64,000 nucleotides of DNA from Armatimonadota bacterium (GTDB lineage: Bacteria; Armatimonadota; Zipacnadia; Zipacnadales; JABUFB01), in assembly GCA_013314775.1 (NCBI GenBank), contig JABUFB010000010.1, forward strand, positions 372,001 through 436,000, read 5' to 3'. Below the pieces are notes generated by a model. The model was given only the letters and a program-made list of their open reading frames with translations. It searched no databases and was not told the origin of the DNA. Positions 1-64,000 of this stretch are shown here, one piece after another; positions within the stretch are counted from its first letter, which is position 1, and every line of letters begins with the position of its first letter. The translations under genes were made by a program, and so were the position numbers.

Positions 1-863
1 AGGCGCACCAGGCTTGGCTTGGGTGGTTCCTGCACCGCGACTGGTGCGGGAAGCGCTTCTCCTACGCGGCGACTGAACTCAATCCTCCCAACATGCGCCC
101 CGAGCTTCTCCCGAATGACCGGCTCATACTCGCAGTTAATCTCGTAGCCTAGTCCGATTCTACCCTCTTCGGCGGCCACTTTCACCGTGGTCCCACTGCC
201 CAGGAAAGGGTCCAGGACGGTCTCCCCGGGGAAGCAGTACATGCGGATCAGGCGGCGCGGGATCTCCTCGGGGAACGCAGCGAGGTGCGCATCCTGCCTT
301 TCGCCGTGAACGCGCCAGTGCCCCGTGAAATACTCCACCCACTGCTCGTGCGTCATTCGAGCCGCCTCCTTGACCTCGCGCGAGACGGGTGGGGCCTTCC
401 CCTGCTTCTTGAACACCAGGATGAACTCGTAGTCGATCATGATTGCCCCATTGCGTGGATAAGGGTACGAGCCCATGATCGACGCCCCGCCGGTGGTATT
501 GCAGGTTGTGAGTTTCTGCCAGATCACAGCTCCCATGTAGTCCAGGCCGATGCTCTCACAGAAACGGATGACCTCGGTCCGGATGGGTATGATCTTGTAC
601 CGGCCATAATGGGCGGCCCGGGCGAACTGGTCGCCGATGTTGATGCATATCCGGCAGCCGGGGTGCAGGACTCGGTCGCACTCCGCCCACACCTCATTGA
701 GCTTCGCGATGTACTCCTCGTACGTGTCGTCGAAGCCGATCTGTCCGGGCGAACCGTAATTCTTGAGTTGCCAGTAGGGGGGCGAAGTCACTATGAGGTG
801 CACAGACCCGGAGTCCAATTCAGGCATGCGCCGGGCGTCTGCAAAGTAGATGCGGTGGGTCAA
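1..863 (-). CDS. Site-specific DNA methyltransferase, beta class (N4-cytosine or N6-adenine), 3' end cut by window edge
   Basis: The frame is open from a TTG at 863 down to base 1, about 287 codons, with no stop, so the C-terminus lies outside the window. Catalytic motif IV, TSPPYW, is at about residues 24-29, and the AdoMet-binding motif I, DPFLGSGTT, at about 213-221. This IV-before-I order marks a beta-class amino-methyltransferase, and SPPY rather than NPPY/DPPY favours N4-cytosine. The TTG start follows an AGGAGG in the minus-strand leader by about 12 bases; no ATG or GTG sits closer. No restriction endonuclease is visible in the window, so it could be an orphan or the partner could lie beyond the edge. 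Confidence 0.85.
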   Translation of the reverse strand, partial: MTHRIYFADARRMPELDSGSVHLIVTSPPYWQLKNYGSPGQIGFDDTYEEYIAKLNEVWAECDRVLHPGCRICINIGDQFARAAHYGRYKIIPIRTEVIRFCESIGLDYMGAVIWQKLTTCNTTGGASIMGSYPYPRNGAIMIDYEFILVFKKQGKAPPVSREVKEAARMTHEQWVEYFTGHWRVHGERQDAHLAAFPEEIPRRLIRMYCFPGETVLDPFLGSGTTVKVAAEEGRIGLGYEINCEYEPVIREKLGAHVGRIEFSRRVGEALPAPVAVQEPPKPSLVR

Positions 864-983
864 GGTGACCGTCGGCCTCCTGAAAAAGTGAGGGGGGTTT
901 CGCTGGCGCGAGACCATAGTCCTCCCACATGCACATGCGGGTCGTGCCGCGGGTATGCTCGGGCGGGCTCGACGCTTTGCGCC

Positions 984-1028
984 AAACAGGCGCTGGGGCC
1001 CGGTCCACCCGGGACTGCCCAGCGCCTG
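984..1028 (-). terminator. Possible terminator hairpin after the alpha-2-macroglobulin gene
   Basis: A perfect 11-base inverted repeat (CAGGCGCTGGG / CCCAGCGCCTG, arms 987-997 and 1018-1028) encloses a smaller inner repeat. In the minus direction it lies about 20 bases past the stop of the large secreted gene and is followed by only TTT, so the U-tract is weak. It may terminate or simply stabilise the transcript. Confidence 0.5.
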
Positions 1029-1046
1029 TGGGGAAAAAGAGTCGCC

Positions 1047-4000
1047 CTACCCCTCCGTCACCTCGATGCCAACCGGCTTCGCATCCGACCGGTTCTCTGG
1101 ATTGTAGTACTCATACACCGTGCTCTTGGGCGCTTGGGCCTTGAGCGGGTACCGGGCCTGCAGGGTGTAGCTGAAGTCCAGCTTCTGCCGCCCCTCGACG
1201 GTCTCCAGGTAGACGATGACTTGTCGCCCCGTGAGGTTGAAGCGGTCGATCTTCTTCGAACCCACCAGTTCGGCAAAGTCCCCTGCGTCCACGGTGAACC
1301 CCGGCGGGATGCCCAGGTCGACCACAACCATCCCCAGCTTCGCGGGGGTGTTGTTGCTTACCGTCACCTTCGCGGTGACAGTGTCGTCTTTGGCAAGCCG
1401 GGTCTTGTCATACTGCACGTCGATGGACAGGGCTTCCGTCTTGGGCTTTTCGGCCGCCTTCCAGGGCATGTAGTATCGCCCAACCACCTGGTAAAGCGAG
1501 CTTCCCTGCCCGGCGAAGTCGATTCGCACCTTGTTCGCACCGGGCTTCACGAACTGCCGGCAGTCGATGGCGCGCATGACATCCGCGTCTTCGGGGGTGA
1601 TCGCAAAGGCGGCTGCACGCTCGCCATTCACGGTGATGGTGATCTCCGCATTGGTATCCCGGGTGGTGGCTTCCTTCTGGGCCATGACCAGGGCGCGCAG
1701 GGCAAAAATCGTGGCATTCGTCGAGAACCAGGTCCCGCGCGGGTCCTTGTTGGCGACCAGATAGTTCAGCACCCTGGAGGCTTCCATTGAGTGGTGCCCG
1801 CCCCGCAGGAGGGCCAGCGCCGCCATTCCCGTGGCCTCCAGGTCCGCACTCCTGCCGGTGCTGTTGGTGACGCCGCCGATGGAGGACTCCCACCACATCT
1901 GATCGCCGTCGGTTTTCGCCATCCCAACAAGGGTCTTCAGAACTTCCAGCGTGGTCCCGGTCAACTCGCCGTTGCCCCTGATGCTGTCGGCACCGACAAG
2001 TGCATTCGCCACAATCGCCAGGGTATAGGGATCCTTCGCCTGCTTCCAGTTCTCCCGCACGTAGTCAGCGCTGGTGTTGACCCGTGGGTCCTTGCACTGG
2101 CTGTGGGTGAGACCCCACACGATATACGCTGTGGGAAGGAGCTTGTCCACCTGCACCTTGGCCCAGGTTTCGGCGTGGCAGTAGCCCTCCTCGGCTTCGT
2201 AAACGCCGTCTTTCGCCTGATCCAGCAGCCAGTTCTGGGTGCGCCGGATGATGTCGGGGTCTACCGTGTGAACGGCGGACATGTCGTGGAACTCCATGAG
2301 TCCGTAGGCCGTGAGAAGTCGGTTGGCTGGGGCATTCCCAAACCACGAGAACCCGCCTCCGGGCACCTCGTACGACAGCATGCGCTGGTAACCGGTGTTG
2401 ATGAACCCCTCGGCCTTCATCTGGATCTCCGGCGTGCTCTGCCGCGTGGCCTTCATGTAGTCCAGGACCATGATGTTCGGCCAGGTCACCGACGAGGTCT
2501 GCTCGAAGCACCCGAAGGGCATCTGCAGGATGCTGTCCAGCCCCTCCACGGCCTGCGAGAAGACGCCGGGATACACCTTCACCATGAGGCTCGAGGCGTC
2601 AGCGATCGCGCCCTCCGGGATTTCGATGACCTCCTCCACCGTACCCGAGAGACGCCCGCCTTCGGTGGCTTCGAATTCTTTGCCGTCGGGCAGCACCTCA
2701 ATGCTGCGCTTGATAGCGTCGCTCATCTTCGACCCGTAGGCATGCACCGTGAGCGGGTGATGGCCGATCTTTTTCACCGTGAGAGTGAAGTACCGGACAT
2801 TCACCTCGTTCGCAGCGATTTCAAGGCTCTGGGTGGCCTCGCCATCCAGTTCGAACCAGTCGCCCTCAGCAAGCTGCAGGCGCACCGTCTGGGTTTCGGG
2901 CAGGTAATTGTAGACAGCGATGGGTATCGACACCTGGTCGTTCTGGGTGAGGGCCACAGGAAGGTCGATGTCCACGAAGAAATCCTGGAAGCACCGCAGT
3001 CCCTTCGTTGTGGAGCCCAGCTTGCCCAGGGCGCTGTTGGCGATTGCCGCCAGCCGCCAGGTGGTGATGGAGTCGGCCATGGGGAAGGTCAGCGTGGCCT
3101 TCCCGTTCTCGTCGGTGATGAGGGAGGGCTCGAAGTAGAGGGTCTCCGGGAAGTACTCACGCACCCGCACGGGCTTCTCCACGCCGCCCGCGTCACTTGT
3201 GGGGACGGCCTCGGCAACCCCGCCCTTTGCGATACCCCCGTCCAGCGCCATCGCCATCCCCGGCATGCCCGCAGCAGGCGCTGCGAAGACAATGTCCCCT
3301 CCGAAGCCGCCCCGCAACCGCCACATCTTGCTGCCCTCCACGGCGGCGTCTCGATTCTTGAACCACTGACCGGGCTGGGCGGTGCTCAGGAACAGGTCGT
3401 CCAAGGTATCGAACTTGCCGTCCGGCCCTGCGCTGATAACCACCGCGGCTTTCTGCCAGCCGCCTTCTGTGATGATCTCCACCTTCACCGGGTTCTTCCA
3501 CAGATCCAGCAGTTCATCTGCCTTGACCAGCCCGAGCTTGACAAGTTCCGGCCCGGCATTTGCAGGCTCCTTGAGCTTGCGGTCGCCCAGCTTGCCCAAG
3601 GCTTCCGCCAGCTTCTCCAGCTTCGGGCGCATCCCCTCCGCCCAGCTTTCGCGGGCCTTCACCAGGCGGCGATTGAAGGTGCTCTCGAGGATCATCTCGG
3701 GCGTGGGCACGTCAGCGCCTGCGAACAGCACCCTTGCTGCCTGCTGAGGGGCGGCTTGCAGTTCGTCCACCGGCTCCTTCGTGATGAGCGTGGGCATCTC
3801 GAAGCCGTGGATTTCATACCGGGGCGTCATCAGCTCCTGTTCAAGGTAGAAGAAGACCTTCTCCATTCCCGGCTGAAGCTCTTGCAGGGCGAAGACGCTC
3901 TCGTCCACCACGTTGATCCCGAGAGCCGCCGCCACCGGCCTGCCGTTCTCATCCACCACCGAGAAAGCCAGCTTCGCCTCCTGTCCGGGCACGTAGCTGT

Positions 4001-5762
4001 CGCGGTCGGGCTCGACGCCGATCTGCAGGTCGCCTGCGGGCTGCACGAACACCGGGCGGGTGTCCCGGATGATCTGCCCATCGCCGGAGATTCGATACGC
4101 GCTCACATAGCAGGTCCCGCTGAGCTCAGGCGACAGGCGCATGGAGACCTGGGCTCGGCCGTCGCGGATTTCTCCGGCGTAGGTCAGCATGGTCTGCCGG
4201 TCCTTCACGAGGTCGAAGTACACGGTTCCTGTTGCCGCCCCGCACAGAGCCGTGGCATTGAGCGGGTCGCCCACACTGGCCAGCGGCCTGTCCACCCGAA
4301 GCAGCAGGTTCTCCGCGCCACCCGGGCGAGTGGGCAACTCGATGGTGCGCTTCGCCAGGGTGCCGTCAGCCAGACGGCCCGCGACCTCGATCACAACCGG
4401 CATGGCAGGCGGGGCATCGGGCTCATCCATGCCCCACCTCTGCATCATCCCCGCGGGGGCCTTCGGCATCTCTGGGATCAGGTCCGCAGGAACCGCGAGG
4501 GTGATTTCCGCAATGCCCAGCGCGTCGGTCCCGTAGTCCGTCTGATTCAGAGGAATGGTCTTGTCGCCGCATCTCGCGCTGAGCACCCGGATGGTGCCTT
4601 CAACCGGCTCCCCGGTGGGGCGCGAGGTGAGCACGTAGACGATGTTGTCTACACCCGCAACGATGGTCCCCGCTTCGGGTACCGCATTGATGTTCAGGTG
4701 CCCCGCCGCCACGGTGGAGGTGTGGATGACCTTCTCCGCATGCTCGGCCTGGTCGGTGACCTGCACATCAAGCTCCAGGAACGCCTGGCCATGCTCCAGC
4801 GGCTGGCCCACGAAATGTGTGGGCAGGCGGGTCTCGAACTCGAAGGTCCCGTTCTCGTCGGTCTTGCCCTCAACGCGGCCCACTTCGGTGAATTCCACGT
4901 CGAAAGTCTTCACACTCAAGGCCACCCGGCCGCCACTCACGGGCTTGCCGAAGAAGTAGTCCGCCTGCACCTTCCCCGTCACCGTGTCGCCCGGCAGGTA
5001 GTACTGTCGGTCGGTGGATACAGTGACCTTGAACTTCGGCAGCACGTACTTCTTCACCGTGACGGTCTTGGTCGCCTCATCTTCGCCAAGGATCGCGCGA
5101 ATACTGAAGGCGCCCATGTTCACCTGGTCGGCAAGCTGGAAGTCCGCCGAACAGATGCCGAAATCATTGGTCTTTTCGGTCTTCTTGAAAACCTTGTTGC
5201 CCTTGGCATCGGACACTTCCAGAGTCATGTCCCGGCCCGCCGCCGCGCTGAGACCCGGCCTGCGCAGGGCAAGCGCGCGCAGGTGGATCACTTGCCCGGG
5301 CTGGTAGATGGGTTTGTCTGTATTCAGCAGGATCTGGCAGGACCGCTTGAGCCGGATCGTCTGCTCCGTGCTGTCCTGCATGCCCCGAGCGCGGGCCGAG
5401 ACCTTGAGAGTGTAGTCGCCGGGTTCCAGGTCCGGGACATCGAAGGTCGCGTTCAGCGTACCCAATGCATTTGTCTTTCCGGCGTACAGGCGCCGAGAGG
5501 TGCCTTCCGCGTCAGCCAGTGCGATCTCCACATCCGCGCCCCGAACCGGCTCTTGCTCGCGGTAATCATTGACCACGACGCGCACCGCCCCGGTGCTCCC
5601 GCCCAGCCACTCCCGCGCCGCCACCAGTTCAATGCCGATTGGGCTGAGCGGGTCGTCCTGTCCAACAGCCGTGTGCCCCTGCCACACGGTGACCACCGTC
5701 CCCAGAAACAAGGTGAGTACCGTCCAGTGAGTCAGTCTGTACCGGCGAATGCTGGCGATCAT
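1047..5762 (-). CDS. Alpha-2-macroglobulin family thioester protein, secreted, 1571 aa
   Basis: Predicted envelope protease inhibitor that traps peptidases through a bait region and a reactive thioester. Residues 1-35 look like a signal peptide. MG-type domains follow, including the TDKPIYQPGQ segment near 148. A Gly/Ala-rich stretch near 815-860 is a plausible bait region, and REYFPETLYFEP opens the A2M domain. The thioester motif GCFEQ has its Cys at residue 1085, inside an alpha/alpha helical domain of about 300 residues, with a receptor-binding-like C-terminus. Residues about 750-790 (LLDLWKNP through SAGPDGKFDTLDD) resemble the C-terminal calcium-binding part of type II secretion pseudopilin GspG. 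GGAGGGC lies 6-7 bases before the ATG. No pbpC-like partner is adjacent. Confidence 0.92.
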   Translation of the reverse strand: MIASIRRYRLTHWTVLTLFLGTVVTVWQGHTAVGQDDPLSPIGIELVAAREWLGGSTGAVRVVVNDYREQEPVRGADVEIALADAEGTSRRLYAGKTNALGTLNATFDVPDLEPGDYTLKVSARARGMQDSTEQTIRLKRSCQILLNTDKPIYQPGQVIHLRALALRRPGLSAAAGRDMTLEVSDAKGNKVFKKTEKTNDFGICSADFQLADQVNMGAFSIRAILGEDEATKTVTVKKYVLPKFKVTVSTDRQYYLPGDTVTGKVQADYFFGKPVSGGRVALSVKTFDVEFTEVGRVEGKTDENGTFEFETRLPTHFVGQPLEHGQAFLELDVQVTDQAEHAEKVIHTSTVAAGHLNINAVPEAGTIVAGVDNIVYVLTSRPTGEPVEGTIRVLSARCGDKTIPLNQTDYGTDALGIAEITLAVPADLIPEMPKAPAGMMQRWGMDEPDAPPAMPVVIEVAGRLADGTLAKRTIELPTRPGGAENLLLRVDRPLASVGDPLNATALCGAATGTVYFDLVKDRQTMLTYAGEIRDGRAQVSMRLSPELSGTCYVSAYRISGDGQIIRDTRPVFVQPAGDLQIGVEPDRDSYVPGQEAKLAFSVVDENGRPVAAALGINVVDESVFALQELQPGMEKVFFYLEQELMTPRYEIHGFEMPTLITKEPVDELQAAPQQAARVLFAGADVPTPEMILESTFNRRLVKARESWAEGMRPKLEKLAEALGKLGDRKLKEPANAGPELVKLGLVKADELLDLWKNPVKVEIITEGGWQKAAVVISAGPDGKFDTLDDLFLSTAQPGQWFKNRDAAVEGSKMWRLRGGFGGDIVFAAPAAGMPGMAMALDGGIAKGGVAEAVPTSDAGGVEKPVRVREYFPETLYFEPSLITDENGKATLTFPMADSITTWRLAAIANSALGKLGSTTKGLRCFQDFFVDIDLPVALTQNDQVSIPIAVYNYLPETQTVRLQLAEGDWFELDGEATQSLEIAANEVNVRYFTLTVKKIGHHPLTVHAYGSKMSDAIKRSIEVLPDGKEFEATEGGRLSGTVEEVIEIPEGAIADASSLMVKVYPGVFSQAVEGLDSILQMPFGCFEQTSSVTWPNIMVLDYMKATRQSTPEIQMKAEGFINTGYQRMLSYEVPGGGFSWFGNAPANRLLTAYGLMEFHDMSAVHTVDPDIIRRTQNWLLDQAKDGVYEAEEGYCHAETWAKVQVDKLLPTAYIVWGLTHSQCKDPRVNTSADYVRENWKQAKDPYTLAIVANALVGADSIRGNGELTGTTLEVLKTLVGMAKTDGDQMWWESSIGGVTNSTGRSADLEATGMAALALLRGGHHSMEASRVLNYLVANKDPRGTWFSTNATIFALRALVMAQKEATTRDTNAEITITVNGERAAAFAITPEDADVMRAIDCRQFVKPGANKVRIDFAGQGSSLYQVVGRYYMPWKAAEKPKTEALSIDVQYDKTRLAKDDTVTAKVTVSNNTPAKLGMVVVDLGIPPGFTVDAGDFAELVGSKKIDRFNLTGRQVIVYLETVEGRQKLDFSYTLQARYPLKAQAPKSTVYEYYNPENRSDAKPVGIEVTEG

Positions 5763-5968
5763 GGTACGCCCTCCATTGGACGACTGAACTTGCGAACCGT
5801 CCCGATTGCACGCCGGTTAGACCCTGCTGTCACACCCAGTGTTCCCCGGAGGAATCATCGGCCTGCAACGGGAAAGCAGGGATGGAAAGGTGAACCGTCG
5901 CAGGCCGCTCCACTAAGCGGTCTCTTGGCGAACTACACCGCGGATTCCTGCCGCCGGAGGTCTACCCA
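5763..5968. other. Divergent intergenic region
   Basis: This 206-base spacer separates the minus-strand macroglobulin gene from the plus-strand dehydrogenase operon, so it should hold both promoters. I see the two ribosome binding sites (GGAGGG on the minus strand, GGAGG at about 5956 on the plus strand) but no convincing -35/-10 pair. Confidence 0.5.
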
Positions 5969-6985
5969 ATGAAAGCAGCGCTCTTCACGGCACCCTTCGA
6001 GATCGAGGTGCGTGAGGTACCCGACCCGGTGATCGCGTCCCACGAGGTGCTGATCCAGGTGGCGGCATGCGGCATTTGCGGTACCGACTTGAAGATCGAA
6101 TCCGGCGGTTACGATGCCCTCTACCCCGTGATCGCCGGGCACGAACTCAGCGGTACCCTTCTTGAGGTCGGCGCGGATGTGACACATCTCAAAGCCGGCG
6201 ATCCCGTAGCTGTCAACCCGAACAATCCCTGCCGGCGCTGCCGCTATTGCTACCGGGGCCTTTTCCACCTGTGCACCAGCCCCACCGCCTGCGGCGTCAC
6301 GTATGACGGCGGCTTCGCGCAACTGTGCAAGGTCTCCGCTCAGCTTGCGTTGCCGGTCTCTGATGCCCTGCCACTCAACCTGTGGGCCATGATGGAGCCG
6401 GTGTCCTGCTGCCTGCACGGGATCGACGTGGCCGAGATACGCCCCGGCGACAGCGTGGTTATTCTTGGAGCGGGAAGCATCGGCAACATTCTCGCTCAAC
6501 TGGCCCGCAACAGCGGTGCGGCCCGGGTCATCGTGAGCGAGCCGCGTGAGGAGAAGCGCGAACTGGCCCTTGCACTGGCGGCCGATGACGCGCTGGACCC
6601 GGTGGCTCTCGGGGATGGCCTGACCGAAGCGGTCCATGATCTCACTGGAGGGGGCGCGGACGTGGTCATCGAGGCGGCGGGCATTCCGGCGACCGCGCTG
6701 TCCGCGATTCCACTGGCCCGGCGCGGGGGCACCATCCTCTTCTTCGGCGTCTGCCCGCAGGACCTGGAAGTACCGGTGCAGCCGTACAGCATTTTCCACC
6801 ACGAACTGAACATCAGGGGCGCGTACACTAACCCGCTCACCGACACCCGGGCGATTGCTCTCCTCGAATCGCGCCGTGTGCAGGTGGCACCACTCATCAG
6901 CCACCAGTACACGCTTGACGAGGTCGCCGAGGGCCTGAAAGCCGTGCGCGCCGGGGAGACAGTGAAGGCGCAGGTGATCCCGTGA
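5969..6985 (+). CDS. Zinc-dependent alcohol dehydrogenase (sorbitol/threonine dehydrogenase type)
   Basis: A 338-residue medium-chain dehydrogenase expected to oxidise a sugar alcohol or similar secondary alcohol with NAD(P). The catalytic zinc ligands are visible as Cys37 (CGICGTD), His58-Glu59 (GHE) and Glu143. The structural zinc lobe has Cys88, 91, 94 and 102. The Rossmann motif GAGSIG is at 167-172. The ATG follows GGAGG by eight bases. It is the first gene of a three-gene operon: its stop overlaps the next start by four bases, linking it to a UROD-like protein and a secreted beta-helix protein. Substrate unknown; neighbours suggest carbohydrate catabolism. Confidence 0.9.
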   Translation: MKAALFTAPFEIEVREVPDPVIASHEVLIQVAACGICGTDLKIESGGYDALYPVIAGHELSGTLLEVGADVTHLKAGDPVAVNPNNPCRRCRYCYRGLFHLCTSPTACGVTYDGGFAQLCKVSAQLALPVSDALPLNLWAMMEPVSCCLHGIDVAEIRPGDSVVILGAGSIGNILAQLARNSGAARVIVSEPREEKRELALALAADDALDPVALGDGLTEAVHDLTGGGADVVIEAAGIPATALSAIPLARRGGTILFFGVCPQDLEVPVQPYSIFHHELNIRGAYTNPLTDTRAIALLESRRVQVAPLISHQYTLDEVAEGLKAVRAGETVKAQVIP

Positions 6986-8211
6986 CCGTCCAGCCTCCTG
7001 CTGCACCCATGACCCACCGGGAGCGCATGCTGGCCGCATTCCGGCGCGAACCGGTAGATCGCATCCCCTGGGTGCCCCGTCTGGACCTGTGGTTCAAGTC
7101 AAACCGTACCCGGGGCACGCTGCCGACCGAATGGCGCGACGCCACCCTGCGAGACATCGTGCGCGATCTTGGCGTGGGATGCCACGCGGCGATCCCTGAT
7201 TTTCTGGACACCGAACACCCGGAGGAGGCGTGTGACCGGGTCCTGGGGCTGGACCACGTGCCCAACCAGCCATACCGCCTGCGGTTCCGACGGACGCGGC
7301 GCCAGGTGATCCACGAGGGCGAGAAGATCCGGATCATCTACAACACCCCGGCGGGAGAGCTTTCCGGCGTGCTGCTCTACACTGACCAGATGCGGCGCGA
7401 CGGCGTGACGCTCATGCACGTTCACGAGCGGGTGGTCAAATCGCTCGACGACTATCGGGTGCTGGCGGCACTGTTCGAGGATATCGAGATCGAGCCTGAC
7501 CAGTCGCGATACCAGCGATTCCGCGCAAGCATCGGCGACGACGGAATTGCCGTTGCATTCGGTAACGTTGCTGCCTCGCCGGTGCACCATCTGCTGAAGG
7601 AACTCGTGCCGTATGACCGCTTCTACTACGACCTCCATGACCGCCCCGACCTGATTCTCGACTGCGCCAAGGCGATGGAGCCCTGCTTCGACGCCGCTTT
7701 GAATGCCTGTTGCATGAGTGATGCGGATCTGGTGATGTTCGGCGCAAACTACGACGTGAGCATGACGCCGCCGTGGCTGTTCGAAGAGCACATACTGCCA
7801 CAGTTGAAACGCTGGTCCGACTCACTGCACGCCCACGGGAAGCTCCTGGCAACTCATACGGACGGGGAGAACGACGGCCTGTGCCACCTCTACCGGCAGG
7901 CCGGGGTGGATGTGGCCGATTCTGTCTGCCCTCACCCGATGACCCGGCTGTCTCTCGCGGACTGCCACGCGCGGATGGGCAACTCGGTGGCGATCTGGGG
8001 CGGCATATGCTCCGTGAGCGTCCTGCCGGGCAGCTTCACCGAGGTACAGTTCGAGGATCATATCAACGCAGCACTCGATGCCTTCCCCGACGGATGCGGG
8101 ATCGTCTACAGTATCGCCGACACCACGCCTCCGGACGCAAGCCTGGACCGCATCCGGCGCATCGGCGAGATCATCGGCGCGCAACAACCCATGCGAGGTA
8201 ACCCACCATGA
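6982..8211 (+). CDS. Uroporphyrinogen-decarboxylase-family (UROD-like) protein
   Basis: A 409-residue TIM-barrel protein of the UROD/MtaA superfamily, starting at a GTG that overlaps the previous stop (GTGA). The opening TxRERMLAAFRREPVDRIPW is the usual N-terminal signature of this group, and HTDGEND near residue 291 is in the place of the HxCG/HSDG metal or cofactor loop. True HemE is unlikely, because this branch is paired with sugar dehydrogenases and lacks heme genes nearby. Superfamily relatives transfer methyl groups between corrinoids and thiols, but nothing here fixes the substrate. It overlaps the next gene by four bases. Confidence 0.85.
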   Translation: MTVQPPAAPMTHRERMLAAFRREPVDRIPWVPRLDLWFKSNRTRGTLPTEWRDATLRDIVRDLGVGCHAAIPDFLDTEHPEEACDRVLGLDHVPNQPYRLRFRRTRRQVIHEGEKIRIIYNTPAGELSGVLLYTDQMRRDGVTLMHVHERVVKSLDDYRVLAALFEDIEIEPDQSRYQRFRASIGDDGIAVAFGNVAASPVHHLLKELVPYDRFYYDLHDRPDLILDCAKAMEPCFDAALNACCMSDADLVMFGANYDVSMTPPWLFEEHILPQLKRWSDSLHAHGKLLATHTDGENDGLCHLYRQAGVDVADSVCPHPMTRLSLADCHARMGNSVAIWGGICSVSVLPGSFTEVQFEDHINAALDAFPDGCGIVYSIADTTPPDASLDRIRRIGEIIGAQQPMRGNPP

Positions 8212-10637
8212 CAGTCATCCAGATCGCGCTGACAGCCGCGGTGACATTGCTTCTCGCGAACGCAAGCGTCGGCGCCGACACAGTGTTCTACGTCTCGCAG
8301 GCTGGGAATGACGGGTGGAGCGGGAGCATCCCCACACCCGCGGCCAATGAAGCCGACGGTCCACTGCGCACCCTCGAAGGCGCGCGCAATGCCGTCCGGG
8401 TACTGAAGGCCGCCGGCAATGGCCTGCCCGGCCCGGTGACGATCCGCATTCAGGCCGGCGACTGGTTCCTGGCCGAACCCCTGCGCCTGACGCCGGAGGA
8501 CTCCGGCACGCAGGAAGCCCCGATCACGTGGACCACATACGGTGAGGGCGCGACAGTTCTCACTGGCGGACAGGTCATCACGGACTGGGAGGATGCAGGC
8601 GATGGAGTCTGGCAGGCGCAGATACCCGAGGTGCAGAGGGGCGAGTGGACCTTCCGCCAGCTTTTCGTGCGTCGCCCGGGCGAGACTCACTTCCTGCGAC
8701 GTTACCGGCCATCCAAAGGCGCTCTGATCATCGCCGGTCTCACGAACGCGCCGGCGCGCGAGGGCATGGGGCACCGGCGCTCCCAGGATGAGTTCATGTA
8801 TGTGCCCGGTGACCTCGAACCCTGGGAGAACCTGGAGGACGTGGAGATCGTGGCCCTGCACGACTGGTCCTCCTCGCGCCTGCGCATCCGCGAACTGGAC
8901 ACCGAAAACCACATCGTGCGCTTCACCGGCTTCCCGGTCTACCGCATCGGGCACTGGTGGAAAGGCGGGCGCAACCCGTACTACGCCGAGAACGTGAAGG
9001 AGCAATTCGCGAACCCCGGCGAGTGGTACCTGGACCGGCCGACGGGGGTGCTGTCATACCGCCCGGTGGAGGGCGAGGATATGGCGACCCTCACGGTGGT
9101 GGCTCCCCGCACGGACCAACTCGTGATCCTCCAGGGCGACGCGGAGATGGGTCTGAGTGTTGACCACGTGCGCTTCCGGGGCATCACCTTCGCCCACACC
9201 CACTGGTCCCTGCCCGATCAAGGGTACAGCTCCGGTCAGGGCATGACCGATCTCCCCGCGGCTTTCCAGGCTCGGGTGGCGACCCATTGTGCGGTGGAGG
9301 ACTGCACTTTCGCGCATCTCGGGGCATACGCGGTGGATTTCGGCGGCGGGTGCTCGAACAACCGGATCGCGGGCAACCGAATGTTCGACCTGGGCGGCGG
9401 CGGGGTCAAGATCGGGGGCGCAGGACCAACTCCCACCGGTAATGTGGTGGAGAACAACGTGATCTCCGATGGCGGCCTGGTGCACTTTTCAGCCCACGGT
9501 ATCTGGGCGGGCATCACCGACGGCACGGTGATCCGCCACAACATCGTGCGTCGCTTCCTGTACTCGAATATCTCGGTGGGATGGGCGTGGCATGAGAACC
9601 CCACCCCGTGCAAGAATAATGTAATCGAGGCCAATCACATCCACGATTCCATGATGCTCCTCGCCGACGGCGGGGCCATCTACACACTGGGGTTCATGCC
9701 CGGGAATGTCATCCGGGGGAACCATATCCACGACGTGCACCGGAGCAAGTTCGCGGGCAGCGCCCCGAACAATGGCATGTTCTTCGACCAGGGCAGCAAG
9801 GGCTTCCTGGTAGAGCGCAATGTGATCTATCGCACGTCCGGGAACCCGATCCGACACAACCAGAACAGCGCCGACTGGCACACGTGGGTAGATAACAGCT
9901 TCGGAGTGCTGCCCGATGATCCGGCATTCCCAGCGGAGATCGCACAAGCGGCCGGGCTTGAGCCCCCATACGCCCACTTGGACGCCGAGGCGATCCCCGT
10001 CTCCCCCACGCCGATCCTGTCCATGACCTTGCCCCCGCCGCCCCCGCCGGGACCGATTGTGGACACATCGGAGCCCAACGTGCCCACCCCTGTGCCCGAG
10101 AAGCGCGCCATCCAGGGCGCAGACGAGCATGTTCACATTCGCGTGACCGATGAGACTGCCGCCGAAGGACGCTTCAGCTTGAAGTTCACCGACGGTCCGA
10201 AGAACGCCAAGCCCTTCTACCCGTACCTGATCTACTCCCCCACCTTCGACAAGGGGCGGGTGACGGTGAGCTTCGCGGTCCGCCCCGGCGGGGGTGCGAA
10301 CATTGGGATCGAGGGCCGGACGTACAAAGGGGGCACGTTCTTCAGCGGGCCACTGGTCACCATTGGGCCTGACGGGACACTGAAGGCCGCCGAACAGACG
10401 CTGGTTAGGCTGCCCCTGGATGAGTGGTCCCGCGTCGAGATCAAGTTCGGTCTGGGCGAGCTCGCAGGCGAGGGCTTCTCAGTGCGGGTCACGCTGCCGG
10501 ACGGGAAAGAGTCAGCCGCGCAGGCGGTGCCCATGAAAGACGAACGCTTCCAGGTTCTGGACTGGTTCGCCTTCCTGTCACACACCACGGTAGATGCAGT
10601 ATTCTACCTGGACGACGTACGCCTCGAGAACAAGTGA
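8208..10637 (+). CDS. Secreted right-handed parallel beta-helix protein with C-terminal jelly-roll-like domain
   Basis: An 809-residue exported protein with a signal peptide ending near ASVGA (about residue 24), followed by the DTVFYVSQAGNDGWSG opening seen in many polysaccharide-binding or lyase-like beta-helices. Repeated N-rich coils (NNRIAGNRMFDLGGGGVKIGG, GNVVENNVISDGG and similar) fill about residues 320-560. A proline-rich linker (about 605-630) leads to a roughly 180-residue beta-sandwich-like C-terminal domain. Likely binds or cleaves a polysaccharide outside the cell. It is the last gene of the operon with the dehydrogenase and UROD-like genes, and it ends 11 bases from a convergent beta-helix gene. 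Confidence 0.88.
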   Translation: MTVIQIALTAAVTLLLANASVGADTVFYVSQAGNDGWSGSIPTPAANEADGPLRTLEGARNAVRVLKAAGNGLPGPVTIRIQAGDWFLAEPLRLTPEDSGTQEAPITWTTYGEGATVLTGGQVITDWEDAGDGVWQAQIPEVQRGEWTFRQLFVRRPGETHFLRRYRPSKGALIIAGLTNAPAREGMGHRRSQDEFMYVPGDLEPWENLEDVEIVALHDWSSSRLRIRELDTENHIVRFTGFPVYRIGHWWKGGRNPYYAENVKEQFANPGEWYLDRPTGVLSYRPVEGEDMATLTVVAPRTDQLVILQGDAEMGLSVDHVRFRGITFAHTHWSLPDQGYSSGQGMTDLPAAFQARVATHCAVEDCTFAHLGAYAVDFGGGCSNNRIAGNRMFDLGGGGVKIGGAGPTPTGNVVENNVISDGGLVHFSAHGIWAGITDGTVIRHNIVRRFLYSNISVGWAWHENPTPCKNNVIEANHIHDSMMLLADGGAIYTLGFMPGNVIRGNHIHDVHRSKFAGSAPNNGMFFDQGSKGFLVERNVIYRTSGNPIRHNQNSADWHTWVDNSFGVLPDDPAFPAEIAQAAGLEPPYAHLDAEAIPVSPTPILSMTLPPPPPPGPIVDTSEPNVPTPVPEKRAIQGADEHVHIRVTDETAAEGRFSLKFTDGPKNAKPFYPYLIYSPTFDKGRVTVSFAVRPGGGANIGIEGRTYKGGTFFSGPLVTIGPDGTLKAAEQTLVRLPLDEWSRVEIKFGLGELAGEGFSVRVTLPDGKESAAQAVPMKDERFQVLDWFAFLSHTTVDAVFYLDDVRLENK

Positions 10638-10648
10638 GGGCGGCAACC

Positions 10649-13300
10649 TCACGGCTTCGCGCCTGACAGGACGCGCAGATTGTCCCAGCGCAGGAGGGCC
10701 ACCGGGTCTGTCGAGGGCGATCCTTCGGGCACGATGGCCTTTGCACTGATCACCACCGAGAGGGGCTTGCCCACTGCCGGGTCCTGGCCCTCAGGTCCGG
10801 TGCGGAAGCGCAGGACGCGGGTGTTCCAGTGCACGGTGCCTCCAGGCGCGATCCTGACCTCGATTGCAGAGCCGAGGCGGTCCCGCTCATCTCCGGTGGC
10901 AAGGTAGATTTCCCCCAGTGCGCCGCAGTCCGGGACAAGCGACAGACCGTGCATCTCGCAGAGCACCACGTACTCGGTATCCGGCTGCACCACGCCGATC
11001 TCCTGGTACGCCGTCTGGGGTGCTGTATGCCCTTTGGTCAAGTTCGCGCAGGCCACGCCGGTGTATGTATGCAGCGCCCCGACGGCAATCCATGGCCCGC
11101 CCTGTTCACCCGGCTTCGCGAAGGGCTTGTCGAAGCCCGGATCCTCCGAGATCGGCTCCGGACGCACCTGCCAGTCCAGTTCGCCCGGGGACTCCGGCTC
11201 GCCGGTCTTCCGGAAGTGAGGATATTCCCGTGTTGCTCGCCAAAGCTCGTTGATCCCCGGCGTCCCAGGCCCGCAGGTGTCCAGGTTCACCGGGGGCACG
11301 CTACCCGGAATAGGGGGCAGGCGATAGTGTCCGCCGTGGGCATCTTCGAACATCGCCGGCATCCCCTCGCGGGGGGCCTTCGACAGCAGCGTCCTCGCCC
11401 ACGCGCGCGACCTGATCTCCGTCCCGTCGCATGGGATGCACGTCTGCTGCAGTTCCAGCGGGATCTCAACTCCCTTCCCGCGCAACGGGCTGTCGGGCTT
11501 CAGCCGGTAATCCCCGGCCGCCGCGTTCACGAACCCGCCGTCATCCAGCACCTGCTCCGGGGGCAATGCCACCCAGTGCCTGTCGCCCAGCATGATGCGC
11601 CGCAGCTTGGGATCGACGGTTAGCGAGTGGGTATCGCAGTGGCGTTCCATGCGCCAGATCGCCAGCTTCCCGTAGAAGCTGTCCCAGCCGCGCATGAACC
11701 TGAAATGGTTGCCCGTGCGGTGGTAGTACGGGAGGGTCCACACGAACACGTTGTAGTCCGACCAGTTGCCCCAGCTATGCCCGTTGTCCTCAGTAATGCC
11801 AAGAAAGGAACCGGGGCAGTCCACGAGGATATTGTTGAGCACCTGGACATTGCGGACAGGCATGAGCGCGTACTCGCCGGGCTCCCTCACGCTCTGGTTG
11901 TAGTTGCACACGCGGGGCATGCCCGTGACCGTGATGCCCTCTCCGCAGCCTTCCAGGACATTGTGGGCCACCAGTGCATCCGAGCTGTAGATCCAGATTG
12001 CCCGGCCGCAGCGCCGGAAGGTGTTGTTGACGATGACACCCCAGCGGCTGATCTCGAAGTACACACCCACGGCGCAGTCCTCAAAGAGGTTGTCGGCGAC
12101 CAGCACATTGTTCACGTTGATGTCCATCCACAGGGCGGCTTCGTCTTCGTGGTGGAAATAGTTTCCAATAAAGCGGCTGTCGCGCCACATCACCCACTTG
12201 TTCCCCGCCGACAGGCAGACCACGTCCCCGCGCCAGGCGTTGTGGTGGAACTCGTTGTCCTCCACCAGCATGCGAAAGCCCCAGTTGCTTACCATTCCGC
12301 ACATACCGTTGTAGGCGATCTCGCAGTTGCGGATGGTGCAATCCTCCCCCGAGACGATGAGGCCAAGGAAGTCGTTATGGGTGATGCGACAGGATTCCAC
12401 GATGCACCGGTTGCCGGAGACATTCATCGCCTGTTCCCGGGGCCACATGCCATCCTTGATGTGCCGCACGTCCAGGCCGCTCACAGTCCAGGTGCCCCTG
12501 AGGTCGATTCCCACGTCCCGAACCGCAACCTCGACTGTCCTGCCTTCCGGGCTGGCGCCGTCGGGCAGCCAGACGTAAAGACGCTTCGCCTCGTTGTCGT
12601 AGTAGAAGGACCCGGCGCGCATATCGTCCAGGCCCTTGCCCACCCACTCGCGCACATAACGGAATCCCGTGGCTTTCTCGGCCCGGAGAGGACTGCCCTG
12701 GAGGCCGATCTGCTGCAGAGGCTCTTCATCCACGAACACCATCTGCGCGTAAGTGTCCAGCGGGCACGCGAACACCCCGCGGTGACCATCCGCGGGGGCC
12801 GGGAGTGCTGCGCCGTTGCGGACCACCACCGGCTCCCAGGGCCCTGCGATGATCTCCGAGCCCTTGATGATCGGCCGGCTGCCCGGTTCAGCGGCAAGAG
12901 TGCAGCGGATGTCCGTGTCCTGCCACGGCTCCGGTTTCCAGACCACCGACTCCCGGTACGTGCCATTGCCCACGAAGACGCTGTCGCCCGGCTGGAGCTT
13001 CCCAACCGCCGCCGAGATCGTCTTCAGCGGAGCCGCCAGACTGCCGGGATTGTCGTCCGAGGCGTTCGGCGCGCTCTGGCTGACGTGGTACACGGCGCTG
13101 AAGCCCGGCATGCACAGGAGAAGCAGGACTGCCACCGAGAGGCAGGGAACTGTCACGGAGGTCACCACCGTGGGTCGAGGATTGCCCGGCCTGCATTGTG
13201 GCCAGACCCTTCGCCGGCGTGCAGGGCCAGTCCTGCCTGCGCCGTGCACCCGGGTTCGAGACAAGCGCCGCTCCGCTAGTAAGACCAAGCGGGCGTTCAC
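10649..13300 (-). CDS. Secreted right-handed parallel beta-helix protein (DUF1565-like)
   Basis: Up to 883 residues. The longest frame begins with GTG at 13300, but the first 44 residues are Arg-rich and unlike a leader. A good signal peptide (VTVPCLSVAVLLLLC..GFSA) begins near GTG codons at 13168, 13165 or 13156, so the true start is probably there, leaving a normal divergent spacer. After it come YHVSQSAPNASDDNPGSLAAPLKTI (a DUF1565-type opening) and helical coils rich in Asn (NCEIAYNGMCG, EDNEFHHNAW, VADNLFEDCAVG). The last 200 residues form a separate domain without recognised motifs. Probable extracellular polysaccharide binding or cleavage. Confidence 0.85.
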   Translation of the reverse strand: MNARLVLLAERRLSRTRVHGAGRTGPARRRRVWPQCRPGNPRPTVVTSVTVPCLSVAVLLLLCMPGFSAVYHVSQSAPNASDDNPGSLAAPLKTISAAVGKLQPGDSVFVGNGTYRESVVWKPEPWQDTDIRCTLAAEPGSRPIIKGSEIIAGPWEPVVVRNGAALPAPADGHRGVFACPLDTYAQMVFVDEEPLQQIGLQGSPLRAEKATGFRYVREWVGKGLDDMRAGSFYYDNEAKRLYVWLPDGASPEGRTVEVAVRDVGIDLRGTWTVSGLDVRHIKDGMWPREQAMNVSGNRCIVESCRITHNDFLGLIVSGEDCTIRNCEIAYNGMCGMVSNWGFRMLVEDNEFHHNAWRGDVVCLSAGNKWVMWRDSRFIGNYFHHEDEAALWMDINVNNVLVADNLFEDCAVGVYFEISRWGVIVNNTFRRCGRAIWIYSSDALVAHNVLEGCGEGITVTGMPRVCNYNQSVREPGEYALMPVRNVQVLNNILVDCPGSFLGITEDNGHSWGNWSDYNVFVWTLPYYHRTGNHFRFMRGWDSFYGKLAIWRMERHCDTHSLTVDPKLRRIMLGDRHWVALPPEQVLDDGGFVNAAAGDYRLKPDSPLRGKGVEIPLELQQTCIPCDGTEIRSRAWARTLLSKAPREGMPAMFEDAHGGHYRLPPIPGSVPPVNLDTCGPGTPGINELWRATREYPHFRKTGEPESPGELDWQVRPEPISEDPGFDKPFAKPGEQGGPWIAVGALHTYTGVACANLTKGHTAPQTAYQEIGVVQPDTEYVVLCEMHGLSLVPDCGALGEIYLATGDERDRLGSAIEVRIAPGGTVHWNTRVLRFRTGPEGQDPAVGKPLSVVISAKAIVPEGSPSTDPVALLRWDNLRVLSGAKP

Positions 13301-13330
13301 GCCCTCACACCATCAACCGGAGCCGTCGCC

Positions 13331-14383
13331 ATGCATGCTTTCATCATCCAGGCCGCCCATACCGCCGCCGTTGACACCCTTCCAGTGCCGGATCCGCCTC
13401 CCGGACAGGCGCTTGTGCGGGTCCAAGTCTGCGGGCTTTGCGGATCCGACCTGCACGCCTACGAGGGATCGCAGCCGTTCTTCCGCTATCCCGAGATTCC
13501 CGGGCACGAGGTAGTCGGCGAGATTGTGCGCGTCAACCCGTCACCAGAGGGCCTCATGCGTCTCACGGGACGTCCCGTCGCGACAGGGCTCGCCCCCGGC
13601 GAACGCGTTGTGCTCGACCCTGGCATGCCCTGTGGAGACTGTCACCCGTGCCGCCACGGACGGTACAACTGCTGTGAGAACATGCGCGTCATCGGGGTCC
13701 ATGCACCGGGAGCGCTTGCGGAGTTTTTCTGCGCGCCCCTGGAATGCCTTCACCGGGTGCCGCGAGGCCTGTCGGACGAGGTCGCGGTTCTCGCAGAGCC
13801 CCTGTCCATTGGGGTGCAGGCGAACAACCGCGCGCGGACCAGCCCGAACGACACCATGCTCATCATCGGTTCCGGCAGTATCGGCCTGTGCGTCATGGCC
13901 GTAGCCCGCCATCGCGGCGCGAGAGTGGCGGTCAGCGACCTGTCGGAAGCCCGGCGCAACCGGGCACTGAGCATGGGTGCGGACGCGGCCTTCGACCCGA
14001 CTTCACCCACTTTCCGCGCGGACCTGGAGGCCTTCTGCGGAGATTCCGGGCCGGATATCGTGGTGGAAGCAGTGGGCAAGGCTAACACAGTCGCCCAGGC
14101 GCTCGACCTTGTGGTTGCCGGGGGGCGCGTGGTGCTTCTCGGCCTGATCAGCGACCCGATTACATTCCCCGGCAATGTCATGGTGAAGAAGGAACTGGAC
14201 TTCCTGGGCTCCCGGCTGCACCGGGGCACGATCCCCGACGCCCTCGAACTCCTGGCTGCCGGATACGTGGACATCGCGAGCCTGTTGACCCATCGTCTGG
14301 CCCTGAGTGAGACTGAGGAGGGCCTGCGGATGATGGCCTCTTCGCCGGACCAGGTGATCAAGGCGGCGGTGTTCGTGGGCTGA
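13331..14383 (+). CDS. Zinc-dependent alcohol dehydrogenase, second copy
   Basis: A 350-residue medium-chain dehydrogenase/reductase. CGLCGSD holds the catalytic Cys, PGHEVVG the His-Glu pair, and CGDCHPCRHGRYNCC the structural zinc cysteines. GSGSIG marks the NAD(P) site. It resembles sorbitol, galactitol or threonine dehydrogenases. GGAG lies eight bases before the ATG. A second UROD-like gene follows 166 bases downstream on the same strand, repeating the dehydrogenase/UROD pairing at 5969-8211, which suggests a shared type of pathway. Substrate not determinable. Confidence 0.9.
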   Translation: MHAFIIQAAHTAAVDTLPVPDPPPGQALVRVQVCGLCGSDLHAYEGSQPFFRYPEIPGHEVVGEIVRVNPSPEGLMRLTGRPVATGLAPGERVVLDPGMPCGDCHPCRHGRYNCCENMRVIGVHAPGALAEFFCAPLECLHRVPRGLSDEVAVLAEPLSIGVQANNRARTSPNDTMLIIGSGSIGLCVMAVARHRGARVAVSDLSEARRNRALSMGADAAFDPTSPTFRADLEAFCGDSGPDIVVEAVGKANTVAQALDLVVAGGRVVLLGLISDPITFPGNVMVKKELDFLGSRLHRGTIPDALELLAAGYVDIASLLTHRLALSETEEGLRMMASSPDQVIKAAVFVG

Positions 14384-14549
14384 CGGGACCCGCACAGCCG
14401 CTTGCCGCTGGTCGTCAATGACTGCTCTTCCCCGCAACATCCCGCCGGGACGGTCTCGATCGCCAGCCGTGGCAGGTTCCTCCCGTACCCGCGGCGAACG
14501 TCCGCCCCGACTCTCATCAATTCTCGCACAGCCGGCCATGGAGGCTGCC

Positions 14550-15623
14550 ATGCCCCTGTCCCATCGTGAAAACTACATTCGCAATGCCCGTTTCCAGGGC
14601 CCCGAGTGGATCCCCGCTTATGTCAGCATCTCGGGAGCGTCGCGCGTTCAGTTGCGGGAAGATCTTGAGGACGTCATGGCGCGCCACCCGTGGATGTACC
14701 CGGGGTTTGAGAAAGGAAAGATCGACTACGACAACTTCCAGTTCGGCAATGCCTACCGCGCGGGCGAGAAGTTCGTGGACAACTGGGGCTGCACGTGGGA
14801 GAGCAGCATCGACGGTATCGAGGGCGTTGTCACAGGGCATCCGCTCTCTGACTGGTCGGCACTGGACACTTGGCGGCCGCCAGACCCCCTGAGACTTGCC
14901 GACCGTGGCCCGATGGACTGGGAGCAGACCCGAGCCAATATCGCCAAGGCGAAAGAGTCCGGAGCACTCACGTCAGGAGGCCTGCCCCACGGGTTCTTAT
15001 TCATGCGGCTGACGTACCTGCGCGGGTTTGAGAATGCCATGTTTGACATGGCGCTGGGCGAGCCCAAGCTGCGGAAGCTGGCGGAAATGATTGTCGACCA
15101 CAATATGCAGATCGTGCGGCAGTATGTGGATATGGGCGTTGACCTCATGGAGTTCGGCGAGGATCTGGGCACCCAGACGTCTTCCATCATCAGCCCGGCA
15201 ACTTTCCGCGAGTGGATCACCCCCGGCTACGAACGGCTCATCGCGCCCTGCGCCGAAAAAGGCATACTGGTGGCGCTCCACAGCGACGGCTACATTATGG
15301 ATCTGATAGACGAGTTCCGCATCGCCGGGGTCAATATCATCAATCCTCAGGACCTGTGCAATGGCATCGACAACCTGGCACGTGAGGTGAAGGGCCAATT
15401 CTGCATCCGGCTGGACATCGACCGCCAGACCGTGGTGCCTTTCGGGACGCGCTCCGAAATCCGTGACCTCATCGAGGAAGAGGTCCGCAAACTGGGCTCC
15501 CCCCAGGGCGGGCTGGAGTTCATCTGCGGCATCTACCCGCCAACACCCGCGGAGAACGTGGACGCAGTGCTTGAGGCGATCAAGGAGTTCCGGACGTACT
15601 GGTGGGATGGCCGGGGAGGGTAG
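14550..15623 (+). CDS. UROD-like protein, second copy
   Basis: A 357-residue UROD-family barrel. The reading frame extends upstream to 14418, but the ATG at 14550 is preceded at the right distance by GGAGG (within ATGGAGGCTGCC) and is followed directly by the family-like SHRENYIRNARFQGPEWIP, so I use it. HSDGYI near residue 250 occupies the conserved His loop and ICGIYPPTP is near the C-terminus. It is more diverged from the first UROD-like protein than a recent duplicate would be. It probably works with the zinc dehydrogenase before it. Cofactor and substrate are unknown. Confidence 0.85.
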   Translation: MPLSHRENYIRNARFQGPEWIPAYVSISGASRVQLREDLEDVMARHPWMYPGFEKGKIDYDNFQFGNAYRAGEKFVDNWGCTWESSIDGIEGVVTGHPLSDWSALDTWRPPDPLRLADRGPMDWEQTRANIAKAKESGALTSGGLPHGFLFMRLTYLRGFENAMFDMALGEPKLRKLAEMIVDHNMQIVRQYVDMGVDLMEFGEDLGTQTSSIISPATFREWITPGYERLIAPCAEKGILVALHSDGYIMDLIDEFRIAGVNIINPQDLCNGIDNLAREVKGQFCIRLDIDRQTVVPFGTRSEIRDLIEEEVRKLGSPQGGLEFICGIYPPTPAENVDAVLEAIKEFRTYWWDGRGG

Positions 15624-16057
15624 AGGGCGGGCAAGTTGCGGCAAGCCTTGGGCGATTGTGCACTGCGAACTACGGTAAGAGAGTGAGAACATCGCGACGG
15701 AGACCGGGAGCGTCGGCGTCGAGGACCAGATGTGCATCGCCGCCATCATCCTCAAGCGCGAGAGTTGTGCGGGAGTTGTGCGGGACCACGGCCGCGGGTT
15801 ACCGCCGGCTGGACTCCGATGTCGACCTCGCGGTGCGCGGGCGCTCGTGAGGACGGTTCTTCGAGCTGATGGGCAAACTCATACTCGTGATGGATCGGGA
15901 TATTGATTCGCTTCAGCCTGCGCCCGGCACTGAGCGCTCTCGCCTCGGGTCCTGACAACAATTCCCCTCCCTCACAAGCAGGTGCCCACGAAGTCCGCGC
16001 GAAATATCGCCCTCGCTGGTCGTAGAACACGCAATGCGGACAAAAGGGGTCATTTCC
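15624..16057. other. Long intergenic region holding a gene relic
   Basis: This 434-base stretch has no intact gene. Its middle holds the remains of a small nucleotidyltransferase (described separately). The rest shows no convincing promoter, terminator or repeat apart from the ribosome binding site of the next gene. Confidence 0.6.
15730..15957 (+). pseudogene. Decayed minimal nucleotidyltransferase (MNT, toxin-antitoxin type)
   Basis: Two reading frames together spell an MNT domain. Frame one from the ATG at 15730 gives IAAIILKRESCAGVVRD, like the N-terminal helix of MNT proteins. Shifting by one base gives GTTAAGYRRLDSDVDLAV at about 15788-15835, matching the GSRARGxxRxDSDxDLAV active-site signature with the GS degraded to GT. 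After an in-frame TGA at 15848 the same frame continues with RFFELMGKLILVMDRDIDSLQP, as expected for the following helix and strand. A frameshift plus a stop means it is inactive. MNT proteins usually pair with HEPN toxins; none is visible here. Confidence 0.6.
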
Positions 16058-17401
16058 ATGTCAAACAGTCAGCTCGCGCTTCTGGGCGGACCCAGGGCGG
16101 TTCAGACAGACCCGCAGGACATCTTCACCTGGCCCATCATCACCGAAGAGGACGAAGCCGCGGTCCTCGAAGTCCTGCGCCGGGGCGGCATGTCCGGCAC
16201 CGATGTGACGGTTCAGTTCGAAAAGGAATACGCCGATTGGCACGGCATGAGGTACGCCGTAGCTCACAGTTCCGGCACCGGCGCGCTCCAGGCAGCCATG
16301 TGGGCGTGCGGAGTGGGTGTGGGTGACGAGATCATCGGACCGAGCCTCACCTACTGGGCCTCGGTCCTGCCCGCGTTTTCCCTTGGGGCGACCATCGTGT
16401 TCGCCGAAGTCGACCCCATGACACTGTGCATCGATCCCGGCGACATCGAGCACCGGATCACCGAACGCACCAAAGCCATCGTCGCCGTTCATTACTGCGG
16501 CTATCCGTGCGATATGGACCCGATTATGGAGATCGCCGAAAAGCACGGGATCAAGGTGATCGAGGACGTGTCCCACGCCCACGGCGCCCATTACAAGGGC
16601 CGCCTCGTGGGGACAATCGGCCACTGTAATGCCATGTCGACCATGTCCGGTAAGGCCCTCGCCATCGGCGAAGGCGGTTTCCTGCTGACCAACGACGACC
16701 TCTTGTACCAGCGTGCCATCGCCTGGGGTCACTATGAACGCACCTCGACCGTCTGCCAGGACCCAAGCCTGCAGCCCTTCGCCGGTCTTCCCTGGGGTGG
16801 GTACAAGTACCGCATGCACCAGCTTTCGTCGGCCTGCGGTCGTGTCCAGCTCAAGCACTACAAGGCTCGCTGTGCCGAAATCCAGAAGGCGATGAACTAC
16901 TTCTGGGACCTGCTCGAAGGCCTGCCGGGCATCCGCGCCCACCGGCCCGCAAAGGACAGCGGTTCCGACTGCGGCGGCTGGTATGCAGCCCACGGGATCT
17001 ATGTGCCCGAGGAACTCGACAATCTGCATGTGAGCAAGTTTGCTCAGGCTGTGAGCGCCGAGGGTTGCTCCATCAGCCCCGGGGCCAATTTCCCGCTGCA
17101 CACCCACCCTCTGTTTCACGAGGCCGACATCTACGGCCACGGCAAACCCACGATCATCGCCAATTCCAACCGTGACCTGCGCCAGCCCAAGGGCAGCCTG
17201 CCCGTGACCGAGAGCATTCCCGCGCGTTGCTACAGCGTGCCCTGGTTCAAGCACTACCGCCCACAGGTCATCGAAGAGTACGCCAACGCCTTCCGCAAGG
17301 TGATCGAGAATGTGGACCAGGTGCTGGAGCATTTCGGCGACGAGGCCCGCATGACGAAGGAAGAGATCACCGGCAGCGCAGGGCTGTTCAACCGGGGGTA
17401 G
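16058..17401 (+). CDS. DegT/DnrJ/EryC1/StrS-family PLP aminotransferase
   Basis: A 447-residue fold-type I aminotransferase of the sugar-amine family. The PLP lysine is in MSGKALAIGEGG (the family pattern SxxKxxxxGEGG), with EDVSHAHGAHYKG carrying the cofactor-binding Asp and AHSSGTGALQ the phosphate loop. Relatives transfer an amino group from Glu or Gln to keto-sugars used in surface polysaccharides or antibiotics, or act as dehydratases or scyllo-inosose aminotransferases. The frame is open from 16034, but AAAGGGG sits better for the ATG at 16058. It stands alone and is followed by a strong terminator. Confidence 0.87.
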   Translation: MSNSQLALLGGPRAVQTDPQDIFTWPIITEEDEAAVLEVLRRGGMSGTDVTVQFEKEYADWHGMRYAVAHSSGTGALQAAMWACGVGVGDEIIGPSLTYWASVLPAFSLGATIVFAEVDPMTLCIDPGDIEHRITERTKAIVAVHYCGYPCDMDPIMEIAEKHGIKVIEDVSHAHGAHYKGRLVGTIGHCNAMSTMSGKALAIGEGGFLLTNDDLLYQRAIAWGHYERTSTVCQDPSLQPFAGLPWGGYKYRMHQLSSACGRVQLKHYKARCAEIQKAMNYFWDLLEGLPGIRAHRPAKDSGSDCGGWYAAHGIYVPEELDNLHVSKFAQAVSAEGCSISPGANFPLHTHPLFHEADIYGHGKPTIIANSNRDLRQPKGSLPVTESIPARCYSVPWFKHYRPQVIEEYANAFRKVIENVDQVLEHFGDEARMTKEEITGSAGLFNRG

Positions 17402-17477
17402 CATCCCTTCGTCCGGATGCCGGGCAGTGGCATCTTTCAGCCGGCGCGACGCCGCACAGGCCGAACTGATCCCATCA

Positions 17478-17513
17478 CCGGAGGGCGCGCGCACCCGCCG
17501 CCCTCCGGCTTTT
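17478..17513 (+). terminator. Strong rho-independent terminator after the aminotransferase gene
   Basis: A perfect 10-base stem, CCGGAGGGCG (17478-17487) with CGCCCTCCGG (17499-17508), an 11-base loop, then CTTTT. It lies 76 bases past the stop codon and isolates the aminotransferase from the radical SAM gene. Confidence 0.85.
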
Positions 17514-17608
17514 CATAACCGTACGCATTTGAACGGACCTTCGGGCACAGCCCAGGGGGTACGGCAAGAGCCACTGAGATACTTCTAAGACCGCAGGGTG
17601 ACACACAA

Positions 17609-18862
17609 ATGATGTCCCTCAAGGCCTCTCACTTGCTCATCGTGGACGGAATCGAGCAGGACCCCAATACCCGCGTGCGTGCTGAGCGGATGATGCAGTT
17701 CATCGATGCCGAAAAGGTCCTGCACGTGGACGATGCGAAGCTGCACGATCTCGCCGATGAGCTGGGCCTCGGGTATGGCGCGCATCACGGCGGTGCGGGC
17801 GATTTCCTGCCCGTGATCATCTTCAACCGGTTCCGCTTTGACGAACCCGAAGAAGCCCGCGCGGCCCGGCTGAAGGCGTTCCCAAAGCTCGCCCGGTACA
17901 ACCTCGCCGGGTACAATGGTCTCGATTGGCGCGGGAGCGGCTCCCCGGAGTGGCGTGCCGAGACCCGATGCGTCTGCCAGCCCGCCTGGCAGATTCACAC
18001 CATCATCGGCTGCCCTTTCCGTTGCGCCTACTGCGGGCTGGGTCACACGTACAACATCATGATGAATATGGAGGACTTGGTCGATCACCTCGACCCGTAC
18101 GTTGCGAATGCCGGCGACCAGACCCTCTTCCAGTTCGACAATGGAACGGATACCGCGTGCTTCGAGCCCGAGTATGGAGGCTCGGAACTGCTCATCAACT
18201 ATTTCGCGCACAAGCCGGGCAAGTACCTGGAGCTATACGTAGGCAAGAGCGACAATGTGGAGCCATTCCTGAACCTGGACCACCGAGGGAAAACCGTGGC
18301 CTGCTGGAGCCTGTCGCCCAAGACCCAGAGCACCCGCATGGAGCCTGTGACCGCCGACATGGAGGGGCGCATCGAGGCCATGCGCAGGATGCAGGAAGCC
18401 GGTTACCCGGTGCGCGTACGGCTGTCACCCATGATTCCCGTGCGCAACTGGCGCGACGAAACCCGCGAGATGCTCCGCCGGCTGTTCGACCGGGTGAGGC
18501 CGGACATGATTACCATGGAAACCCTCCGGTACAACGACTACGCCCACCTTGAGCGGGACTTTGACCTGTCATTGCTGGATGAGGAGTTCCTGCAGGTCAT
18601 GCGCGATTTCCAGGGGCGCAAGCATCATCCGGGCGGCGAGATCCCTGACGAGTACCGGTGGCTGGTGTACCGGTTCACCATCAACGAGATCATGGATATC
18701 AGTCCGAAGACACCCATCGCTTTCTGTCGGGAGGCCCGGGCAGGCTGGGAGCTCTTCGCCGACGAACTGGCAACTTGCGGTCAGCACCCTGACAACTATG
18801 TCTGCAACTGTGGGCCGTTCTCGCACCCTGGCGAGCCAAGGACGGTGATGGCCGCGGGGTGA
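17609..18862 (+). CDS. Radical SAM protein, spore photoproduct lyase-like
   Basis: A 417-residue protein with the radical SAM cluster motif CPFRCAYC (CX3CX2C) at about residues 137-144 within IIGCPFRCAYCGLGH. Organisation and sequence (LFQFDNGTD, ELYVGKSDNVEPFL, SLSPKTQS, RLSPMIPV) resemble the SPL/SplB-type group, in which AdoMet cleavage starts repair of thymine photoproducts. The C-terminus carries another Cys set (CREARAGWELFADELATCG, CNCGP) that could serve as the hydrogen-donor cysteine or a second metal site. No sporulation gene is nearby, so a different substrate is possible. AGGGTGA precedes the doublet ATGATG. Confidence 0.8.
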   Translation: MMSLKASHLLIVDGIEQDPNTRVRAERMMQFIDAEKVLHVDDAKLHDLADELGLGYGAHHGGAGDFLPVIIFNRFRFDEPEEARAARLKAFPKLARYNLAGYNGLDWRGSGSPEWRAETRCVCQPAWQIHTIIGCPFRCAYCGLGHTYNIMMNMEDLVDHLDPYVANAGDQTLFQFDNGTDTACFEPEYGGSELLINYFAHKPGKYLELYVGKSDNVEPFLNLDHRGKTVACWSLSPKTQSTRMEPVTADMEGRIEAMRRMQEAGYPVRVRLSPMIPVRNWRDETREMLRRLFDRVRPDMITMETLRYNDYAHLERDFDLSLLDEEFLQVMRDFQGRKHHPGGEIPDEYRWLVYRFTINEIMDISPKTPIAFCREARAGWELFADELATCGQHPDNYVCNCGPFSHPGEPRTVMAAG

Positions 18863-18975
18863 AGACTGGCTTGACGTCGACCGGGCGCTTGTGCGATCCG
18901 GCGATGGGGTCCGCGCTATCAAGTGCGCAGGGCCTTTGCTCGGGGATACGACGCTGTCTCCAGGGGTGATTAGAC

Positions 18976-20094
18976 GTGCGCACGCCAGGTACTGTGTTGG
19001 TCCTCGTGATCGGTCTGCTGATGGTGACGTCCCAGGTGTTGGCGCAGCCGGGTGCGTCGTACGCGGTGGCGTGCGACAGCAAGGGTGCGTTCCACACAGT
19101 CTTCACTGACTCGGTGAAGGGTCGCATTACCTACCAGGTCTGGCAAGACGGTCGGTGGCAAGGACCGTCCGAATTGGCCCAGGGCTACTTCCCCCATGGC
19201 CCCGTCATGTCAACAGGTCCCGACGACCGACTGCATCTCGCGTGGTGCGATGCAGGGACCGACGGCAGTTGCGACATTTTCTACTCGTGCTTCGCCGACG
19301 GCAAGTGGTCGCAACCGGTCAACATCACTGAAGAGCAGCCTGGTTGGGACACGAATGCTCGAATCTGTGCGTTGCCCGATGGGACAGTACATGTGATCTG
19401 GAACGAAGTCATGGGCAGTTTCAAGCCCAATCGCGGCGGATACAGCTCCACCGGCTCAAGCTCCGGAATGCACTACCGATGCCTGAAGGACGGGCAGTGG
19501 TCCGAAATCGAGATCATCACGGAACCAGGCGAATTGCCCGGCGCCCTGGCGCCCGACGGCAAAGGCGGACTTGTGCTGATCTACGGCATCGGCCTGGGTC
19601 CGATGGGGAAGTCTTACCTGATGCGCTGGAAGGACGGTGCGTGGTCGCAGGCCGAGATGATCCCGTCCGTGGGGCCGTTGTCCCCGCATGACAGCCCGGC
19701 CGTAGCGGTGGACGCCGAGGGCGATATTCACATCGTGTTCCCGGGAATGAGCACGCCTGGGCTCATGTACTGCCGCCAGAACGAGGGTGTCTGGAGTCAG
19801 GCCGCATCACTCGGGCACACGATGTTCGCGGCCAAGGCATCTCTGGTCCGGGCGCCGGATGGATCGGTGCATCTCTTGCGCAAGGCCCAGATCGGTTTCC
19901 AGGGCGCCCTCGTCCATGCTCGGTACGCCGATAAGCAATGGGGACAAGCCACGGTGGCCTTCAACAATGTCTTCGGCGACCGGGGATACATGGATGTGGA
20001 CCCGAACGGCGTAGTTCACGTGCTCAACCCCTCGGCCGGCGGGATTGCCCATTCGTGGAGCGCGGAAGGCAACTGGCAAGTCGACAGGCCCTGA
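18976..20094 (+). CDS. Secreted beta-propeller-like protein (BNR/sialidase-type repeats), function unknown
   Basis: A 372-residue protein starting at GTG after AGGGGTGA, with a clear signal peptide (VLVLVIGLLMVTSQVLAQ, ending near residue 24). Five or six blades repeat a pattern of DGxVHVxW or DDRLHLAW, then FYSCFADGKWSQP, YRCLKDGQWSE, MRWKDGAWSQ, YCRQNEGVWSQ and YADKQWGQ. Such propellers resemble sialidase/BNR folds, but Asp-box and catalytic Arg-triad residues are not evident, so binding rather than hydrolysis is likely. No partner gene is obvious; a promoter for the next gene starts directly after it. Confidence 0.75.
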   Translation: MRTPGTVLVLVIGLLMVTSQVLAQPGASYAVACDSKGAFHTVFTDSVKGRITYQVWQDGRWQGPSELAQGYFPHGPVMSTGPDDRLHLAWCDAGTDGSCDIFYSCFADGKWSQPVNITEEQPGWDTNARICALPDGTVHVIWNEVMGSFKPNRGGYSSTGSSSGMHYRCLKDGQWSEIEIITEPGELPGALAPDGKGGLVLIYGIGLGPMGKSYLMRWKDGAWSQAEMIPSVGPLSPHDSPAVAVDAEGDIHIVFPGMSTPGLMYCRQNEGVWSQAASLGHTMFAAKASLVRAPDGSVHLLRKAQIGFQGALVHARYADKQWGQATVAFNNVFGDRGYMDVDPNGVVHVLNPSAGGIAHSWSAEGNWQVDRP

Positions 20095-20151
20095 CGGTCG
20101 AGACCTGGGCCAACCGCACTGAAACGGGCAAATCGAAATCGTCTCGCAACC

Positions 20152-20179
20152 TTGACATGCCGTCAGGGTAGGGTACAAT
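20152..20179 (+). promoter_or_regulatory. Sigma-70-type promoter for the MFS transporter gene
   Basis: A perfect -35 TTGACA (20152-20157) and a near-consensus -10 TACAAT (20174-20179) are separated by 16 bases. The transcript would carry a leader of roughly 80 bases before the ATG at 20269. It is the clearest promoter in the window. Confidence 0.8.
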
Positions 20180-20268
20180 TGCCGCCAGCGGTCTGAATGT
20201 TTCGATTTTGAAGAATTCCTCCTGGCGCCTTTGATGACGTCCGGAACTATCTGGTCGTGAGCTGAATC

Positions 20269-21531
20269 ATGAGTCCGGTTGATGCCTCTACCACACTGCC
20301 CGCGTCTGCCCACGAAGAACCGGACCCCCTGTGGAAACGCACACTCTACGCAAGCTGGATCGCCCAACTCCTGAGCATCAGCGCGTTCTCGCTTTGCATG
20401 CCCTTCATCCCCTTCTACATCCGCGACCTGGGGGTGACGCGGGAATCCGAGGTCCAACTGTGGGCCGGGATCACCGTCACGGCTTCGGGGCTGGCCCTTA
20501 CCCTTTTCTCCCCCATCTGGGGCAATCTGTCCGACCGCTTCGGCCGCAAGATCATGGTGGCGCGCGCCATGTTCGGCGGCTCTGTGGTGCTGATGATCAT
20601 GGGGTTCGTCCATGATGTCTATCAGCTTACCGCGATGCGCGCGCTCCAGGGCTGCCTGACCGGGACGATGGTGGCCTCGACAACTCTCGTCTCCAGCGTT
20701 GTTCCCAGGAGCCGCATCGGTTGGAGCCTGGGGCTCATGTACACCGCAGTTCTCACCGGCAACAGCATCGGCCCGTGGATCGGCGGGGTAGTGGCTGACC
20801 ATTTCGGCTATCGAGTGCCCTTCTATCTGGCCTCCGGGCTCCTTCTCATGGGCGGGCTTGCCGTGGTCTGCTTCGTGCGTGAGCGGTTCGACCCCGCCGA
20901 AGCATCCCACAATAATCGCCGGGGGCTGCGGAAAGCCTTCGGCAAGAAGGGGCTCGCAGCGCTCCTGTCGGTCTTCTTCTTCTTGAGCTTCTCGGGCTCA
21001 TTCGTGGTGCCAATCTTCCCGCTGTTCGTGGAACACATCGCCGTGGGTTACAAGCCCGCCAGCATCACCGGTCTGCTTCTAGGCTTGACGGGAATTGCCG
21101 CGGGGATCGGTTCCGTCATCGTGGGACACTTCGGCGACAGGTATGGGCATCGCAGGGTGCTGGTATGCACGACCCTCTCCACCGGACTCCTCGTGGCCCC
21201 GCAGGCGCTGGTGCAACGCCTGCCGGAGCTTTTCGCCCTGCGCATCGCCGGCGGGGTCGCATCCGGGGGCACGTCCCCGGCCATGAACTCCATCATCGGC
21301 ATGACGGCACCGCCTGAGATCTACGGCCGGGCTTACGGGGTGGCGCAGTCGGCCTCATCGCTGGGGTTCGCACTGGGGCCGCTGGTGGGTGCTTCGCTCA
21401 GCGCACATCTCGGTCTGCGCGTGCCATTCGCCGTCATGGGCGGCCTGCTGGCTTTTTCCTCTCTGCTGGTCTACCTCTTCGTGAAGCCCCGCGACGTAGA
21501 GCCTGTCAACGGGTCTGAGCCGGCAAAGTAG
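20269..21531 (+). CDS. MFS transporter (DHA1, MdtG-like multidrug group)
   Basis: A 420-residue inner-membrane proton antiporter with about twelve hydrophobic segments. MFS motif A appears in the loop after helix 2 (GNLSDRFGRKIM, about residues 84-95) and a second copy, GHFGDRYGHRRV, in the C-terminal half. The opening WIAQLLSISAFSLCMPFIPFYI resembles the MdtG/YfcJ-type drug exporters. Motif C-like GNSIGPWIGG follows helix 5. It has its own consensus promoter and probably a separate transcript. The GH-like gene downstream begins 81 bases later, so a sugar or glycoside substrate cannot be excluded. Confidence 0.88.
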   Translation: MSPVDASTTLPASAHEEPDPLWKRTLYASWIAQLLSISAFSLCMPFIPFYIRDLGVTRESEVQLWAGITVTASGLALTLFSPIWGNLSDRFGRKIMVARAMFGGSVVLMIMGFVHDVYQLTAMRALQGCLTGTMVASTTLVSSVVPRSRIGWSLGLMYTAVLTGNSIGPWIGGVVADHFGYRVPFYLASGLLLMGGLAVVCFVRERFDPAEASHNNRRGLRKAFGKKGLAALLSVFFFLSFSGSFVVPIFPLFVEHIAVGYKPASITGLLLGLTGIAAGIGSVIVGHFGDRYGHRRVLVCTTLSTGLLVAPQALVQRLPELFALRIAGGVASGGTSPAMNSIIGMTAPPEIYGRAYGVAQSASSLGFALGPLVGASLSAHLGLRVPFAVMGGLLAFSSLLVYLFVKPRDVEPVNGSEPAK

Positions 21532-21612
21532 CAGGCCAACCGAAGAGGGCTTCATCCCGGCTCCCGCGAATTGTCCGCCGCCCGCACCATTTCTTTCAGA
21601 GGATACCCTCCC

Positions 21613-23697
21613 GTGGACATCCATTCGCTGATCCGCACGCCCGAGCAGGTCGACGAACTCTTTCCCTGGCTGCGCCGAGACCTCATCCGGGGCATTCCCC
21701 ACTTCATCAGCCCCGCATGGACCACCGACCGGTCCCGGTTCGACCCCGAATACTGGGCTGACTGCTGGCAGAGGATCGGGTTCCGGTCGGTAACGCTGCT
21801 CACTGGGCACCATGACGGCTACCTGCTGTACCCGTCGAAACTCGTAGCCCAGCAGCCGGACCGGGACTACTTCGGCGAACAGGTCGAGGCCTGCCGGAAG
21901 CGGGACATCCGTGTCATGGCGTACTACTCGCTGACCCTGGACAGCCTCATCGGCAGCGAGCACCCCGACTGGCGCGTGCGCGACATGGCCGGCAGAATCT
22001 TTCAGCCCAATTACGAACACTTCTCGCATTACCACTGGCTCTGTCTGAACAGCCCCTACCGGCAGTTCGCGGTGCGACAGCTTGAAGAGGTCGTCACAGG
22101 TTATGACGTGGACGGGGTCTGGATCGACATCCTCTACCTGCCGGGACATACGACACAACTCGATCAGGACACCTGCTTTTGCGACCACTGCCACCGCCAG
22201 TACAGCGCGTGGTACAGTGGCCAGCACCTGCTGGATGCCGCGGGGACCCGCCGCCACGATGAGTTCCGGGCTCGCACCTATCGGGCGTTTCTGGCTGAAC
22301 TGAAGACAATGCTCATGGCACAGGATCGGCCGCTTGCACTGACTTTCAACGGCGCAGGACGCCGCCGCATGCCAATGTACCGGATGTGCGACGAGCTTGC
22401 CGATTTCCTGTCGGGAGAAGCCCACAATCCAGTCTCTCTCAGCGTCACTTCGCGCAGCCACCGCAATGACGGCCGTCCCTTCGAACTGTTGAGCTGCTCC
22501 GAGGTGTGCTGGTCCCACAATCAACTCAAGCCCGACACGCTGATCACAGTGGAGAGCCTGGGGACGCTCATCGCCGGCGGGACCTACACCATGGGAATCA
22601 CCCACGCGCCGGACGGACGGCTCTCAGAGGCCAATATCGAGCGCCTGGTTCGCTGGGGGAAATGGGTGCGCGACCGGTCTGAGCTGTTCGCCGATGCCCG
22701 GCCGGTCTACGAAATGGGCGTGCTCGCCAACGAGGGCGGCCCCGCCGACTGCGACCAGTGGGCTGCCATTTTGCGCAGAGCCCACCTGCAGTACAACGTA
22801 TTCATGGACCTGGATCAGGCGAAAGCATGGCCGCTGTCCGATGGTGCTCGGACAGAAGGCCTCTCGTGCTACAAGCTCATCCTCGTGCCCGCGAACCGCC
22901 AGCTTAGCGCAGAAGAGATCCGTCGCCTGCGCGAGTACGTGGAGGCGGGTGGACGGGTGCTTTTCGAGTGTCCGGCGCAGGAGCTGGCGTCTGGAAGAAC
23001 CGAACTGGAGGCGCTCATCGGCGCCCGTCGCCTGCGGGATGACCGGGCCTATGCCTTCTACCTGGCCCCGCTCACCGAAGGCCTTGCGGCGGACCTGCCT
23101 CCCGGCGATCCGGTCCTGGTGTACGCGAAGAGCGCTTGCATCCTGGAGCCTGCAACCGCGAAGACCGTGGCGGAACTCGTGCCCCAGTTCGTGGATAAGG
23201 TGCGCACCAGCGACATCCAGACGGTGCCCAACTTCTGGGCCCGTGAAGACCAAAGCGGGCGTGCGCCCGGGATCATCCAGAATCGGGTTGGCGACGGCAT
23301 CGTGATGGCCTGCGCCATTCCTGTCACCGCACCGAACAAGGACGCCAGCCGCTCTCCGTGGCCCGAAATGCTTGCCCAGAACTGGGTGCGGGACCTTCTG
23401 GGGGAACAGTGGGTGTCGGTGGGCGGCTGGAACCGCGTGGAAGCATCACTGTGCCGCCAGCCGGGCCGGTTCGTGCTGCATTTCGTCAACCACGGCTTCG
23501 GGCCAGGTGAATACATTCACGGGCGCGGTGAATCGGAAATACTCCGGGCGCTGCCGATCAGGCTCTCGCCGGAGTTGCGGTCGCGCATTGCATCGGCTCA
23601 CCTCGCACCAACCGGAGAAACCATCGAGCTTGGCCAGGAAGGCTTCACGCTGCCCGAATTAGGCGTCCACCAGGCGGTAATCATGGAGGAGGCGTAG
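21613..23697 (+). CDS. Glycoside-hydrolase-like protein (TIM barrel with beta-galactosidase trimerisation-like domain)
   Basis: A 694-residue cytoplasmic-looking protein. The frame reaches back to a TTG at 21571, but the GTG at 21613 has AGAGGA about nine bases upstream. Residues 1-380 form a barrel with SVTLLTGHHDGYLLYPSK, much like the substrate-binding His-His-Asp segment of GH29 alpha-L-fucosidases, and DGVWIDILYLPG, where the Asp is in the nucleophile position. CFCDHCHRQY is an unusual Cys-rich insertion. Residues 390-600 resemble the glutamine-amidotransferase-like trimerisation domain of GH42 enzymes. A fucosidase- or galactosidase-type activity is plausible, not proven. Confidence 0.72.
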   Translation: MDIHSLIRTPEQVDELFPWLRRDLIRGIPHFISPAWTTDRSRFDPEYWADCWQRIGFRSVTLLTGHHDGYLLYPSKLVAQQPDRDYFGEQVEACRKRDIRVMAYYSLTLDSLIGSEHPDWRVRDMAGRIFQPNYEHFSHYHWLCLNSPYRQFAVRQLEEVVTGYDVDGVWIDILYLPGHTTQLDQDTCFCDHCHRQYSAWYSGQHLLDAAGTRRHDEFRARTYRAFLAELKTMLMAQDRPLALTFNGAGRRRMPMYRMCDELADFLSGEAHNPVSLSVTSRSHRNDGRPFELLSCSEVCWSHNQLKPDTLITVESLGTLIAGGTYTMGITHAPDGRLSEANIERLVRWGKWVRDRSELFADARPVYEMGVLANEGGPADCDQWAAILRRAHLQYNVFMDLDQAKAWPLSDGARTEGLSCYKLILVPANRQLSAEEIRRLREYVEAGGRVLFECPAQELASGRTELEALIGARRLRDDRAYAFYLAPLTEGLAADLPPGDPVLVYAKSACILEPATAKTVAELVPQFVDKVRTSDIQTVPNFWAREDQSGRAPGIIQNRVGDGIVMACAIPVTAPNKDASRSPWPEMLAQNWVRDLLGEQWVSVGGWNRVEASLCRQPGRFVLHFVNHGFGPGEYIHGRGESEILRALPIRLSPELRSRIASAHLAPTGETIELGQEGFTLPELGVHQAVIMEEA

Positions 23698-23956
23698 GCG
23701 GCCGACGAATTGTCTCCCCGGGCCGTACCTATTTCTTGCCGATTCCTTGCGCCTACTTTCCATCGGCGGAGAACCGCGCACAGCACTCCACGTGTTACAG
23801 TAACATGAAGTTACATTGCACGACCGGCCGGGGAGTCTGGGGCCCTGGGCACCTGCCGCGTGACATTCCCTTCGAGCGTGGCGGGCCCCGCTTCCGGCCG
23901 TTGTTTTGCCTTGAGCCACCTACTCGTTCGATAGGAGATTGCAAAAGCGAGGCGAC
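23698..23956. other. Regulatory intergenic region before the thiol-rich transport operon
   Basis: A 259-base gap that contains the GTTAC/GTAAC inverted-repeat array described separately and then about 140 GC-rich bases leading to the permease gene. No confident -35/-10 pair was found. Confidence 0.5.
23793..23814 (+). promoter_or_regulatory. Candidate operator: overlapping GTTAC/GTAAC palindromes
   Basis: TGTTACaGTAACA (23793-23805) is a perfect 13-base palindrome. Its right half then forms a second perfect dyad, GTAAC-atgaa-GTTAC (23800-23814), giving three alternating half-sites in 22 bases. AT-rich sites are rare in this GC-rich DNA, and this one is upstream of the transport operon starting at 23957. 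The pattern fits a dimeric metal- or oxyanion-responsive repressor, but no regulator gene lies next to it. Confidence 0.5.
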
Positions 23957-25216
23957 ATGACCGAAAACAACCTGGTGGAGACGCAGGAACCATACTGCCC
24001 ACCCCGCAAGCCGTGGCGTGCTCTGGCCTACGGGACGGCGGCTCTGCTCGGGCTGCTGCTTGTGTTGCGTCTCAGCGGGGCGTTGGTGGGCATAGAGAAT
24101 GCCATCGCGCAGCGCCTGCCCCAGCGTCCGGCTGATGCGCTTCTGGGCATTGTGGATGTCTTCAGCTGCTGCATTCTGAGTTGGAAGGCCCTCACCACGA
24201 TGCTTCCCGCCTTCATCCTGGGCGGGGCAATCGCCGCATTCGTGCCTGCCACTGTGATCCTGCGGTATCTTGGGTCGAGCGCACACAAGGGGAAGGCCTA
24301 CACTGCCGCGGCAGTGTCCGGGGTGGTCCTGTCCCTGTGCTCGTGCAATATTGTTCCGCTGTTCGTGAGCATCTACCGGCGCGGCGCGGGGATTGGCCCA
24401 GCGTTCACCTTTCTCTTCGCTGGTCCGGCGATCAACGTTGTGGCGATCATTTTCACCTTCCAGGTCATCGGCTGGCGTCTGGGGGTCTGGCGAGCCGTAG
24501 GAGTTCCACTCATCGCTCTCCTTGTGGGCCTGTTGATGGCGCTCATATTCCGACGGGAAGAGCGAGAGCGCGCAGACGGCGCGCCCGCGCTGGAGGATGA
24601 TGGAGACTCCCACGCGCGCGTCTGGTGGCTCCTATCTATGCTCCTCGCCTTGGTGGTCCTGGGCAGTTGGGAGATGCCCTGGACACCCCGGCTCATCGGC
24701 ATGGGAATCCTGGTGGCCGGAATCGTCACCGTGGCCTTGAGGAAGTTCGAGCGATACGAACTTGCGTACTGGATGCGGGAATCGTGGGGCCTGATCAAGC
24801 TCGTGATCCCGGTGCTCATCCCCGCCGTCCTCGCGATCGGGGCCATCGCGGCGTTCATCGACGTGAAGCTGGTTTACCGAATGGTGGGGCCGGCGCCTGA
24901 AGGCGCGAGCTTCCTGGAGTTCCTGAAGCCCATCCTGGTGGCCGACATCTTCGGCAGCCTCATGTACTTCCCGATCCTGTCCGAAGTGGCGTTCACGAAG
25001 GCGTTCCTGAAGCTCGGAATGGATGTGGGCCCTGCTCTGGCGGTCCTTCTCACGGGGGCCGGGCTCAGTCTGCCGGGGACGTTCATCATCGCCCGCGCCG
25101 TGGGCTGGAAGAAGACAGTCACGTACCAGCTTGTGACCATCACCTTGTCCACCACCCTTGCGGCGATCTTCGCAAGCGAGGTCGGTCAGTACATCTGCGC
25201 CTGCATGATGGAGTAG
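23957..25216 (+). CDS. CSCN-motif permease (PF03773/UPF0718, ArsP or SO_0444-like efflux family)
   Basis: A 419-residue inner-membrane permease with eight to ten hydrophobic spans in two related halves. The hallmark CSCNIVPLF is at residues 128-136 (Cys128, Cys130, Asn131), and an extra Cys pair, Cys71-Cys72, lies in the preceding span. Family members export metals or metalloids: ArsP exports trivalent organoarsenicals, and SO_0444-type proteins are linked to Cu/Zn. I recall a branch named SaoE in the SAO organometal gene set. The ATG at 23957 follows GAGGCGAC. It leads a six-gene operon whose other members form an ABC transporter with cysteine-bearing binding proteins. Confidence 0.82.
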   Translation: MTENNLVETQEPYCPPRKPWRALAYGTAALLGLLLVLRLSGALVGIENAIAQRLPQRPADALLGIVDVFSCCILSWKALTTMLPAFILGGAIAAFVPATVILRYLGSSAHKGKAYTAAAVSGVVLSLCSCNIVPLFVSIYRRGAGIGPAFTFLFAGPAINVVAIIFTFQVIGWRLGVWRAVGVPLIALLVGLLMALIFRREERERADGAPALEDDGDSHARVWWLLSMLLALVVLGSWEMPWTPRLIGMGILVAGIVTVALRKFERYELAYWMRESWGLIKLVIPVLIPAVLAIGAIAAFIDVKLVYRMVGPAPEGASFLEFLKPILVADIFGSLMYFPILSEVAFTKAFLKLGMDVGPALAVLLTGAGLSLPGTFIIARAVGWKKTVTYQLVTITLSTTLAAIFASEVGQYICACMME

Positions 25217-25245
25217 CAGAAAACTCAAGGAGGCCTGAGACGCGG

Positions 25246-26448
25246 ATGCGCAACCTACTGTTCGCCGCCACGTTGCTGGCAATCGGAGTGCTGTGTTTCA
25301 CGGGTTGCGGCCAGAAGCCCGCCGTGACCGAAACACCCCAGATGAACGCTCCCCCTCCCTCTGCGCAAGGTGCCGCCGCCGATGACGTATCCGGTGAACT
25401 CACCGTGTTCGTGCCTTGCGGCATGATCATCCCGGTCCGCGGCGTCATAGACCGGTTCGAGGAACTCCACCCGCAACTCAAGATAAACGGTGTCTATGAC
25501 AACGCGGGGATCCTCGTGGAACGAATGGCGAACAAAGGCGAGCAGGCCGACGTGTTCATCTCACCCGGCCGAGTGGAGCTTGGGCTCGTCGAAAAGGCCG
25601 GGCTTGTGGATGCCTCCCAGGCGAAGACCATCGGCAGCTTCGAGCTGGTCATCATCCAGAACAAGAACGGGAAGATCAAGGTCGCATCGCCGGAGGACCT
25701 GCGCAAGTGCAACCGGATTTCCTCGCCCGACCCGGCGAAGAACTCCGTGGGCGCGTCCGGCAAGGAGGCGCTCACGAAGTTGGGCCTGTGGGATGAACTC
25801 CAGCCCAAGTTCGTGTTCACCAAGCAGGCCATCCAGTCCCATACCATGGTCGCATCCGGCAAGGTTGACGCGGGCATCGCCTATCGCAACTGCCCTCTGG
25901 AGACCAACCCCGAGAAGCTGAGCACCAGCAAGGTTCAGGTTGCCTGCACGTTCCCGGCGGACACCTATGCCCTGCAGCCGTGCCTGGTTGCGACGATGAA
26001 GAACGTCAAGAACCCCGCTGCGGCCAAGGCCTTCATCGAGTTCATGACATCAGACGAGGGGCTCAAGATCATGGACGAGAAGGGTATGACCGGTTGCCTG
26101 GAGCTGGGGGAATGTGCATCGGGTCTCGATCCCGACGCGAAGGTCCGTGTGCAGGCCTTCTACCCGGACAACGAGGGGCATGCCCACATCAAGAAGATGA
26201 TCGAGGCGCTGCCCGAGAAGTTCGGCGCCGACGTGTCCAGCGAGTTCGTCGATTTCACCTCGGATGAAGGTTTCGACAAGTGGCAGGCCGCGGGGCTCAG
26301 TTGCGGCGCTATTCTCATCAACGACCAGCAGACATGGACCTACGAGAAGGACGGCAAGCCCGTCGAGGTCACCTTCAAGATGGCCATGGGTGGCGAGTGG
26401 ACCGAGGACGATCTGAACGCTGTCATCCGCAAACTCCTGGCCGAGTAG
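25246..26448 (+). CDS. ModA-like substrate-binding lipoprotein with C-terminal thioredoxin-like domain
   Basis: A 400-residue lipoprotein (lipobox FTGC, Cys21). Residues 50-290 align with molybdate-binding ModA: LTVFVPCGM matches ITVFAAASL, ADVFIS matches ADLFIS, KEALTKLGLWDEL matches KEALQKLGAWDTL, and AGIAYRNC matches LGIVYGSD. Cys58 stands beside the position of ModA's oxyanion-binding Ser, and Cys216 replaces the Asp of the GIVYxxD hinge. Residues 298-400 look thioredoxin-like (strand, helix, strand, Cys353 in GLSCGAILIN, two strands, helix), comparable to SaoT-type proteins. It is the second gene of the operon, 29 bases after the permease. Likely ligand: a thiophilic metal or organometal species. 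Confidence 0.8.
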   Translation: MRNLLFAATLLAIGVLCFTGCGQKPAVTETPQMNAPPPSAQGAAADDVSGELTVFVPCGMIIPVRGVIDRFEELHPQLKINGVYDNAGILVERMANKGEQADVFISPGRVELGLVEKAGLVDASQAKTIGSFELVIIQNKNGKIKVASPEDLRKCNRISSPDPAKNSVGASGKEALTKLGLWDELQPKFVFTKQAIQSHTMVASGKVDAGIAYRNCPLETNPEKLSTSKVQVACTFPADTYALQPCLVATMKNVKNPAAAKAFIEFMTSDEGLKIMDEKGMTGCLELGECASGLDPDAKVRVQAFYPDNEGHAHIKKMIEALPEKFGADVSSEFVDFTSDEGFDKWQAAGLSCGAILINDQQTWTYEKDGKPVEVTFKMAMGGEWTEDDLNAVIRKLLAE

Positions 26449-26485
26449 AAACGCAATCTCAGGGTTCCCGGAGGACCAAACTGAT

Positions 26486-28060
26486 ATGCGCGCGCTGCCT
26501 TTTGCCCTGCTCGCAGTAATCGTGGTGGCAGCAGTTGCATTGAGCGGTTGCACCAAGCCGGCCACCGAAGCCCGCAACACCCCGCCTGTGGGCCCGGGTA
26601 ATGCACCAGCCCCGGAGGCCGAAATCAGCGGTGAAATGCTGGTCTACGTGCCGTGCGGGGTAGCTGGCCCCTACGGCGCGATAAAGAAGCTCTTCGAAGA
26701 GCGGTACCCCAACGTCACGGTCAAGCAAGAAGTGGCCAACATTGATGTACAGACGGGGAAAATCGTCGACGGCAAGGGAGTCCCGGATGTTTTCATAGCG
26801 CTGGGCGACAGGGAGATCATGCGCGTTGCTGATGCGGACCGCATTGACGGCGAGCCGATCACTTTCGCCTACAACTCCATCGCGATGATGGTCGCGAACA
26901 AGAACCCCTGCGGCATCGAATCGCTCGACGACCTGAAGAAGCCCGAGGTCAAGACGATCGCGGTCCCGAGCAACCAGAACAGCTCCGGCTTCTATGCGGA
27001 GCAGGCTTTCAAGAAGGCAGGTGTCTGGGACGCGATCCAGGACAAGCTGTGGCGCACCGACGAGCCGTCCCAGGTGAAAGTGCAGCTTGCCTCGGGCAAG
27101 GCGGACGTTGGCATCGTGTATTACCCCTGCACCCTTGAGACGCGCGAGGTCGGCGGGCAGCCCCAGGAGATGAAGGGCAAGGTCCAGTTGCTGGGCGAGA
27201 TACCCACAGATCTCTCCGGGCCCATTCCCGCCCAAGCCGCGATCATCAAGGGCTGCAAGAACCCCAAAGCCGGCAAGGCATTCCTGGACCTGATGATGGA
27301 AGACGAGGTCCAGGACATCTGGGAGAAGTGGAAGTTCGACCGCGCGAAGCAGCCCGCAGGCGGCGAGCGCGTGACGCTCTACATCTACTGCGGTGCCGGA
27401 ATCCGACCCTTCATGGACAAGGCCATCGACGCCTTCTGCGCCCGGAACGAAGGGGTTCGAATCGATGTCGGCTATGCCGGGTCCGGCTGTCTTCTGAGCC
27501 AACTTACCTTCGCCAAGCGTGGAGACCTGTACATGCCCGGGGAGGATTTCTACCTGAACCAGGCGAAAGACCGCGGCCTTATCGAGGGCGAACCGAAGCT
27601 GGTCGGGTACTTCGAACCGGTCATGCTCGTGCAGAAGGGCAATCCGAAGGGCATCAAGACCCTTCAGGACCTCACGAAACCCGGGATCAAACTCGGAGTC
27701 GGCGAACCGGATGCGGCCGCGATTGGGAAGGCTACGGAAGATCTCTTGCGGAAAGCGGGCCTGCTGGAGCAAGCCCGGAAGAACATCGTCCTGCGCGCGG
27801 GCAATGTGCCTGAACTTGGCAATTCGGTGAAACTCAAGTCCCTGGATGTCTCGATCGTCTGGAATGTGACTGCCGCGCAGGTCGCTGACGACTGCGACGC
27901 CATCGAGTTGCCCCAGGGCAGCTATGAGCCCTCGAAGGTGCCGATCGGCGTCCTGACTTTCTCTGAGCACAAGGACATCGCGACCAGATTCGTGGACTTC
28001 CTGGTGGGGCCTGAGGGCCAGAGAATGGTCGCAGAAGCAGGAATGACACCCGCCGAATGA
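26486..28060 (+). CDS. Tandem ModA-like substrate-binding lipoprotein with two binding domains
   Basis: A 524-residue lipoprotein (LSGC, Cys22) with two complete ModA-type domains, about residues 48-288 and 294-524, roughly twice the family's usual length. Domain 1 has Cys57 in VYVPCGV and Cys215 in GIVYYPC, the same two positions as in the preceding protein. Domain 2 has Cys302 in YIYCGAG and Cys335 in AGSGCLLSQL, where ModA has its second serine loop. DVFIAL and KLGVGEPDA keep the family frame. Its stop overlaps the channel gene by four bases (ATGA), tying it to the ABC transporter. Two domains on one chain could raise local capture or pass ligand between sites. Confidence 0.82.
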   Translation: MRALPFALLAVIVVAAVALSGCTKPATEARNTPPVGPGNAPAPEAEISGEMLVYVPCGVAGPYGAIKKLFEERYPNVTVKQEVANIDVQTGKIVDGKGVPDVFIALGDREIMRVADADRIDGEPITFAYNSIAMMVANKNPCGIESLDDLKKPEVKTIAVPSNQNSSGFYAEQAFKKAGVWDAIQDKLWRTDEPSQVKVQLASGKADVGIVYYPCTLETREVGGQPQEMKGKVQLLGEIPTDLSGPIPAQAAIIKGCKNPKAGKAFLDLMMEDEVQDIWEKWKFDRAKQPAGGERVTLYIYCGAGIRPFMDKAIDAFCARNEGVRIDVGYAGSGCLLSQLTFAKRGDLYMPGEDFYLNQAKDRGLIEGEPKLVGYFEPVMLVQKGNPKGIKTLQDLTKPGIKLGVGEPDAAAIGKATEDLLRKAGLLEQARKNIVLRAGNVPELGNSVKLKSLDVSIVWNVTAAQVADDCDAIELPQGSYEPSKVPIGVLTFSEHKDIATRFVDFLVGPEGQRMVAEAGMTPAE

Positions 28061-28863
28061 GCGACCTGAAACGCAACGCGCAAGCGGCACTGTTCCGATA
28101 CCTGGTAGTGTCGGGACTTGTGCTTCTTGTCGGCGTGATCACCCTTACCCTGCTGTCGATGGTGACGTACATAGATGCGCCGACCTTCGTGTCGACGCTC
28201 ATCTCGGAAGAAGTCCTGTTCGCCACAAAGCTGACTGCGATAACCACCACGATAACCACTGCAATCGCCGTGGCTATCGGGATTCCTGCGAGCTATGCTC
28301 TGAGCAGGTACAGGGTGCCTTTCCACGCCCTCGTGGACACTATCATCGACCTGCCCATCGTTCTGCCACCACTGGTTGCCGGAATCGCCCTGCTCGTGTT
28401 CTTCCAGACGGCGATCGGCCAGTGGATCGAGACCCACATCATGCCCTTCGTATTCACCACTCAGGGCATTGTGCTGGCGCAGTTCGTCCCGGCGGCGAGT
28501 TTCGCTGTCCGGGCCCTCAAGTCCGCCTTCGATGGGGTAGATCCGCGCATGGAGCAGGTGGCGCGAACCCTTGGCTGCACGGAACGGCAGGCATTCTTCC
28601 GGGTGGTGTTACCCCTTGCTCGCAATGGCCTGGTGGCGGGCACCATCATGACTTGGGCCCGCGCCGCAGGGGAGTTCGGCCCCATTCTCATGTTCTGCGG
28701 CGCCACCCGCTTCAAGACCGAGGTCCTCTCCATCGCCGTGTTCCTGAATATGTCCATCGGCAAGGTCGAGATGGCTCTGAGCGTCACGCTGATCCTGGTG
28801 ATTCTGGCCACGGTAGCGCTGCTCACATTCCGCAAGCTCGGGGGCAGGGGGTACCTGTGGTGA
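28057..28863 (+). CDS. ModB-like ABC transporter permease
   Basis: A 268-residue inner-membrane channel subunit with about six spans and the coupling (EAA-type) loop ARTLGCTERQAFFRVVLPLARNG at about 170-192, followed by WARAAGEFGPILMFCGAT, which closely matches the ModB/CysT signature. A homodimer would pair with two copies of the ATPase at 29636. Cysteines near 174 and 215 are unusual for ModB, the second sitting in the segment next to the translocation path. It overlaps its neighbours by four bases on both sides, so it is translationally coupled to two binding lipoproteins. Confidence 0.88.
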   Translation: MSDLKRNAQAALFRYLVVSGLVLLVGVITLTLLSMVTYIDAPTFVSTLISEEVLFATKLTAITTTITTAIAVAIGIPASYALSRYRVPFHALVDTIIDLPIVLPPLVAGIALLVFFQTAIGQWIETHIMPFVFTTQGIVLAQFVPAASFAVRALKSAFDGVDPRMEQVARTLGCTERQAFFRVVLPLARNGLVAGTIMTWARAAGEFGPILMFCGATRFKTEVLSIAVFLNMSIGKVEMALSVTLILVILATVALLTFRKLGGRGYLW

Positions 28864-29639
28864 GGCAGCTTCGGTGGGTGCTGGCCGCCTGTCTTCCCGC
28901 GCTTCTGGTCTGCGGCTGCGCGAAGCGCGCGGAGATCATCACTGTGCAGGGAGGCCCATCGCTGGGTGCGCTCTTTGCCGACCTCGCGGCCGCCTACCAG
29001 GCCGATCGTCCAAATGCACGCATCGTCCTGAAGTTTTCCTGCCCGCCCTGTATTCTCTACTCCAGCAAGGGCGACACAGCCGACTTCGACCTCTTCGCGA
29101 GCCTGGGCCAGTTTGAGGTCGACCGGCTCTCGCAGGAGGGCGTGGCGCAGTTCGAAGAGCCCGTGGCATTCGGCGCCACAACCATCTCCATCGTGGCCAC
29201 GGACACAGCTGTCGAGCGCTATGCGAGCATGGCCGCGCTGCACCGTGAAGGCACCGGGAAGATCGGCGTCGGCGATCCTGAGAAAGCATCTGTCGGACAT
29301 TACACGAGACAAGCGCTGGGCAAGGCCGGCCTCTGGGACGAATTGCAGGACCGACTCGTCTATGCCCAAAGCGGGTGCGAGCTGCTCAAGTGGCTCGGAC
29401 TGGGGCGGGACATCGAGGCGGCCGTGGTGTTCAGCGTCTGCCGCGAGGACGAGGGCGACGCGGTGCGTCTTGCCCAGGAGCTCCCTGTGGACATCGCGCC
29501 TCCGGTGCCTATTCTGCTGGCCATTTCGAGGAGCGCGGAAAACCCCGACGGTGCCCGCAGTCTTATCCAGTTCATCCGTAGTCCCGGAGCCGCGGAGATC
29601 CTGGCGCGGCACCATGTCGTCCCGGTGAACCAGCCATGA
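28860..29639 (+). CDS. Third ModA-like substrate-binding lipoprotein, with a CPPC motif
   Basis: A 259-residue lipoprotein (lipobox VCGC, Cys20), starting at GTG 28860, which overlaps the channel gene's stop (GTGA) and follows GGGGCAGGGGG. The frame is open further upstream, but that part lies inside the permease gene. It aligns with ModA: ITVQGGPSLG keeps the first Ser (Ser34), the second binding loop reads FSCPPCIL (Cys61, Cys64) instead of FASSSTL, and AVVFSVC puts Cys194 at the Asp position shared with the two other lipoproteins. GVGDPEKASVGHYTRQAL is the third loop. A CxxC in a binding cleft points to metal ligation or a redox step. Confidence 0.8.
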   Translation: MRQLRWVLAACLPALLVCGCAKRAEIITVQGGPSLGALFADLAAAYQADRPNARIVLKFSCPPCILYSSKGDTADFDLFASLGQFEVDRLSQEGVAQFEEPVAFGATTISIVATDTAVERYASMAALHREGTGKIGVGDPEKASVGHYTRQALGKAGLWDELQDRLVYAQSGCELLKWLGLGRDIEAAVVFSVCREDEGDAVRLAQELPVDIAPPVPILLAISRSAENPDGARSLIQFIRSPGAAEILARHHVVPVNQP

Positions 29640-30703
29640 TCGAAGTGCGCGGCGCCGTCAAGGACCTGGGCCAGTTCTCTCTTCGCGGCCTCGACCTGCG
29701 GATCGAGCAAGGCGAGTATTTCGTGGTGCTCGGGCCGACGGGCGCGGGGAAGACCGTGCTGTTGGAGTGTATCGCGGGCCTGTGGCGACTGGACCACGGC
29801 GAAATCTGGCTCGAGGGCCGCAATGTGACGGACCTGGACCCCGAGTTGCGGAACGTGGGCTACGTGCCTCAGGACTACGTCCTCTTCCCGCACATGAGCC
29901 TGCAGGAGAACATTGAGTTTTCGTTGGCGATCAAACGGGTTCCCGCCGCGGAACGCGCTCGCCGAGCGGAAGAGCTCGCCGAGATGCTGGGTATCCGCCA
30001 CCTGCTTCACCGCAAGCCCAGGACCCTGTCAGGCGGCGAGGCTCAGCGGGGAGCGATCGCGAGAGCCCTGGCGCCCGAACCCACGCTGCTGCTTCTGGAT
30101 GAGCCCCTGAGTGCGCTGGATGAGAATACCCGCGCAGAACTCACCGTGGAGCTGGACCGCATCGCTCACCGATTAGGGACCACGGTCATCCACGTCTGTC
30201 ACAACTTCGAGGAGGCATTGGAGCTGGGCGACAAGATTGCGATCATGCGCGAAGGCAGGATCGTGCAGGTCGGCACGCCCGCAGAGGTGTTCCGCAGGCC
30301 CGTGAGCCAGTTCGTCGCCCGCTTCGTGGGCTCGCGCAACCTCTACTCCGTGGAGCATACCGACCCTGTGGCAGGGAGGGTGGGGCTGGTCGGCGGGCAG
30401 TGGCTTTCGGTGCTTCAAATCCCCGAGTTTGAGAACCTGCTGGCCACCGTGCGCCCCGAGGACATCAGCCTGCGGCCGGGCAATCTGATTCCCGACCAAC
30501 CGGAAGGACAGCTGAATCTGGTCAATGGAACCCTGGCACGGGTGGATGACCGGGGCAAGCTGGTCAGGCTGAGCGTCGAGGGACGACTGCCCATGACCGT
30601 CACCATGACTCGCCAGGCATTCGGGGAGTGCGGCGTCGTGGAAGGCGGCCCGGTGACCGCGTGCTTCGACGCCTCCGCGGTTCACCTGCTGGCCGCGGAC
30701 TGA
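29636..30703 (+). CDS. ModC-like ABC transporter ATP-binding protein
   Basis: A 355-residue ATPase with Walker A GPTGAGKT (about 33-40), Q-loop YVPQDYVLFP, signature LSGGEAQR, Walker B LLLLDEP and H-loop VIHVCHN. Residues about 290-355 form a TOBE-like accessory domain (LVNGTLARVDDRGKLVRLSV), as in ModC, PotA and CysA. It should power the ModB-like channel at 28057. It is the last operon gene, overlapping the third lipoprotein by four bases and ending 22 bases from the convergent hisF. No second ATPase or channel is present, so all four binding domains would have to share this one. Confidence 0.9.
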   Translation: MIEVRGAVKDLGQFSLRGLDLRIEQGEYFVVLGPTGAGKTVLLECIAGLWRLDHGEIWLEGRNVTDLDPELRNVGYVPQDYVLFPHMSLQENIEFSLAIKRVPAAERARRAEELAEMLGIRHLLHRKPRTLSGGEAQRGAIARALAPEPTLLLLDEPLSALDENTRAELTVELDRIAHRLGTTVIHVCHNFEEALELGDKIAIMREGRIVQVGTPAEVFRRPVSQFVARFVGSRNLYSVEHTDPVAGRVGLVGGQWLSVLQIPEFENLLATVRPEDISLRPGNLIPDQPEGQLNLVNGTLARVDDRGKLVRLSVEGRLPMTVTMTRQAFGECGVVEGGPVTACFDASAVHLLAAD

Positions 30704-30725
30704 TGGATCACAGGCCCGGGCAGAG

Positions 30726-31490
30726 CTACAACCTCACCGGGACCCCCCTGGATGCCAGATATTCCTTCACCTCGGCGATCGTGAAAGTGCCGAAATGGAA
30801 CACCGAGGCCGCGAGGACCGCGCTGGCGTGCCCCTCTGTCACAGCCTCGTGGAAGTGGCTCAGTTTCCCGGCCCCGCCACTGGCGATCACAGGCAGGCCG
30901 GTTGCGTCGGCGATGGCGCGGGTAAGCGGGATGTCGTAGCCGTCGCAGGTCCCGTCAGTCGCTTTGGATGTGGGCAGAATCTGCCCCACGCCGATGTCAG
31001 CCATCCTCTTCGCGAACTCCACGGCATCGTGCCCCGTACCGGTGCGGCCGCCGTCAATGTACACTTCTCGCCCCGAGGGCAGCGCATCATTGGCATCCGC
31101 ATCGATGGCGACCAATACCCGCGCTGAGCCGAACTCCTTGACAGCCTCTCGAACCATCTCCGGCTCTCGGAAAGCCGCGCTGGAGATTGACACGCAAGAG
31201 GCCCCGGCCGAGAGGGCCTGTTCAATATCCTCACAGCTCTTGATCCCGCCGCCCACGGTTACTGGGACATTCACCACCGCGGTCACTTTGCGCAAGACGT
31301 CGAACATCGTCCGCCGCTTCTCCACGGTGGCAGTGATGTCGAGGAAGGCGATCTCATCGGCCCCGCCGTCCGAGTACGCTTTCGCCGCTTCCACCGGATC
31401 GGCTGCGTCCACCAGGTCCACGAAGTGCACTCCCTTGACCACACGGCCGTCTTTCATATCCAGACACGGTATGACGCGGACGTTGTCCAT
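30726..31490 (-). CDS. hisF: Imidazole glycerol phosphate synthase, cyclase subunit HisF
   Basis: A 254-residue (beta-alpha)8 barrel. HisF takes ammonia from HisH and converts PRFAR to imidazole glycerol phosphate and AICAR. The catalytic aspartates are present as Asp11 (PCLDMKDGRVVKG) and Asp130 (VAIDADAND), and both phosphate loops (TVGGGI, ASGGAG) are intact. The segment usually reading TSxDRDGTKSGYD is PTSKATDGTCDGYD, so the strand-6 loop is altered. No hisH, hisA or other histidine gene is adjacent. It may be the genome's normal HisF placed alone or a paralogue. GGGAGG precedes the ATG. Convergent with the ABC operon. Confidence 0.92.
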   Translation of the reverse strand: MDNVRVIPCLDMKDGRVVKGVHFVDLVDAADPVEAAKAYSDGGADEIAFLDITATVEKRRTMFDVLRKVTAVVNVPVTVGGGIKSCEDIEQALSAGASCVSISSAAFREPEMVREAVKEFGSARVLVAIDADANDALPSGREVYIDGGRTGTGHDAVEFAKRMADIGVGQILPTSKATDGTCDGYDIPLTRAIADATGLPVIASGGAGKLSHFHEAVTEGHASAVLAASVFHFGTFTIAEVKEYLASRGVPVRL

Positions 31491-31538
31491 TCCCGGCCCT
31501 CCCTGGCTTGGTGTTGCGCGAAGTCGCCAACCACCTGG

Positions 31539-33299
31539 TCAGCGTACGTCAAAGGCGAACAACCGGCAGCGCTCTGCTCCCCAGGTTGCCTCGGGGATCA
31601 GGCGAACCGCGCGGCAGACCACAGGTAGATGCACCCGCACCAGGCGCTGATAGTTGCACTGATATGAGGCGACCTCATGCCGGAGGCCATCGGCATCTTC
31701 GACCTCTATTCGAAAGGCTTTGGTCATCGATTCCGGAGCGCCTGGGCAGAGCGAACACGCGGCGGGGATGCTGTGGGCTGAGGGGTCCAGCGGGAACATC
31801 GCCGGCATATTCTTACCCTTGCGGTTGAGGTCGCTGTCGAACACGATTCGCACCGCCGTCACTTGCGTCGGTTCCGCGAACTGATACTCCACCCACCCGC
31901 CCGGCGCGCACGACCAGGCGTTCTCGGTCTCCCCCACCGGACGGTCAATTCCATTGCGCAGGGGCGACGGATCGCCTTCGGAGGCGCAGAGTATCGCGTT
32001 CAGCGACTGCTCGGGAACCTTCCGGACGTTCCATGGCAGGTAACAGTCATCCTCAAGAAGGGCCTGTTTGAGTTCGTTCATCCGCTCTTCGTACACGCCG
32101 CGGGGAGTCAGACCGTTTGCTACCGCGATGGCCGCCGCGGTGCCAACAGCCTGCCCCATGGTGGCGCAGGTGGCCATCACCCGGGTCGAGCTCATCGCAG
32201 CATGGGTGGCGCTGATGTTCCGCCCGGCGAACAGCAGGTTCTCGATGTTGCGCGAGTACAAGCAACGGTAAGGGATACCATAGGGTGCGGGAGCCGGGTG
32301 GAATATGGTGGGCTGTCCCGGCCAGTTCATCCCACCCGGATGGTGGTCGTCCATGGACCAGCCGCCGTACGCGACAAGGTCTTCGAAGCGTCCCTCGGCT
32401 CGGACGTCATTCTGGGTCAGGATATGGTCGCCAATATACCTGCGGCTCTCGCGCTTGCCCGGCACGTACCCGACCCACTCCAGCGCCCAGTTGGTCGCGT
32501 CCTGCTCACAATGGTTCTTGATGTGATCCCAGACGCCGTAAGATACCTTGAGCAATTGGTCGCGCAGGCGTTCGGTATCGTGGATCGAGTCCTGCTCTCC
32601 GCCAAGCTCAATCCACCAGAAGTTGGTGTTGTTCACCTGGTGGCCCCGATGGGGCAGATCGGCGCAGGAGCCATACCGGTTTGCCCAGGGCAGCGGCACG
32701 AACTCCTGGGGAGATGCCATCTCGCGCCCCTGAATAAGGCAGCTCATGCCCATGGTACGCTGGTCGGCAATCTCCGGCTCGATGTCCTCATTGAACTCGG
32801 CCCGGGCCTCCCGCCCGATCCGGAACTCCGCTCCCGAGAGCGGGGCGAGAATGCTGTCGCCGGAGCAGTCCGCGAAAAGGGCGGCCCGCACCGTGTGCCA
32901 GGTTTCCGCGGTTCCCTGCCAGCCGGTAATCGATACTATACGCTGCCCGTCTGTCTCCGCCTGGTTGCATGAGCAATTGAGCAGCAGCGTGATGTTGGGC
33001 TCGGCCAAGACTTTCCCGTAGAGCACCGCGTCCCAGATGGCATAGGTCGTGGAGCGGTTGTAGCGGATGTTGTCCAGCTCGATTTCCTCGATAATCCCCG
33101 TCTCCCGCAGGTTGGCCCCGTGGGCGCTTGCACCGCAGATCCACATGCGCACCTCGGATGACGCATTCCCGCCGAGCACCGGGCGGTCGTGCATCAGCAC
33201 GACCTTGGCCCCGTGACGCGCCGCGGCAATGGCTGCGCACATTCCTGCAAGCCCGCCACCGACCACGCACAAGTCTGCCTCGTGTGTATCGTGTCGCAT
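31539..33299 (-). CDS. FAD-dependent oxidoreductase (FAD_oxidored family) with C-terminal discoidin-like domain
   Basis: A 586-residue flavoprotein. The frame extends upstream to 33482, but the ATG at 33299 follows AGGAGA and directly precedes the dinucleotide fold ADLCVVGGGLAGMCAAIAAA. LGGNASSEVRMWICG and a C-terminal LFAGRNISATHAAMSSTRVMAT (the FAD ribityl-binding segment) match the PF12831 group, often found with sugar-acid and polysaccharide genes in environmental genomes. Residues about 460-586 (GGWVEYQFAEPTQVTAVRIVF) look like a galactose-binding beta-sandwich. No signal peptide is evident. It runs in the same direction as hisF, 48 bases upstream. Substrate unknown. Confidence 0.85.
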   Translation of the reverse strand: MRHDTHEADLCVVGGGLAGMCAAIAAARHGAKVVLMHDRPVLGGNASSEVRMWICGASAHGANLRETGIIEEIELDNIRYNRSTTYAIWDAVLYGKVLAEPNITLLLNCSCNQAETDGQRIVSITGWQGTAETWHTVRAALFADCSGDSILAPLSGAEFRIGREARAEFNEDIEPEIADQRTMGMSCLIQGREMASPQEFVPLPWANRYGSCADLPHRGHQVNNTNFWWIELGGEQDSIHDTERLRDQLLKVSYGVWDHIKNHCEQDATNWALEWVGYVPGKRESRRYIGDHILTQNDVRAEGRFEDLVAYGGWSMDDHHPGGMNWPGQPTIFHPAPAPYGIPYRCLYSRNIENLLFAGRNISATHAAMSSTRVMATCATMGQAVGTAAAIAVANGLTPRGVYEERMNELKQALLEDDCYLPWNVRKVPEQSLNAILCASEGDPSPLRNGIDRPVGETENAWSCAPGGWVEYQFAEPTQVTAVRIVFDSDLNRKGKNMPAMFPLDPSAHSIPAACSLCPGAPESMTKAFRIEVEDADGLRHEVASYQCNYQRLVRVHLPVVCRAVRLIPEATWGAERCRLFAFDVR

Positions 33300-33444
33300 C
33301 GCAGTCCGGTCTCCTGATACAGTGATTGTGAAACAATTCGCCGCAGCGCCCGCCCGCACCTTTCGGCAGGCAGGGCAGGTCTCCCCGCCGGCGGGGGCGA
33401 AATCATCCCCACGTCTCGCAGCCGTCGTTGCGGAGGACACTGGT

Positions 33445-35022
33445 ATGAGAGCGTTGGCATGGATCCTCGGGGGTCTGATCATGGCAGCCCTGCCGGCCGT
33501 GTCGCAGGTTACTCAGATCACGGATGGCCCCGGGGATGACACCGAGGCCGCATGGTCTCCCGACGGAGCGAAAGTGGCGTTTCAGTCCAACCGCGCCGGA
33601 AGCATGGACATATACATCCTTGACCTGGCAAACGGACAGGTGACCCCGTTGGTGCAGGGCCCCGGCGAGTCCCAGTTCCCGGCCTGGTCGCCGGATGGTT
33701 CGCAACTTGCCTTCGTGCACGTGCAACTCACAAAGACCGCCGTGCAGGGCATTGAACTGGGCCACTGCGTCCACGTTGTCCCTGCAAGTGGCGGGGAGCC
33801 AAGGCGGCTCACTGGCGGAGTACACAGGGACCACACCCCCACCTGGTCGCGGGACGGTCAGTCCATCGTTTTCTCGACCACGCGAGGCATGAAGGATTTC
33901 GCCGTCTGCCTTCAGCGTGTTCCGGTTACCGGTGGCGAACCAGAGACTCTGGATGCCCAGGACGCCATGGACAACGCCATGATGCAGCCCGATATATCGC
34001 CCGACGGCAAGCACATCGCCTACGGGTTCGTCAACGGATACAGGAGCAATTGGTGCATCCGGCTCGCGAAGGCGGACAGGCCGACCCGGCGATTCCAGCT
34101 GACCAGTCAGGAGATGAGCATGTATGGGCCGCGCTGGTCACCCGACGGCTCGGTCATCGCCTGCACCGGGTACCGCCCTGGCGATCCGGGTTGGGGCATC
34201 TATCTCATCCAGGTGGCGACGGGGGCCCTCGCGCGCCTGGACACCGGCGCGGGCAACTCTCGCAGCGCCACCTGGTCACCCGACGGCACCGAGATCATCT
34301 TCGAGAACAATCGCACTGGCCAGTACAAGCTCTACCGCGCCCCCGTACCGCAGGTGGAGTTCATCCGGCCTGCGGAGCTGGAAGTGGATGAGCGCGTGGA
34401 ACTTGCGCGGTTTGACTTCGCTGAGAAGCCCGGCAACCGAGTTGAGGACCTGTCCGGCCAGGGGAACCACGGCAAGCTGGTAGGCAACATCCCCTGGGAG
34501 AACGGTGCGCTCATTCTGGGGGAGGGCGGTTACCTGCAGATCGAGAACCCCATCGGCTTCGATTTCGGCCCTGGGTCCTTCAGCGTCACTGTAGATGTGG
34601 AGGCCGAGAATCTGGGGGGCGTATTGCAGATACTCGCCGTCGGAGACTATCCGGAGAGCCGCCACGGGTGGCAGGTCATGGTGGGCACCGACAACCGGTG
34701 GTATTTCAACTCTCGTGGGGTCGGCGGTGAGTGGTCTGCGGCCATGTCCAACGTGCCGGTCGAAGGTGGGCGCAGGATCAAACTCACCGGCATCCGCTAC
34801 CGCGACGGACGGGTGGAGATGTTCATCGACGGTGTGCGCCAGAGCTCCGTGGGCGCACGGGCGAAATACAAGTACGGCAGGCCATCCCAGGTGCGTATCG
34901 GCACCCTGTATGACGGAAGCGCGCCCTTCCGCGGCAAGCTCTATGCCTTCGCGGCCTGCAAGGGCGTGGCAGACATCGGCGAACAGCAGGCCGCGAGCCT
35001 GAAAGAGTTCCTGGCGGATTGA
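33445..35022 (+). CDS. Secreted TolB-like beta-propeller with C-terminal LamG domain
   Basis: A 525-residue exported protein. The frame begins at 33229, but the ATG at 33445 has GGAGG upstream and starts a good signal peptide (MRALAWILGGLIMAALPAVSQ). Residues 20-310 hold PD40/WD40-like blades with the repeated signature AxWSPDGxxIAF/IVF (AAWSPDGAKVAF, PAWSPDGSQLAF, PTWSRDGQSIVF, PRWSPDGSVIAC, ATWSPDGTEIIF). Residues about 325-525 form a concanavalin/LamG sandwich (VEDLSGQGNHGKL, ALILGEGGYLQI, VEMFIDGVRQS). Probably binds carbohydrate or peptide outside the inner membrane. It opens a plus-strand cluster of secreted glycan-related proteins. Confidence 0.83.
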   Translation: MRALAWILGGLIMAALPAVSQVTQITDGPGDDTEAAWSPDGAKVAFQSNRAGSMDIYILDLANGQVTPLVQGPGESQFPAWSPDGSQLAFVHVQLTKTAVQGIELGHCVHVVPASGGEPRRLTGGVHRDHTPTWSRDGQSIVFSTTRGMKDFAVCLQRVPVTGGEPETLDAQDAMDNAMMQPDISPDGKHIAYGFVNGYRSNWCIRLAKADRPTRRFQLTSQEMSMYGPRWSPDGSVIACTGYRPGDPGWGIYLIQVATGALARLDTGAGNSRSATWSPDGTEIIFENNRTGQYKLYRAPVPQVEFIRPAELEVDERVELARFDFAEKPGNRVEDLSGQGNHGKLVGNIPWENGALILGEGGYLQIENPIGFDFGPGSFSVTVDVEAENLGGVLQILAVGDYPESRHGWQVMVGTDNRWYFNSRGVGGEWSAAMSNVPVEGGRRIKLTGIRYRDGRVEMFIDGVRQSSVGARAKYKYGRPSQVRIGTLYDGSAPFRGKLYAFAACKGVADIGEQQAASLKEFLAD

Positions 35023-35042
35023 GCCTGATGACGGAGGAGACC

Positions 35043-36530
35043 GTGGCGTCAGCGAGACAGCAGGCAGCAGGGGCAGCAACGCTTGCCATCTTCGCGCTGG
35101 CATATTTCATCGTGGCTGCACCGGCACAAGCCCCCAATATCGCCCTCGATGGCACGGCGCGAAGCTGGCACGAGAATTCAGTGGCCTCGGTACCGGTGAG
35201 TCTCGCCACGGACGGCGACCTCCTCACTTTCTGGGGCAGCAATGCGCCTACCACCGACCCGCCCAAGGACCTGGGCGTCGAGTGGGAGGAACTCGTTACC
35301 GCCGGCTGCGTGATCGCCCGTTTCTACAGCGCTGACCATGCTCCCGCAGAGGACGGCTGGGAGCTGCAGGGCCGCCGGGATGGCGACTGGTTTCGTCTTG
35401 ATGCGACCGTGGAAAACACCGACGGCGCATGGTGGACCTTCCGATTTCCTCCCACGCAGCTCAGGGCGCTGCGGCTGTTGGTGACAGCTTACCGGCACAG
35501 TCGCGTCGCAGTGAGTGAGTTTGAGGTCTACGGAAACGCTCCTGAACCCGAGCCATTGCGGCGCGCTCCAGTCCTGGACGGCGCATTCTGGGCTTTCCAC
35601 TACGAGAACTGGGCGAAGCATTTCCCTGCGGATGAACTGCTGGCCCGGGAAGTCGACTCCGCGCACGCTATCGGCCTGGATATCATGATCCTCTACACGC
35701 TCACGGGCGCAGATGAGACGTGGTCCACGGTAGTCCCTGACACCTGCTTGCCACAGTCGCCCTGGTGGAGCGGCCGCGACCCGCTTGAGGCGATACTCAC
35801 CCGCGCGGATGCCCTGGGCATGCGGGTGTACCTGGGGGATGGTCCGCCGACAGGCTTTGGAGCGCCCGGAGATGCCCGGCGGGAGAACGCGACTGAAAGG
35901 CGTCTGAACCAGTACCGCGAGGAGATGCTGGCCAGGTACGCGGGGCATCCGTCGCTAGTTGGCTACTACATCAATTACGAGTGCTGCCCGGCGGAGTTCG
36001 GCAATGACCCGGCGATCCCGTCCAGCAACTCCCAGCGTCTCGCGCGACACATCCGAAACCTGCGGCCGGGGTTCGAAATCATCCAGCCCGTGGGCCTGTA
36101 CAACTGGCGCGCGAGCCCTCAGGAGCCTTGGCATGCCGCACGGCCGGAGGAGATCGAGAGCTTCTGGCGGCCGTACATAGCGGCCTGTCCGGACGTGGAC
36201 GTGTTCATGGTCATCGATGGGGTGGGCACAGGCCTGTCGCCACTGAACTACACTCATCTCAACCAGGCGCGGCTGCGGAGCATCTGCGACCAGCTGGGCA
36301 AGGGCATGTGGACCGATGTCGAAGTCGCGGTCATGGGCCGGCGTTACGAGCCCATGCCGGTGGGGCGTCTGGCGCAGTCGCTGGAGGTCGCCGCGAGGCA
36401 CGCGGACACCCTGGTGGGCTTCTGCTATTTCAACTACATGAGCCCCAATAACGGACGTGAAACGTCAGCGCGGCTGTATTCTGATTACAGAACATACCGG
36501 CTGGGAGCACTCACAGCCGGCGCACGCTGA
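35043..36530 (+). CDS. Secreted protein: discoidin (F5/8 type C)-like domain plus GH-like TIM barrel (DUF4434-like)
   Basis: About 495 residues. A TTG at 35019 and an ATG at 35028 are possible, but GTG 35043 has GGAGG five bases upstream and leads straight into a signal peptide (AGAATLAIFALAYFIVAAPAQA). Residues 30-175 look like a carbohydrate-binding discoidin domain (NIALDGTARSW through VAVSEFEVYG). Residues 185-480 resemble the DUF4434 barrel, with LVGYYINYECCPAEF at the strand-4 position, where an acidic catalytic residue is expected (Glu of YECC). Probable polysaccharide hydrolase or binder. Follows the propeller gene almost without a gap. Confidence 0.75.
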   Translation: MASARQQAAGAATLAIFALAYFIVAAPAQAPNIALDGTARSWHENSVASVPVSLATDGDLLTFWGSNAPTTDPPKDLGVEWEELVTAGCVIARFYSADHAPAEDGWELQGRRDGDWFRLDATVENTDGAWWTFRFPPTQLRALRLLVTAYRHSRVAVSEFEVYGNAPEPEPLRRAPVLDGAFWAFHYENWAKHFPADELLAREVDSAHAIGLDIMILYTLTGADETWSTVVPDTCLPQSPWWSGRDPLEAILTRADALGMRVYLGDGPPTGFGAPGDARRENATERRLNQYREEMLARYAGHPSLVGYYINYECCPAEFGNDPAIPSSNSQRLARHIRNLRPGFEIIQPVGLYNWRASPQEPWHAARPEEIESFWRPYIAACPDVDVFMVIDGVGTGLSPLNYTHLNQARLRSICDQLGKGMWTDVEVAVMGRRYEPMPVGRLAQSLEVAARHADTLVGFCYFNYMSPNNGRETSARLYSDYRTYRLGALTAGAR

Positions 36531-36562
36531 GCAGCAGATCACGAAAGCCGGGTGACGGCGCC

Positions 36563-37825
36563 ATGTGGAAAACAGTGCTAACGGGAGCGCTCATCATGGG
36601 ATTGACGGCCGGTGCCATCGCGCAGGCAATCGGGGCCGAACGCTTCGAGGTTGCCTCGTGGCTGGATCACTTCGACTTCGCTGCAATCCCGCAGGGCGAG
36701 GGATTCGTCTTCGATTCGGAGACCGTCGAAGGCTGCGGCAAGATCATTTCCCACGTTGAGGAGGTGGGCACCACCACCATCCTCTGGCGCAATTGCGCGG
36801 GTTCCACCATGCGCTACCAGAGCAAAGTGGAAAGCCACCACCAGGACGTTGTGCTGGATAAGCGCCGGGTGCCTGACACGCGCCCGGTATGGGGCTGGGT
36901 TCATTACGGAGCGGCCGAGCCAGACCTGGTGCGGAGCGCCCTGGACATCAGCCGCGAGCGAGGCATGAAGCCGGGGATCCACTGGCCCTTCGAGGAGAAC
37001 CACGGTGGCATCTGGACCTTTGGCCGCTGGAACCTGGAGCATCCCCAGTTCTGGTGCAAGTCTGCGGACGGACAGATCTGGCCCGGTCGCTGCAGCATCG
37101 CCTACCCGGAGGTACTCGCCCATAAGCTGGACCTGGTGCAGGAACTGCTGGACCGCGGCATGGAGGCCCTCTTCATCGACACGTACCGCTCCGGTGGCTG
37201 GTCACCCGCATTCGAGTACACTGATCCCGTAGTGGCCGCCTGGCGCGCGCAGTACAATACCGATCCGCCTGAAAACCCTACCGATGTGCGCTGGTGCCGG
37301 CATGTAGCGGGCTACGTCACCGAATTCCTGCGCCAGATCCGGGCGAAACTGGACGCGTCGGGGAGAAAAGTCGACCTGATGGTGGGCGTCTTCGGGGTGA
37401 CCGCAGAGGGAACCGCGCCACTGGTTCAGCGCGGCGCCGACTGGCACACCTGGGTCGATGAGGGCATCATCGACACGTTGGTGATCAACGGCGCGCCGTG
37501 GGATGCGAAAGATCCATTCGGGAGTACCCGGGCCATCTGCCGGGCCATCATGGACCGCGTCGACGGCAAGTGCCGCGTGCTCTGGCCGGTACGATCATAC
37601 GACTACGGCGGGTACGGCATGCCATCGTACGAGAAGGCGACAGGCCTGAAGCAGCAGGAGGTCGCGGAGAAGCTCATGCGGATGGCGTGGGAGGAGGGTG
37701 CGGCCGGCATCAGTCTCGAGTGTGTGGACTACAACAACTACAACGCCGCGACGCGCAGGGTCATGCGTGAATTGGCCGAGGGCGACTGCAAGTTCGTGCG
37801 CGAGGCCCGGGTGGACGGACAATGA
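36563..37825 (+). CDS. Secreted glycoside-hydrolase-like TIM barrel protein, function unknown
   Basis: A 420-residue protein with a signal peptide (VLTGALIMGLTAGAIAQA). The body follows a barrel pattern seen in uncharacterised GH-like proteins: WVHYGAAEPDLVRSALDISRERGMKPGIHWPF, WNLEHPQFWCKSADGQ, then GMEALFIDTYRSGGW, whose Asp is at the end of a core strand where retaining hydrolases keep a nucleophile, and VDLMVGVFG. I cannot assign a GH family. It sits 32 bases after the discoidin-barrel gene and overlaps the next start by four bases, so it shares a transcript. Confidence 0.68.
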   Translation: MWKTVLTGALIMGLTAGAIAQAIGAERFEVASWLDHFDFAAIPQGEGFVFDSETVEGCGKIISHVEEVGTTTILWRNCAGSTMRYQSKVESHHQDVVLDKRRVPDTRPVWGWVHYGAAEPDLVRSALDISRERGMKPGIHWPFEENHGGIWTFGRWNLEHPQFWCKSADGQIWPGRCSIAYPEVLAHKLDLVQELLDRGMEALFIDTYRSGGWSPAFEYTDPVVAAWRAQYNTDPPENPTDVRWCRHVAGYVTEFLRQIRAKLDASGRKVDLMVGVFGVTAEGTAPLVQRGADWHTWVDEGIIDTLVINGAPWDAKDPFGSTRAICRAIMDRVDGKCRVLWPVRSYDYGGYGMPSYEKATGLKQQEVAEKLMRMAWEEGAAGISLECVDYNNYNAATRRVMRELAEGDCKFVREARVDGQ

Positions 37826-38787
37826 GCACCGTCATCACCGGGCTGCCCGATATTCCGGTATGCCCGGGGGCAAATCTCGGGCACATCTGGGCCCTGCGCG
37901 CCCTGCTGGAATTCCTGGGCGATGCGCGGTCCGATGCGTGGCTGGTTGGCATCACCGGGGACGCAGGGCGCCTGCACACGCTCGGTCCCGAGATCAGCCT
38001 GGACGGCCCCCATATCGGGACCGGCCGAGGGCTCATGCGCGGCCTGTCGTCCCTGGGACACGAGGCGCGGCACCACAAGCGCCTGGACGCGGATGAGCTG
38101 TGGGAGCCTATCGTTGCGTCTGTCGATCAGGGCATGCCGGTCCTCGCGCGAAGTACCGAGGGTCTCGATCGCTGGGGCCTGGTGGCCGGATATGAAACGG
38201 ATGGCCGCATCCATTGCCGCAACACCAGCGCTTCCGAGGGCGAGTATGCCACGAGTACCACGGCGACCATGTCCGACACCGGGCTGAACGGTGGGGAGAT
38301 CATCGTGATCGGCCCCCGAACGGTGGTCCCACCCCTTCGCGACCAGGCTCTGGAGGCTATCGCAGAGAAACTGCGAACGGCGTACGAATGTGAGCAGCCA
38401 GGCGAGCCGTACGCCGCCTACGTGCGCTGCCTCGAGGGCTGGGATGAGGCCCGTGAAAACGGGTGGGCGCCGGACGAAACCGCGTTTGCATACAACGTGG
38501 AGACCTGGGGCCTGCTCAAGCCGCTGGAAGCGGAGTTTTTCGCGGAGACACTGCGGGTGCTGGACGAGCCAATGCGCTTGCCAATGGTTCATGCCGCGGA
38601 GCAATTCGACATTGTGGGCCGAAACTGGGACGCTTTGCGCTGGCTCCTGGGATGGGGGCATGAGGACGCCCTGTCGGACCCGGGGAAACGGTGGGCCGGT
38701 GCGAACATGCTCCGTGACGCCGCGAGGGCCGAGGAACGCGGGCTGAACCACCTGCGCCAGGTCCTGGCGGCGAGTGGACGAGAGTGA
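37822..38787 (+). CDS. Unknown protein, possibly BtrH/peptidase C39-like fold
   Basis: A 321-residue cytoplasmic-looking protein that I do not recognise firmly. Residues 10-170 contain GHIWALRALLEFLG, then LDADELWEPIVASVDQGMPVLAR and WGLVAGYETDGRIHCRNTSA. This layout resembles BtrH-N or C39-like papain folds, where the second segment carries a His and the first a Cys. Here the only early cysteine is Cys14, before the expected helix, so catalysis is doubtful. The C-terminal half is helical and acidic. It is translationally coupled (ATGA) to the GH-like gene and ends that cluster. Confidence 0.55.
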   Translation: MSTVITGLPDIPVCPGANLGHIWALRALLEFLGDARSDAWLVGITGDAGRLHTLGPEISLDGPHIGTGRGLMRGLSSLGHEARHHKRLDADELWEPIVASVDQGMPVLARSTEGLDRWGLVAGYETDGRIHCRNTSASEGEYATSTTATMSDTGLNGGEIIVIGPRTVVPPLRDQALEAIAEKLRTAYECEQPGEPYAAYVRCLEGWDEARENGWAPDETAFAYNVETWGLLKPLEAEFFAETLRVLDEPMRLPMVHAAEQFDIVGRNWDALRWLLGWGHEDALSDPGKRWAGANMLRDAARAEERGLNHLRQVLAASGRE

Positions 38788-38892
38788 AGCATCGGGACAT
38801 CATCGGCAGGACCCGCGACTGAGCGGGCTGTCTGGTGCCGTCCGGGGATGCTGCGCGATACCGGTCAGGCGCTGAAAGGGCGGGATTGCCTG

Positions 38893-39795
38893 GTGAGACA
38901 GGTATCGTCAGTGCTCATCTCCGGCGCATCGGGGTTCATCGGCAGACATGTCTCCGACCACCTTATGGGGTGCGGCTTGCGGGTCGGACGGCTGGTGCGA
39001 CGTGCGGTTCGCGCTCCGGACGAAATCGCCTGGGACCCGTCGGTGGGAGACCTTGCCCCGCAGGCCCTGTCCGGGTGGGACGCGGTAGTCAACCTCTCCG
39101 GGCGCGGCATCGCCACGCGCTGGACCCCTGCGGCCAAGCGGGAGATACTGGACAGCCGGATCAGACCGACCCAGACTCTCGCGCGCACCATCGCGGAGGC
39201 GGAGAAAGGCCCACAGGTCCTTATCTCGGCATCTGCCATCGGTTACTACGGCAACCGAGGCGATGAGGAATTGACGGAAGAGAGCCCTTCGGGCAACGGC
39301 TTCCTGTCTCAAGTATGCCGGCAGTGGGAAGCGGCAACTGAGCCGGCGAGCCAGTCGGGCACCCGCGTGGTGATGATCCGCATGGGGATGGTGCTCAGTC
39401 CCCACGGAGGCGCGCTCGCGAGAATGCTGCCCGCGTTCAAGTTCGGCATCGGAGGTCCCTGGGGAGCGGGCAGCCAATGGGTCAGCTGGATCGCCATGGA
39501 CGACCTGACTCGCGCGATCGAGTTCGCCCTGTCCTGCGAAGGTCTGCGCGGACCCGCCAACGCGGTTGCCCCGGAGCCCGTGACTGCCTCCCAATTCGCC
39601 CGAATTCTTGCACGGGTGTTGCGGCGTCCCTGCATCGCGCGGATTCCCGGCTTCGCAATGAAGGCCGCGTTTGGTGAAATGGCCCAGGAGACTCTCCTGG
39701 CAAGCGTGAGAGCACTCCCCGCCGCACTCCGGGGGGCAGGCTTCGAGTTCGCACACCCCACGCTGGAGGGTGCTTTCTCGGATATGTTGAAATGA
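38893..39795 (+). CDS. TIGR01777-family NAD(P)-dependent epimerase (YfcH-like SDR)
   Basis: About 300 residues from a GTG at 38893; the frame also has an ATG at 38848, but the extra 15 residues are not conserved-looking. SVLISGASGFIGRHVSDHL is the nucleotide-binding Rossmann motif, NLSGRGIATRWT and ISASAIGYYGNRGD are hallmark segments of the YfcH/TIGR01777 subgroup of extended SDRs, and YYG is the Tyr motif. ALRGAGFEFAHPTLEGAF is the family's C-terminal DUF1731-like end. The cellular substrate of this family is not established. Followed by tspO after 49 bases on the same strand. Confidence 0.88.
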   Translation: MRQVSSVLISGASGFIGRHVSDHLMGCGLRVGRLVRRAVRAPDEIAWDPSVGDLAPQALSGWDAVVNLSGRGIATRWTPAAKREILDSRIRPTQTLARTIAEAEKGPQVLISASAIGYYGNRGDEELTEESPSGNGFLSQVCRQWEAATEPASQSGTRVVMIRMGMVLSPHGGALARMLPAFKFGIGGPWGAGSQWVSWIAMDDLTRAIEFALSCEGLRGPANAVAPEPVTASQFARILARVLRRPCIARIPGFAMKAAFGEMAQETLLASVRALPAALRGAGFEFAHPTLEGAFSDMLK

Positions 39796-39844
39796 TCGGG
39801 GGCTCATGGTCCACCACATCACTGACAGGATGGAGTGATATTCC

Positions 39845-40318
39845 ATGAAAGCCGTACGTGCCGTGGTTGCGCTGGTGGTCTGCCTGGCCGTCTGCTTCGG
39901 GGCGGGGGCTGTCGGGTCGATTTGGTCGATGGAAAGCTCAGGCGAGTGGTACCGGGGCCTGGACAAACCGGATTTTCAGCCGCCGGATGACATCTTCATG
40001 CCGGTATGGACCGCGCTTTACCTGCTGATGGGGATATCGCTGTGGCTTGTCTGGCTCAAGGCGGGGTGGTCCTGGGACCTGTTGATGCTCTTCGCCGCCC
40101 AGCTTGCCTTCAATGCGCTCTGGTCAGGGTTCTTCTTTGACCTGAAAGACCTCCTGCTTGCCTTCATCGAGCTGTGCTGCCTCTGGGTTCTTATTCTGGC
40201 GACGCTGATCTCCTTCTGGCGCGTGCAGCCGTGGGCTGGAGTGCTCTTGCTGCCGTATCTTGCCTGGGTGACTTTCGCAGGCTACCTGAACTTCACAATA
40301 TGGCAGCTGAACCCGTAG
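39845..40318 (+). CDS. tspO: TspO/MBR family membrane protein
   Basis: A 157-residue inner- or outer-membrane protein with five predicted helices, the standard TspO size. Family signatures are present: WYRGLDKPDFQPPDDIFMPVWTALYLLMGISLWLVW (helix 1-2 loop with the Pro-rich turn), QLAFNALWSGFFF (Asn-x-x-Trp-Ser motif) and the C-terminal PYLAWVTFAGYLNFTIWQLN. TspO proteins bind tetrapyrroles and are tied to stress or porphyrin handling. GGAG lies about ten bases before the ATG. No porphyrin gene adjoins it. Confidence 0.93.
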   Translation: MKAVRAVVALVVCLAVCFGAGAVGSIWSMESSGEWYRGLDKPDFQPPDDIFMPVWTALYLLMGISLWLVWLKAGWSWDLLMLFAAQLAFNALWSGFFFDLKDLLLAFIELCCLWVLILATLISFWRVQPWAGVLLLPYLAWVTFAGYLNFTIWQLNP

Positions 40319-40446
40319 AGAGGGTGGGCCCTTCCCAGGAGCATCAATTTCGTTCGATATGCCCCGCATGAGGCCTACTTCGCGCTCAGCGTGTCCTTCG
40401 CCCGGAGCCGTTGCCTCACAGCCCGCGGGGCATGCCGCAGCTGTAG

Positions 40447-40466
40447 CCGGGGGCGCAAGCCCCCGG
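40447..40466. repeat. REP-like hairpin with GCAA tetraloop
   Basis: CCGGGGGC-GCAA-GCCCCCGG is a perfect 8-base stem closed by a GNRA tetraloop and preceded by TGTAG. No U-tract follows, so it is not a typical terminator. Intergenic elements of this GTAGCCxxGGGC type are common in some environmental phyla, but I found no second full copy in this window. Confidence 0.5.
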
Positions 40467-40661
40467 ATTGCCGCCCCGTGATGGGCCTTTCCGTTCCACA
40501 CGCGCACCGGGGCCGGCCGCCCACCCGGAAGCTTGTGGCCCAGTCCTGAGGCCTTACATTACACGCCACGGCCCCTATACCGCGGGCAACAGACGCCGGC
40601 CACACCCGAGGCAGGCAGCATCCCGCATAGCCGATAGTCCTCGGACGCTTCCTGCGCTTCC

Positions 40662-40691
40662 TTGCCAATGCGCGCGAGGGGCTGCTATACT
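40662..40691 (+). promoter_or_regulatory. Sigma-70-type promoter of the envelope operon
   Basis: TTGCCA (40662-40667) and TATACT (40686-40691) are separated by 18 bases, about 70 bases before the first start codon. It would drive the run of closely packed plus-strand genes beginning at 40764 and containing maf, mreBCD and kdsBAD. Confidence 0.65.
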
Positions 40692-40763
40692 CTCATTATG
40701 CGCTTTTCACCTGCGTATCAGGCTCATTCCCGGGCCGCCTGACGAGTCTTCCGCAAAGGAGCA

Positions 40764-41549
40764 ATGCTCCCGATGGCTGCTCTCCCGAGCCACTTCAGCC
40801 GTCGGTCCGCGTCTAAGCAGGCCATGGTGCAAGTGGCCCTTCCGCTGCTACTGGTTGCGTTTGCGCTGTCTGCCGGCGTGGCCCAGGAGGATCAGGTTTC
40901 CGCCGCTGTTGCAGCGGCTGACCAGGCCGCTGGAGCTTACGACTACGAGGCAGCCCTGGAGCATCTCGAGACGGCACTTCAGGCCGGTGCAGCAGATGCA
41001 TTGAAGGCCGCTATCGAGCAGCGACGCACGCTTTATGAGCACTTCCTGGGCATGTCCGCCCTGATTCAGGCCGCACAGGATGACCCGGAGCGCCTCGTTG
41101 GCCAAGTGACGACCCGTGGAGGACAACAACTGACCGGCTACATTCGGCTTGTGGAGCTTGGCGTGTCGCCGGACGCACGCATCGGCGAGCGCATTTCCGA
41201 CCTTGGCCGTTTCGCAATCGACGCTGGTGCCGACCAGCCAGTTATCGTCACTGCCCGCGACATCGCCGAACTCACTGTCGAGTGGACGCAACCGGCGGAG
41301 AACGCCGTTCCGAGCTACTGGACGCTGGGCAAGATGCGGGCCGTGCTCCAATCCGGCGCGGTCGTCGAGGGGGCCCCGACCTGGGCATTGGGACTGAGCG
41401 CCATCGCGGTGCGCGCTCTTGACGCTGACGAAGACGCCCTGGTCGAGGCCTACCCGTCTTTTGGGCGCGCTTTCGACCCGGCCAATCTTATCTCGCAGGT
41501 CACCATTATCGGCGCCCCAACGCAATCGGGCGCACAGGAGAGACCATGA
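40764..41549 (+). CDS. Secreted protein of unknown function
   Basis: A 261-residue protein with no family that I recognise. AAAGGAG lies two bases before ATG 40764 and eleven before ATG 40773, so either start is possible. A signal peptide covers QVALPLLLVAFALSAGVAQ and ends near residue 41. Residues 45-105 read as a TPR-like helical pair (AAADQAAGAYDYEAALEHLETALQ). The C-terminal 130 residues look like small beta domains (GQVTTRGGQQLTGYIRLVELG). Its stop overlaps the next start by four bases, so it may work with that protein. It is the first gene after the operon promoter. Confidence 0.7.
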   Translation: MLPMAALPSHFSRRSASKQAMVQVALPLLLVAFALSAGVAQEDQVSAAVAAADQAAGAYDYEAALEHLETALQAGAADALKAAIEQRRTLYEHFLGMSALIQAAQDDPERLVGQVTTRGGQQLTGYIRLVELGVSPDARIGERISDLGRFAIDAGADQPVIVTARDIAELTVEWTQPAENAVPSYWTLGKMRAVLQSGAVVEGAPTWALGLSAIAVRALDADEDALVEAYPSFGRAFDPANLISQVTIIGAPTQSGAQERP

Positions 41550-42469
41550 AAAAGAAGAACCAGCCGCCCCTGAGGGAAGTCACCGACGTCACAGACGACA
41601 TCGATCCCGATCTCGAGGACGAGTTCGACGATGAATTTGACGACGACTATGGCGACCCCTTCGACCTCATGGAGCGCGCTGGGGACTTCTGCGCGAGAAG
41701 CATCCTGTTGACCGTCGCAGAGTCAAAGCGCCTCATCGCCAAAGGGATCGCCGCGGACCCGCGTGTGAGGCTGGCGATGCGCGAGGGCTGGGTGGCGGTC
41801 TGCAAGGGCACCACGAACGCCTACGTGGTGGAGGAACTCCTGGGGCATGACATCGAAAAGGGCAAGTACGTCCTGGGCAATGTCGTTCCCTCCAAGAACC
41901 CCGAGGCGAAGAAGGCTTTCAAGGGGTCGATTCCCGAAGTAGTATTTCACGACGGTGAGCCGGTTATGGGAATGACGGTGGCCGAGGCGGTCCAGGAGAT
42001 GACCGAAGGCGACGTGGTCCTCAAGGGCGCCAATGCCATCGACTACTCGCAGGGCCTGGCTGGGCTGCTCATCGGGCACCCTGCCGGCGGCACGATGGGC
42101 TCGATTCTGGGCGCGGTCTACGGGCGAGGTCTGGAGCTCATCGTCCCCGTAGGTCTGGAGAAACAGGTGGCGACGGGGCTTTCGCCGGACCCTTTCGTGC
42201 GGCCGGTCTGGATGACCCAGAATGACATCCCGAGGCTCTGGGTCTTCCCCGCTCAGTTATTCACCGAGATAGAGGCCATCGCCACCGTTTCCGGGCTGGC
42301 AAAGATCGCTGTGCAGCAGATAGCGGCCGGTGGTGTCTGCGGCGCCGAGGGGGCGGTCTGGCTGATGCTGACGGGGTTCGAGGAAGACGTTGACCAGGTC
42401 ATGAGAGTGGTGGAACAGGTTCAGGGCGAGCCGTCGTTCTGGGACTCAGTGATGCGCAAGAAGGGCTGA
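41546..42469 (+). CDS. Conserved protein of unknown function with acidic N-terminal tail
   Basis: A 307-residue cytoplasmic protein. Residues 10-40 are a strikingly acidic low-complexity tail (DDIDPDLEDEFDDEFDDDYGDP), probably disordered. The rest is a well-ordered alpha/beta body with segments that look conserved: VVLKGANAIDYSQGLAGLLIGHPAGGTMG, VPVGLEKQ and AVQQIAAGGVCGAEGAVWLML. I cannot name a family or a reaction. The Gly-rich loops could bind a phosphate or nucleotide. It is coupled to the secreted protein before it, and the AmrS gene follows 42 bases later. Confidence 0.75.
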   Translation: MKKKNQPPLREVTDVTDDIDPDLEDEFDDEFDDDYGDPFDLMERAGDFCARSILLTVAESKRLIAKGIAADPRVRLAMREGWVAVCKGTTNAYVVEELLGHDIEKGKYVLGNVVPSKNPEAKKAFKGSIPEVVFHDGEPVMGMTVAEAVQEMTEGDVVLKGANAIDYSQGLAGLLIGHPAGGTMGSILGAVYGRGLELIVPVGLEKQVATGLSPDPFVRPVWMTQNDIPRLWVFPAQLFTEIEAIATVSGLAKIAVQQIAAGGVCGAEGAVWLMLTGFEEDVDQVMRVVEQVQGEPSFWDSVMRKKG

Positions 42470-42511
42470 GCAAGCCGCCCCGGCCCCAGTACAGCGCGCA
42501 GAGGGGTGCGA

Positions 42512-43534
42512 ATGGTGGACAGGGAGAGCGAACCCATCGAAGACACGGGGGTTGAATGCAGATACTACGAGAGCACCGATGGTAAGCTCCGATGCAGGCT
42601 GTGCCCATTTCATTGCGTAATCGCGGACGGCACCTGCGGGCGATGCAGCGTTCGCTGCAACGAAGGCGGGCGTCTGTGGGCGCGCAGCTATGGCCGCATC
42701 ACCGCCGCCAACCTTGACCCGATCGAGAAGAAACCGCTCTACCACTTTTATCCAGGCAGCGTCATCCTATCCCTGGGGAGCTTCGGTTGCAATCTGACCT
42801 GCGAATTCTGTCAGAACTGGAACATCTCGCAGGGAGCGCCACCGTCGCAGGAGCTCTCGCCGAATGATGCGGCACAGCTCGCGAAGAATGCTCTCGGAAG
42901 GGGCAATATCGGCATCGCTTACACCTACAACGAGCCCCTCATCAGTTTCGAGTACCTGATGGACACGGGACAACTGGTGCGCGAGGCGGGCATGGTCAAC
43001 GTCCTGGTTACCAACGGTATCGTGGAACCGGAGCCGCTGGAAGAGTTGCTCCCGCTTGTCGATGCCATGAACGTGGACATCAAGAGCATCCGTCCCACGT
43101 TCTACCGCAAGCTTTGCGGAGGCGACGGTCTCGCCGCCCGGAGGACGGTGGAGATGTCCTGGGGACGGTGCCACGTTGAGATCACAAACCTGATCATCCC
43201 CGGGGAGAATGACTCGGACGAGGACTTGCGCGACCTTTTCGACTGGGCGGCATCCGTGTCGCGCAGACTGCCACTGCATCTGTCTCGGTACCATCCTGAC
43301 TACAAACTGGGCAACCCGCCGACACCATCGGCGACCCTCCGGCGCGCCTACGAAATGGCCCGAGAGCGTCTCGATTTCGTATACGTGGGCAATATCCAGA
43401 TGGACGGCACGACGGACACCTTCTGCCCCGCCTGCGGCGCTTTAGCCGTGAGCCGGTGGGGGTATACCGCCCGCACCCATACCAGGGATGGCCGCTGCAG
43501 TTCTTGCGGAGAGGACATAGGAATTGTCACCTGA
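42512..43534 (+). CDS. amrS: AmmeMemoRadiSam system radical SAM enzyme
   Basis: A 340-residue radical SAM protein. ATG 42512 has GAGGGG five bases upstream, so I prefer it to GTG 42506. CRLCPFHCVIADGTCGRC is an N-terminal Cys-rich metal site, GSFGCNLTCEFCQNW carries the CX3CX2C cluster, and CPACG...CSSCG forms a C-terminal zinc-ribbon-like pair. These match TIGR04337 (AmrS), normally found with AMMECR1 (AmrA) and Memo (AmrB). Neither partner is in this window. The reaction of the system is unknown. The next gene starts inside its 3' end (11-base overlap). Confidence 0.88.
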   Translation: MVDRESEPIEDTGVECRYYESTDGKLRCRLCPFHCVIADGTCGRCSVRCNEGGRLWARSYGRITAANLDPIEKKPLYHFYPGSVILSLGSFGCNLTCEFCQNWNISQGAPPSQELSPNDAAQLAKNALGRGNIGIAYTYNEPLISFEYLMDTGQLVREAGMVNVLVTNGIVEPEPLEELLPLVDAMNVDIKSIRPTFYRKLCGGDGLAARRTVEMSWGRCHVEITNLIIPGENDSDEDLRDLFDWAASVSRRLPLHLSRYHPDYKLGNPPTPSATLRRAYEMARERLDFVYVGNIQMDGTTDTFCPACGALAVSRWGYTARTHTRDGRCSSCGEDIGIVT

Positions 43535-45218
43535 GCGACAGACCGGGCAACGGGGCCTGCGAGGCATTGCGCGCAGCGTATTCCGCCGCGGGGTGCAGGT
43601 CTCGGGAATCCTATGGAAACACGGGTTTGGGCCACATCTGCGCAGCTTCGGGCTGGGCCGATTCCTGCCACGATCGGCCGAGGGACAGGTCGAGCCATCG
43701 GCTGCCGGAAGCGACCTGCCCGTGCGCTTGCGCCTGGCATGCGAGGAGATCGGCCCGGTCACCATCAAGCTTGCCCAGGTCCTGGGGAGCAGGCCGGACC
43801 TGATCCCTATCGAGTACGCCCAGGAGTTCCGGAAGCTCCAGGATAAGGTCCCGCCGTTCTCGTGGGACCAGGCGCGTAAGGTCATAGAGGAAGATCTCGG
43901 CGCACCCGTGGGACAGCTCTTCGCGAGCATCGAGCAACAACCGTCCGCGTCGGCCTCCGTGGCTCAAGTGCATAAAGCAAGGCTTCACGACGGCCGCGTC
44001 GTGGCGGTCAAGGTCCAGCGCCCCGATGCGCAGCGCATCGTGGACACCGATCTGCTCATCCTGAACTTCGCCGCGCGCGAGGCCGAACGGCACATCCGCG
44101 GCATGAAGGATTACCATTTGACGGACCATGTGGAGGAGTTCGCGCGAAGTCTCCGTGCTGAACTGGACTTCACCAACGAAGGGCACAACATGGACCGGAT
44201 GCGACAGACCCTGTCGGACGACCGGCATGTTGTGGCGCCAAGGGTATACTGGGACTTCACCAGCCGCCGGGTCCTGACGATGGACTGGCTCGAGGGGGTG
44301 CGGGCTGACGAGGTAGAAGCTATCGAGAAAGCGGGCATCAGCCGCGGGTCGGTGGCCGCCCACCTCGCGCAGTCCATGCTCCAACAGATCTTCATTCGTG
44401 GGTTCTTCCACGCCGACCCACACCCGGGAAATCTCCTGGTGTTGCCCGACGGTCGTCTGGCCTTCCTGGACTATGGGAATGTGGGCAGTGTAGATCGCAG
44501 TATGCGCGAGGCCCTGGTCAAGTTGCTTCTGGCGGTGCTTGAGGATGACGGGATCGAGGTCTACGACCAGATTATTGACATGGGGGTTGTTGGGGAGGAT
44601 ACTGACCTGCGCCAACTGCGCAATGACATACAGCGCATGATGGGGCATTATGCAGGAGTCGCGACTAGCCAATTGAGCATGGGTGACGTGCTGGAGGAAA
44701 TGATGATTATCATCTTCCGGCACCGGATCACTATGCCTCCGGCTTTCGCCGCTGTCCTGCGCTCACTCATCCTGACGGAAGGCACCTGCCGGCGACTCAG
44801 CCCGGGGTTCGATTTCCGCGAACCCGCGGAGCGTACGAGCCGCGAGGTGCTCCAGAACTGGTTCCAACCAGGCAACCTGATCCGCGGCATCTGGCGTTCA
44901 TTCAGGGATATTCAGCGCTACAGCTTGCTGATCCCGCGCCAGGTGAGTGAGCTTCTAGCCCAGCTGCAGGTGGGCGGGGTGACGGTCAAGATTGAGGCCG
45001 AGGAGCGCGACCAGATCCTGCGCCGCGCCGACGCCATGGCAAATCGTCTGGCGTTCTCGCTGGTCGTGTCGGCGATGATCGTCGGTTCCTCGGTGATGCT
45101 CAGCAGCGAAAGGGCGACGAGCCTGCTGTCCACGCCGGGCGCGGTGGCATACGTGGTAATCGGCGCCCTCCTGGGACTGTACCTGCTCATCTCCATCATC
45201 CGGTCGGGTGGACGATGA
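43524..45218 (+). CDS. AarF/UbiB (ABC1/ADCK) family atypical kinase
   Basis: A 564-residue protein starting at a TTG 11 bases inside the previous gene. GPVTIKLAQVLGSRPDLIP is the KxGQ segment (here KLAQ, with Ala for Gly), PSASASVAQVHKARL the Ala-rich loop, VAVKVQRP the ATP-Lys strand, FFHADPHPGNLLV the catalytic loop and FLDYGN the metal site. Two C-terminal membrane helices (ANRLAFSLVVSAMIVGSSVML and AVAYVVIGALLGLYLLI) anchor it. Family members support ubiquinone or other isoprenoid-quinone and lipid pathways. No ubi or men genes are nearby. Its stop overlaps maf by four bases. Confidence 0.9.
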   Translation: MSPERQTGQRGLRGIARSVFRRGVQVSGILWKHGFGPHLRSFGLGRFLPRSAEGQVEPSAAGSDLPVRLRLACEEIGPVTIKLAQVLGSRPDLIPIEYAQEFRKLQDKVPPFSWDQARKVIEEDLGAPVGQLFASIEQQPSASASVAQVHKARLHDGRVVAVKVQRPDAQRIVDTDLLILNFAAREAERHIRGMKDYHLTDHVEEFARSLRAELDFTNEGHNMDRMRQTLSDDRHVVAPRVYWDFTSRRVLTMDWLEGVRADEVEAIEKAGISRGSVAAHLAQSMLQQIFIRGFFHADPHPGNLLVLPDGRLAFLDYGNVGSVDRSMREALVKLLLAVLEDDGIEVYDQIIDMGVVGEDTDLRQLRNDIQRMMGHYAGVATSQLSMGDVLEEMMIIIFRHRITMPPAFAAVLRSLILTEGTCRRLSPGFDFREPAERTSREVLQNWFQPGNLIRGIWRSFRDIQRYSLLIPRQVSELLAQLQVGGVTVKIEAEERDQILRRADAMANRLAFSLVVSAMIVGSSVMLSSERATSLLSTPGAVAYVVIGALLGLYLLISIIRSGGR

Positions 45219-45871
45219 GCCGGAGCGATGCGGATGACCGAGTCCTCATCCTCGCATCCGCCTCCCCGAGGCGGCGAGAGTTGGTGCGCGCAATCGGCGT
45301 GCCCTTTGAGGTCGTGGTCTCCGACGCTCCCGAGCCTGTCCGTGAGGAGCAAGAAGCTTGCAGGGAGTATGCCGTCCGCATGGCCCTCGGAAAGGCGCGG
45401 GCGGTTGCGAATGAATATCCCGGACGATGGGTTCTGGGCGCGGACACGATTGTCGTTATCGACGACGTGGTGCTGGGGAAGCCAGCAGACGCGGAGAACG
45501 CACGGCAAATGCTCAGATTGCTTTCCGGAAGAGCGCACGAAGTCCACACGGGGGTGGCGCTGGTCCGTTCCGGAGAGAATGATTCCAGGGCGGAACATAC
45601 TGCTGTGGCCACCACTCAAGTGCGCTTCCGCGACCTGACGGATGCCGAGATCGAGCGCTACATCGCGACTGGCGAACCGCTGGATAAGGCGGGCGCATAC
45701 GGAATACAAGGCCACGGCGGCGCCCTCGTGAGTGAATACAGCGGGTCTTATACGAACGTCGTGGGGTTGCCGGTGGAGGTGGTGGCCGAAATGCTGAGCA
45801 CGCACATGCGGTTGCCGATCGAGCAGAAAAACCCGGATGGGTTGAGGGCCGCTGGACGTCGCTTCACGTAG
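45215..45871 (+). CDS. maf: Maf family nucleoside triphosphate pyrophosphatase
   Basis: A 218-residue house-cleaning pyrophosphatase that hydrolyses dTTP/UTP or modified nucleotides. [12 protein letters not shown] is the N-terminal phosphate loop, KARAVAN and LGADTIVV contain the substrate-pocket Lys and Asp, and [13 protein letters not shown] is the conserved C-terminal motif. It is translationally coupled to the kinase-like gene before it and lies 34 bases before mreB, matching the common maf-mreBCD order. Confidence 0.93.
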
Positions 45872-45905
45872 CCCACGACGCAGTCCACATTGCAGCAGAG
45901 GAACC

Positions 45906-47054
45906 ATGCGCGAGTCCAAAGCGGAAAGAGAGCGGGCAGTACAACGCCTTCGTGGCGATAGCACAGGTGAGCCCAGGGTCATGCACCAGGCCATCACTCG
46001 TGATCGCTACCAAAGGGCCCTGGATCGTTTCACCAAGGCCACGATGCACTGGTTCTCCCGGTTCTCGCGGGATATGGGCATCGACCTTGGTACCGCCAAC
46101 ACCCTGGTGCATGTTCGCGGCAGAGGCATTCTGCTTCGCGAGCCCTCGGTGGTGGCCGTGGACACGGCAACCGACCAGGTGCTTGCGGTGGGAGAGGATG
46201 CCAAGCGCATGGTGGGCCGGACCCCCGCGCGCATCGCGGCCATCCGCCCACTAAAAGACGGGGTCATCGCTGACTTTGACGCCACGGAGGCCATGCTGAA
46301 GCACTTCATCCGCAAGTGCCAACCACGCCGGTGGTTCGCCCACCCGCGCATGGTCATCGGCGTTCCGTCGGGGATTACCGAGGTCGAGCGTCGCGCGGTT
46401 GAGGACGCAGCCCGGCAGGCAGGCGCCTGGGACATCGCCATCATCGATGAACCGATGGCCGCCGCGATCGGCGCAGGTCTGCCCGTCGCCGAACCGGTCG
46501 GCAACATGATCATCGACATCGGCGGCGGCACCACCGAGATCGCCGTCATCTCCCTTGGTGGCACTTGCTCCCAGCGCTCGATGCGCATCGCCGGCGAGGA
46601 GATGGATGAGGCGATCGCCAACTTCATCCGCCGGGAGTTCAACCTGTACATCGGGGAAAGCACCGCGGAACAGATCAAACTGCGCATCGGTTCAGCCTAC
46701 CCGCAGCCGGAAGAGGAAACCATGGAGGTTCGCGGCAAAGACCTCCTCTCCGGCCTGCCCAAGAGCATCGTGATCAGTTCCAGTGAAGTCCGTGAGGCCA
46801 TTGCAGAGCCCGTGCAGGCCATCGTCGAGCTAGCCAAGGAAGCGCTGGATTCCACCCCGCCCGAACTGGCGGCGGACGTAATGAACCGGGGGATCGTGCT
46901 GGCGGGGGGTGGGGCCCTGCTGCATGGTCTGGACCAGCTCATCAGCGCCGAGACAGACATCCCGGTGTACGTCGCGCAAGACCCGCTGACATGCGTGGTT
47001 ATGGGCACCGCCAAGTACCTCGAGGAGCTTGACGGGATGCTGGTGGATGTCTGA
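45906..47054 (+). CDS. mreB: Rod shape-determining protein MreB
   Basis: A 382-residue actin homologue that forms filaments under the inner membrane and directs peptidoglycan synthesis. Phosphate 1 motif [13 protein letters not shown], phosphate 2 [13 protein letters not shown] and adenosine motif [17 protein letters not shown] are all present. MreB usually begins just before [11 protein letters not shown]. This frame adds about 46 Arg-rich residues from an ATG with a good AGAGGA site, although ATG 46044 would give the normal length (336 aa). First of the mreBCD set. Confidence 0.95.
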
Positions 47055-47100
47055 ACGGCGCTGCAGACGCGCCGTCCGGCAGTCATCGGGTCCCGCTCTC

Positions 47101-47952
47101 ATGTCACTACGTCTCTCTCCTTCACAACCCGCAATTCACCGCCCGCTGGTCGTCATGGTCGCGGTCGCCTTCACACTCACCATCTGGCAGCAGCAGGCAT
47201 GGCGTCTGGGACGCGTCAGCTTCCCCGAGTACGTGGCGTTAGTGCTGGTCACACCCGTCGCAACCCAGTTCTCAAGGGTGTTCCGAAAGACCCACGACAT
47301 CGGTCTCGCGATGACCCGGGCACCGCGACTGGCCGACGAGAACCGCCGCCTGCGGAGAGAGCGCGATGAGCTGGAAGCTCTGCAAATCCTGACCGTGGAC
47401 ATACGTGCGCAGAACAAAGCTTTCCGACAGAAACTGGGGTTCGAGCCGAACAAGACCTTTACGAATGTGGCGGCCCAGGTAACCAGCCGGTCGTCCAGCC
47501 GCAACGAGCGTTGGGTGCGCATACGTACAGCCGGCGCAAAACCGCTGGAAGTCGGCAATGTAGTGCGCGAAGCAAAGGGGCTGGTGGGCAGGGTCGTCGA
47601 GGCGTCCGGCGACACAGGGCGCGTGGTCCTGCTTGTGGACCAGCATCACGCCGTGCGTGGCAAAGATCTCCAGACTGGCGAAGAGGGCATGGTCTACGCG
47701 GCGAACGAACTGGAGGCCGGACCGAACCGGCTGCAACTTGAGAAGGTCCGGCGCGGCGCGCAGATCCGCGAGAATGATATCATCGTCACGTCGGACATGG
47801 GCGAAACCTACCCCGGAGGGCTGCCCATCGGGGTGGTTGAGTCGGTCCGTCGTTCACCCACCAGTGCGAGCAGTCTCGTGGCATACATCCGCCCTTATGT
47901 AGAATTCGATCAACTGGACTTCCTGTACGTCTTGCGCGCCGGTGAGCAGTAA
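47101..47952 (+). CDS. mreC: Rod shape-determining protein MreC
   Basis: A 283-residue protein anchored by an N-terminal helix (LVVMVAVAFTLTIWQQQAW), followed by a coiled coil (ADENRRLRRERDELEALQILTVDIRAQNKAFRQKLGF) and a beta-barrel periplasmic domain (AAQVTSRSSSRNERWVRIRTAG, GNVVREAKGLVGRVVEASG, VTSDMGETYPGGLPIGVV) typical of MreC. Scaffolds the elongasome between MreB and penicillin-binding proteins. The frame reaches back to 47029 inside mreB; ATG 47101 gives the normal length. Confidence 0.92.
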   Translation: MSLRLSPSQPAIHRPLVVMVAVAFTLTIWQQQAWRLGRVSFPEYVALVLVTPVATQFSRVFRKTHDIGLAMTRAPRLADENRRLRRERDELEALQILTVDIRAQNKAFRQKLGFEPNKTFTNVAAQVTSRSSSRNERWVRIRTAGAKPLEVGNVVREAKGLVGRVVEASGDTGRVVLLVDQHHAVRGKDLQTGEEGMVYAANELEAGPNRLQLEKVRRGAQIRENDIIVTSDMGETYPGGLPIGVVESVRRSPTSASSLVAYIRPYVEFDQLDFLYVLRAGEQ

Positions 47953-47970
47953 GCCGGGCTTCGGTGATCC

Positions 47971-48447
47971 ATGCAACCTTATGTCATCAGCATTCTGCTG
48001 CTCATCATCTCCGCGGCGCTTCAGGGCGCGTGGCCCGCGTGGCTGCGTATTGGCGGCCAAGCGCCCGAACTCGTGATAGCCACGGTTGCCTGCATCGGCC
48101 TGTCACGCGGCGTATTTGAAGGTTGCCTGGCGGGGCTGATCGCCGCCGTGCTCCAGGGAGCTGCGGCACACACGCCTTTCGGCGGGCTGTTCGCTAGTTT
48201 CATGGTCGTCGGCGCCTGCACCGGTTTCTTGCGCGGTTCTCTGCTGTCTGAACGCACCGAGGTGGCCCTGGGAGCGTCCGCGGGCGCAGTTATCGTCGCC
48301 AGCCTTATCCGCCTGGTGTTCATGCCCCCGGATATTTTCCTCCTTTGGCTCAAGGGCATGTTCCAGGCGGCGGTATTCACCGTCATTGTGACCCCGCCGA
48401 TCTTCTGGATCACCCGGCTCATGCACAGGCGCGAGCCTCACATCTGA
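47971..48447 (+). CDS. mreD: Rod shape-determining protein MreD
   Basis: A 158-residue integral membrane protein with about five hydrophobic helices. Sequence alone is weakly conserved in this family, but length, topology and position 18 bases after mreC identify it. GLSRGVFEGCLAGLIAAVLQG and GGLFASFMVVGACTGFLRG resemble MreD helices 2-3. It works in the elongasome with MreB and MreC. Confidence 0.87.
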   Translation: MQPYVISILLLIISAALQGAWPAWLRIGGQAPELVIATVACIGLSRGVFEGCLAGLIAAVLQGAAAHTPFGGLFASFMVVGACTGFLRGSLLSERTEVALGASAGAVIVASLIRLVFMPPDIFLLWLKGMFQAAVFTVIVTPPIFWITRLMHRREPHI

Positions 48448-48481
48448 CCTGGTAATGGGTCCTGAAAGGGAGCGCAGCAGA

Positions 48482-49261
48482 TTGAGAACGGTGGGCATGA
48501 TCCCCGCGCGGTACGGGTCCACTCGGCTCGAGGGCAAGGCTCTCGTTGACATCGCGGGCAAGCCGATGATCCAGCATGTCTACGAACAAGCCTGCCGGGC
48601 AAGCAGCCTGGATGAAGTCATCATCGCTACAGATGATGAGCGAATTGCGGCGGCCGTCCGGGCCTTCGGCGGCCGATACGAGATGACAGCAGACACCCAC
48701 CGCTCAGGCACCGACCGGCTCGCCGAAGTTGCCGGGCGCGTGGACTGCGACATCATCGTCAACATCCAGGGCGACGAACCGATGATCGAGCCTGCGGCCA
48801 TCGACGCAGCCACCGAGCCGTTCTTCAACGGAGAACCCGAACGTTTTGGCACCATCGCCACGCCGATCACCGACATCCGGGAACACTTGGAGCCGTCCAC
48901 GGTCAAAGTCGTGGTGGATCGCTCCGGCCACGCGCTGTATTTCTCGCGAGCGCCTCTCCCCTACTTCCGGCTGGATGCGAGCGGTGACGAGTGGCCCGCG
49001 GACAAGCCCCGGCAACATCCGGAATCCGGCGTCTGGCCGCTCAAGCACATAGGGCTGTACGTCTACACCCGCGAGACATTGCTGTGGTACGCCGCGCTGG
49101 AGCCCACACCACTGGAACAGACCGAAAAGCTGGAGCAACTGCGCGCACTGGAGAACGGCTGCCCGATTCGCGTGGTACAGGTGGACTACTCGCCCATCGG
49201 TGTCGATACGCCCGAGGATCTTGAGCGCGTGCGGCGGATCTTCGCCGGCGCGCAAGATTGA
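48482..49261 (+). CDS. kdsB: 3-deoxy-manno-octulosonate cytidylyltransferase (CMP-Kdo synthetase)
   Basis: A 259-residue enzyme activating Kdo with CTP. The CTP loop MIPARYGSTRLEGKAL, the ATDDERI segment, HRSGTDRLAEV, NIQGDEPMI and PIGVDTPEDLERVR are all standard KdsB motifs. The frame is open from ATG 48455, but TTG 48482 lies nine bases after GGGAG and gives the usual N-terminus (LRTVGMIPARYGS). First of a kdsB-kdsA-kdsD set; together these show that the organism makes Kdo and thus has an LPS-type outer membrane. Confidence 0.94.
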   Translation: MRTVGMIPARYGSTRLEGKALVDIAGKPMIQHVYEQACRASSLDEVIIATDDERIAAAVRAFGGRYEMTADTHRSGTDRLAEVAGRVDCDIIVNIQGDEPMIEPAAIDAATEPFFNGEPERFGTIATPITDIREHLEPSTVKVVVDRSGHALYFSRAPLPYFRLDASGDEWPADKPRQHPESGVWPLKHIGLYVYTRETLLWYAALEPTPLEQTEKLEQLRALENGCPIRVVQVDYSPIGVDTPEDLERVRRIFAGAQD

Positions 49262-49290
49262 CTGCCTCGCGAACCAGGGAGACAGACCCA

Positions 49291-50109
49291 ATGAACCCCG
49301 TGACCATCGTTGACGGCGTGGAACTGGGTGGGGACCGTCTGGCGCTTCTCGCCGGGCCGTGCCTTGTTGAGGACGTGGACACCACCACCGACATCGCCCT
49401 GAGACTCCAGGATATCTGCGGCGAGATCGGCATGCCTTTCGTTTTCAAGGCATCGTACGACAAGGCGAACCGCACCTCGATCCAATCCGAGCGCGGCCCG
49501 GGCTGGCGCCAGGGATTGGAAATCCTGGCCCGGGTCAAGGACAGGGCCCAGGTCCCGCTGGTTTCGGATGTTCACGAGACCGGGCAGGTGCACGAAGCCG
49601 CTCAGATCTGTGACATCCTGCAGGTGCCCGCCTTCCTGTGCCGCCAGACCGACCTGCTGGTGGCGGTGGGCGAGTCGGGCAGAGCAGTCAACGTGAAGAA
49701 GGGGCAGTTCGTGGCCCCCGCCGACATGCGCCATTCCATCGAAAAGGTGCTGCACACCGGAAACCGCCGAGTCAGTGTGACCGAACGCGGCTACGCCTTC
49801 GGCTACAACAACCTCGTGGTGGACATGCGCGGAATCCCGATCATGCGCGCTTTCGGCTATCCGGTGATCTTCGACGGCACCCACTCGGTGCAACTGCCCA
49901 GCGGCTCGGGATGCGCCTCGGGCGGCCAGCGGGAGTTCGTGGCGCCACTGGTGAAGGCGGCGGTTGCAGCCGGGGCCAACGCTCTGTTTCTCGAGACTCA
50001 CCCGAGTCCCGATTCGGCGCCGTGTGACGGGCCGAACATGGTCCCGCTCGGGAGTCTCAAGGACTTGCTGGTCACCGCCCAGCGCTTGTTTGAGGTTGTG
50101 AATGAATGA
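49291..50109 (+). CDS. kdsA: 3-deoxy-8-phosphooctulonate synthase (Kdo-8-phosphate synthase)
   Basis: A 272-residue barrel condensing phosphoenolpyruvate with arabinose-5-phosphate. LLAGPCLVED, FKASYDKANRTS (PEP-binding Lys), GPGWRQGLEIL, VSDVHE, QVPAFLCRQTDLL, VNVKKGQF and TERGYAFGYNNLVVDMR are diagnostic. The ATG at 49291 follows GGGAG; the longer frame from 49258 overlaps kdsB. Its stop overlaps kdsD. Cys in AGPC suggests the metal-dependent class, although the full metal set (Cys, His, Glu, Asp) should be confirmed by alignment. Confidence 0.95.
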   Translation: MNPVTIVDGVELGGDRLALLAGPCLVEDVDTTTDIALRLQDICGEIGMPFVFKASYDKANRTSIQSERGPGWRQGLEILARVKDRAQVPLVSDVHETGQVHEAAQICDILQVPAFLCRQTDLLVAVGESGRAVNVKKGQFVAPADMRHSIEKVLHTGNRRVSVTERGYAFGYNNLVVDMRGIPIMRAFGYPVIFDGTHSVQLPSGSGCASGGQREFVAPLVKAAVAAGANALFLETHPSPDSAPCDGPNMVPLGSLKDLLVTAQRLFEVVNE

Positions 50110-51124
50110 CAGACCCGCGAGAGAGTGCGAGATGACTGAAATGGACCACAAGGCGATCCTGGAACAGGGGCTGCGCACCCTCAAGACCGAACGCGACGCC
50201 CTTGACCGGATGATCGAGAATATCAGTGACGATTTCGTGCGCGGTTGCGAACTGCTTCTCGAAATGCAGGGAAGGTGCATCGTCTCAGGCATGGGCAAGA
50301 GCGGTGCAGTGGCCCGCAAGCTCGCCGGGACGCTGGCCAGCACCGGTACCCCCGCGCATTATATGAACCCCGCCGAAGCTGTGCACGGTGACCTGGGCAT
50401 GGTCACCGAGACCGACGTGGTGATCTTCCTTTCCAACAGCGGTGAGACCGACGAGGTGCTCAACATCCTGCCACTGGTGAGCCGTCGCGGGGCGAAAGTG
50501 ATCGCTATCTGCGGTGAGATGAACTCCTCCCTCGCGCGCAATTCCGACGTTGCTCTCGATGCCGGAGTGGTCTGCGAGGCCTGCCCGCTGGGCCTGGCGC
50601 CCACTGCGAGCTGCATCACCGCTATGGCCCTGGGCGACGCCCTGGCGATGGCGGTCATGTTTGCACGAGGGTTCACCACAGAGGACTATGCCGCGTGCCA
50701 CCCCGGCGGCACGCTGGGGCGCCGAACCCTCTGGCGCGTGCGCGACGTCATGCACAGTGGCGACGAGGCGCCTTTCGTGGGCATGGACGCGACGGTGCTC
50801 GATGCGATCTTGACCATGAGCCGCGCATCGGTGCGCGGCGCGGTCTGCGTTGTGGACGAAGGTGGCAAGATGCGCGGGTTCTTCACAGACGGCGATTTTC
50901 GCCTCCTCATGCAGCGCGAACCCGACCGCAATGCGGTGATGAACCGGCCGATCACCCAGGTGATGACCATCCGCTGCACCACTGCGCACCCGGACATGCT
51001 GGCCGCCGCAGCCGCCCGGGTCATGCAGGAGCGCGAATTCGACAACCTGCCTGTGGTGGATGACGAGGGCATCGCGATGGGGGTCGTGGACATCCAGGAT
51101 CTGCTCAAGCTGGGCATCGTCTGA
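50102..51124 (+). CDS. kdsD: Arabinose-5-phosphate isomerase (KpsF/GutQ family, SIS plus two CBS domains)
   Basis: A 340-residue enzyme that makes arabinose-5-phosphate from ribulose-5-phosphate for the KdsA reaction. The SIS domain (about residues 45-190) has GRCIVSGMGKSGAVARKLAGTLASTGTPA, LSNSGETDEVL and the signature LAPTASCITAMALGDALA. Two CBS domains (about 215-335) follow, starting at VRDVMHSGDEAPF. GAGG lies seven bases before ATG 50102, which overlaps kdsA by eight bases; ATG 50132 is an alternative. Position after kdsA favours KdsD over GutQ. Confidence 0.92.
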   Translation: MNDRPARECEMTEMDHKAILEQGLRTLKTERDALDRMIENISDDFVRGCELLLEMQGRCIVSGMGKSGAVARKLAGTLASTGTPAHYMNPAEAVHGDLGMVTETDVVIFLSNSGETDEVLNILPLVSRRGAKVIAICGEMNSSLARNSDVALDAGVVCEACPLGLAPTASCITAMALGDALAMAVMFARGFTTEDYAACHPGGTLGRRTLWRVRDVMHSGDEAPFVGMDATVLDAILTMSRASVRGAVCVVDEGGKMRGFFTDGDFRLLMQREPDRNAVMNRPITQVMTIRCTTAHPDMLAAAAARVMQEREFDNLPVVDDEGIAMGVVDIQDLLKLGIV

Positions 51125-51141
51125 GCTCGCGGGTTCCGTCA

Positions 51142-51870
51142 ATGGCCCCTCTCAAGGTCATCCAGACATCCGACCTGCACAACCACCTCGACCTGCGCAG
51201 GGCCGGGCGGCTACGCACTCTGCGCATCGAGAACAGGGCGCTCCTGCTGGACTGCGGGGATGCAATCTGGGCGGGGAACGTCTTCGTGAAGCCGGGCCCG
51301 GAACCAGCGATTCGCCGTATGAACGAGGCCGGTTACCACGCCATGGCCGCGGGCAACCGCGAGTACTTCTTCCGCTCCTTCGGCATGATGATGAAGACCG
51401 CGGAAGCGCGGTTTCCCGTGCTGTGCGCCAATCTTATCTCTCGCGGGGACCTCGGGCATATTCTTCGCTGGACGATCCTCGACAGCCCCTGCGGCCGGCG
51501 CGTGGGCGTTTTCGGACTGATGCCCCTGATGATCCCTCCGGGATCGTGGGGGGAGCTCTTCTCCGATATGCGCTTCATCACCCACCGCCAGGCGACGGAG
51601 GACGCCCTGGAGGCCCTGCGCGCAGACTGCGCCTTCGTCATCTGCCTGAGCCACGCCGGCATCGAGACGGATATCGAACTGGCGCGGGAGTTCGGGCAGA
51701 TAGACTTGATCCTGGGGGGGCACTCGCACTTGGAAGACCGCGAGCTCTTTGTGGAGAACGGGGTCACAGTGTCCCACGTGCCCCCGTACGGCAAGGCGGC
51801 GGGGCTCATTACCAGCACCGGCAAGCCTGCGCCGGACAGGTTTCTTCGCCGCATGATCCCGCTGCTTTGA
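51142..51870 (+). CDS. Calcineurin-like metallophosphatase (5'-nucleotidase/UshA-type fold)
   Basis: A 242-residue dinuclear metal phosphatase without a signal peptide. All five metallophosphatase motifs are present: TSDLHNHL, LDCGDAI, AGNREYF, LSHAGIE and LGGHSH. It starts 17 bases after kdsD and ends the envelope operon. In many genomes kdsC (a HAD-type Kdo-8-phosphate phosphatase) occupies this place, so it could serve that step, but metallophosphatases are broad and this is a guess. A GC-rich inverted repeat without a U-tract follows (about 51889-51906). Confidence 0.85.
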   Translation: MAPLKVIQTSDLHNHLDLRRAGRLRTLRIENRALLLDCGDAIWAGNVFVKPGPEPAIRRMNEAGYHAMAAGNREYFFRSFGMMMKTAEARFPVLCANLISRGDLGHILRWTILDSPCGRRVGVFGLMPLMIPPGSWGELFSDMRFITHRQATEDALEALRADCAFVICLSHAGIETDIELAREFGQIDLILGGHSHLEDRELFVENGVTVSHVPPYGKAAGLITSTGKPAPDRFLRRMIPLL

Positions 51871-51993
51871 CTCCGTCGGTGACTGCGCCCCCGGCACAGA
51901 GCCCGGGGCACAGTCACCTGCCGGGGAGGACTCACGGGGGCCGTTGTTTTTTGCCGCAGCCCCGGCGCCACGGCACGGCGAATCTCGATCGAT

Positions 51994-52875
51994 TCACGCG
52001 GGCCCCGACCACCGGGCGAAAGCCCAGCGTTGCCAGAGCGCGTCCCACTCGGCGAGCTCCCCCGGCAGGCAGTGGCCGGTCTCGGGCAGCATCCACAGCG
52101 TTCCCCTCCGGCCCAAGGCCGACCACAACCGCCGGCACTTCTCCGGCGTGGCGATAGGGTCCAACTCGCCCGCAATCACCAGGGTTGGGGCAACCACGTA
52201 CGGCGCAAGGCGCTCGGCATTGAGCAGGGGCTCAAGCCTGCGGGCTTCTGCCACGTCCTCTTCGTTCCAGTTGTCCTCGTCACCGGCGGCGTACAGGTCC
52301 GCCGACAGGCACACGGGCTGGTGGGCGACCACGAAGCTCACCCGTTCCGGCATCAGCGCTGCCACAGTCAGGGCGATTCCCGCGCCGTAACCGTCTCCGA
52401 TGAGCCCCACACTGTTGAAGGGCCGTTCGCCCTGCCCCAGCGCGATCTGCACCAGCCGGCACGCATCCAAAACGCCTCTGCAGATGATGTGATCAGCTGC
52501 TTCACCACGCGGCGGCACAAGGCTCGCGCCCTGTCGCCACGGGAACACAAATTCCAGGCATCCCGGCGCGGTGGATGGCGCGTGATCAAGCACGGCGTCA
52601 GTGATCCGCACGATCACACACCCGACGTCTACCTTTGGGAGATTGTGGTAGCCCAGACGCACCTCCCCGCGACTGGCCACGAAATTCAGCGTCCCGTCGG
52701 AGTCTATGCGGTAGGCCGGAGGGAACTGCTCAAGGCGCGACAGTTCGCCGACCCAGAACCGCCCTAGCGCGGTGTTGCTCTGCCCAAGATCGGGCAGGGG
52801 CCCGGAGGCGGCGAGACACCGGCTCGCGGGGAAGACGATTGTCAGCAGGAAGATGGTGGAGAGCGTTGATTTCAT
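51994..52875 (-). CDS. Secreted alpha/beta-hydrolase fold protein lacking the nucleophile Ser
   Basis: A 293-residue protein. ATG 52875 starts a signal peptide (STIFLLTIVFPASRCLAA); the frame extends 18 codons further upstream. The fold resembles acetylxylan esterase or dienelactone hydrolase-like proteins: an acid in GELDPIATP (Asp238) and a His in ETGHCLPG (His267) are in place. The nucleophile elbow, normally GxSxG, reads GDGYG, so Gly162 stands where the catalytic Ser should be. It may be a non-catalytic binder, or use another residue. Convergent with the metallophosphatase gene. Confidence 0.75.
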   Translation of the reverse strand: MKSTLSTIFLLTIVFPASRCLAASGPLPDLGQSNTALGRFWVGELSRLEQFPPAYRIDSDGTLNFVASRGEVRLGYHNLPKVDVGCVIVRITDAVLDHAPSTAPGCLEFVFPWRQGASLVPPRGEAADHIICRGVLDACRLVQIALGQGERPFNSVGLIGDGYGAGIALTVAALMPERVSFVVAHQPVCLSADLYAAGDEDNWNEEDVAEARRLEPLLNAERLAPYVVAPTLVIAGELDPIATPEKCRRLWSALGRRGTLWMLPETGHCLPGELAEWDALWQRWAFARWSGPA

Positions 52876-53054
52876 CGATGACACTGGTGGTAAGCCCCCT
52901 GACCCGCGATTGACGGCCCTCAATCGCAACGATTAAGATGAGCTATCAGTGCTTTCGGCGTCCGGGAACGCCGGCTGTGAAACCCGGGGCAACACCCGCG
53001 TAACATCAGCGCCGATAACCGCCGGCGCGCCACCGCAATTGCGAGGCTCACTTC

Positions 53055-53783
53055 ATGGCAATCACCTGCGCACACCGTGGAGACCCGACACACGCCCCCG
53101 AATCCACCGTCGCCGCTTTCGAACTGGCCGCAAAACTCGGGGTGGAGATGGTGGAGTTTGACGTACACATGACCGCCGACGGCGAACTGGTGGTCATGCA
53201 TGACCCCACCGTGGACCGCTGCACCGACGGCACCGGCGAGATCGCCCTGATGTCCCTGGCGCAGATCAAGGCTCTGGACGCCGGCATCAAGTTCTCCCCG
53301 GACTTCGCCGGGCAGAAAGTGCCCACGTTTGCAGAAGCGGTGGAGGCTCTACCGTCACCGATCTGGCTGAATATCCACTTGAAGACCACGGACACAAAAG
53401 GCAACCGGGGCTTCGAGGATCGGTTCATGGGTGAGTTTGCGGACCTAAACCTGGCAGGTCGCGCCCACGTGGTGCACGACTACCTGGAATCCCTGGTCCG
53501 CGTACGGAGAATCGCCCCGGACACCCCGTGCTGCTGGTTGCCCATGTGTCAGGACGGCGCCGAATACATCCGGCGCTCACGGCTCGCGGGGTTCAACATC
53601 TTGCAGCCTGGCCGCGAGATGATGTCTCCGGAGTTCTGCGAGGCGGTACACGCCGCAGGTATGACAGCCAACGTTTTCTACGCGAACACCGAGCAGGATA
53701 TGCGGCAGTACATCAGCTGGGGCATCGATGGCATTCTCACGGATGACCCGACGCTCATGCAGGAGGTGCGCCGGAGGCCATGA
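53055..53783 (+). CDS. Glycerophosphodiester phosphodiesterase (GDPD family)
   Basis: A 242-residue TIM barrel. The active-site histidines and acids are present: AHRGDPTHAPESTVAAF (His and Glu), EFDVHMTADGELVVMHD (Glu, Asp and second His) and WLNIHLK on a later strand. DGILTDDPTLM is the usual C-terminal strand and loop. No signal peptide is seen, so it likely acts on cytoplasmic glycerophosphodiesters. GAGG precedes the ATG by eight bases. Its stop overlaps the next start by four bases, coupling it to a secreted unknown protein. Confidence 0.9.
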   Translation: MAITCAHRGDPTHAPESTVAAFELAAKLGVEMVEFDVHMTADGELVVMHDPTVDRCTDGTGEIALMSLAQIKALDAGIKFSPDFAGQKVPTFAEAVEALPSPIWLNIHLKTTDTKGNRGFEDRFMGEFADLNLAGRAHVVHDYLESLVRVRRIAPDTPCCWLPMCQDGAEYIRRSRLAGFNILQPGREMMSPEFCEAVHAAGMTANVFYANTEQDMRQYISWGIDGILTDDPTLMQEVRRRP

Positions 53784-55012
53784 TCAGGACCCGTCTGGGC
53801 GTGCTGATCGCCGTCCTGGCCTGCATCGCCCCGGTGCGGGCGGACTCTTTCATCCAAGCCGCCGACGGCAAATGGGAGCGGGTCCGATCCGGAGTGGTCG
53901 ACGGCAGGCTCGTGGTGAACATCGAGCCCCCCGGCACTCCCGGTGGCCGCACAAGGCTTGTATTGGACAAGCCCGAGTGGATGACCCTGGACGACAATGA
54001 GCCGCCGCTGGTCACCGCGGCACAGTTGGATGACCAGGGCCTCGACGTGGGCGAAGTCATTGATCTCGGGGTTTCCGACGGCCACCCTGCTGAACTTTCG
54101 GTTGGCGTCGTGGACGCTGCTAATCCCATCGACCTGGCGCGAGCCAGTCTTTCACTGGGGGAGGCGAGGCTATCTGCCGCACCGGCGGCCTCCGCAGATC
54201 CCGTGCGCAATGCGGTGCTGCGGTTCGCGCTGCCTGAGCTTGGCCCAGGCAAGCACGAGGGGCTGCTGACCGTTCCCGACCGCGCGCCCCTGGGAAACAC
54301 CTTGCGCATGCCGGTCCGCGTCTCGGTTTTCGGTGTGCACATAGCCCCGGACAACCAGGGCGTGGTGCTGTCGTCACTGGACTCCGAGTTCCGCGTGGGC
54401 CCCGGCCCACGGCTGCCCATCACCATCGGTGCGGGTGGGCCGGAGGCATACGTGACCGGCCAGATTGCCGGCACGTGGCTTTATCCGCGGGAGATCACGA
54501 GTGTTGAGATGCTCGTTGATGAGCCGAACCGCAAGGTCTGCCGCCTGACCACGAAGTTCGGCGAGCATGATGGCACGCTAGTGGAGAAACCCGGCCGCTA
54601 CGAGTATGACCTGGAACTGCGCCGAGATCTGCCCTGCCTGCTGGTTCGCAGCCGCCTGGTCAATGAGATCGCGGACGGCGAAGTCTACTGCTTCTGGGGC
54701 TGGTTGCCTGGCGAGGGCTATGTTACCGCGAACGGCGCTGCCGATTGGACCATGACCTACAGCGACCTGGGGACTGTCGGGTGGGTGTACCTGCCGCCGA
54801 CGGACAAGACGAAGCGGGGCATCGGCTGGATCTCGCCGCTGGTATTCGGGCAGTCGCGTTTCGGAACGATGCTGTTGTACACGTCACCCCAGAAGGTGCG
54901 AACCATTGTCGGCGAGACCGTGGAGATGCCTTTCGCCCTGATGCTTGCTGACGGCCCGGAGCAGGTCGCAGAGGTGGCGGAAAAGCTCTCGGAACTCGGG
55001 GTCTGGGAATAG
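53780..55012 (+). CDS. Secreted protein of unknown function
   Basis: A 410-residue exported protein (signal peptide LGVLIAVLACIAPVRA, ending about residue 21). The body is beta-rich, with Ig-like strands (DGRLVVNIEPPGTPGGRTRLVLD; VLRFALPELGPGKHEGLLTVPD) and a C-terminal domain containing YEYDLELRRDLPCLLVRSRLVNE and CFWGWLPGEGYVT, suggestive of a large carbohydrate-type sandwich. I do not recognise a family and claim no activity. It lies between a phosphodiesterase and prmA on one transcript. Confidence 0.68.
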   Translation: MIRTRLGVLIAVLACIAPVRADSFIQAADGKWERVRSGVVDGRLVVNIEPPGTPGGRTRLVLDKPEWMTLDDNEPPLVTAAQLDDQGLDVGEVIDLGVSDGHPAELSVGVVDAANPIDLARASLSLGEARLSAAPAASADPVRNAVLRFALPELGPGKHEGLLTVPDRAPLGNTLRMPVRVSVFGVHIAPDNQGVVLSSLDSEFRVGPGPRLPITIGAGGPEAYVTGQIAGTWLYPREITSVEMLVDEPNRKVCRLTTKFGEHDGTLVEKPGRYEYDLELRRDLPCLLVRSRLVNEIADGEVYCFWGWLPGEGYVTANGAADWTMTYSDLGTVGWVYLPPTDKTKRGIGWISPLVFGQSRFGTMLLYTSPQKVRTIVGETVEMPFALMLADGPEQVAEVAEKLSELGVWE

Positions 55013-55047
55013 CCAGTCGACAAAACGCCCATGACAGGAGCTGTACA

Positions 55048-55944
55048 TTGGACTGGATCGAGCTTTCTACAACCTGCCCATCCCCGGCCAGCGAGGCCGT
55101 TGTCGCCGTCATGCTGGAAGTCACTGGCGCGGGCCCCGCGGTTGAAGACGCCGGAGCCGCGAAGCGCGTCGCCGTGTATCTTCCGCAGACGCCCGAACTG
55201 GAGCGCATTGCGGGTACCCTCCAGGCCCGGCTCATGGACATCCCCACCTTTCTTACCGGTGGGACGCGCCTGCAGATTGGGCGGAGAACAGTCCGCGATG
55301 AGGACTGGGCGGAGACCTGGAAAACCTACTACCACCCGCTGCGCATCGGCCGCAATCTGGTGGTCAAACCATCCTGGGAGCCTTGGCCCCCCGAGGACGC
55401 GCCGGAGGCCGCGCGCCCCACAGACGTCGTGATTGAACTCGATCCCGGCATGGCTTTCGGGACGGGAACGCACGAGACCACCCAGCTGGCCTTGTGCGCG
55501 CTGGAGGACCTCGTGCAGCCGGGGGACCGCGTCCTCGACGTGGGATGCGGCTGCGGGATACTCGCCTTCGCAGCAGTCAGACTCGGGGCCGGCAACGCCG
55601 TGGCGGTGGACACGGACATCGTTGCGGTGGACGTGACCCGCGACAATGCGCGCCTGATGGGACTGGATGATCAGGTCACTATCCTCCACGGCGGCATCGA
55701 CGTCGCTCCCCCGGGACCGTATGACCTGGTGCTCGCCAACATCACCGCACCTGCCGTGCGGGACATCGCCGGACAGGCCTTCGCCGCGCTTCGTCCCGGC
55801 GGGTACTACATCACCACCGGTTTCACGGAGCAGTTCGCGGAGAGCGTGCGGGAGGGCATGCAAGAGGCAGGTTTCCACGTCGTGGATACCCGGACCCAGA
55901 GCGATTGGTACAGTGTCCTTGGCAGGCGTCCGGGCGAAGAGTGA
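55048..55944 (+). CDS. prmA: Ribosomal protein L11 methyltransferase
   Basis: A 298-residue AdoMet-dependent enzyme that methylates ribosomal protein L11. The family landmark DPGMAFGTGTHETT (about 131-144), AdoMet motif VLDVGCGCGILAFAA (about 163-177) and LVLANITAPAVRD (the NPxY-like substrate site; most PrmA proteins have ANIxxxxL) are present, preceded by an N-terminal alpha/beta domain with AETWKTYYHPLRIG. It starts at TTG after AGGAG with eight-base spacing. Follows the unknown secreted gene. Confidence 0.93.
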   Translation: MDWIELSTTCPSPASEAVVAVMLEVTGAGPAVEDAGAAKRVAVYLPQTPELERIAGTLQARLMDIPTFLTGGTRLQIGRRTVRDEDWAETWKTYYHPLRIGRNLVVKPSWEPWPPEDAPEAARPTDVVIELDPGMAFGTGTHETTQLALCALEDLVQPGDRVLDVGCGCGILAFAAVRLGAGNAVAVDTDIVAVDVTRDNARLMGLDDQVTILHGGIDVAPPGPYDLVLANITAPAVRDIAGQAFAALRPGGYYITTGFTEQFAESVREGMQEAGFHVVDTRTQSDWYSVLGRRPGEE

Positions 55945-56064
55945 TGCCGCCGGGTGCCACGCCGTGACCGGCATGCCGCGCTTCCAGCGGAAGCACTAGT
56001 CTCGCCAGGCAGTGGCACCCGTTCCCCACGGTGACTGTTGCGCGCGCGTCAGACAGCCGCGCCT

Positions 56065-57111
56065 TTACACCTCGACTTCCCTCCCCTTCTCGCCGCTCTT
56101 GTAGATAGCGTCCAGAATCCGTTGGGTAATCAGAGCCTGCTCGCCCGGAACCGGCGACGGCTTTTTCCGCAGAATGGCATCCACGAACTGCCGAATTTCC
56201 TCAACGTGTCCCGCGCGATCCGGGTACTGGAAGATATCATTGGTCACATGCTCCAGCACGCCGTCGCGCTCGCGGACCATCGCGGTCGGCTCAAGTTGGC
56301 ACCCGCCTTTGTCGCCGCAGAGCACTACGTTGTGGGCACCCGCCACAAGATTCAACGCCCAGCTGCATTCCAGGATCACGGTGGCCCCAGTCTCGAAGCG
56401 AATCAACGCGAAGGCGGCGTCTTCTGGCACCGTGTACTGCTCCGGCGCGAAAGGCATGAGCTTCGACTTCTTGCTGGCGAGCTTGTTGTACACGCCCGCA
56501 GAGACCGAGACGGGTTCCGGGAAGCCCATGAGCCAGAGGGTCAGGTCGAGGACGTGCACACCGATGTCATAGATCGGCCCACCCTCGGAGAGCTCGCGGC
56601 TGACGAAGCCAAGGCGTCCGGGAACGCCGCGCACCCGCAGATACTGGGCCCGGCCGAAGTAGATGTCGCCCAGCTCCTTCTTGTCCACCCATTGCTTCAT
56701 TTGCGCCGCGCCCCTGGTGAAGCGCAGCGTCTGGCCCACCATGAACAGTTTGCCCGCCTTCTTCCCTGCCTCGATCATCCCCCGGCATTGGTCGGCGCTG
56801 ATGCCCACAGGCTTTTCCACCAGCACGTGGCAACCTTTCGCGAAGGCATCTACCGTCGGCTGGTAATGCCACGAGTTGGGCGTGCAGACCGTGACAATGT
56901 CCAGGTCCACCTTGTCCAGCATCTCGCGGTAGTCCGCGAAGCAGTTCTGCTCCGGGACACCCGCCTTCTCCGAGAAGCGCTTGAGGCTGTCCGGGCTGAC
57001 GTCCGCGGCGGCGACGACCTCCACCGCATCCAGCGCCTGATATCCCGGCAGGTGCGCGCCTGTCGCAATTCCCCCGGTCCCCACGAACCCGACTCTCAGC
57101 TTGCCGGCCAT
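56065..57111 (-). CDS. Gfo/Idh/MocA-family sugar oxidoreductase
   Basis: A 348-residue NAD(P)-dependent dehydrogenase. GFVGTGGIA (about residues 8-16) is the Rossmann loop and LVEKPVG (Lys100) the conserved catalytic Lys-Pro motif, followed by GGPIYDIGVHVLDLTLWL, which matches the DxGxHxxD/H motif of the family. ATG 57111 has GGAGG seven bases upstream; the longer frame from 57168 looks non-coding. Substrate is probably a sugar, inositol or aldose-derived compound. A TPP enzyme gene lies upstream on the same strand, 152 bases away. Confidence 0.88.
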   Translation of the reverse strand: MAGKLRVGFVGTGGIATGAHLPGYQALDAVEVVAAADVSPDSLKRFSEKAGVPEQNCFADYREMLDKVDLDIVTVCTPNSWHYQPTVDAFAKGCHVLVEKPVGISADQCRGMIEAGKKAGKLFMVGQTLRFTRGAAQMKQWVDKKELGDIYFGRAQYLRVRGVPGRLGFVSRELSEGGPIYDIGVHVLDLTLWLMGFPEPVSVSAGVYNKLASKKSKLMPFAPEQYTVPEDAAFALIRFETGATVILECSWALNLVAGAHNVVLCGDKGGCQLEPTAMVRERDGVLEHVTNDIFQYPDRAGHVEEIRQFVDAILRKKPSPVPGEQALITQRILDAIYKSGEKGREVEV

Positions 57112-57263
57112 GTGCGGTCCTCCAATGCATACGGCAATATGCGCGCCCCAGTTCTGGACGCGGAACATGCTCTGGTGTTTCGTAGTGCTGCGGCCCTGTG
57201 GGGACCCATTTCACCGCACGGTGCCCGCTCGCAAGCCGCGCGGTATGCAATGCGACGAGCTGC

Positions 57264-58901
57264 TCACAGCCGCCGGTCCCAGTAGTCGATGCCGCCCAGC
57301 TTGATGGGCACGTGAATCACCGTTACCGTGTCCAGCGCCAGCCCCTCCTCAATCGCCGGTGATAGCTCGGAGCCGTGCTCGATGTACACGCCGCGGGCGC
57401 CCAGGGCCTGTGCCACGCGATCGAACCGGATTTCGCCAAGCGCGCTTCCGCAGCGGCACGATTCGTCGTAGCACTCGGCCACAATCCCCCATGCCGCGTC
57501 GCTGGCGACAACCGCGACATACGGCGTGCCATGGCGCAGGGCGGTCTCTATGTCGGCCAGCGTGAAGCCAGCCGATCCGTCGCCACTCAGCAGAAGCACG
57601 GGATGGTCGGGTCGCGCCAGTTTCGCGCCGATCGCACCGGGGATGCCCCAACCCACGACGCCGCTAAGGCCGCAAGTTTGCCAGAACTGCGGGTGGCGAT
57701 CCCAGAGCATCATGTGAGCCCAGCGGCCGATGTTGCCGCCATCGAGGAGAAATGTGATGTCCCGTTCGAGGAAGGGCTTGATGGCCCTGACCACGCACAT
57801 CGCAGGCACAGGCGTCTCCAGCTCGCACAGGCGGTCGTCCCACTTGGCCACGAACGCCGCCCGGGCCTGCTGCACCTCCGCGAGCCACTCAGTGTGGGAG
57901 CCAATACAGCTGCCCGACGATACGAGAGCGCCGCAGAAGGAGGCGGGATCGGCGAGAATCGCCACATCCGCCGGGCCGCGATGCAGTTCCGTAGGGTCGA
58001 TGTCCACGCGGATGAATCGTGCATCCGGCGCGCAGACGGGCGGTCTCCCGTATCCCATGCGGAAGTCGACGCGGCCACCCAGCATGAGGATCACGTCCGC
58101 TTCGGCCACTTTCGGGAACCCACCATTGCACTCGGCGGTGGTCGGGCCCACATACTGCGGCCAGGCCTGATCGATGCAGCAACGGTCCCACATGAGCGAG
58201 AAGACGGGGATATCGGCCTCGCTCACGAATGCCCTCATGGCCTCGCCCGCACCCGAGTAGTAGCAGCCACTCCCCGCGATGACCACAGGGCGCCTGGCAT
58301 TGCCCAGCAATTCGCAGGCCCGCATCAGCGCGGAGGGATCGGGCGCCGAGACAGGGGTCGCCCTGCTCAGATGCGGGCGCTTCGAGACCATAGGCGGCGC
58401 GGGAGCCTGCGCTGCGAACACGTCGCCGGTGATGGTCAGGTGCACAGGGCCGGGCCTGCCGCTAAGGGCGATCTGAATTGCCTTGTTTGCCTCGTGCTCA
58501 AGCTGATCCACGCGCTCCACGAGCCGCGCGTACTTGCATACTGAGGTCACCAGGGCGACCTGGTCGAGCTCCTGGAAGTGCCCCAGGCCGCGGGTAGACG
58601 CTTCCGAACACCCGCTCAGCAGGAGCATCGGCCTGCCATCCCACCAGGCGTTGGCCAAGCCTGTGATGGCGTTGGTGTGGCCGGGGCCGGCGCTCACGGC
58701 AACCACGCCGAGCTTCCCGGTCATCGCGCCGAAAGTGTCGGCGATATACGCCGCGGCTTGCTCGTTGCGCACGTCCACAAGCCGCACGCCCATGTCCATG
58801 CACGCCTGCATGAATCCGTTCTGGCCATTCCCGCACAGCAGGGCCACGTGTTCGACCTCGTGGTCCTTGAGTATCTGAACCAACAGTTCGGCTCCGTTCA
58901 T
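57264..58901 (-). CDS. Thiamine pyrophosphate-dependent enzyme, acetolactate-synthase-like
   Basis: A 545-residue three-domain ThDP enzyme. VDVRNEQAAAYIADTFG contains the cofactor-activating Glu47, SAGPGHTNAITGLANAWWDG the Pyr-domain loop, and LLSGDGSAGFTLADIETA the Mg/ThDP GDG motif, where the usual downstream NN is replaced (ASDAAWG). Relatives include acetolactate synthase, oxalyl-CoA decarboxylase, sulfoacetaldehyde acetyltransferase and IolD. No regulatory subunit gene follows, so a catabolic role fits better than branched-chain synthesis. The frame extends to 59051, but ATG 58901 starts the family's N-terminus. Confidence 0.87.
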   Translation of the reverse strand: MNGAELLVQILKDHEVEHVALLCGNGQNGFMQACMDMGVRLVDVRNEQAAAYIADTFGAMTGKLGVVAVSAGPGHTNAITGLANAWWDGRPMLLLSGCSEASTRGLGHFQELDQVALVTSVCKYARLVERVDQLEHEANKAIQIALSGRPGPVHLTITGDVFAAQAPAPPMVSKRPHLSRATPVSAPDPSALMRACELLGNARRPVVIAGSGCYYSGAGEAMRAFVSEADIPVFSLMWDRCCIDQAWPQYVGPTTAECNGGFPKVAEADVILMLGGRVDFRMGYGRPPVCAPDARFIRVDIDPTELHRGPADVAILADPASFCGALVSSGSCIGSHTEWLAEVQQARAAFVAKWDDRLCELETPVPAMCVVRAIKPFLERDITFLLDGGNIGRWAHMMLWDRHPQFWQTCGLSGVVGWGIPGAIGAKLARPDHPVLLLSGDGSAGFTLADIETALRHGTPYVAVVASDAAWGIVAECYDESCRCGSALGEIRFDRVAQALGARGVYIEHGSELSPAIEEGLALDTVTVIHVPIKLGGIDYWDRRL

Positions 58902-59162
58902 GGTATCGCGCGTCTCCAGGTGTGATGCAGTGTTGTCCGGCCGCCCGGTCTGCGTTTCGATGCCTGATGAGAAGAGTCCTTCAGTACACGGTCGGCGCCC
59001 GCAGCGGCCTTTGACGGCTGCTGCGCCACGCCCCGCATTGTGTGCTGACACGCAACCGCACTGCTTCGGCCCCGCTGGGAGCAGCGGCGCCCAGGCGGGG
59101 ACGGCTGTGCCACCGACCGTTCGCTTCGATCCGGAAATGACGGGTACGGCGCGATCTCTCCC
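58902..59162. other. Intergenic region between TPP enzyme and UROD-like genes
   Basis: A 261-base minus-strand spacer. About 60 bases past the UROD-like stop there is a bulged GC-rich stem (CCCCGCctggg...cccagCGGGG, near 59073-59102) without a U-tract, which might act as a weak terminator. No promoter is clear. Confidence 0.4.
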
Positions 59163-60251
59163 CTACCCTCCCAGGAACCTCCGCCCGAATTCGTACCCGT
59201 GCTGGAATAGTGCATCAATGTTCTCCAATGGCGTCTCGGGCAGGATGGAACTGGTCGGTGAGAGCACGAAGCCTCTGCCCTTCCCAGCCAGCGTGAAGGA
59301 CCGCTCCACGGCAGCTCGGACATCATCCACCGTGCCGTGGGGCAGTGTGGAAGTCACCGAGACGCAGCCGATGATGATCATCGGTCGCCCGTGTGGGTCT
59401 TTCAGCTTCACCATCTCCGCGTAGCCCACCCCGTGCTCCTCCTCAAAGCCCTGCAGGCCGGTGATCCCCAGGTCCAGCAGATCGTCCAGGATCGGCATGA
59501 TGTTCCCGTCGCAATGCCAGATGATGTCGATGCCCGCGTCGACGAGGGGCTCCAGACACCACTTCAGCTCGGGGAAGTAGATCTGCCGAAGCATGGCCGG
59601 CGACATGAGCGGGCCGTTGGCGCCGCAGATGTCCTGCCCGGTGTAGGTGAACGGCGGCACGCCGTATTCGCGACAGGCCACGACGATGGCTTCATTCAGC
59701 ATGCGCCCGTGCAGCGCCGAGCAGTGGTAGAACCGCCGCATCGTCTCTGGCTCCAGCGCCGCCGCGGCCAGGTAGTTCTCATAACCCCACCGGTTGTAGC
59801 CGCCCATGAAATCGGCTTGGCCGAAATGTCCGATGACCAGCGCGGACTCACCAAGCAGTTGCTGGTGCGCTGCGATGCCCGCCTTGTAATCTTGCGCCGC
59901 GCGGTCCACATCGAAGCCCGCGCGCACGGCGTCATCATCCGGCAGGTCGCGCAGGGAGGCCAGCACGTCTTCTGGAGTGCGGAACCCCGCCTGCTCATGC
60001 TGGCGGGTCTCGTGAATGATCTCGCCACATTCCAGCTTCCGCTGGGCCTCACCCGGAAAGTACCACTGGATGATGAGATTGGCGCCCACCGTCTTCACGA
60101 ACTCCACGAAGACGCCCTGCGGGTCGGCCCAGTAATCGCGCCCGGTCACCCGCGTGTAGTAAGCGGAATTGGTGACAAAGCCCGAGGTCATGCAGGGGTA
60201 CGGGACGTCCTCTCGCGACAACGTAGCATAGGCGATCTCGCGACCGGTCAT
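59163..60251 (-). CDS. UROD-like protein, third copy
   Basis: A 362-residue UROD-superfamily barrel. ATG 60251 has GGAGG ten bases upstream; the frame open to 60509 crosses the divergent promoter region and is unlikely. IDIIWHCDGNIMPIL carries the conserved His with an adjacent Cys, similar to the metal/corrinoid-linked HxCG loop of MtaA-type methyltransferases, and GQDICGANGPLMSP is near the centre. Its divergent neighbour is a sugar isomerase. A B12-binding protein is encoded 2.3 kb away, which makes corrinoid methyl transfer a fair hypothesis. Confidence 0.83.
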   Translation of the reverse strand: MTGREIAYATLSREDVPYPCMTSGFVTNSAYYTRVTGRDYWADPQGVFVEFVKTVGANLIIQWYFPGEAQRKLECGEIIHETRQHEQAGFRTPEDVLASLRDLPDDDAVRAGFDVDRAAQDYKAGIAAHQQLLGESALVIGHFGQADFMGGYNRWGYENYLAAAALEPETMRRFYHCSALHGRMLNEAIVVACREYGVPPFTYTGQDICGANGPLMSPAMLRQIYFPELKWCLEPLVDAGIDIIWHCDGNIMPILDDLLDLGITGLQGFEEEHGVGYAEMVKLKDPHGRPMIIIGCVSVTSTLPHGTVDDVRAAVERSFTLAGKGRGFVLSPTSSILPETPLENIDALFQHGYEFGRRFLGG

Positions 60252-60330
60252 GGAATGTGATCCTCCCGAGAAGATGGGGCAGGTTTCGCCCGGAATCCCG
60301 CTTGACCTGCCCCGGAGTGCACCCGATGCC

Positions 60331-60360
60331 CTGACGAACCGGCGCATCTTGTGGTACAAT
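60331..60360 (+). promoter_or_regulatory. Sigma-70-type promoter for the sugar isomerase gene
   Basis: CTGACG (60331-60336) and TACAAT (60355-60360) are 18 bases apart, about 80 bases upstream of the isomerase start. The -10 matches the one at 20174, with a weaker -35. Confidence 0.55.
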
Positions 60361-60438
60361 GCGGGCAAGGCGCGAGGGGACTGACGGCCAACCGCCGTCC
60401 GGCGGCGCAGGAAGACGACAAGGAAGGACCGCGAATTC

Positions 60439-61266
60439 ATGCAACTCAGCTTCATGACGTTCAGTTGCCCTGAGGCAACACTGACCGAAGTGCTGACCGC
60501 CGCCATCAAGTATGGTTACGATGCGGTGGAGCCCAGAGCCGAGGCGAGCCACAGACACGGCGTCGAGCTGGAGACAACCAAGAAGGAGCGTGCACAGATC
60601 AAGGCCTCTTTCGCCGACACCGGCGTGGCCTGCGGGTGCATCGCCACCTCGCGCACCTACTCCATGGCCGATGCCGAGAAGCGGCGCGAGAGTGTGGAGC
60701 TCACGAAGAAGTACGTGGACCTTGCCCACGACCTGGGCTGCCCCACCATCCGAGTCTTCGGTGGTGGCACCCCCGAGGGCGCGGATCTTGCTGATGTGAA
60801 GAAGTATGTTGCCGAGGCGTTGCGCGAGTGTGCGGAGCACGGGCAGAAGGCGGGCGTCTACGTCTGCATGGAGACCCACGACGGCTACTGCAAGAGCGCG
60901 GACCTGATGGACGTGATCAACCTGGCGAACCACCCCTTCGCCGCGGTGAACTGGGACATCATGCACCCGTTCCGCGTGGGGGACACCATCGCCGAGGCTT
61001 TCGAAGCGGTCAAGGACCACGTGCGCCATTGCCATGTCCACGACGGCGTTCCCGGCCCCGACGGCGGGCCCAACGGCTGGCAACTCGCGCTGATGGGCGA
61101 GGGCCAGATTCCGCACGACGAGGCCTTCAAGCTCCTGGCGACCATCGGGTACAAGGGCTGCCTGTCCGGCGAATGGATCAACTTCCTTCCGGCCGACGAG
61201 TGCCTGCCTCACGAGGCGGAAGTGATGCGCCGGTACCGCGCCGAGGCCCTCGCCGCACTGAAGTAG
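60439..61266 (+). CDS. Sugar phosphate isomerase/epimerase (AP endonuclease 2 family barrel)
   Basis: A 275-residue xylose-isomerase-like TIM barrel. METHDGYC (Glu and His), VNWDIMHP (Asp and His), HCHVHDG and LSGEWIN (Glu) give the metal-binding residue set of this family. FGGGTPEG and KYVAEALRECAEHGQKAGVYVCME are the usual core. Likely isomerises or epimerises a sugar, inositol or keto-sugar. It is divergent from the UROD-like gene and followed, after a GC-rich hairpin, by an octopine-dehydrogenase-like gene on the same strand. Confidence 0.87.
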   Translation: MQLSFMTFSCPEATLTEVLTAAIKYGYDAVEPRAEASHRHGVELETTKKERAQIKASFADTGVACGCIATSRTYSMADAEKRRESVELTKKYVDLAHDLGCPTIRVFGGGTPEGADLADVKKYVAEALRECAEHGQKAGVYVCMETHDGYCKSADLMDVINLANHPFAAVNWDIMHPFRVGDTIAEAFEAVKDHVRHCHVHDGVPGPDGGPNGWQLALMGEGQIPHDEAFKLLATIGYKGCLSGEWINFLPADECLPHEAEVMRRYRAEALAALK

Positions 61267-61286
61267 CCGCTTTCGGGTACTATGCC

Positions 61287-61313
61287 GGCCGCCTCGCGCT
61301 TTGCGGGGCGGCC
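61287..61313 (+). terminator. GC-rich hairpin after the isomerase gene, possible terminator
   Basis: GGCCGCC (61287-61293) pairs with GGCGGCC (61307-61313) about 20 bases past the stop, but no U-tract follows. It could be a weak terminator or an RNA-stabilising element. Confidence 0.35.
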
Positions 61314-61403
61314 GCATTCGACCCCGCTTCCTGGTCCCAGGAAAACTTCCCACTCGCCCGGCCACCTGCAATGAACCTGAATGAAGGGGTGTGATCACGC
61401 ACC

Positions 61404-62519
61404 ATGGAGAAGCCCAGATTCTGCGTGCTCGGAGCCGGTCACGGCGGCACGGCGATGGCTGCCCATCTGTCGCTCAAGGGGTTCGAAGTCAACCTGTGGA
61501 ATCGGTCGGATGCCCGTCTCGGCCCCATCCGGCAGGTGGGAGGCATCGAACTCCAGACCCCGGAGCACAGCACCGTTGAGGCGGGCTTCGGCAAGCTCGG
61601 GGCGGTCAGCACTGATTGCTCGGAGGTGGTGCCGGGCTGCGATGTGCTCATGGTGGTCCTCCCCGCCACCGGTCACAGGGAGGTCGCCAAGAGCATTGCA
61701 TCCTGTGTCCAGGAAGCCCAGATCGTTGTGCTCAATCCCGGACGCACCGGCGGCGCGCTGGAATTCGCCCATGTGCTGCGGGAAGCGGGCTGCAGGAAGC
61801 TCCCGCTCATCGCCGAGACCCAGACATTCATCTACGCCAGCCGCGCCGTAGGCCCCGCGCAGGCCAAGATCTTCGCGGTCAAGAACAGCGTGCCCGTGGC
61901 CGCATTGCCCGGCTTCCGGACGTGCGAAGTCGTGGCCGCCCTGCGCCACGCCTACCCCCAGTTTGTGCCCGCGACCAACGTCCTGCGAACCAGCATGGAC
62001 AATGTCGCCGTCATGTTTCACCCTGCGGTGATGCTGGTCAACTCGGCGCGCATCGAGGACACCCACGGGGATTTCGAGTACTACCTGCAGGGCGTCACTC
62101 CCTCGGTGGCCGCATATCTTGAGGAGATGGACAATGAGCGCATCCGCGTGGCCGAAGCCATGGGCATAGGCGCCATGCGTGTCCGCACCTGGCTTTACAC
62201 CGCCTATGATGCAGCGGGACGCGACCTGAACGAGGCCATCCACGCGAACCCCGGTTACAAAGGAATCATGGCCCCGCAATCGCTCATGCACCGGTACATT
62301 CTTGAGGATGTCCCGTGCAGCCTGATCCCGATGATCTCCATTGGCGAGCAGTACGGCGTTCAGACGCCCACCATGCGAGCGGTCGTGCATCTGTGCTCGC
62401 TGCTGATCGGACGGGACTTCTGGCAAGAGGGCCGCACCGTCGAAACCATGGGCATAGAGGGACTGTCAGTGCGCGAGCTTCTCAGACTGGTGAATGAGGA
62501 GGAGTTTTCTGATGCCTGA
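61404..62519 (+). CDS. NAD/NADP octopine/nopaline dehydrogenase family protein
   Basis: A 371-residue dehydrogenase. The N-terminal Rossmann domain has FCVLGAGHGGTAMAAHLSLKG (GAGHGG at 10-15). The C-terminal helical domain (about 185-371) contains NVLRTSMDNVAVMFHPAVMLVNSARIE, close to the octopine dehydrogenase DH domain, whose catalytic His is likely in MFHPAV. Family members reduce imines formed from amino acids and keto acids, or oxidise hydroxy acids. Its stop overlaps a B12-binding gene by eight bases, so the two are probably coupled. Confidence 0.85.
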   Translation: MEKPRFCVLGAGHGGTAMAAHLSLKGFEVNLWNRSDARLGPIRQVGGIELQTPEHSTVEAGFGKLGAVSTDCSEVVPGCDVLMVVLPATGHREVAKSIASCVQEAQIVVLNPGRTGGALEFAHVLREAGCRKLPLIAETQTFIYASRAVGPAQAKIFAVKNSVPVAALPGFRTCEVVAALRHAYPQFVPATNVLRTSMDNVAVMFHPAVMLVNSARIEDTHGDFEYYLQGVTPSVAAYLEEMDNERIRVAEAMGIGAMRVRTWLYTAYDAAGRDLNEAIHANPGYKGIMAPQSLMHRYILEDVPCSLIPMISIGEQYGVQTPTMRAVVHLCSLLIGRDFWQEGRTVETMGIEGLSVRELLRLVNEEEFSDA

Positions 62520-64000
62520 GATCCTTGCCGCTTCACTGGGCAACTGTGTGCACGTTGCCGGCGCGCTCAACTTCCTGCGTCTCGCGCGCAGCGCAGGCTA
62601 TGACACCACGTTCCTGGGGCCCGCGGTCTCGGTGGATGTGCTGCTGGACGCGGTGGCTGAACGCAAGCCAGACATCGTCGCGGTGAGCTACCGTCTGACC
62701 CCGGAAGTCGCGACGAAGCTCTTCGATGAGCTGAAGCGCAAAGCTGCCGATCGGGGGCTCTCTGGCCCGCGCTACCTGCTTGGCGGGACCCCACCCGTCG
62801 CCGAGGCCGGGCGCAGGGCCGGGATCTTCGAGGCCGTTTTCGCGGGCGACCAGTCTCCGGACGAGATCGTCGCGATCCTGCGAGGCGAGGGACGCAAGAT
62901 ATCCCCCGAGGACTTCGGCACAACACTGCTGGACCGTGTTGACAGGAGCTATCCGGCGCCGATTCTGCGCCACCATTACGGGCAGCCGACGGTGGAAGCA
63001 ACGGTCGAGGGTGCGCGACGCATCGCCGAGGCCCGCGCGGTGGATGTGATCTCCATTGGACCCGACCAGAACGCCCAGGAGCATTTCTTCCGCCCGGAGC
63101 AGATGAAGCCTGAACTGTCCGGCGCAGGCGGCGTGCCCCTGCGGAAGCCCGAGGACCTGCGTGCGATCTACGAGGCATCGCGCTGCGGCAATTACCCGCT
63201 GGTGCGCTGCTACAGCGGCACGCGCGACCTGATCCGCTGGGCCCAGGTGCACGTGGAGACCATCGACAATGCCTGGGGCGCCATCCCGCTCTGTTGGTAT
63301 AACACGCTGGATGCCCGTTCGGACCGGCCGCCGGCGGTCTCGATCGCCGAGAACATCCAGGCCATGCGATGGTACGCCGACCGCGACAAGCCGGTGGAGT
63401 GCAACGAAGCCCATCACTGGTCCATGCGGGATGCCCACGACACTATCGCTGTGGTCGCCGCGTTCCTGGGCGCGTACGCATGCAAGTCCGTGGGCGTTCG
63501 CACCTACGTTTCCCAGTACATGTTCAACTCCCCCGCCTCGACCTCGCCGATAATGGACCTGGCGAAGATGCTGGCCAAGGTGGAACTCATCGAAAGCCTC
63601 CGCGGCGAGGACTTCCGGGTCATCCACCAGACCCGCGCGGGGCTGCTGTGCTTCTCGGCCGACCCCAACGTGGCCAAAGGCCAGCTTTCCGCGTCCACCG
63701 TTCTGCAGCTCCAGTTGCGGCCACACATTGTGCATGTGGTCGGCTTCTGCGAGGGCGACCACGCAGCGCGGGTGGAGGACATCGTGGAAAGCTGCGCCAT
63801 CGTGCGCGGGGTGTTCCGGCAAGCGCTCACCGACATGCCCGACATGCGCCTCGACCCGCGGGTGGTGGCGCGCAAAGAGGAACTGGTGGCGGAGGCGAAC
63901 CTGCTTCTGGACGCACTGCGCGAACTGCCGTCCTGTGCCGATCCGTTGTGTGACCCGGCGACCCTCGCCCATGCCATCAAACTGGGCTACCTGGACGCTC
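62512..64000 (+). CDS. Cobalamin (B12)-binding domain protein, 3' end cut by window edge
   Basis: Open from ATG 62512, with AGGAGGAG upstream, through the window's right edge (496 codons). Residues 1-140 look like a B12-binding Rossmann domain: ASLGNCVHVAGALNFLRLARSAGYDTTFLG, PDIVAVSYRLTPEV and LGGTPPV. In the DxHxxG motif the His is kept (CVHVAG), but the Asp is replaced by Cys, which weakens the usual His-ligation relay. Residues 150-490 form a large barrel-like domain (GVRTYVSQYMFNSPASTSPIMDLAKMLAKVELIE) resembling B12-dependent glutamate- or methylaspartate-mutase catalytic chains. It could act with the UROD-like proteins or be a mutase. Confidence 0.75.
   Translation, partial: MPEILAASLGNCVHVAGALNFLRLARSAGYDTTFLGPAVSVDVLLDAVAERKPDIVAVSYRLTPEVATKLFDELKRKAADRGLSGPRYLLGGTPPVAEAGRRAGIFEAVFAGDQSPDEIVAILRGEGRKISPEDFGTTLLDRVDRSYPAPILRHHYGQPTVEATVEGARRIAEARAVDVISIGPDQNAQEHFFRPEQMKPELSGAGGVPLRKPEDLRAIYEASRCGNYPLVRCYSGTRDLIRWAQVHVETIDNAWGAIPLCWYNTLDARSDRPPAVSIAENIQAMRWYADRDKPVECNEAHHWSMRDAHDTIAVVAAFLGAYACKSVGVRTYVSQYMFNSPASTSPIMDLAKMLAKVELIESLRGEDFRVIHQTRAGLLCFSADPNVAKGQLSASTVLQLQLRPHIVHVVGFCEGDHAARVEDIVESCAIVRGVFRQALTDMPDMRLDPRVVARKEELVAEANLLLDALRELPSCADPLCDPATLAHAIKLGYLDA

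What the first reader, a model, noticed from the sequence alone, without database searches (positions are those of the whole stretch)
1047..5762. Eukaryote-like thioester macroglobulin with a pseudopilin-like insertion near the bait region
The 1571-aa protein has an intact thioester (GCFEQ, Cys1085), and segments such as TDKPIYQPGQ and REYFPETLYFEP look closer to animal TEP/C3/A2M proteins than to the PbpC-linked bacterial type. Just before the Gly/Ala-rich presumed bait, residues about 750-790 read like the calcium-binding C-terminus of GspG pseudopilins (DLWKNP, then SAGPDGKFDTLDD). I know of no described A2M with such an insertion.
Basis: partly seen in the sequence, partly recalled or inferred. 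Interest (0 to 1): 0.6.

Follow-up and report, generated by a model that had tools for sequence, protein, structure and literature searches.

The report
Complement-like bacterial macroglobulin with pseudopilin domain
This uncultured bacterium carries a secreted protein built like animal complement and macroglobulin proteins, whose protease-sensing slot holds a calcium-loop domain borrowed from bacterial secretion pseudopili; some bacterial relatives appear to build the reactive bond with selenium instead of sulfur.

Summary
Window 1047-5762 (minus strand) encodes a 1571-aa thioester macroglobulin (GCFEQ, Cys1085). Its insert at about residues 695-803 is the soluble domain of GspG-type pseudopilins, not part of an MG domain. 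The window sequence alone scores nothing, but 19 of 23 relatives hit Pfam T2SSG, and a family profile finds solved GspG structures at 4.5e-11. The Ca2+ ligand positions of pseudopilin 3G20 are kept (D781, T786, D789).

The domain fills the slot used by the bait region of A2M and the anaphylatoxin domain of C3. A disordered, fast-diverging Gly/Ala/Met linker follows it. The core groups with human A2M and CD109, away from E. coli YfhM and other bacterial A2Ms (support 0.995). The catalytic His of C3/CD109 is present (His1196), and no PbpC was found. The protein belongs to a bacterial family spread over many phyla.

Unexpected: in 36 relatives, mostly planctomycetes, the thioester Cys codon is exactly TGA. 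None has TAA or TAG there. A SECIS-like hairpin follows and the selenocysteine machinery is present. This suggests recurrent selenocysteine "selenoester" macroglobulins, for which I found no report. The window gene itself uses Cys. Most likely function: a secreted, protease-triggered covalent trap or opsonin. This is a new variant of a known kind.

The parts
1047..5762 (-). Complete thioester macroglobulin gene, 1571 aa (the only A2M in the genome)
5658..5762 (-). Residues 1-35, N-terminal signal-peptide-like stretch (basic, hydrophobic, AVGQ); no lipobox cysteine seen
   Evidence: read from sequence; no predictor was run
5067..5330 (-). MG2 domain, residues 145-232 (TDKPIYQPGQ)
   Evidence: PF01835 1.4e-27
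3843..4301 (-). MG5/first part of MG6, residues 488-640, ending near VVDESVFALQE...YEIH
   Evidence: PF07703 1.2e-10; AF2 model
3354..3680 (-). GspG/T2SSG-like pseudopilin domain in the bait/ANATO slot, residues 695-803
3396..3434 (-). Calcium-loop motif SAGPDGKFDTLDD, residues 777-789; equivalents of 3G20 ligands D117, T122, D125 are D781, T786, D789
   Evidence: ligand positions from PMC3396595
3177..3353 (-). Gly/Ala/Met-rich disordered linker, residues 804-862, presumed bait (protease trigger)
   Evidence: pLDDT 28-50; fastest-diverging part: 0.76 identity to same-genus homologue against 0.95-0.97 for MG6b/TED/C-terminus
2871..3143 (-). A2M domain (PF00207), residues 874-964, starting just after VREYFPETLYFEP
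   Evidence: 2.6e-22
1686..2564 (-). Thioester domain (TED), residues 1067-1359
   Evidence: PF07678 3.2e-43
2499..2513 (-). Thioester motif GCFEQ, residues 1084-1088; Cys codon is TGA in 36 relatives
2175..2177 (-). His1196, aligned with the catalytic His of CD109/C3 (Asn in human A2M)
1086..1334 (-). A2M receptor-binding type C-terminal domain, residues 1477-1559
   Evidence: PF07677 3.2e-14

Best explanation
The gene encodes a secreted thioester protein of a bacterial clade that shares its core architecture with animal A2M, CD109 and complement. In the loop of MG6 where A2M carries its bait region and C3 its anaphylatoxin domain, it carries a soluble GspG-type pseudopilin domain with a Ca2+ loop, followed by an unstructured, fast-evolving Gly/Ala/Met linker. 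Most likely mechanism: a foreign protease cuts the linker; the MG ring rearranges; the Cys1085-Gln1088 thioester is exposed; and His1196 assists acyl transfer, so the protein attaches covalently to the protease or a nearby surface. The pseudopilin domain is most likely a Ca2+-stabilised cap or recognition module that places the cleavable linker. Shown here: the architecture, the domain identity, the Ca2+ ligand positions, the phylogenetic grouping, the thioester motif and the His. Inferred: secretion, linker cleavage, covalent capture and the role of the pseudopilin domain.
For: Pfam architecture MG2-MG3-BRD-A2M-TED-A2M_recep; E. coli YfhM instead has bMG1, A2M_bMG2, bMG3, bMG5, bMG6 and bMG10. 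Insert identity: 19/23 relatives hit PF08334; profile against PDB GspG 4.5e-11 to 1.9e-5; the AF2 model of the window domain (pLDDT 79) has GspG 3g20_B as top Foldseek hit, prob 0.90. Ca2+ ligand positions conserved. Linker disordered and fast-diverging. Context model matches C3, C4, CD109 and A2M folds. Catalytic His column: H in window and CD109, N in human A2M. Tree support 0.995 and 0.987.
Against: No biochemical evidence. The Foldseek E-value for the insert is 0.16, so rank and probability, not E, support it. The context model has pTM 0.43, so domain placement is unreliable. The slot is not always a pseudopilin domain in the family, so that domain cannot be essential to the family's mechanism. 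The catalytic His column is H in 56 of 93 Cys-type sequences, not in all. No conserved partner gene was found.
Confidence: 0.72

Rival explanations
1. The 777-789 segment is only a short PERCAL-type calcium-loop insertion (GxDGxx[GN][TN]xDD), known to be inserted into other bacterial extracellular proteins, and there is no pseudopilin domain.
For: PERCAL loops occur as short insertions in bacterial animal-peroxidase domains and were defined partly from pseudopilin 3G20 (PMC3396595). The window segment alone has no Pfam match.
Against: Homology extends over the helix, the DPWG strand and the loop. PF08334 matches in 19/23 relatives. The profile match to 3g20 covers positions 40-129 of 136. The AF2 fold has a long helix plus three strands with GspG as top hit.
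Confidence: 0.06
2. It is an ordinary PbpC-linked bacterial type I A2M acting in periplasmic defence.
For: Same superfamily, signal-peptide-like N-terminus, CxEQ thioester.
Against: 18.7 bits to YfhM against 157 to human A2M; no BiPBP_C in the genome; bMG1, bMG5, bMG6 and bMG10 replaced by MG3 and A2M_recep types; tree.
Confidence: 0.04
3. The protein is a protease trap like A2M whose pseudopilin domain is itself the bait, being the preferred protease substrate.
For: The domain sits in the bait slot and diverges faster than the core (0.86 against 0.95-0.97 identity in the same genus). Pseudopilin folding depends on Ca2+ (PMC6692295).
Against: The adjoining linker is disordered and still faster-diverging. 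A folded, Ca2+-stabilised domain is a poor protease substrate. The catalytic His points to C3/CD109-like rather than A2M-like chemistry.
Confidence: 0.18
4. The family was acquired from animals by horizontal transfer.
For: The core is closer to human A2M/CD109 than to YfhM.
Against: Relatives occur in many bacterial phyla at 34-57% identity, and the two human sequences form one side branch. The opposite direction or shared ancient descent fits equally. Only two eukaryotic sequences were available.
Confidence: 0.15

Closest known systems
Animal TEP/A2M superfamily: CD109, A2M, A2ML1, C3/C4/C5, insect TEP1
   Same: MG2, MG3, A2M, TED and A2M_recep domains, CxEQ thioester, C3/CD109-type His, REYFPET motif, hypervariable/bait slot within MG6
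   Different: Bacterial; the bait/ANATO slot holds a GspG-type domain plus linker; low overall sequence identity
Bacterial type I A2M (E. coli YfhM/ECAM, Salmonella SaA2M), PbpC-linked (PMC5764988)
   Same: Superfamily, thioester motif, presumed secretion
   Different: Lacks bMG1/bMG6/bMG10 architecture and PbpC; only 18.7 bits in the core; separate branch
GspG/PulG/EpsG major pseudopilins (T2SSG, PF08334), e.g. 3G20
   Same: Helix, DPWG strand, GPDGxxxTxDD Ca2+ loop with ligand residues kept
   Different: No N-terminal transmembrane helix or prepilin peptidase site seen; embedded inside a macroglobulin, so it cannot assemble a pseudopilus in the usual way
Bacterial selenoproteins with Cys homologues (for the relatives, not the window gene)
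   Same: In-frame TGA aligned with a conserved Cys, SECIS-like hairpin just downstream, tRNA-Sec, SelA and SelB in the genomes
   Different: Not a redox protein: Sec would replace the acyl-bond Cys of a thioester; absent from the selenoproteome papers checked

Membership tests
Thioester-containing A2M/TEP superfamily | MG domains, A2M and TED domains | tested here: met
   Pfam matches over curated cut-offs
Thioester-containing A2M/TEP superfamily | Intact CxEQ thioester motif | tested here: met
   GCFEQ 1084-1088
Thioester-containing A2M/TEP superfamily | Formation of a functional thioester and covalent capture | not testable with these tools
   needs biochemistry
C3/CD109-type TEPs (His-assisted acyl transfer) | Catalytic His about 110-116 residues after the Cys | tested here: met
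   His1196, 111 after Cys1085, aligned with CD109 His; human A2M has Asn
C3-type complement | ANATO domain in the MG6 slot | tested here: not met
   no ANATO match; slot holds a T2SSG-like domain
PbpC-linked bacterial type I A2M | Adjacent pbpC | tested here: not met
   neighbours are DNA methylase and zinc dehydrogenase; BiPBP_C absent from the genome
PbpC-linked bacterial type I A2M | bMG1/bMG3/bMG5/bMG6/bMG10 architecture and sequence grouping | tested here: not met
GspG/T2SSG pseudopilin domain | Profile similarity over helix, DPWG and Ca2+ loop | tested here: met
   family-level; window sequence alone not significant
GspG/T2SSG pseudopilin domain | Pilin fold | tested here: inconclusive
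   AF2 model top Foldseek hit 3g20_B, prob 0.90, TM 0.44-0.49, E 0.16
GspG/T2SSG pseudopilin domain | N-terminal TM helix and prepilin peptidase site (needed to be a pseudopilin) | tested here: not met
   no predicted TM stretch in the window slot
Bacterial selenoprotein (36 relatives) | TGA aligned with conserved Cys, TGC/TGT in homologues, no TAA/TAG | tested here: met
Bacterial selenoprotein (36 relatives) | SECIS hairpin just downstream | tested here: met
   fold z -2.82 (28 TGA) against -0.26 (73 Cys), p 5e-10; covariation
Bacterial selenoprotein (36 relatives) | selA, selB, selC in the genome | tested here: met
   tRNA-Sec with TCA anticodon in all 3 tested TGA genomes; SelA in 22 of 24 planctomycete-phylum TGA genomes; SelB in all 5 TGA genomes tested, including the 2 lacking SelA
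Bacterial selenoprotein (36 relatives) | Selenium in the protein | not testable with these tools
   needs 75Se labelling or mass spectrometry

The most novel reading that the evidence does not exclude
Within this family, many bacteria, chiefly planctomycetes, have replaced the thioester cysteine with selenocysteine, so the acyl trap is an internal Sec-Gln selenoester. That would be a faster leaving group, in a non-redox role for selenium. On a 129-sequence tree the Sec/Cys state changes at least 14 times. The window gene is a Cys member, in a genome that does have tRNA-Sec, SelA and SelB.
Probability: 0.9. Interest if true: 0.85.

Novelty: new variant of a known kind. Interest (0 to 1): 0.72.

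Why it matters
It shows that the MG6 bait/anaphylatoxin slot is an exchangeable cassette site in bacteria: pseudopilin domain, carboxypeptidase-regulatory-like domain, or multi-helix membrane stretch. It also documents a bacterial clade closer to animal complement/A2M than the well-studied YfhM type, which bears on where complement came from. If the selenocysteine reading is right, it gives a natural selenoester protein and makes the chemistry of thioester immunity directly testable by comparing Sec and Cys family members.

Tried and rejected
Single-sequence searches of the insert against Pfam, NCBIfam and PDB gave nothing; alignment of relatives was needed. A conserved gene neighbourhood was sought across 55 loci. 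Nothing recurs beyond a zinc dehydrogenase gene in 4 related loci, a sigma-factor-like gene in 5, and one further family-limited gene; the other clusters look like antisense reading frames of the macroglobulin itself. Viral relatives: none. Rfam scan of the TGA loci: no SECIS family hit, so SECIS was tested by comparison with Cys homologues. The TGA codons were considered as pseudogene stops or a reassigned code and rejected: one TGA per gene, always at the same codon where checked, never TAA/TAG, with a hairpin absent from Cys homologues. The treekit run failed on a grouping error and was replaced by FastTree. Two pair-count calls failed on string length and were repeated. A short PERCAL-only insertion was considered and rejected.

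Full report
Observation. Window 1047-5762 on the minus strand is one open frame of 1571 codons. Pfam finds MG2, MG3, A2M_BRD, A2M, TED_complement and A2M_recep, all above curated cut-offs. It is the only PF00207 protein in the genome. A same-genus genome carries it at 94% identity.

Insert identity. The window segment alone hits nothing. A genome-contig scan gave 75 loci encoding relatives at 34-94% identity in Armatimonadota, Zipacnadia, Hydrogenedentota, WOR-3, Omnitrophota, Planctomycetota, Verrucomicrobiota, Acidobacteriota and others. In most of them the same slot carries DPWG...SxGPDGxxxTxDD. Of 23 aligned inserts, 19 match PF08334 T2SSG (best 9.4e-10); no other family matches more than two. 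A profile of the inserts finds solved GspG structures at 4.5e-11 to 1.9e-5, one match covering profile positions 40-129 of 136. The AF2 model of the window domain has pLDDT 79 and the order helix, DPWG, three strands. Its best PDB match is EHEC GspG 3g20_B, with prob 0.90 but E 0.16. The 3G20 Ca2+ site uses D117, T122 and D125 of PGPDGVPNTEDD (PMC3396595). The window has AGPDGKFDTLDD with all three kept. I could not test Ca2+ binding.

Place in the protein. The domain lies between the MG6 halves (VVDESVFALQE...YEIH before, VREYFPETLYFEP after). From established knowledge of the superfamily, this is where A2M has its bait region and C3 its ANATO domain. A second AF2 model of residues 486-965 gives folded MG domains, a folded insert and disorder at about 803-861. 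The overall fold matches C3, C4, CD109 and A2M, though pTM is only 0.43. The linker is the fastest-diverging part of the mature protein: 0.76 identity to the same-genus homologue against 0.95-0.97 for MG6b, TED and the C-terminus. This is bait-like behaviour.

Relation to known macroglobulins. PDB phmmer of the core gives human A2M 157 bits, CD109 153 and E. coli YfhM 18.7. FastTree on 518 columns and 80 sequences separates the family plus human A2M/CD109 from YfhM plus 19 other bacterial A2Ms with support 0.995; the family itself has 0.987. Only two eukaryotic sequences, both human, were available and the root is arbitrary, so direction of transfer is open. PbpC's BiPBP_C domain is absent from the genome, while E. 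coli rings as control. The window TED has His1196 aligned with the CD109 His, where human A2M has Asn. That His steers acyl transfer in C3-type proteins; PMC2935394 states that it determines thioester binding specificity. This favours C3/CD109-like chemistry.

Slot as cassette site. Other members carry 6-9 predicted transmembrane stretches in this slot (L038, L042, L063, L064, L069, L070, L071, L072) or a CarboxypepD_reg domain (L054; L043 and L053 look alike). Some have repeated T2SSG-like units (L037, L041, L039; read).

Selenocysteine relatives. In L072, L041 (two tandem copies) and L039 the ORF is interrupted by one TGA exactly at the thioester Cys. A survey of 294 genomes in L039's phylum listed 33 such hits in 24 genomes, each with a single TGA and none with TAA or TAG. 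Codon-level checks gave 28 distinct TGA sites and 73 TGC/TGT sites, and 36 TGA sequences in the 129-sequence tree. The 41 nt starting 15 nt downstream fold far better than shuffles in TGA genes (mean z -2.82) but not in Cys homologues encoding the same motif (-0.26; Mann-Whitney p 5e-10). Two stem registers show compensatory changes: score 0.571 against 0.183 shuffled and 0.328 against 0.082. Those groups were chosen after seeing folds, so one search is the independent test. tRNA-Sec with a TCA anticodon occurs in all three first genomes. SelA occurs in 22 of 24 TGA genomes of that phylum and SelB in all five TGA genomes tested, including the two lacking SelA. SelA is also common in the other planctomycete genomes, so it is a necessary condition met rather than a discriminating one. 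The Sec/Cys state changes at least 14 times on the tree, against 31.6 for shuffled labels. Among 61 genomes related to the window's own I saw no Sec forms. In L041's phylum only two of 193 genomes showed it. None of the selenoproteome papers checked mentions macroglobulins, and searches for the combination found nothing relevant.

Mechanism. Best supported: secreted protein; protease cuts the linker; thioester exposed; His-assisted covalent attachment. The pseudopilin domain is a Ca2+-stabilised cap or recognition module. Architecture, domain identity and active-site residues are shown; the rest is inferred. In Sec relatives the equivalent bond would be a selenoester, a better acyl donor by general chemistry, which could speed capture at the cost of stability.

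Verdict. The Sec relatives are the more surprising result.

Noticed in passing
L072:11478-11480; L041:3897-3899 and 10579-10581; L039:5446-5448; L034, L052, L091-L094, L097, L098, L100, L101, L103-L105, L111, L113, L118, L121-L139: The thioester Cys codon is TGA (G[TGA]FEQ) with a SECIS-like hairpin downstream: apparent selenocysteine macroglobulins, mostly in planctomycetes.
   Followed up: yes
L038, L042, L063, L064, L069, L070, L071, L072 (bait slot of the A2M gene): The bait slot holds 6-9 predicted transmembrane stretches instead of a pseudopilin domain, which is odd for a presumed secreted protein.
   Followed up: partly
L054 (959-1038 of the protein), L053, L043: The bait slot holds a carboxypeptidase-regulatory-like domain (shown by Pfam only for L054).
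   Followed up: partly
L037, L039, L041 bait slots: Two or more tandem T2SSG-like units in one slot, read from sequence.
   Followed up: no
L041:3-5336 and 6688-12021: Two tandem Sec-type macroglobulin genes next to each other in one deltaproteobacterial MAG.
   Followed up: partly
L183-L199: A second, distant type of bacterial A2M (GC[VAT]EQ, MG2, TED, bMG10) coexists with the family in related genomes and in Uabimicrobium.
   Followed up: partly
own genome: L080 (tRNA-Sec), L087 (SelA), SelB at G000:C19:33206-34297: The window's own genome encodes selenocysteine machinery although its only macroglobulin uses Cys.
   Followed up: partly
window 1-860 (-), 5969-10637 (+): Neighbours are ordinary: DNA methylase, zinc dehydrogenase, URO-D family protein, beta-helix protein; no partner gene is evident.
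   Followed up: partly
L042, L056, L057, L059, L070 upstream of the A2M gene: A sigma-factor-like gene recurs near the macroglobulin in five loci, mostly Omnitrophota.
   Followed up: no
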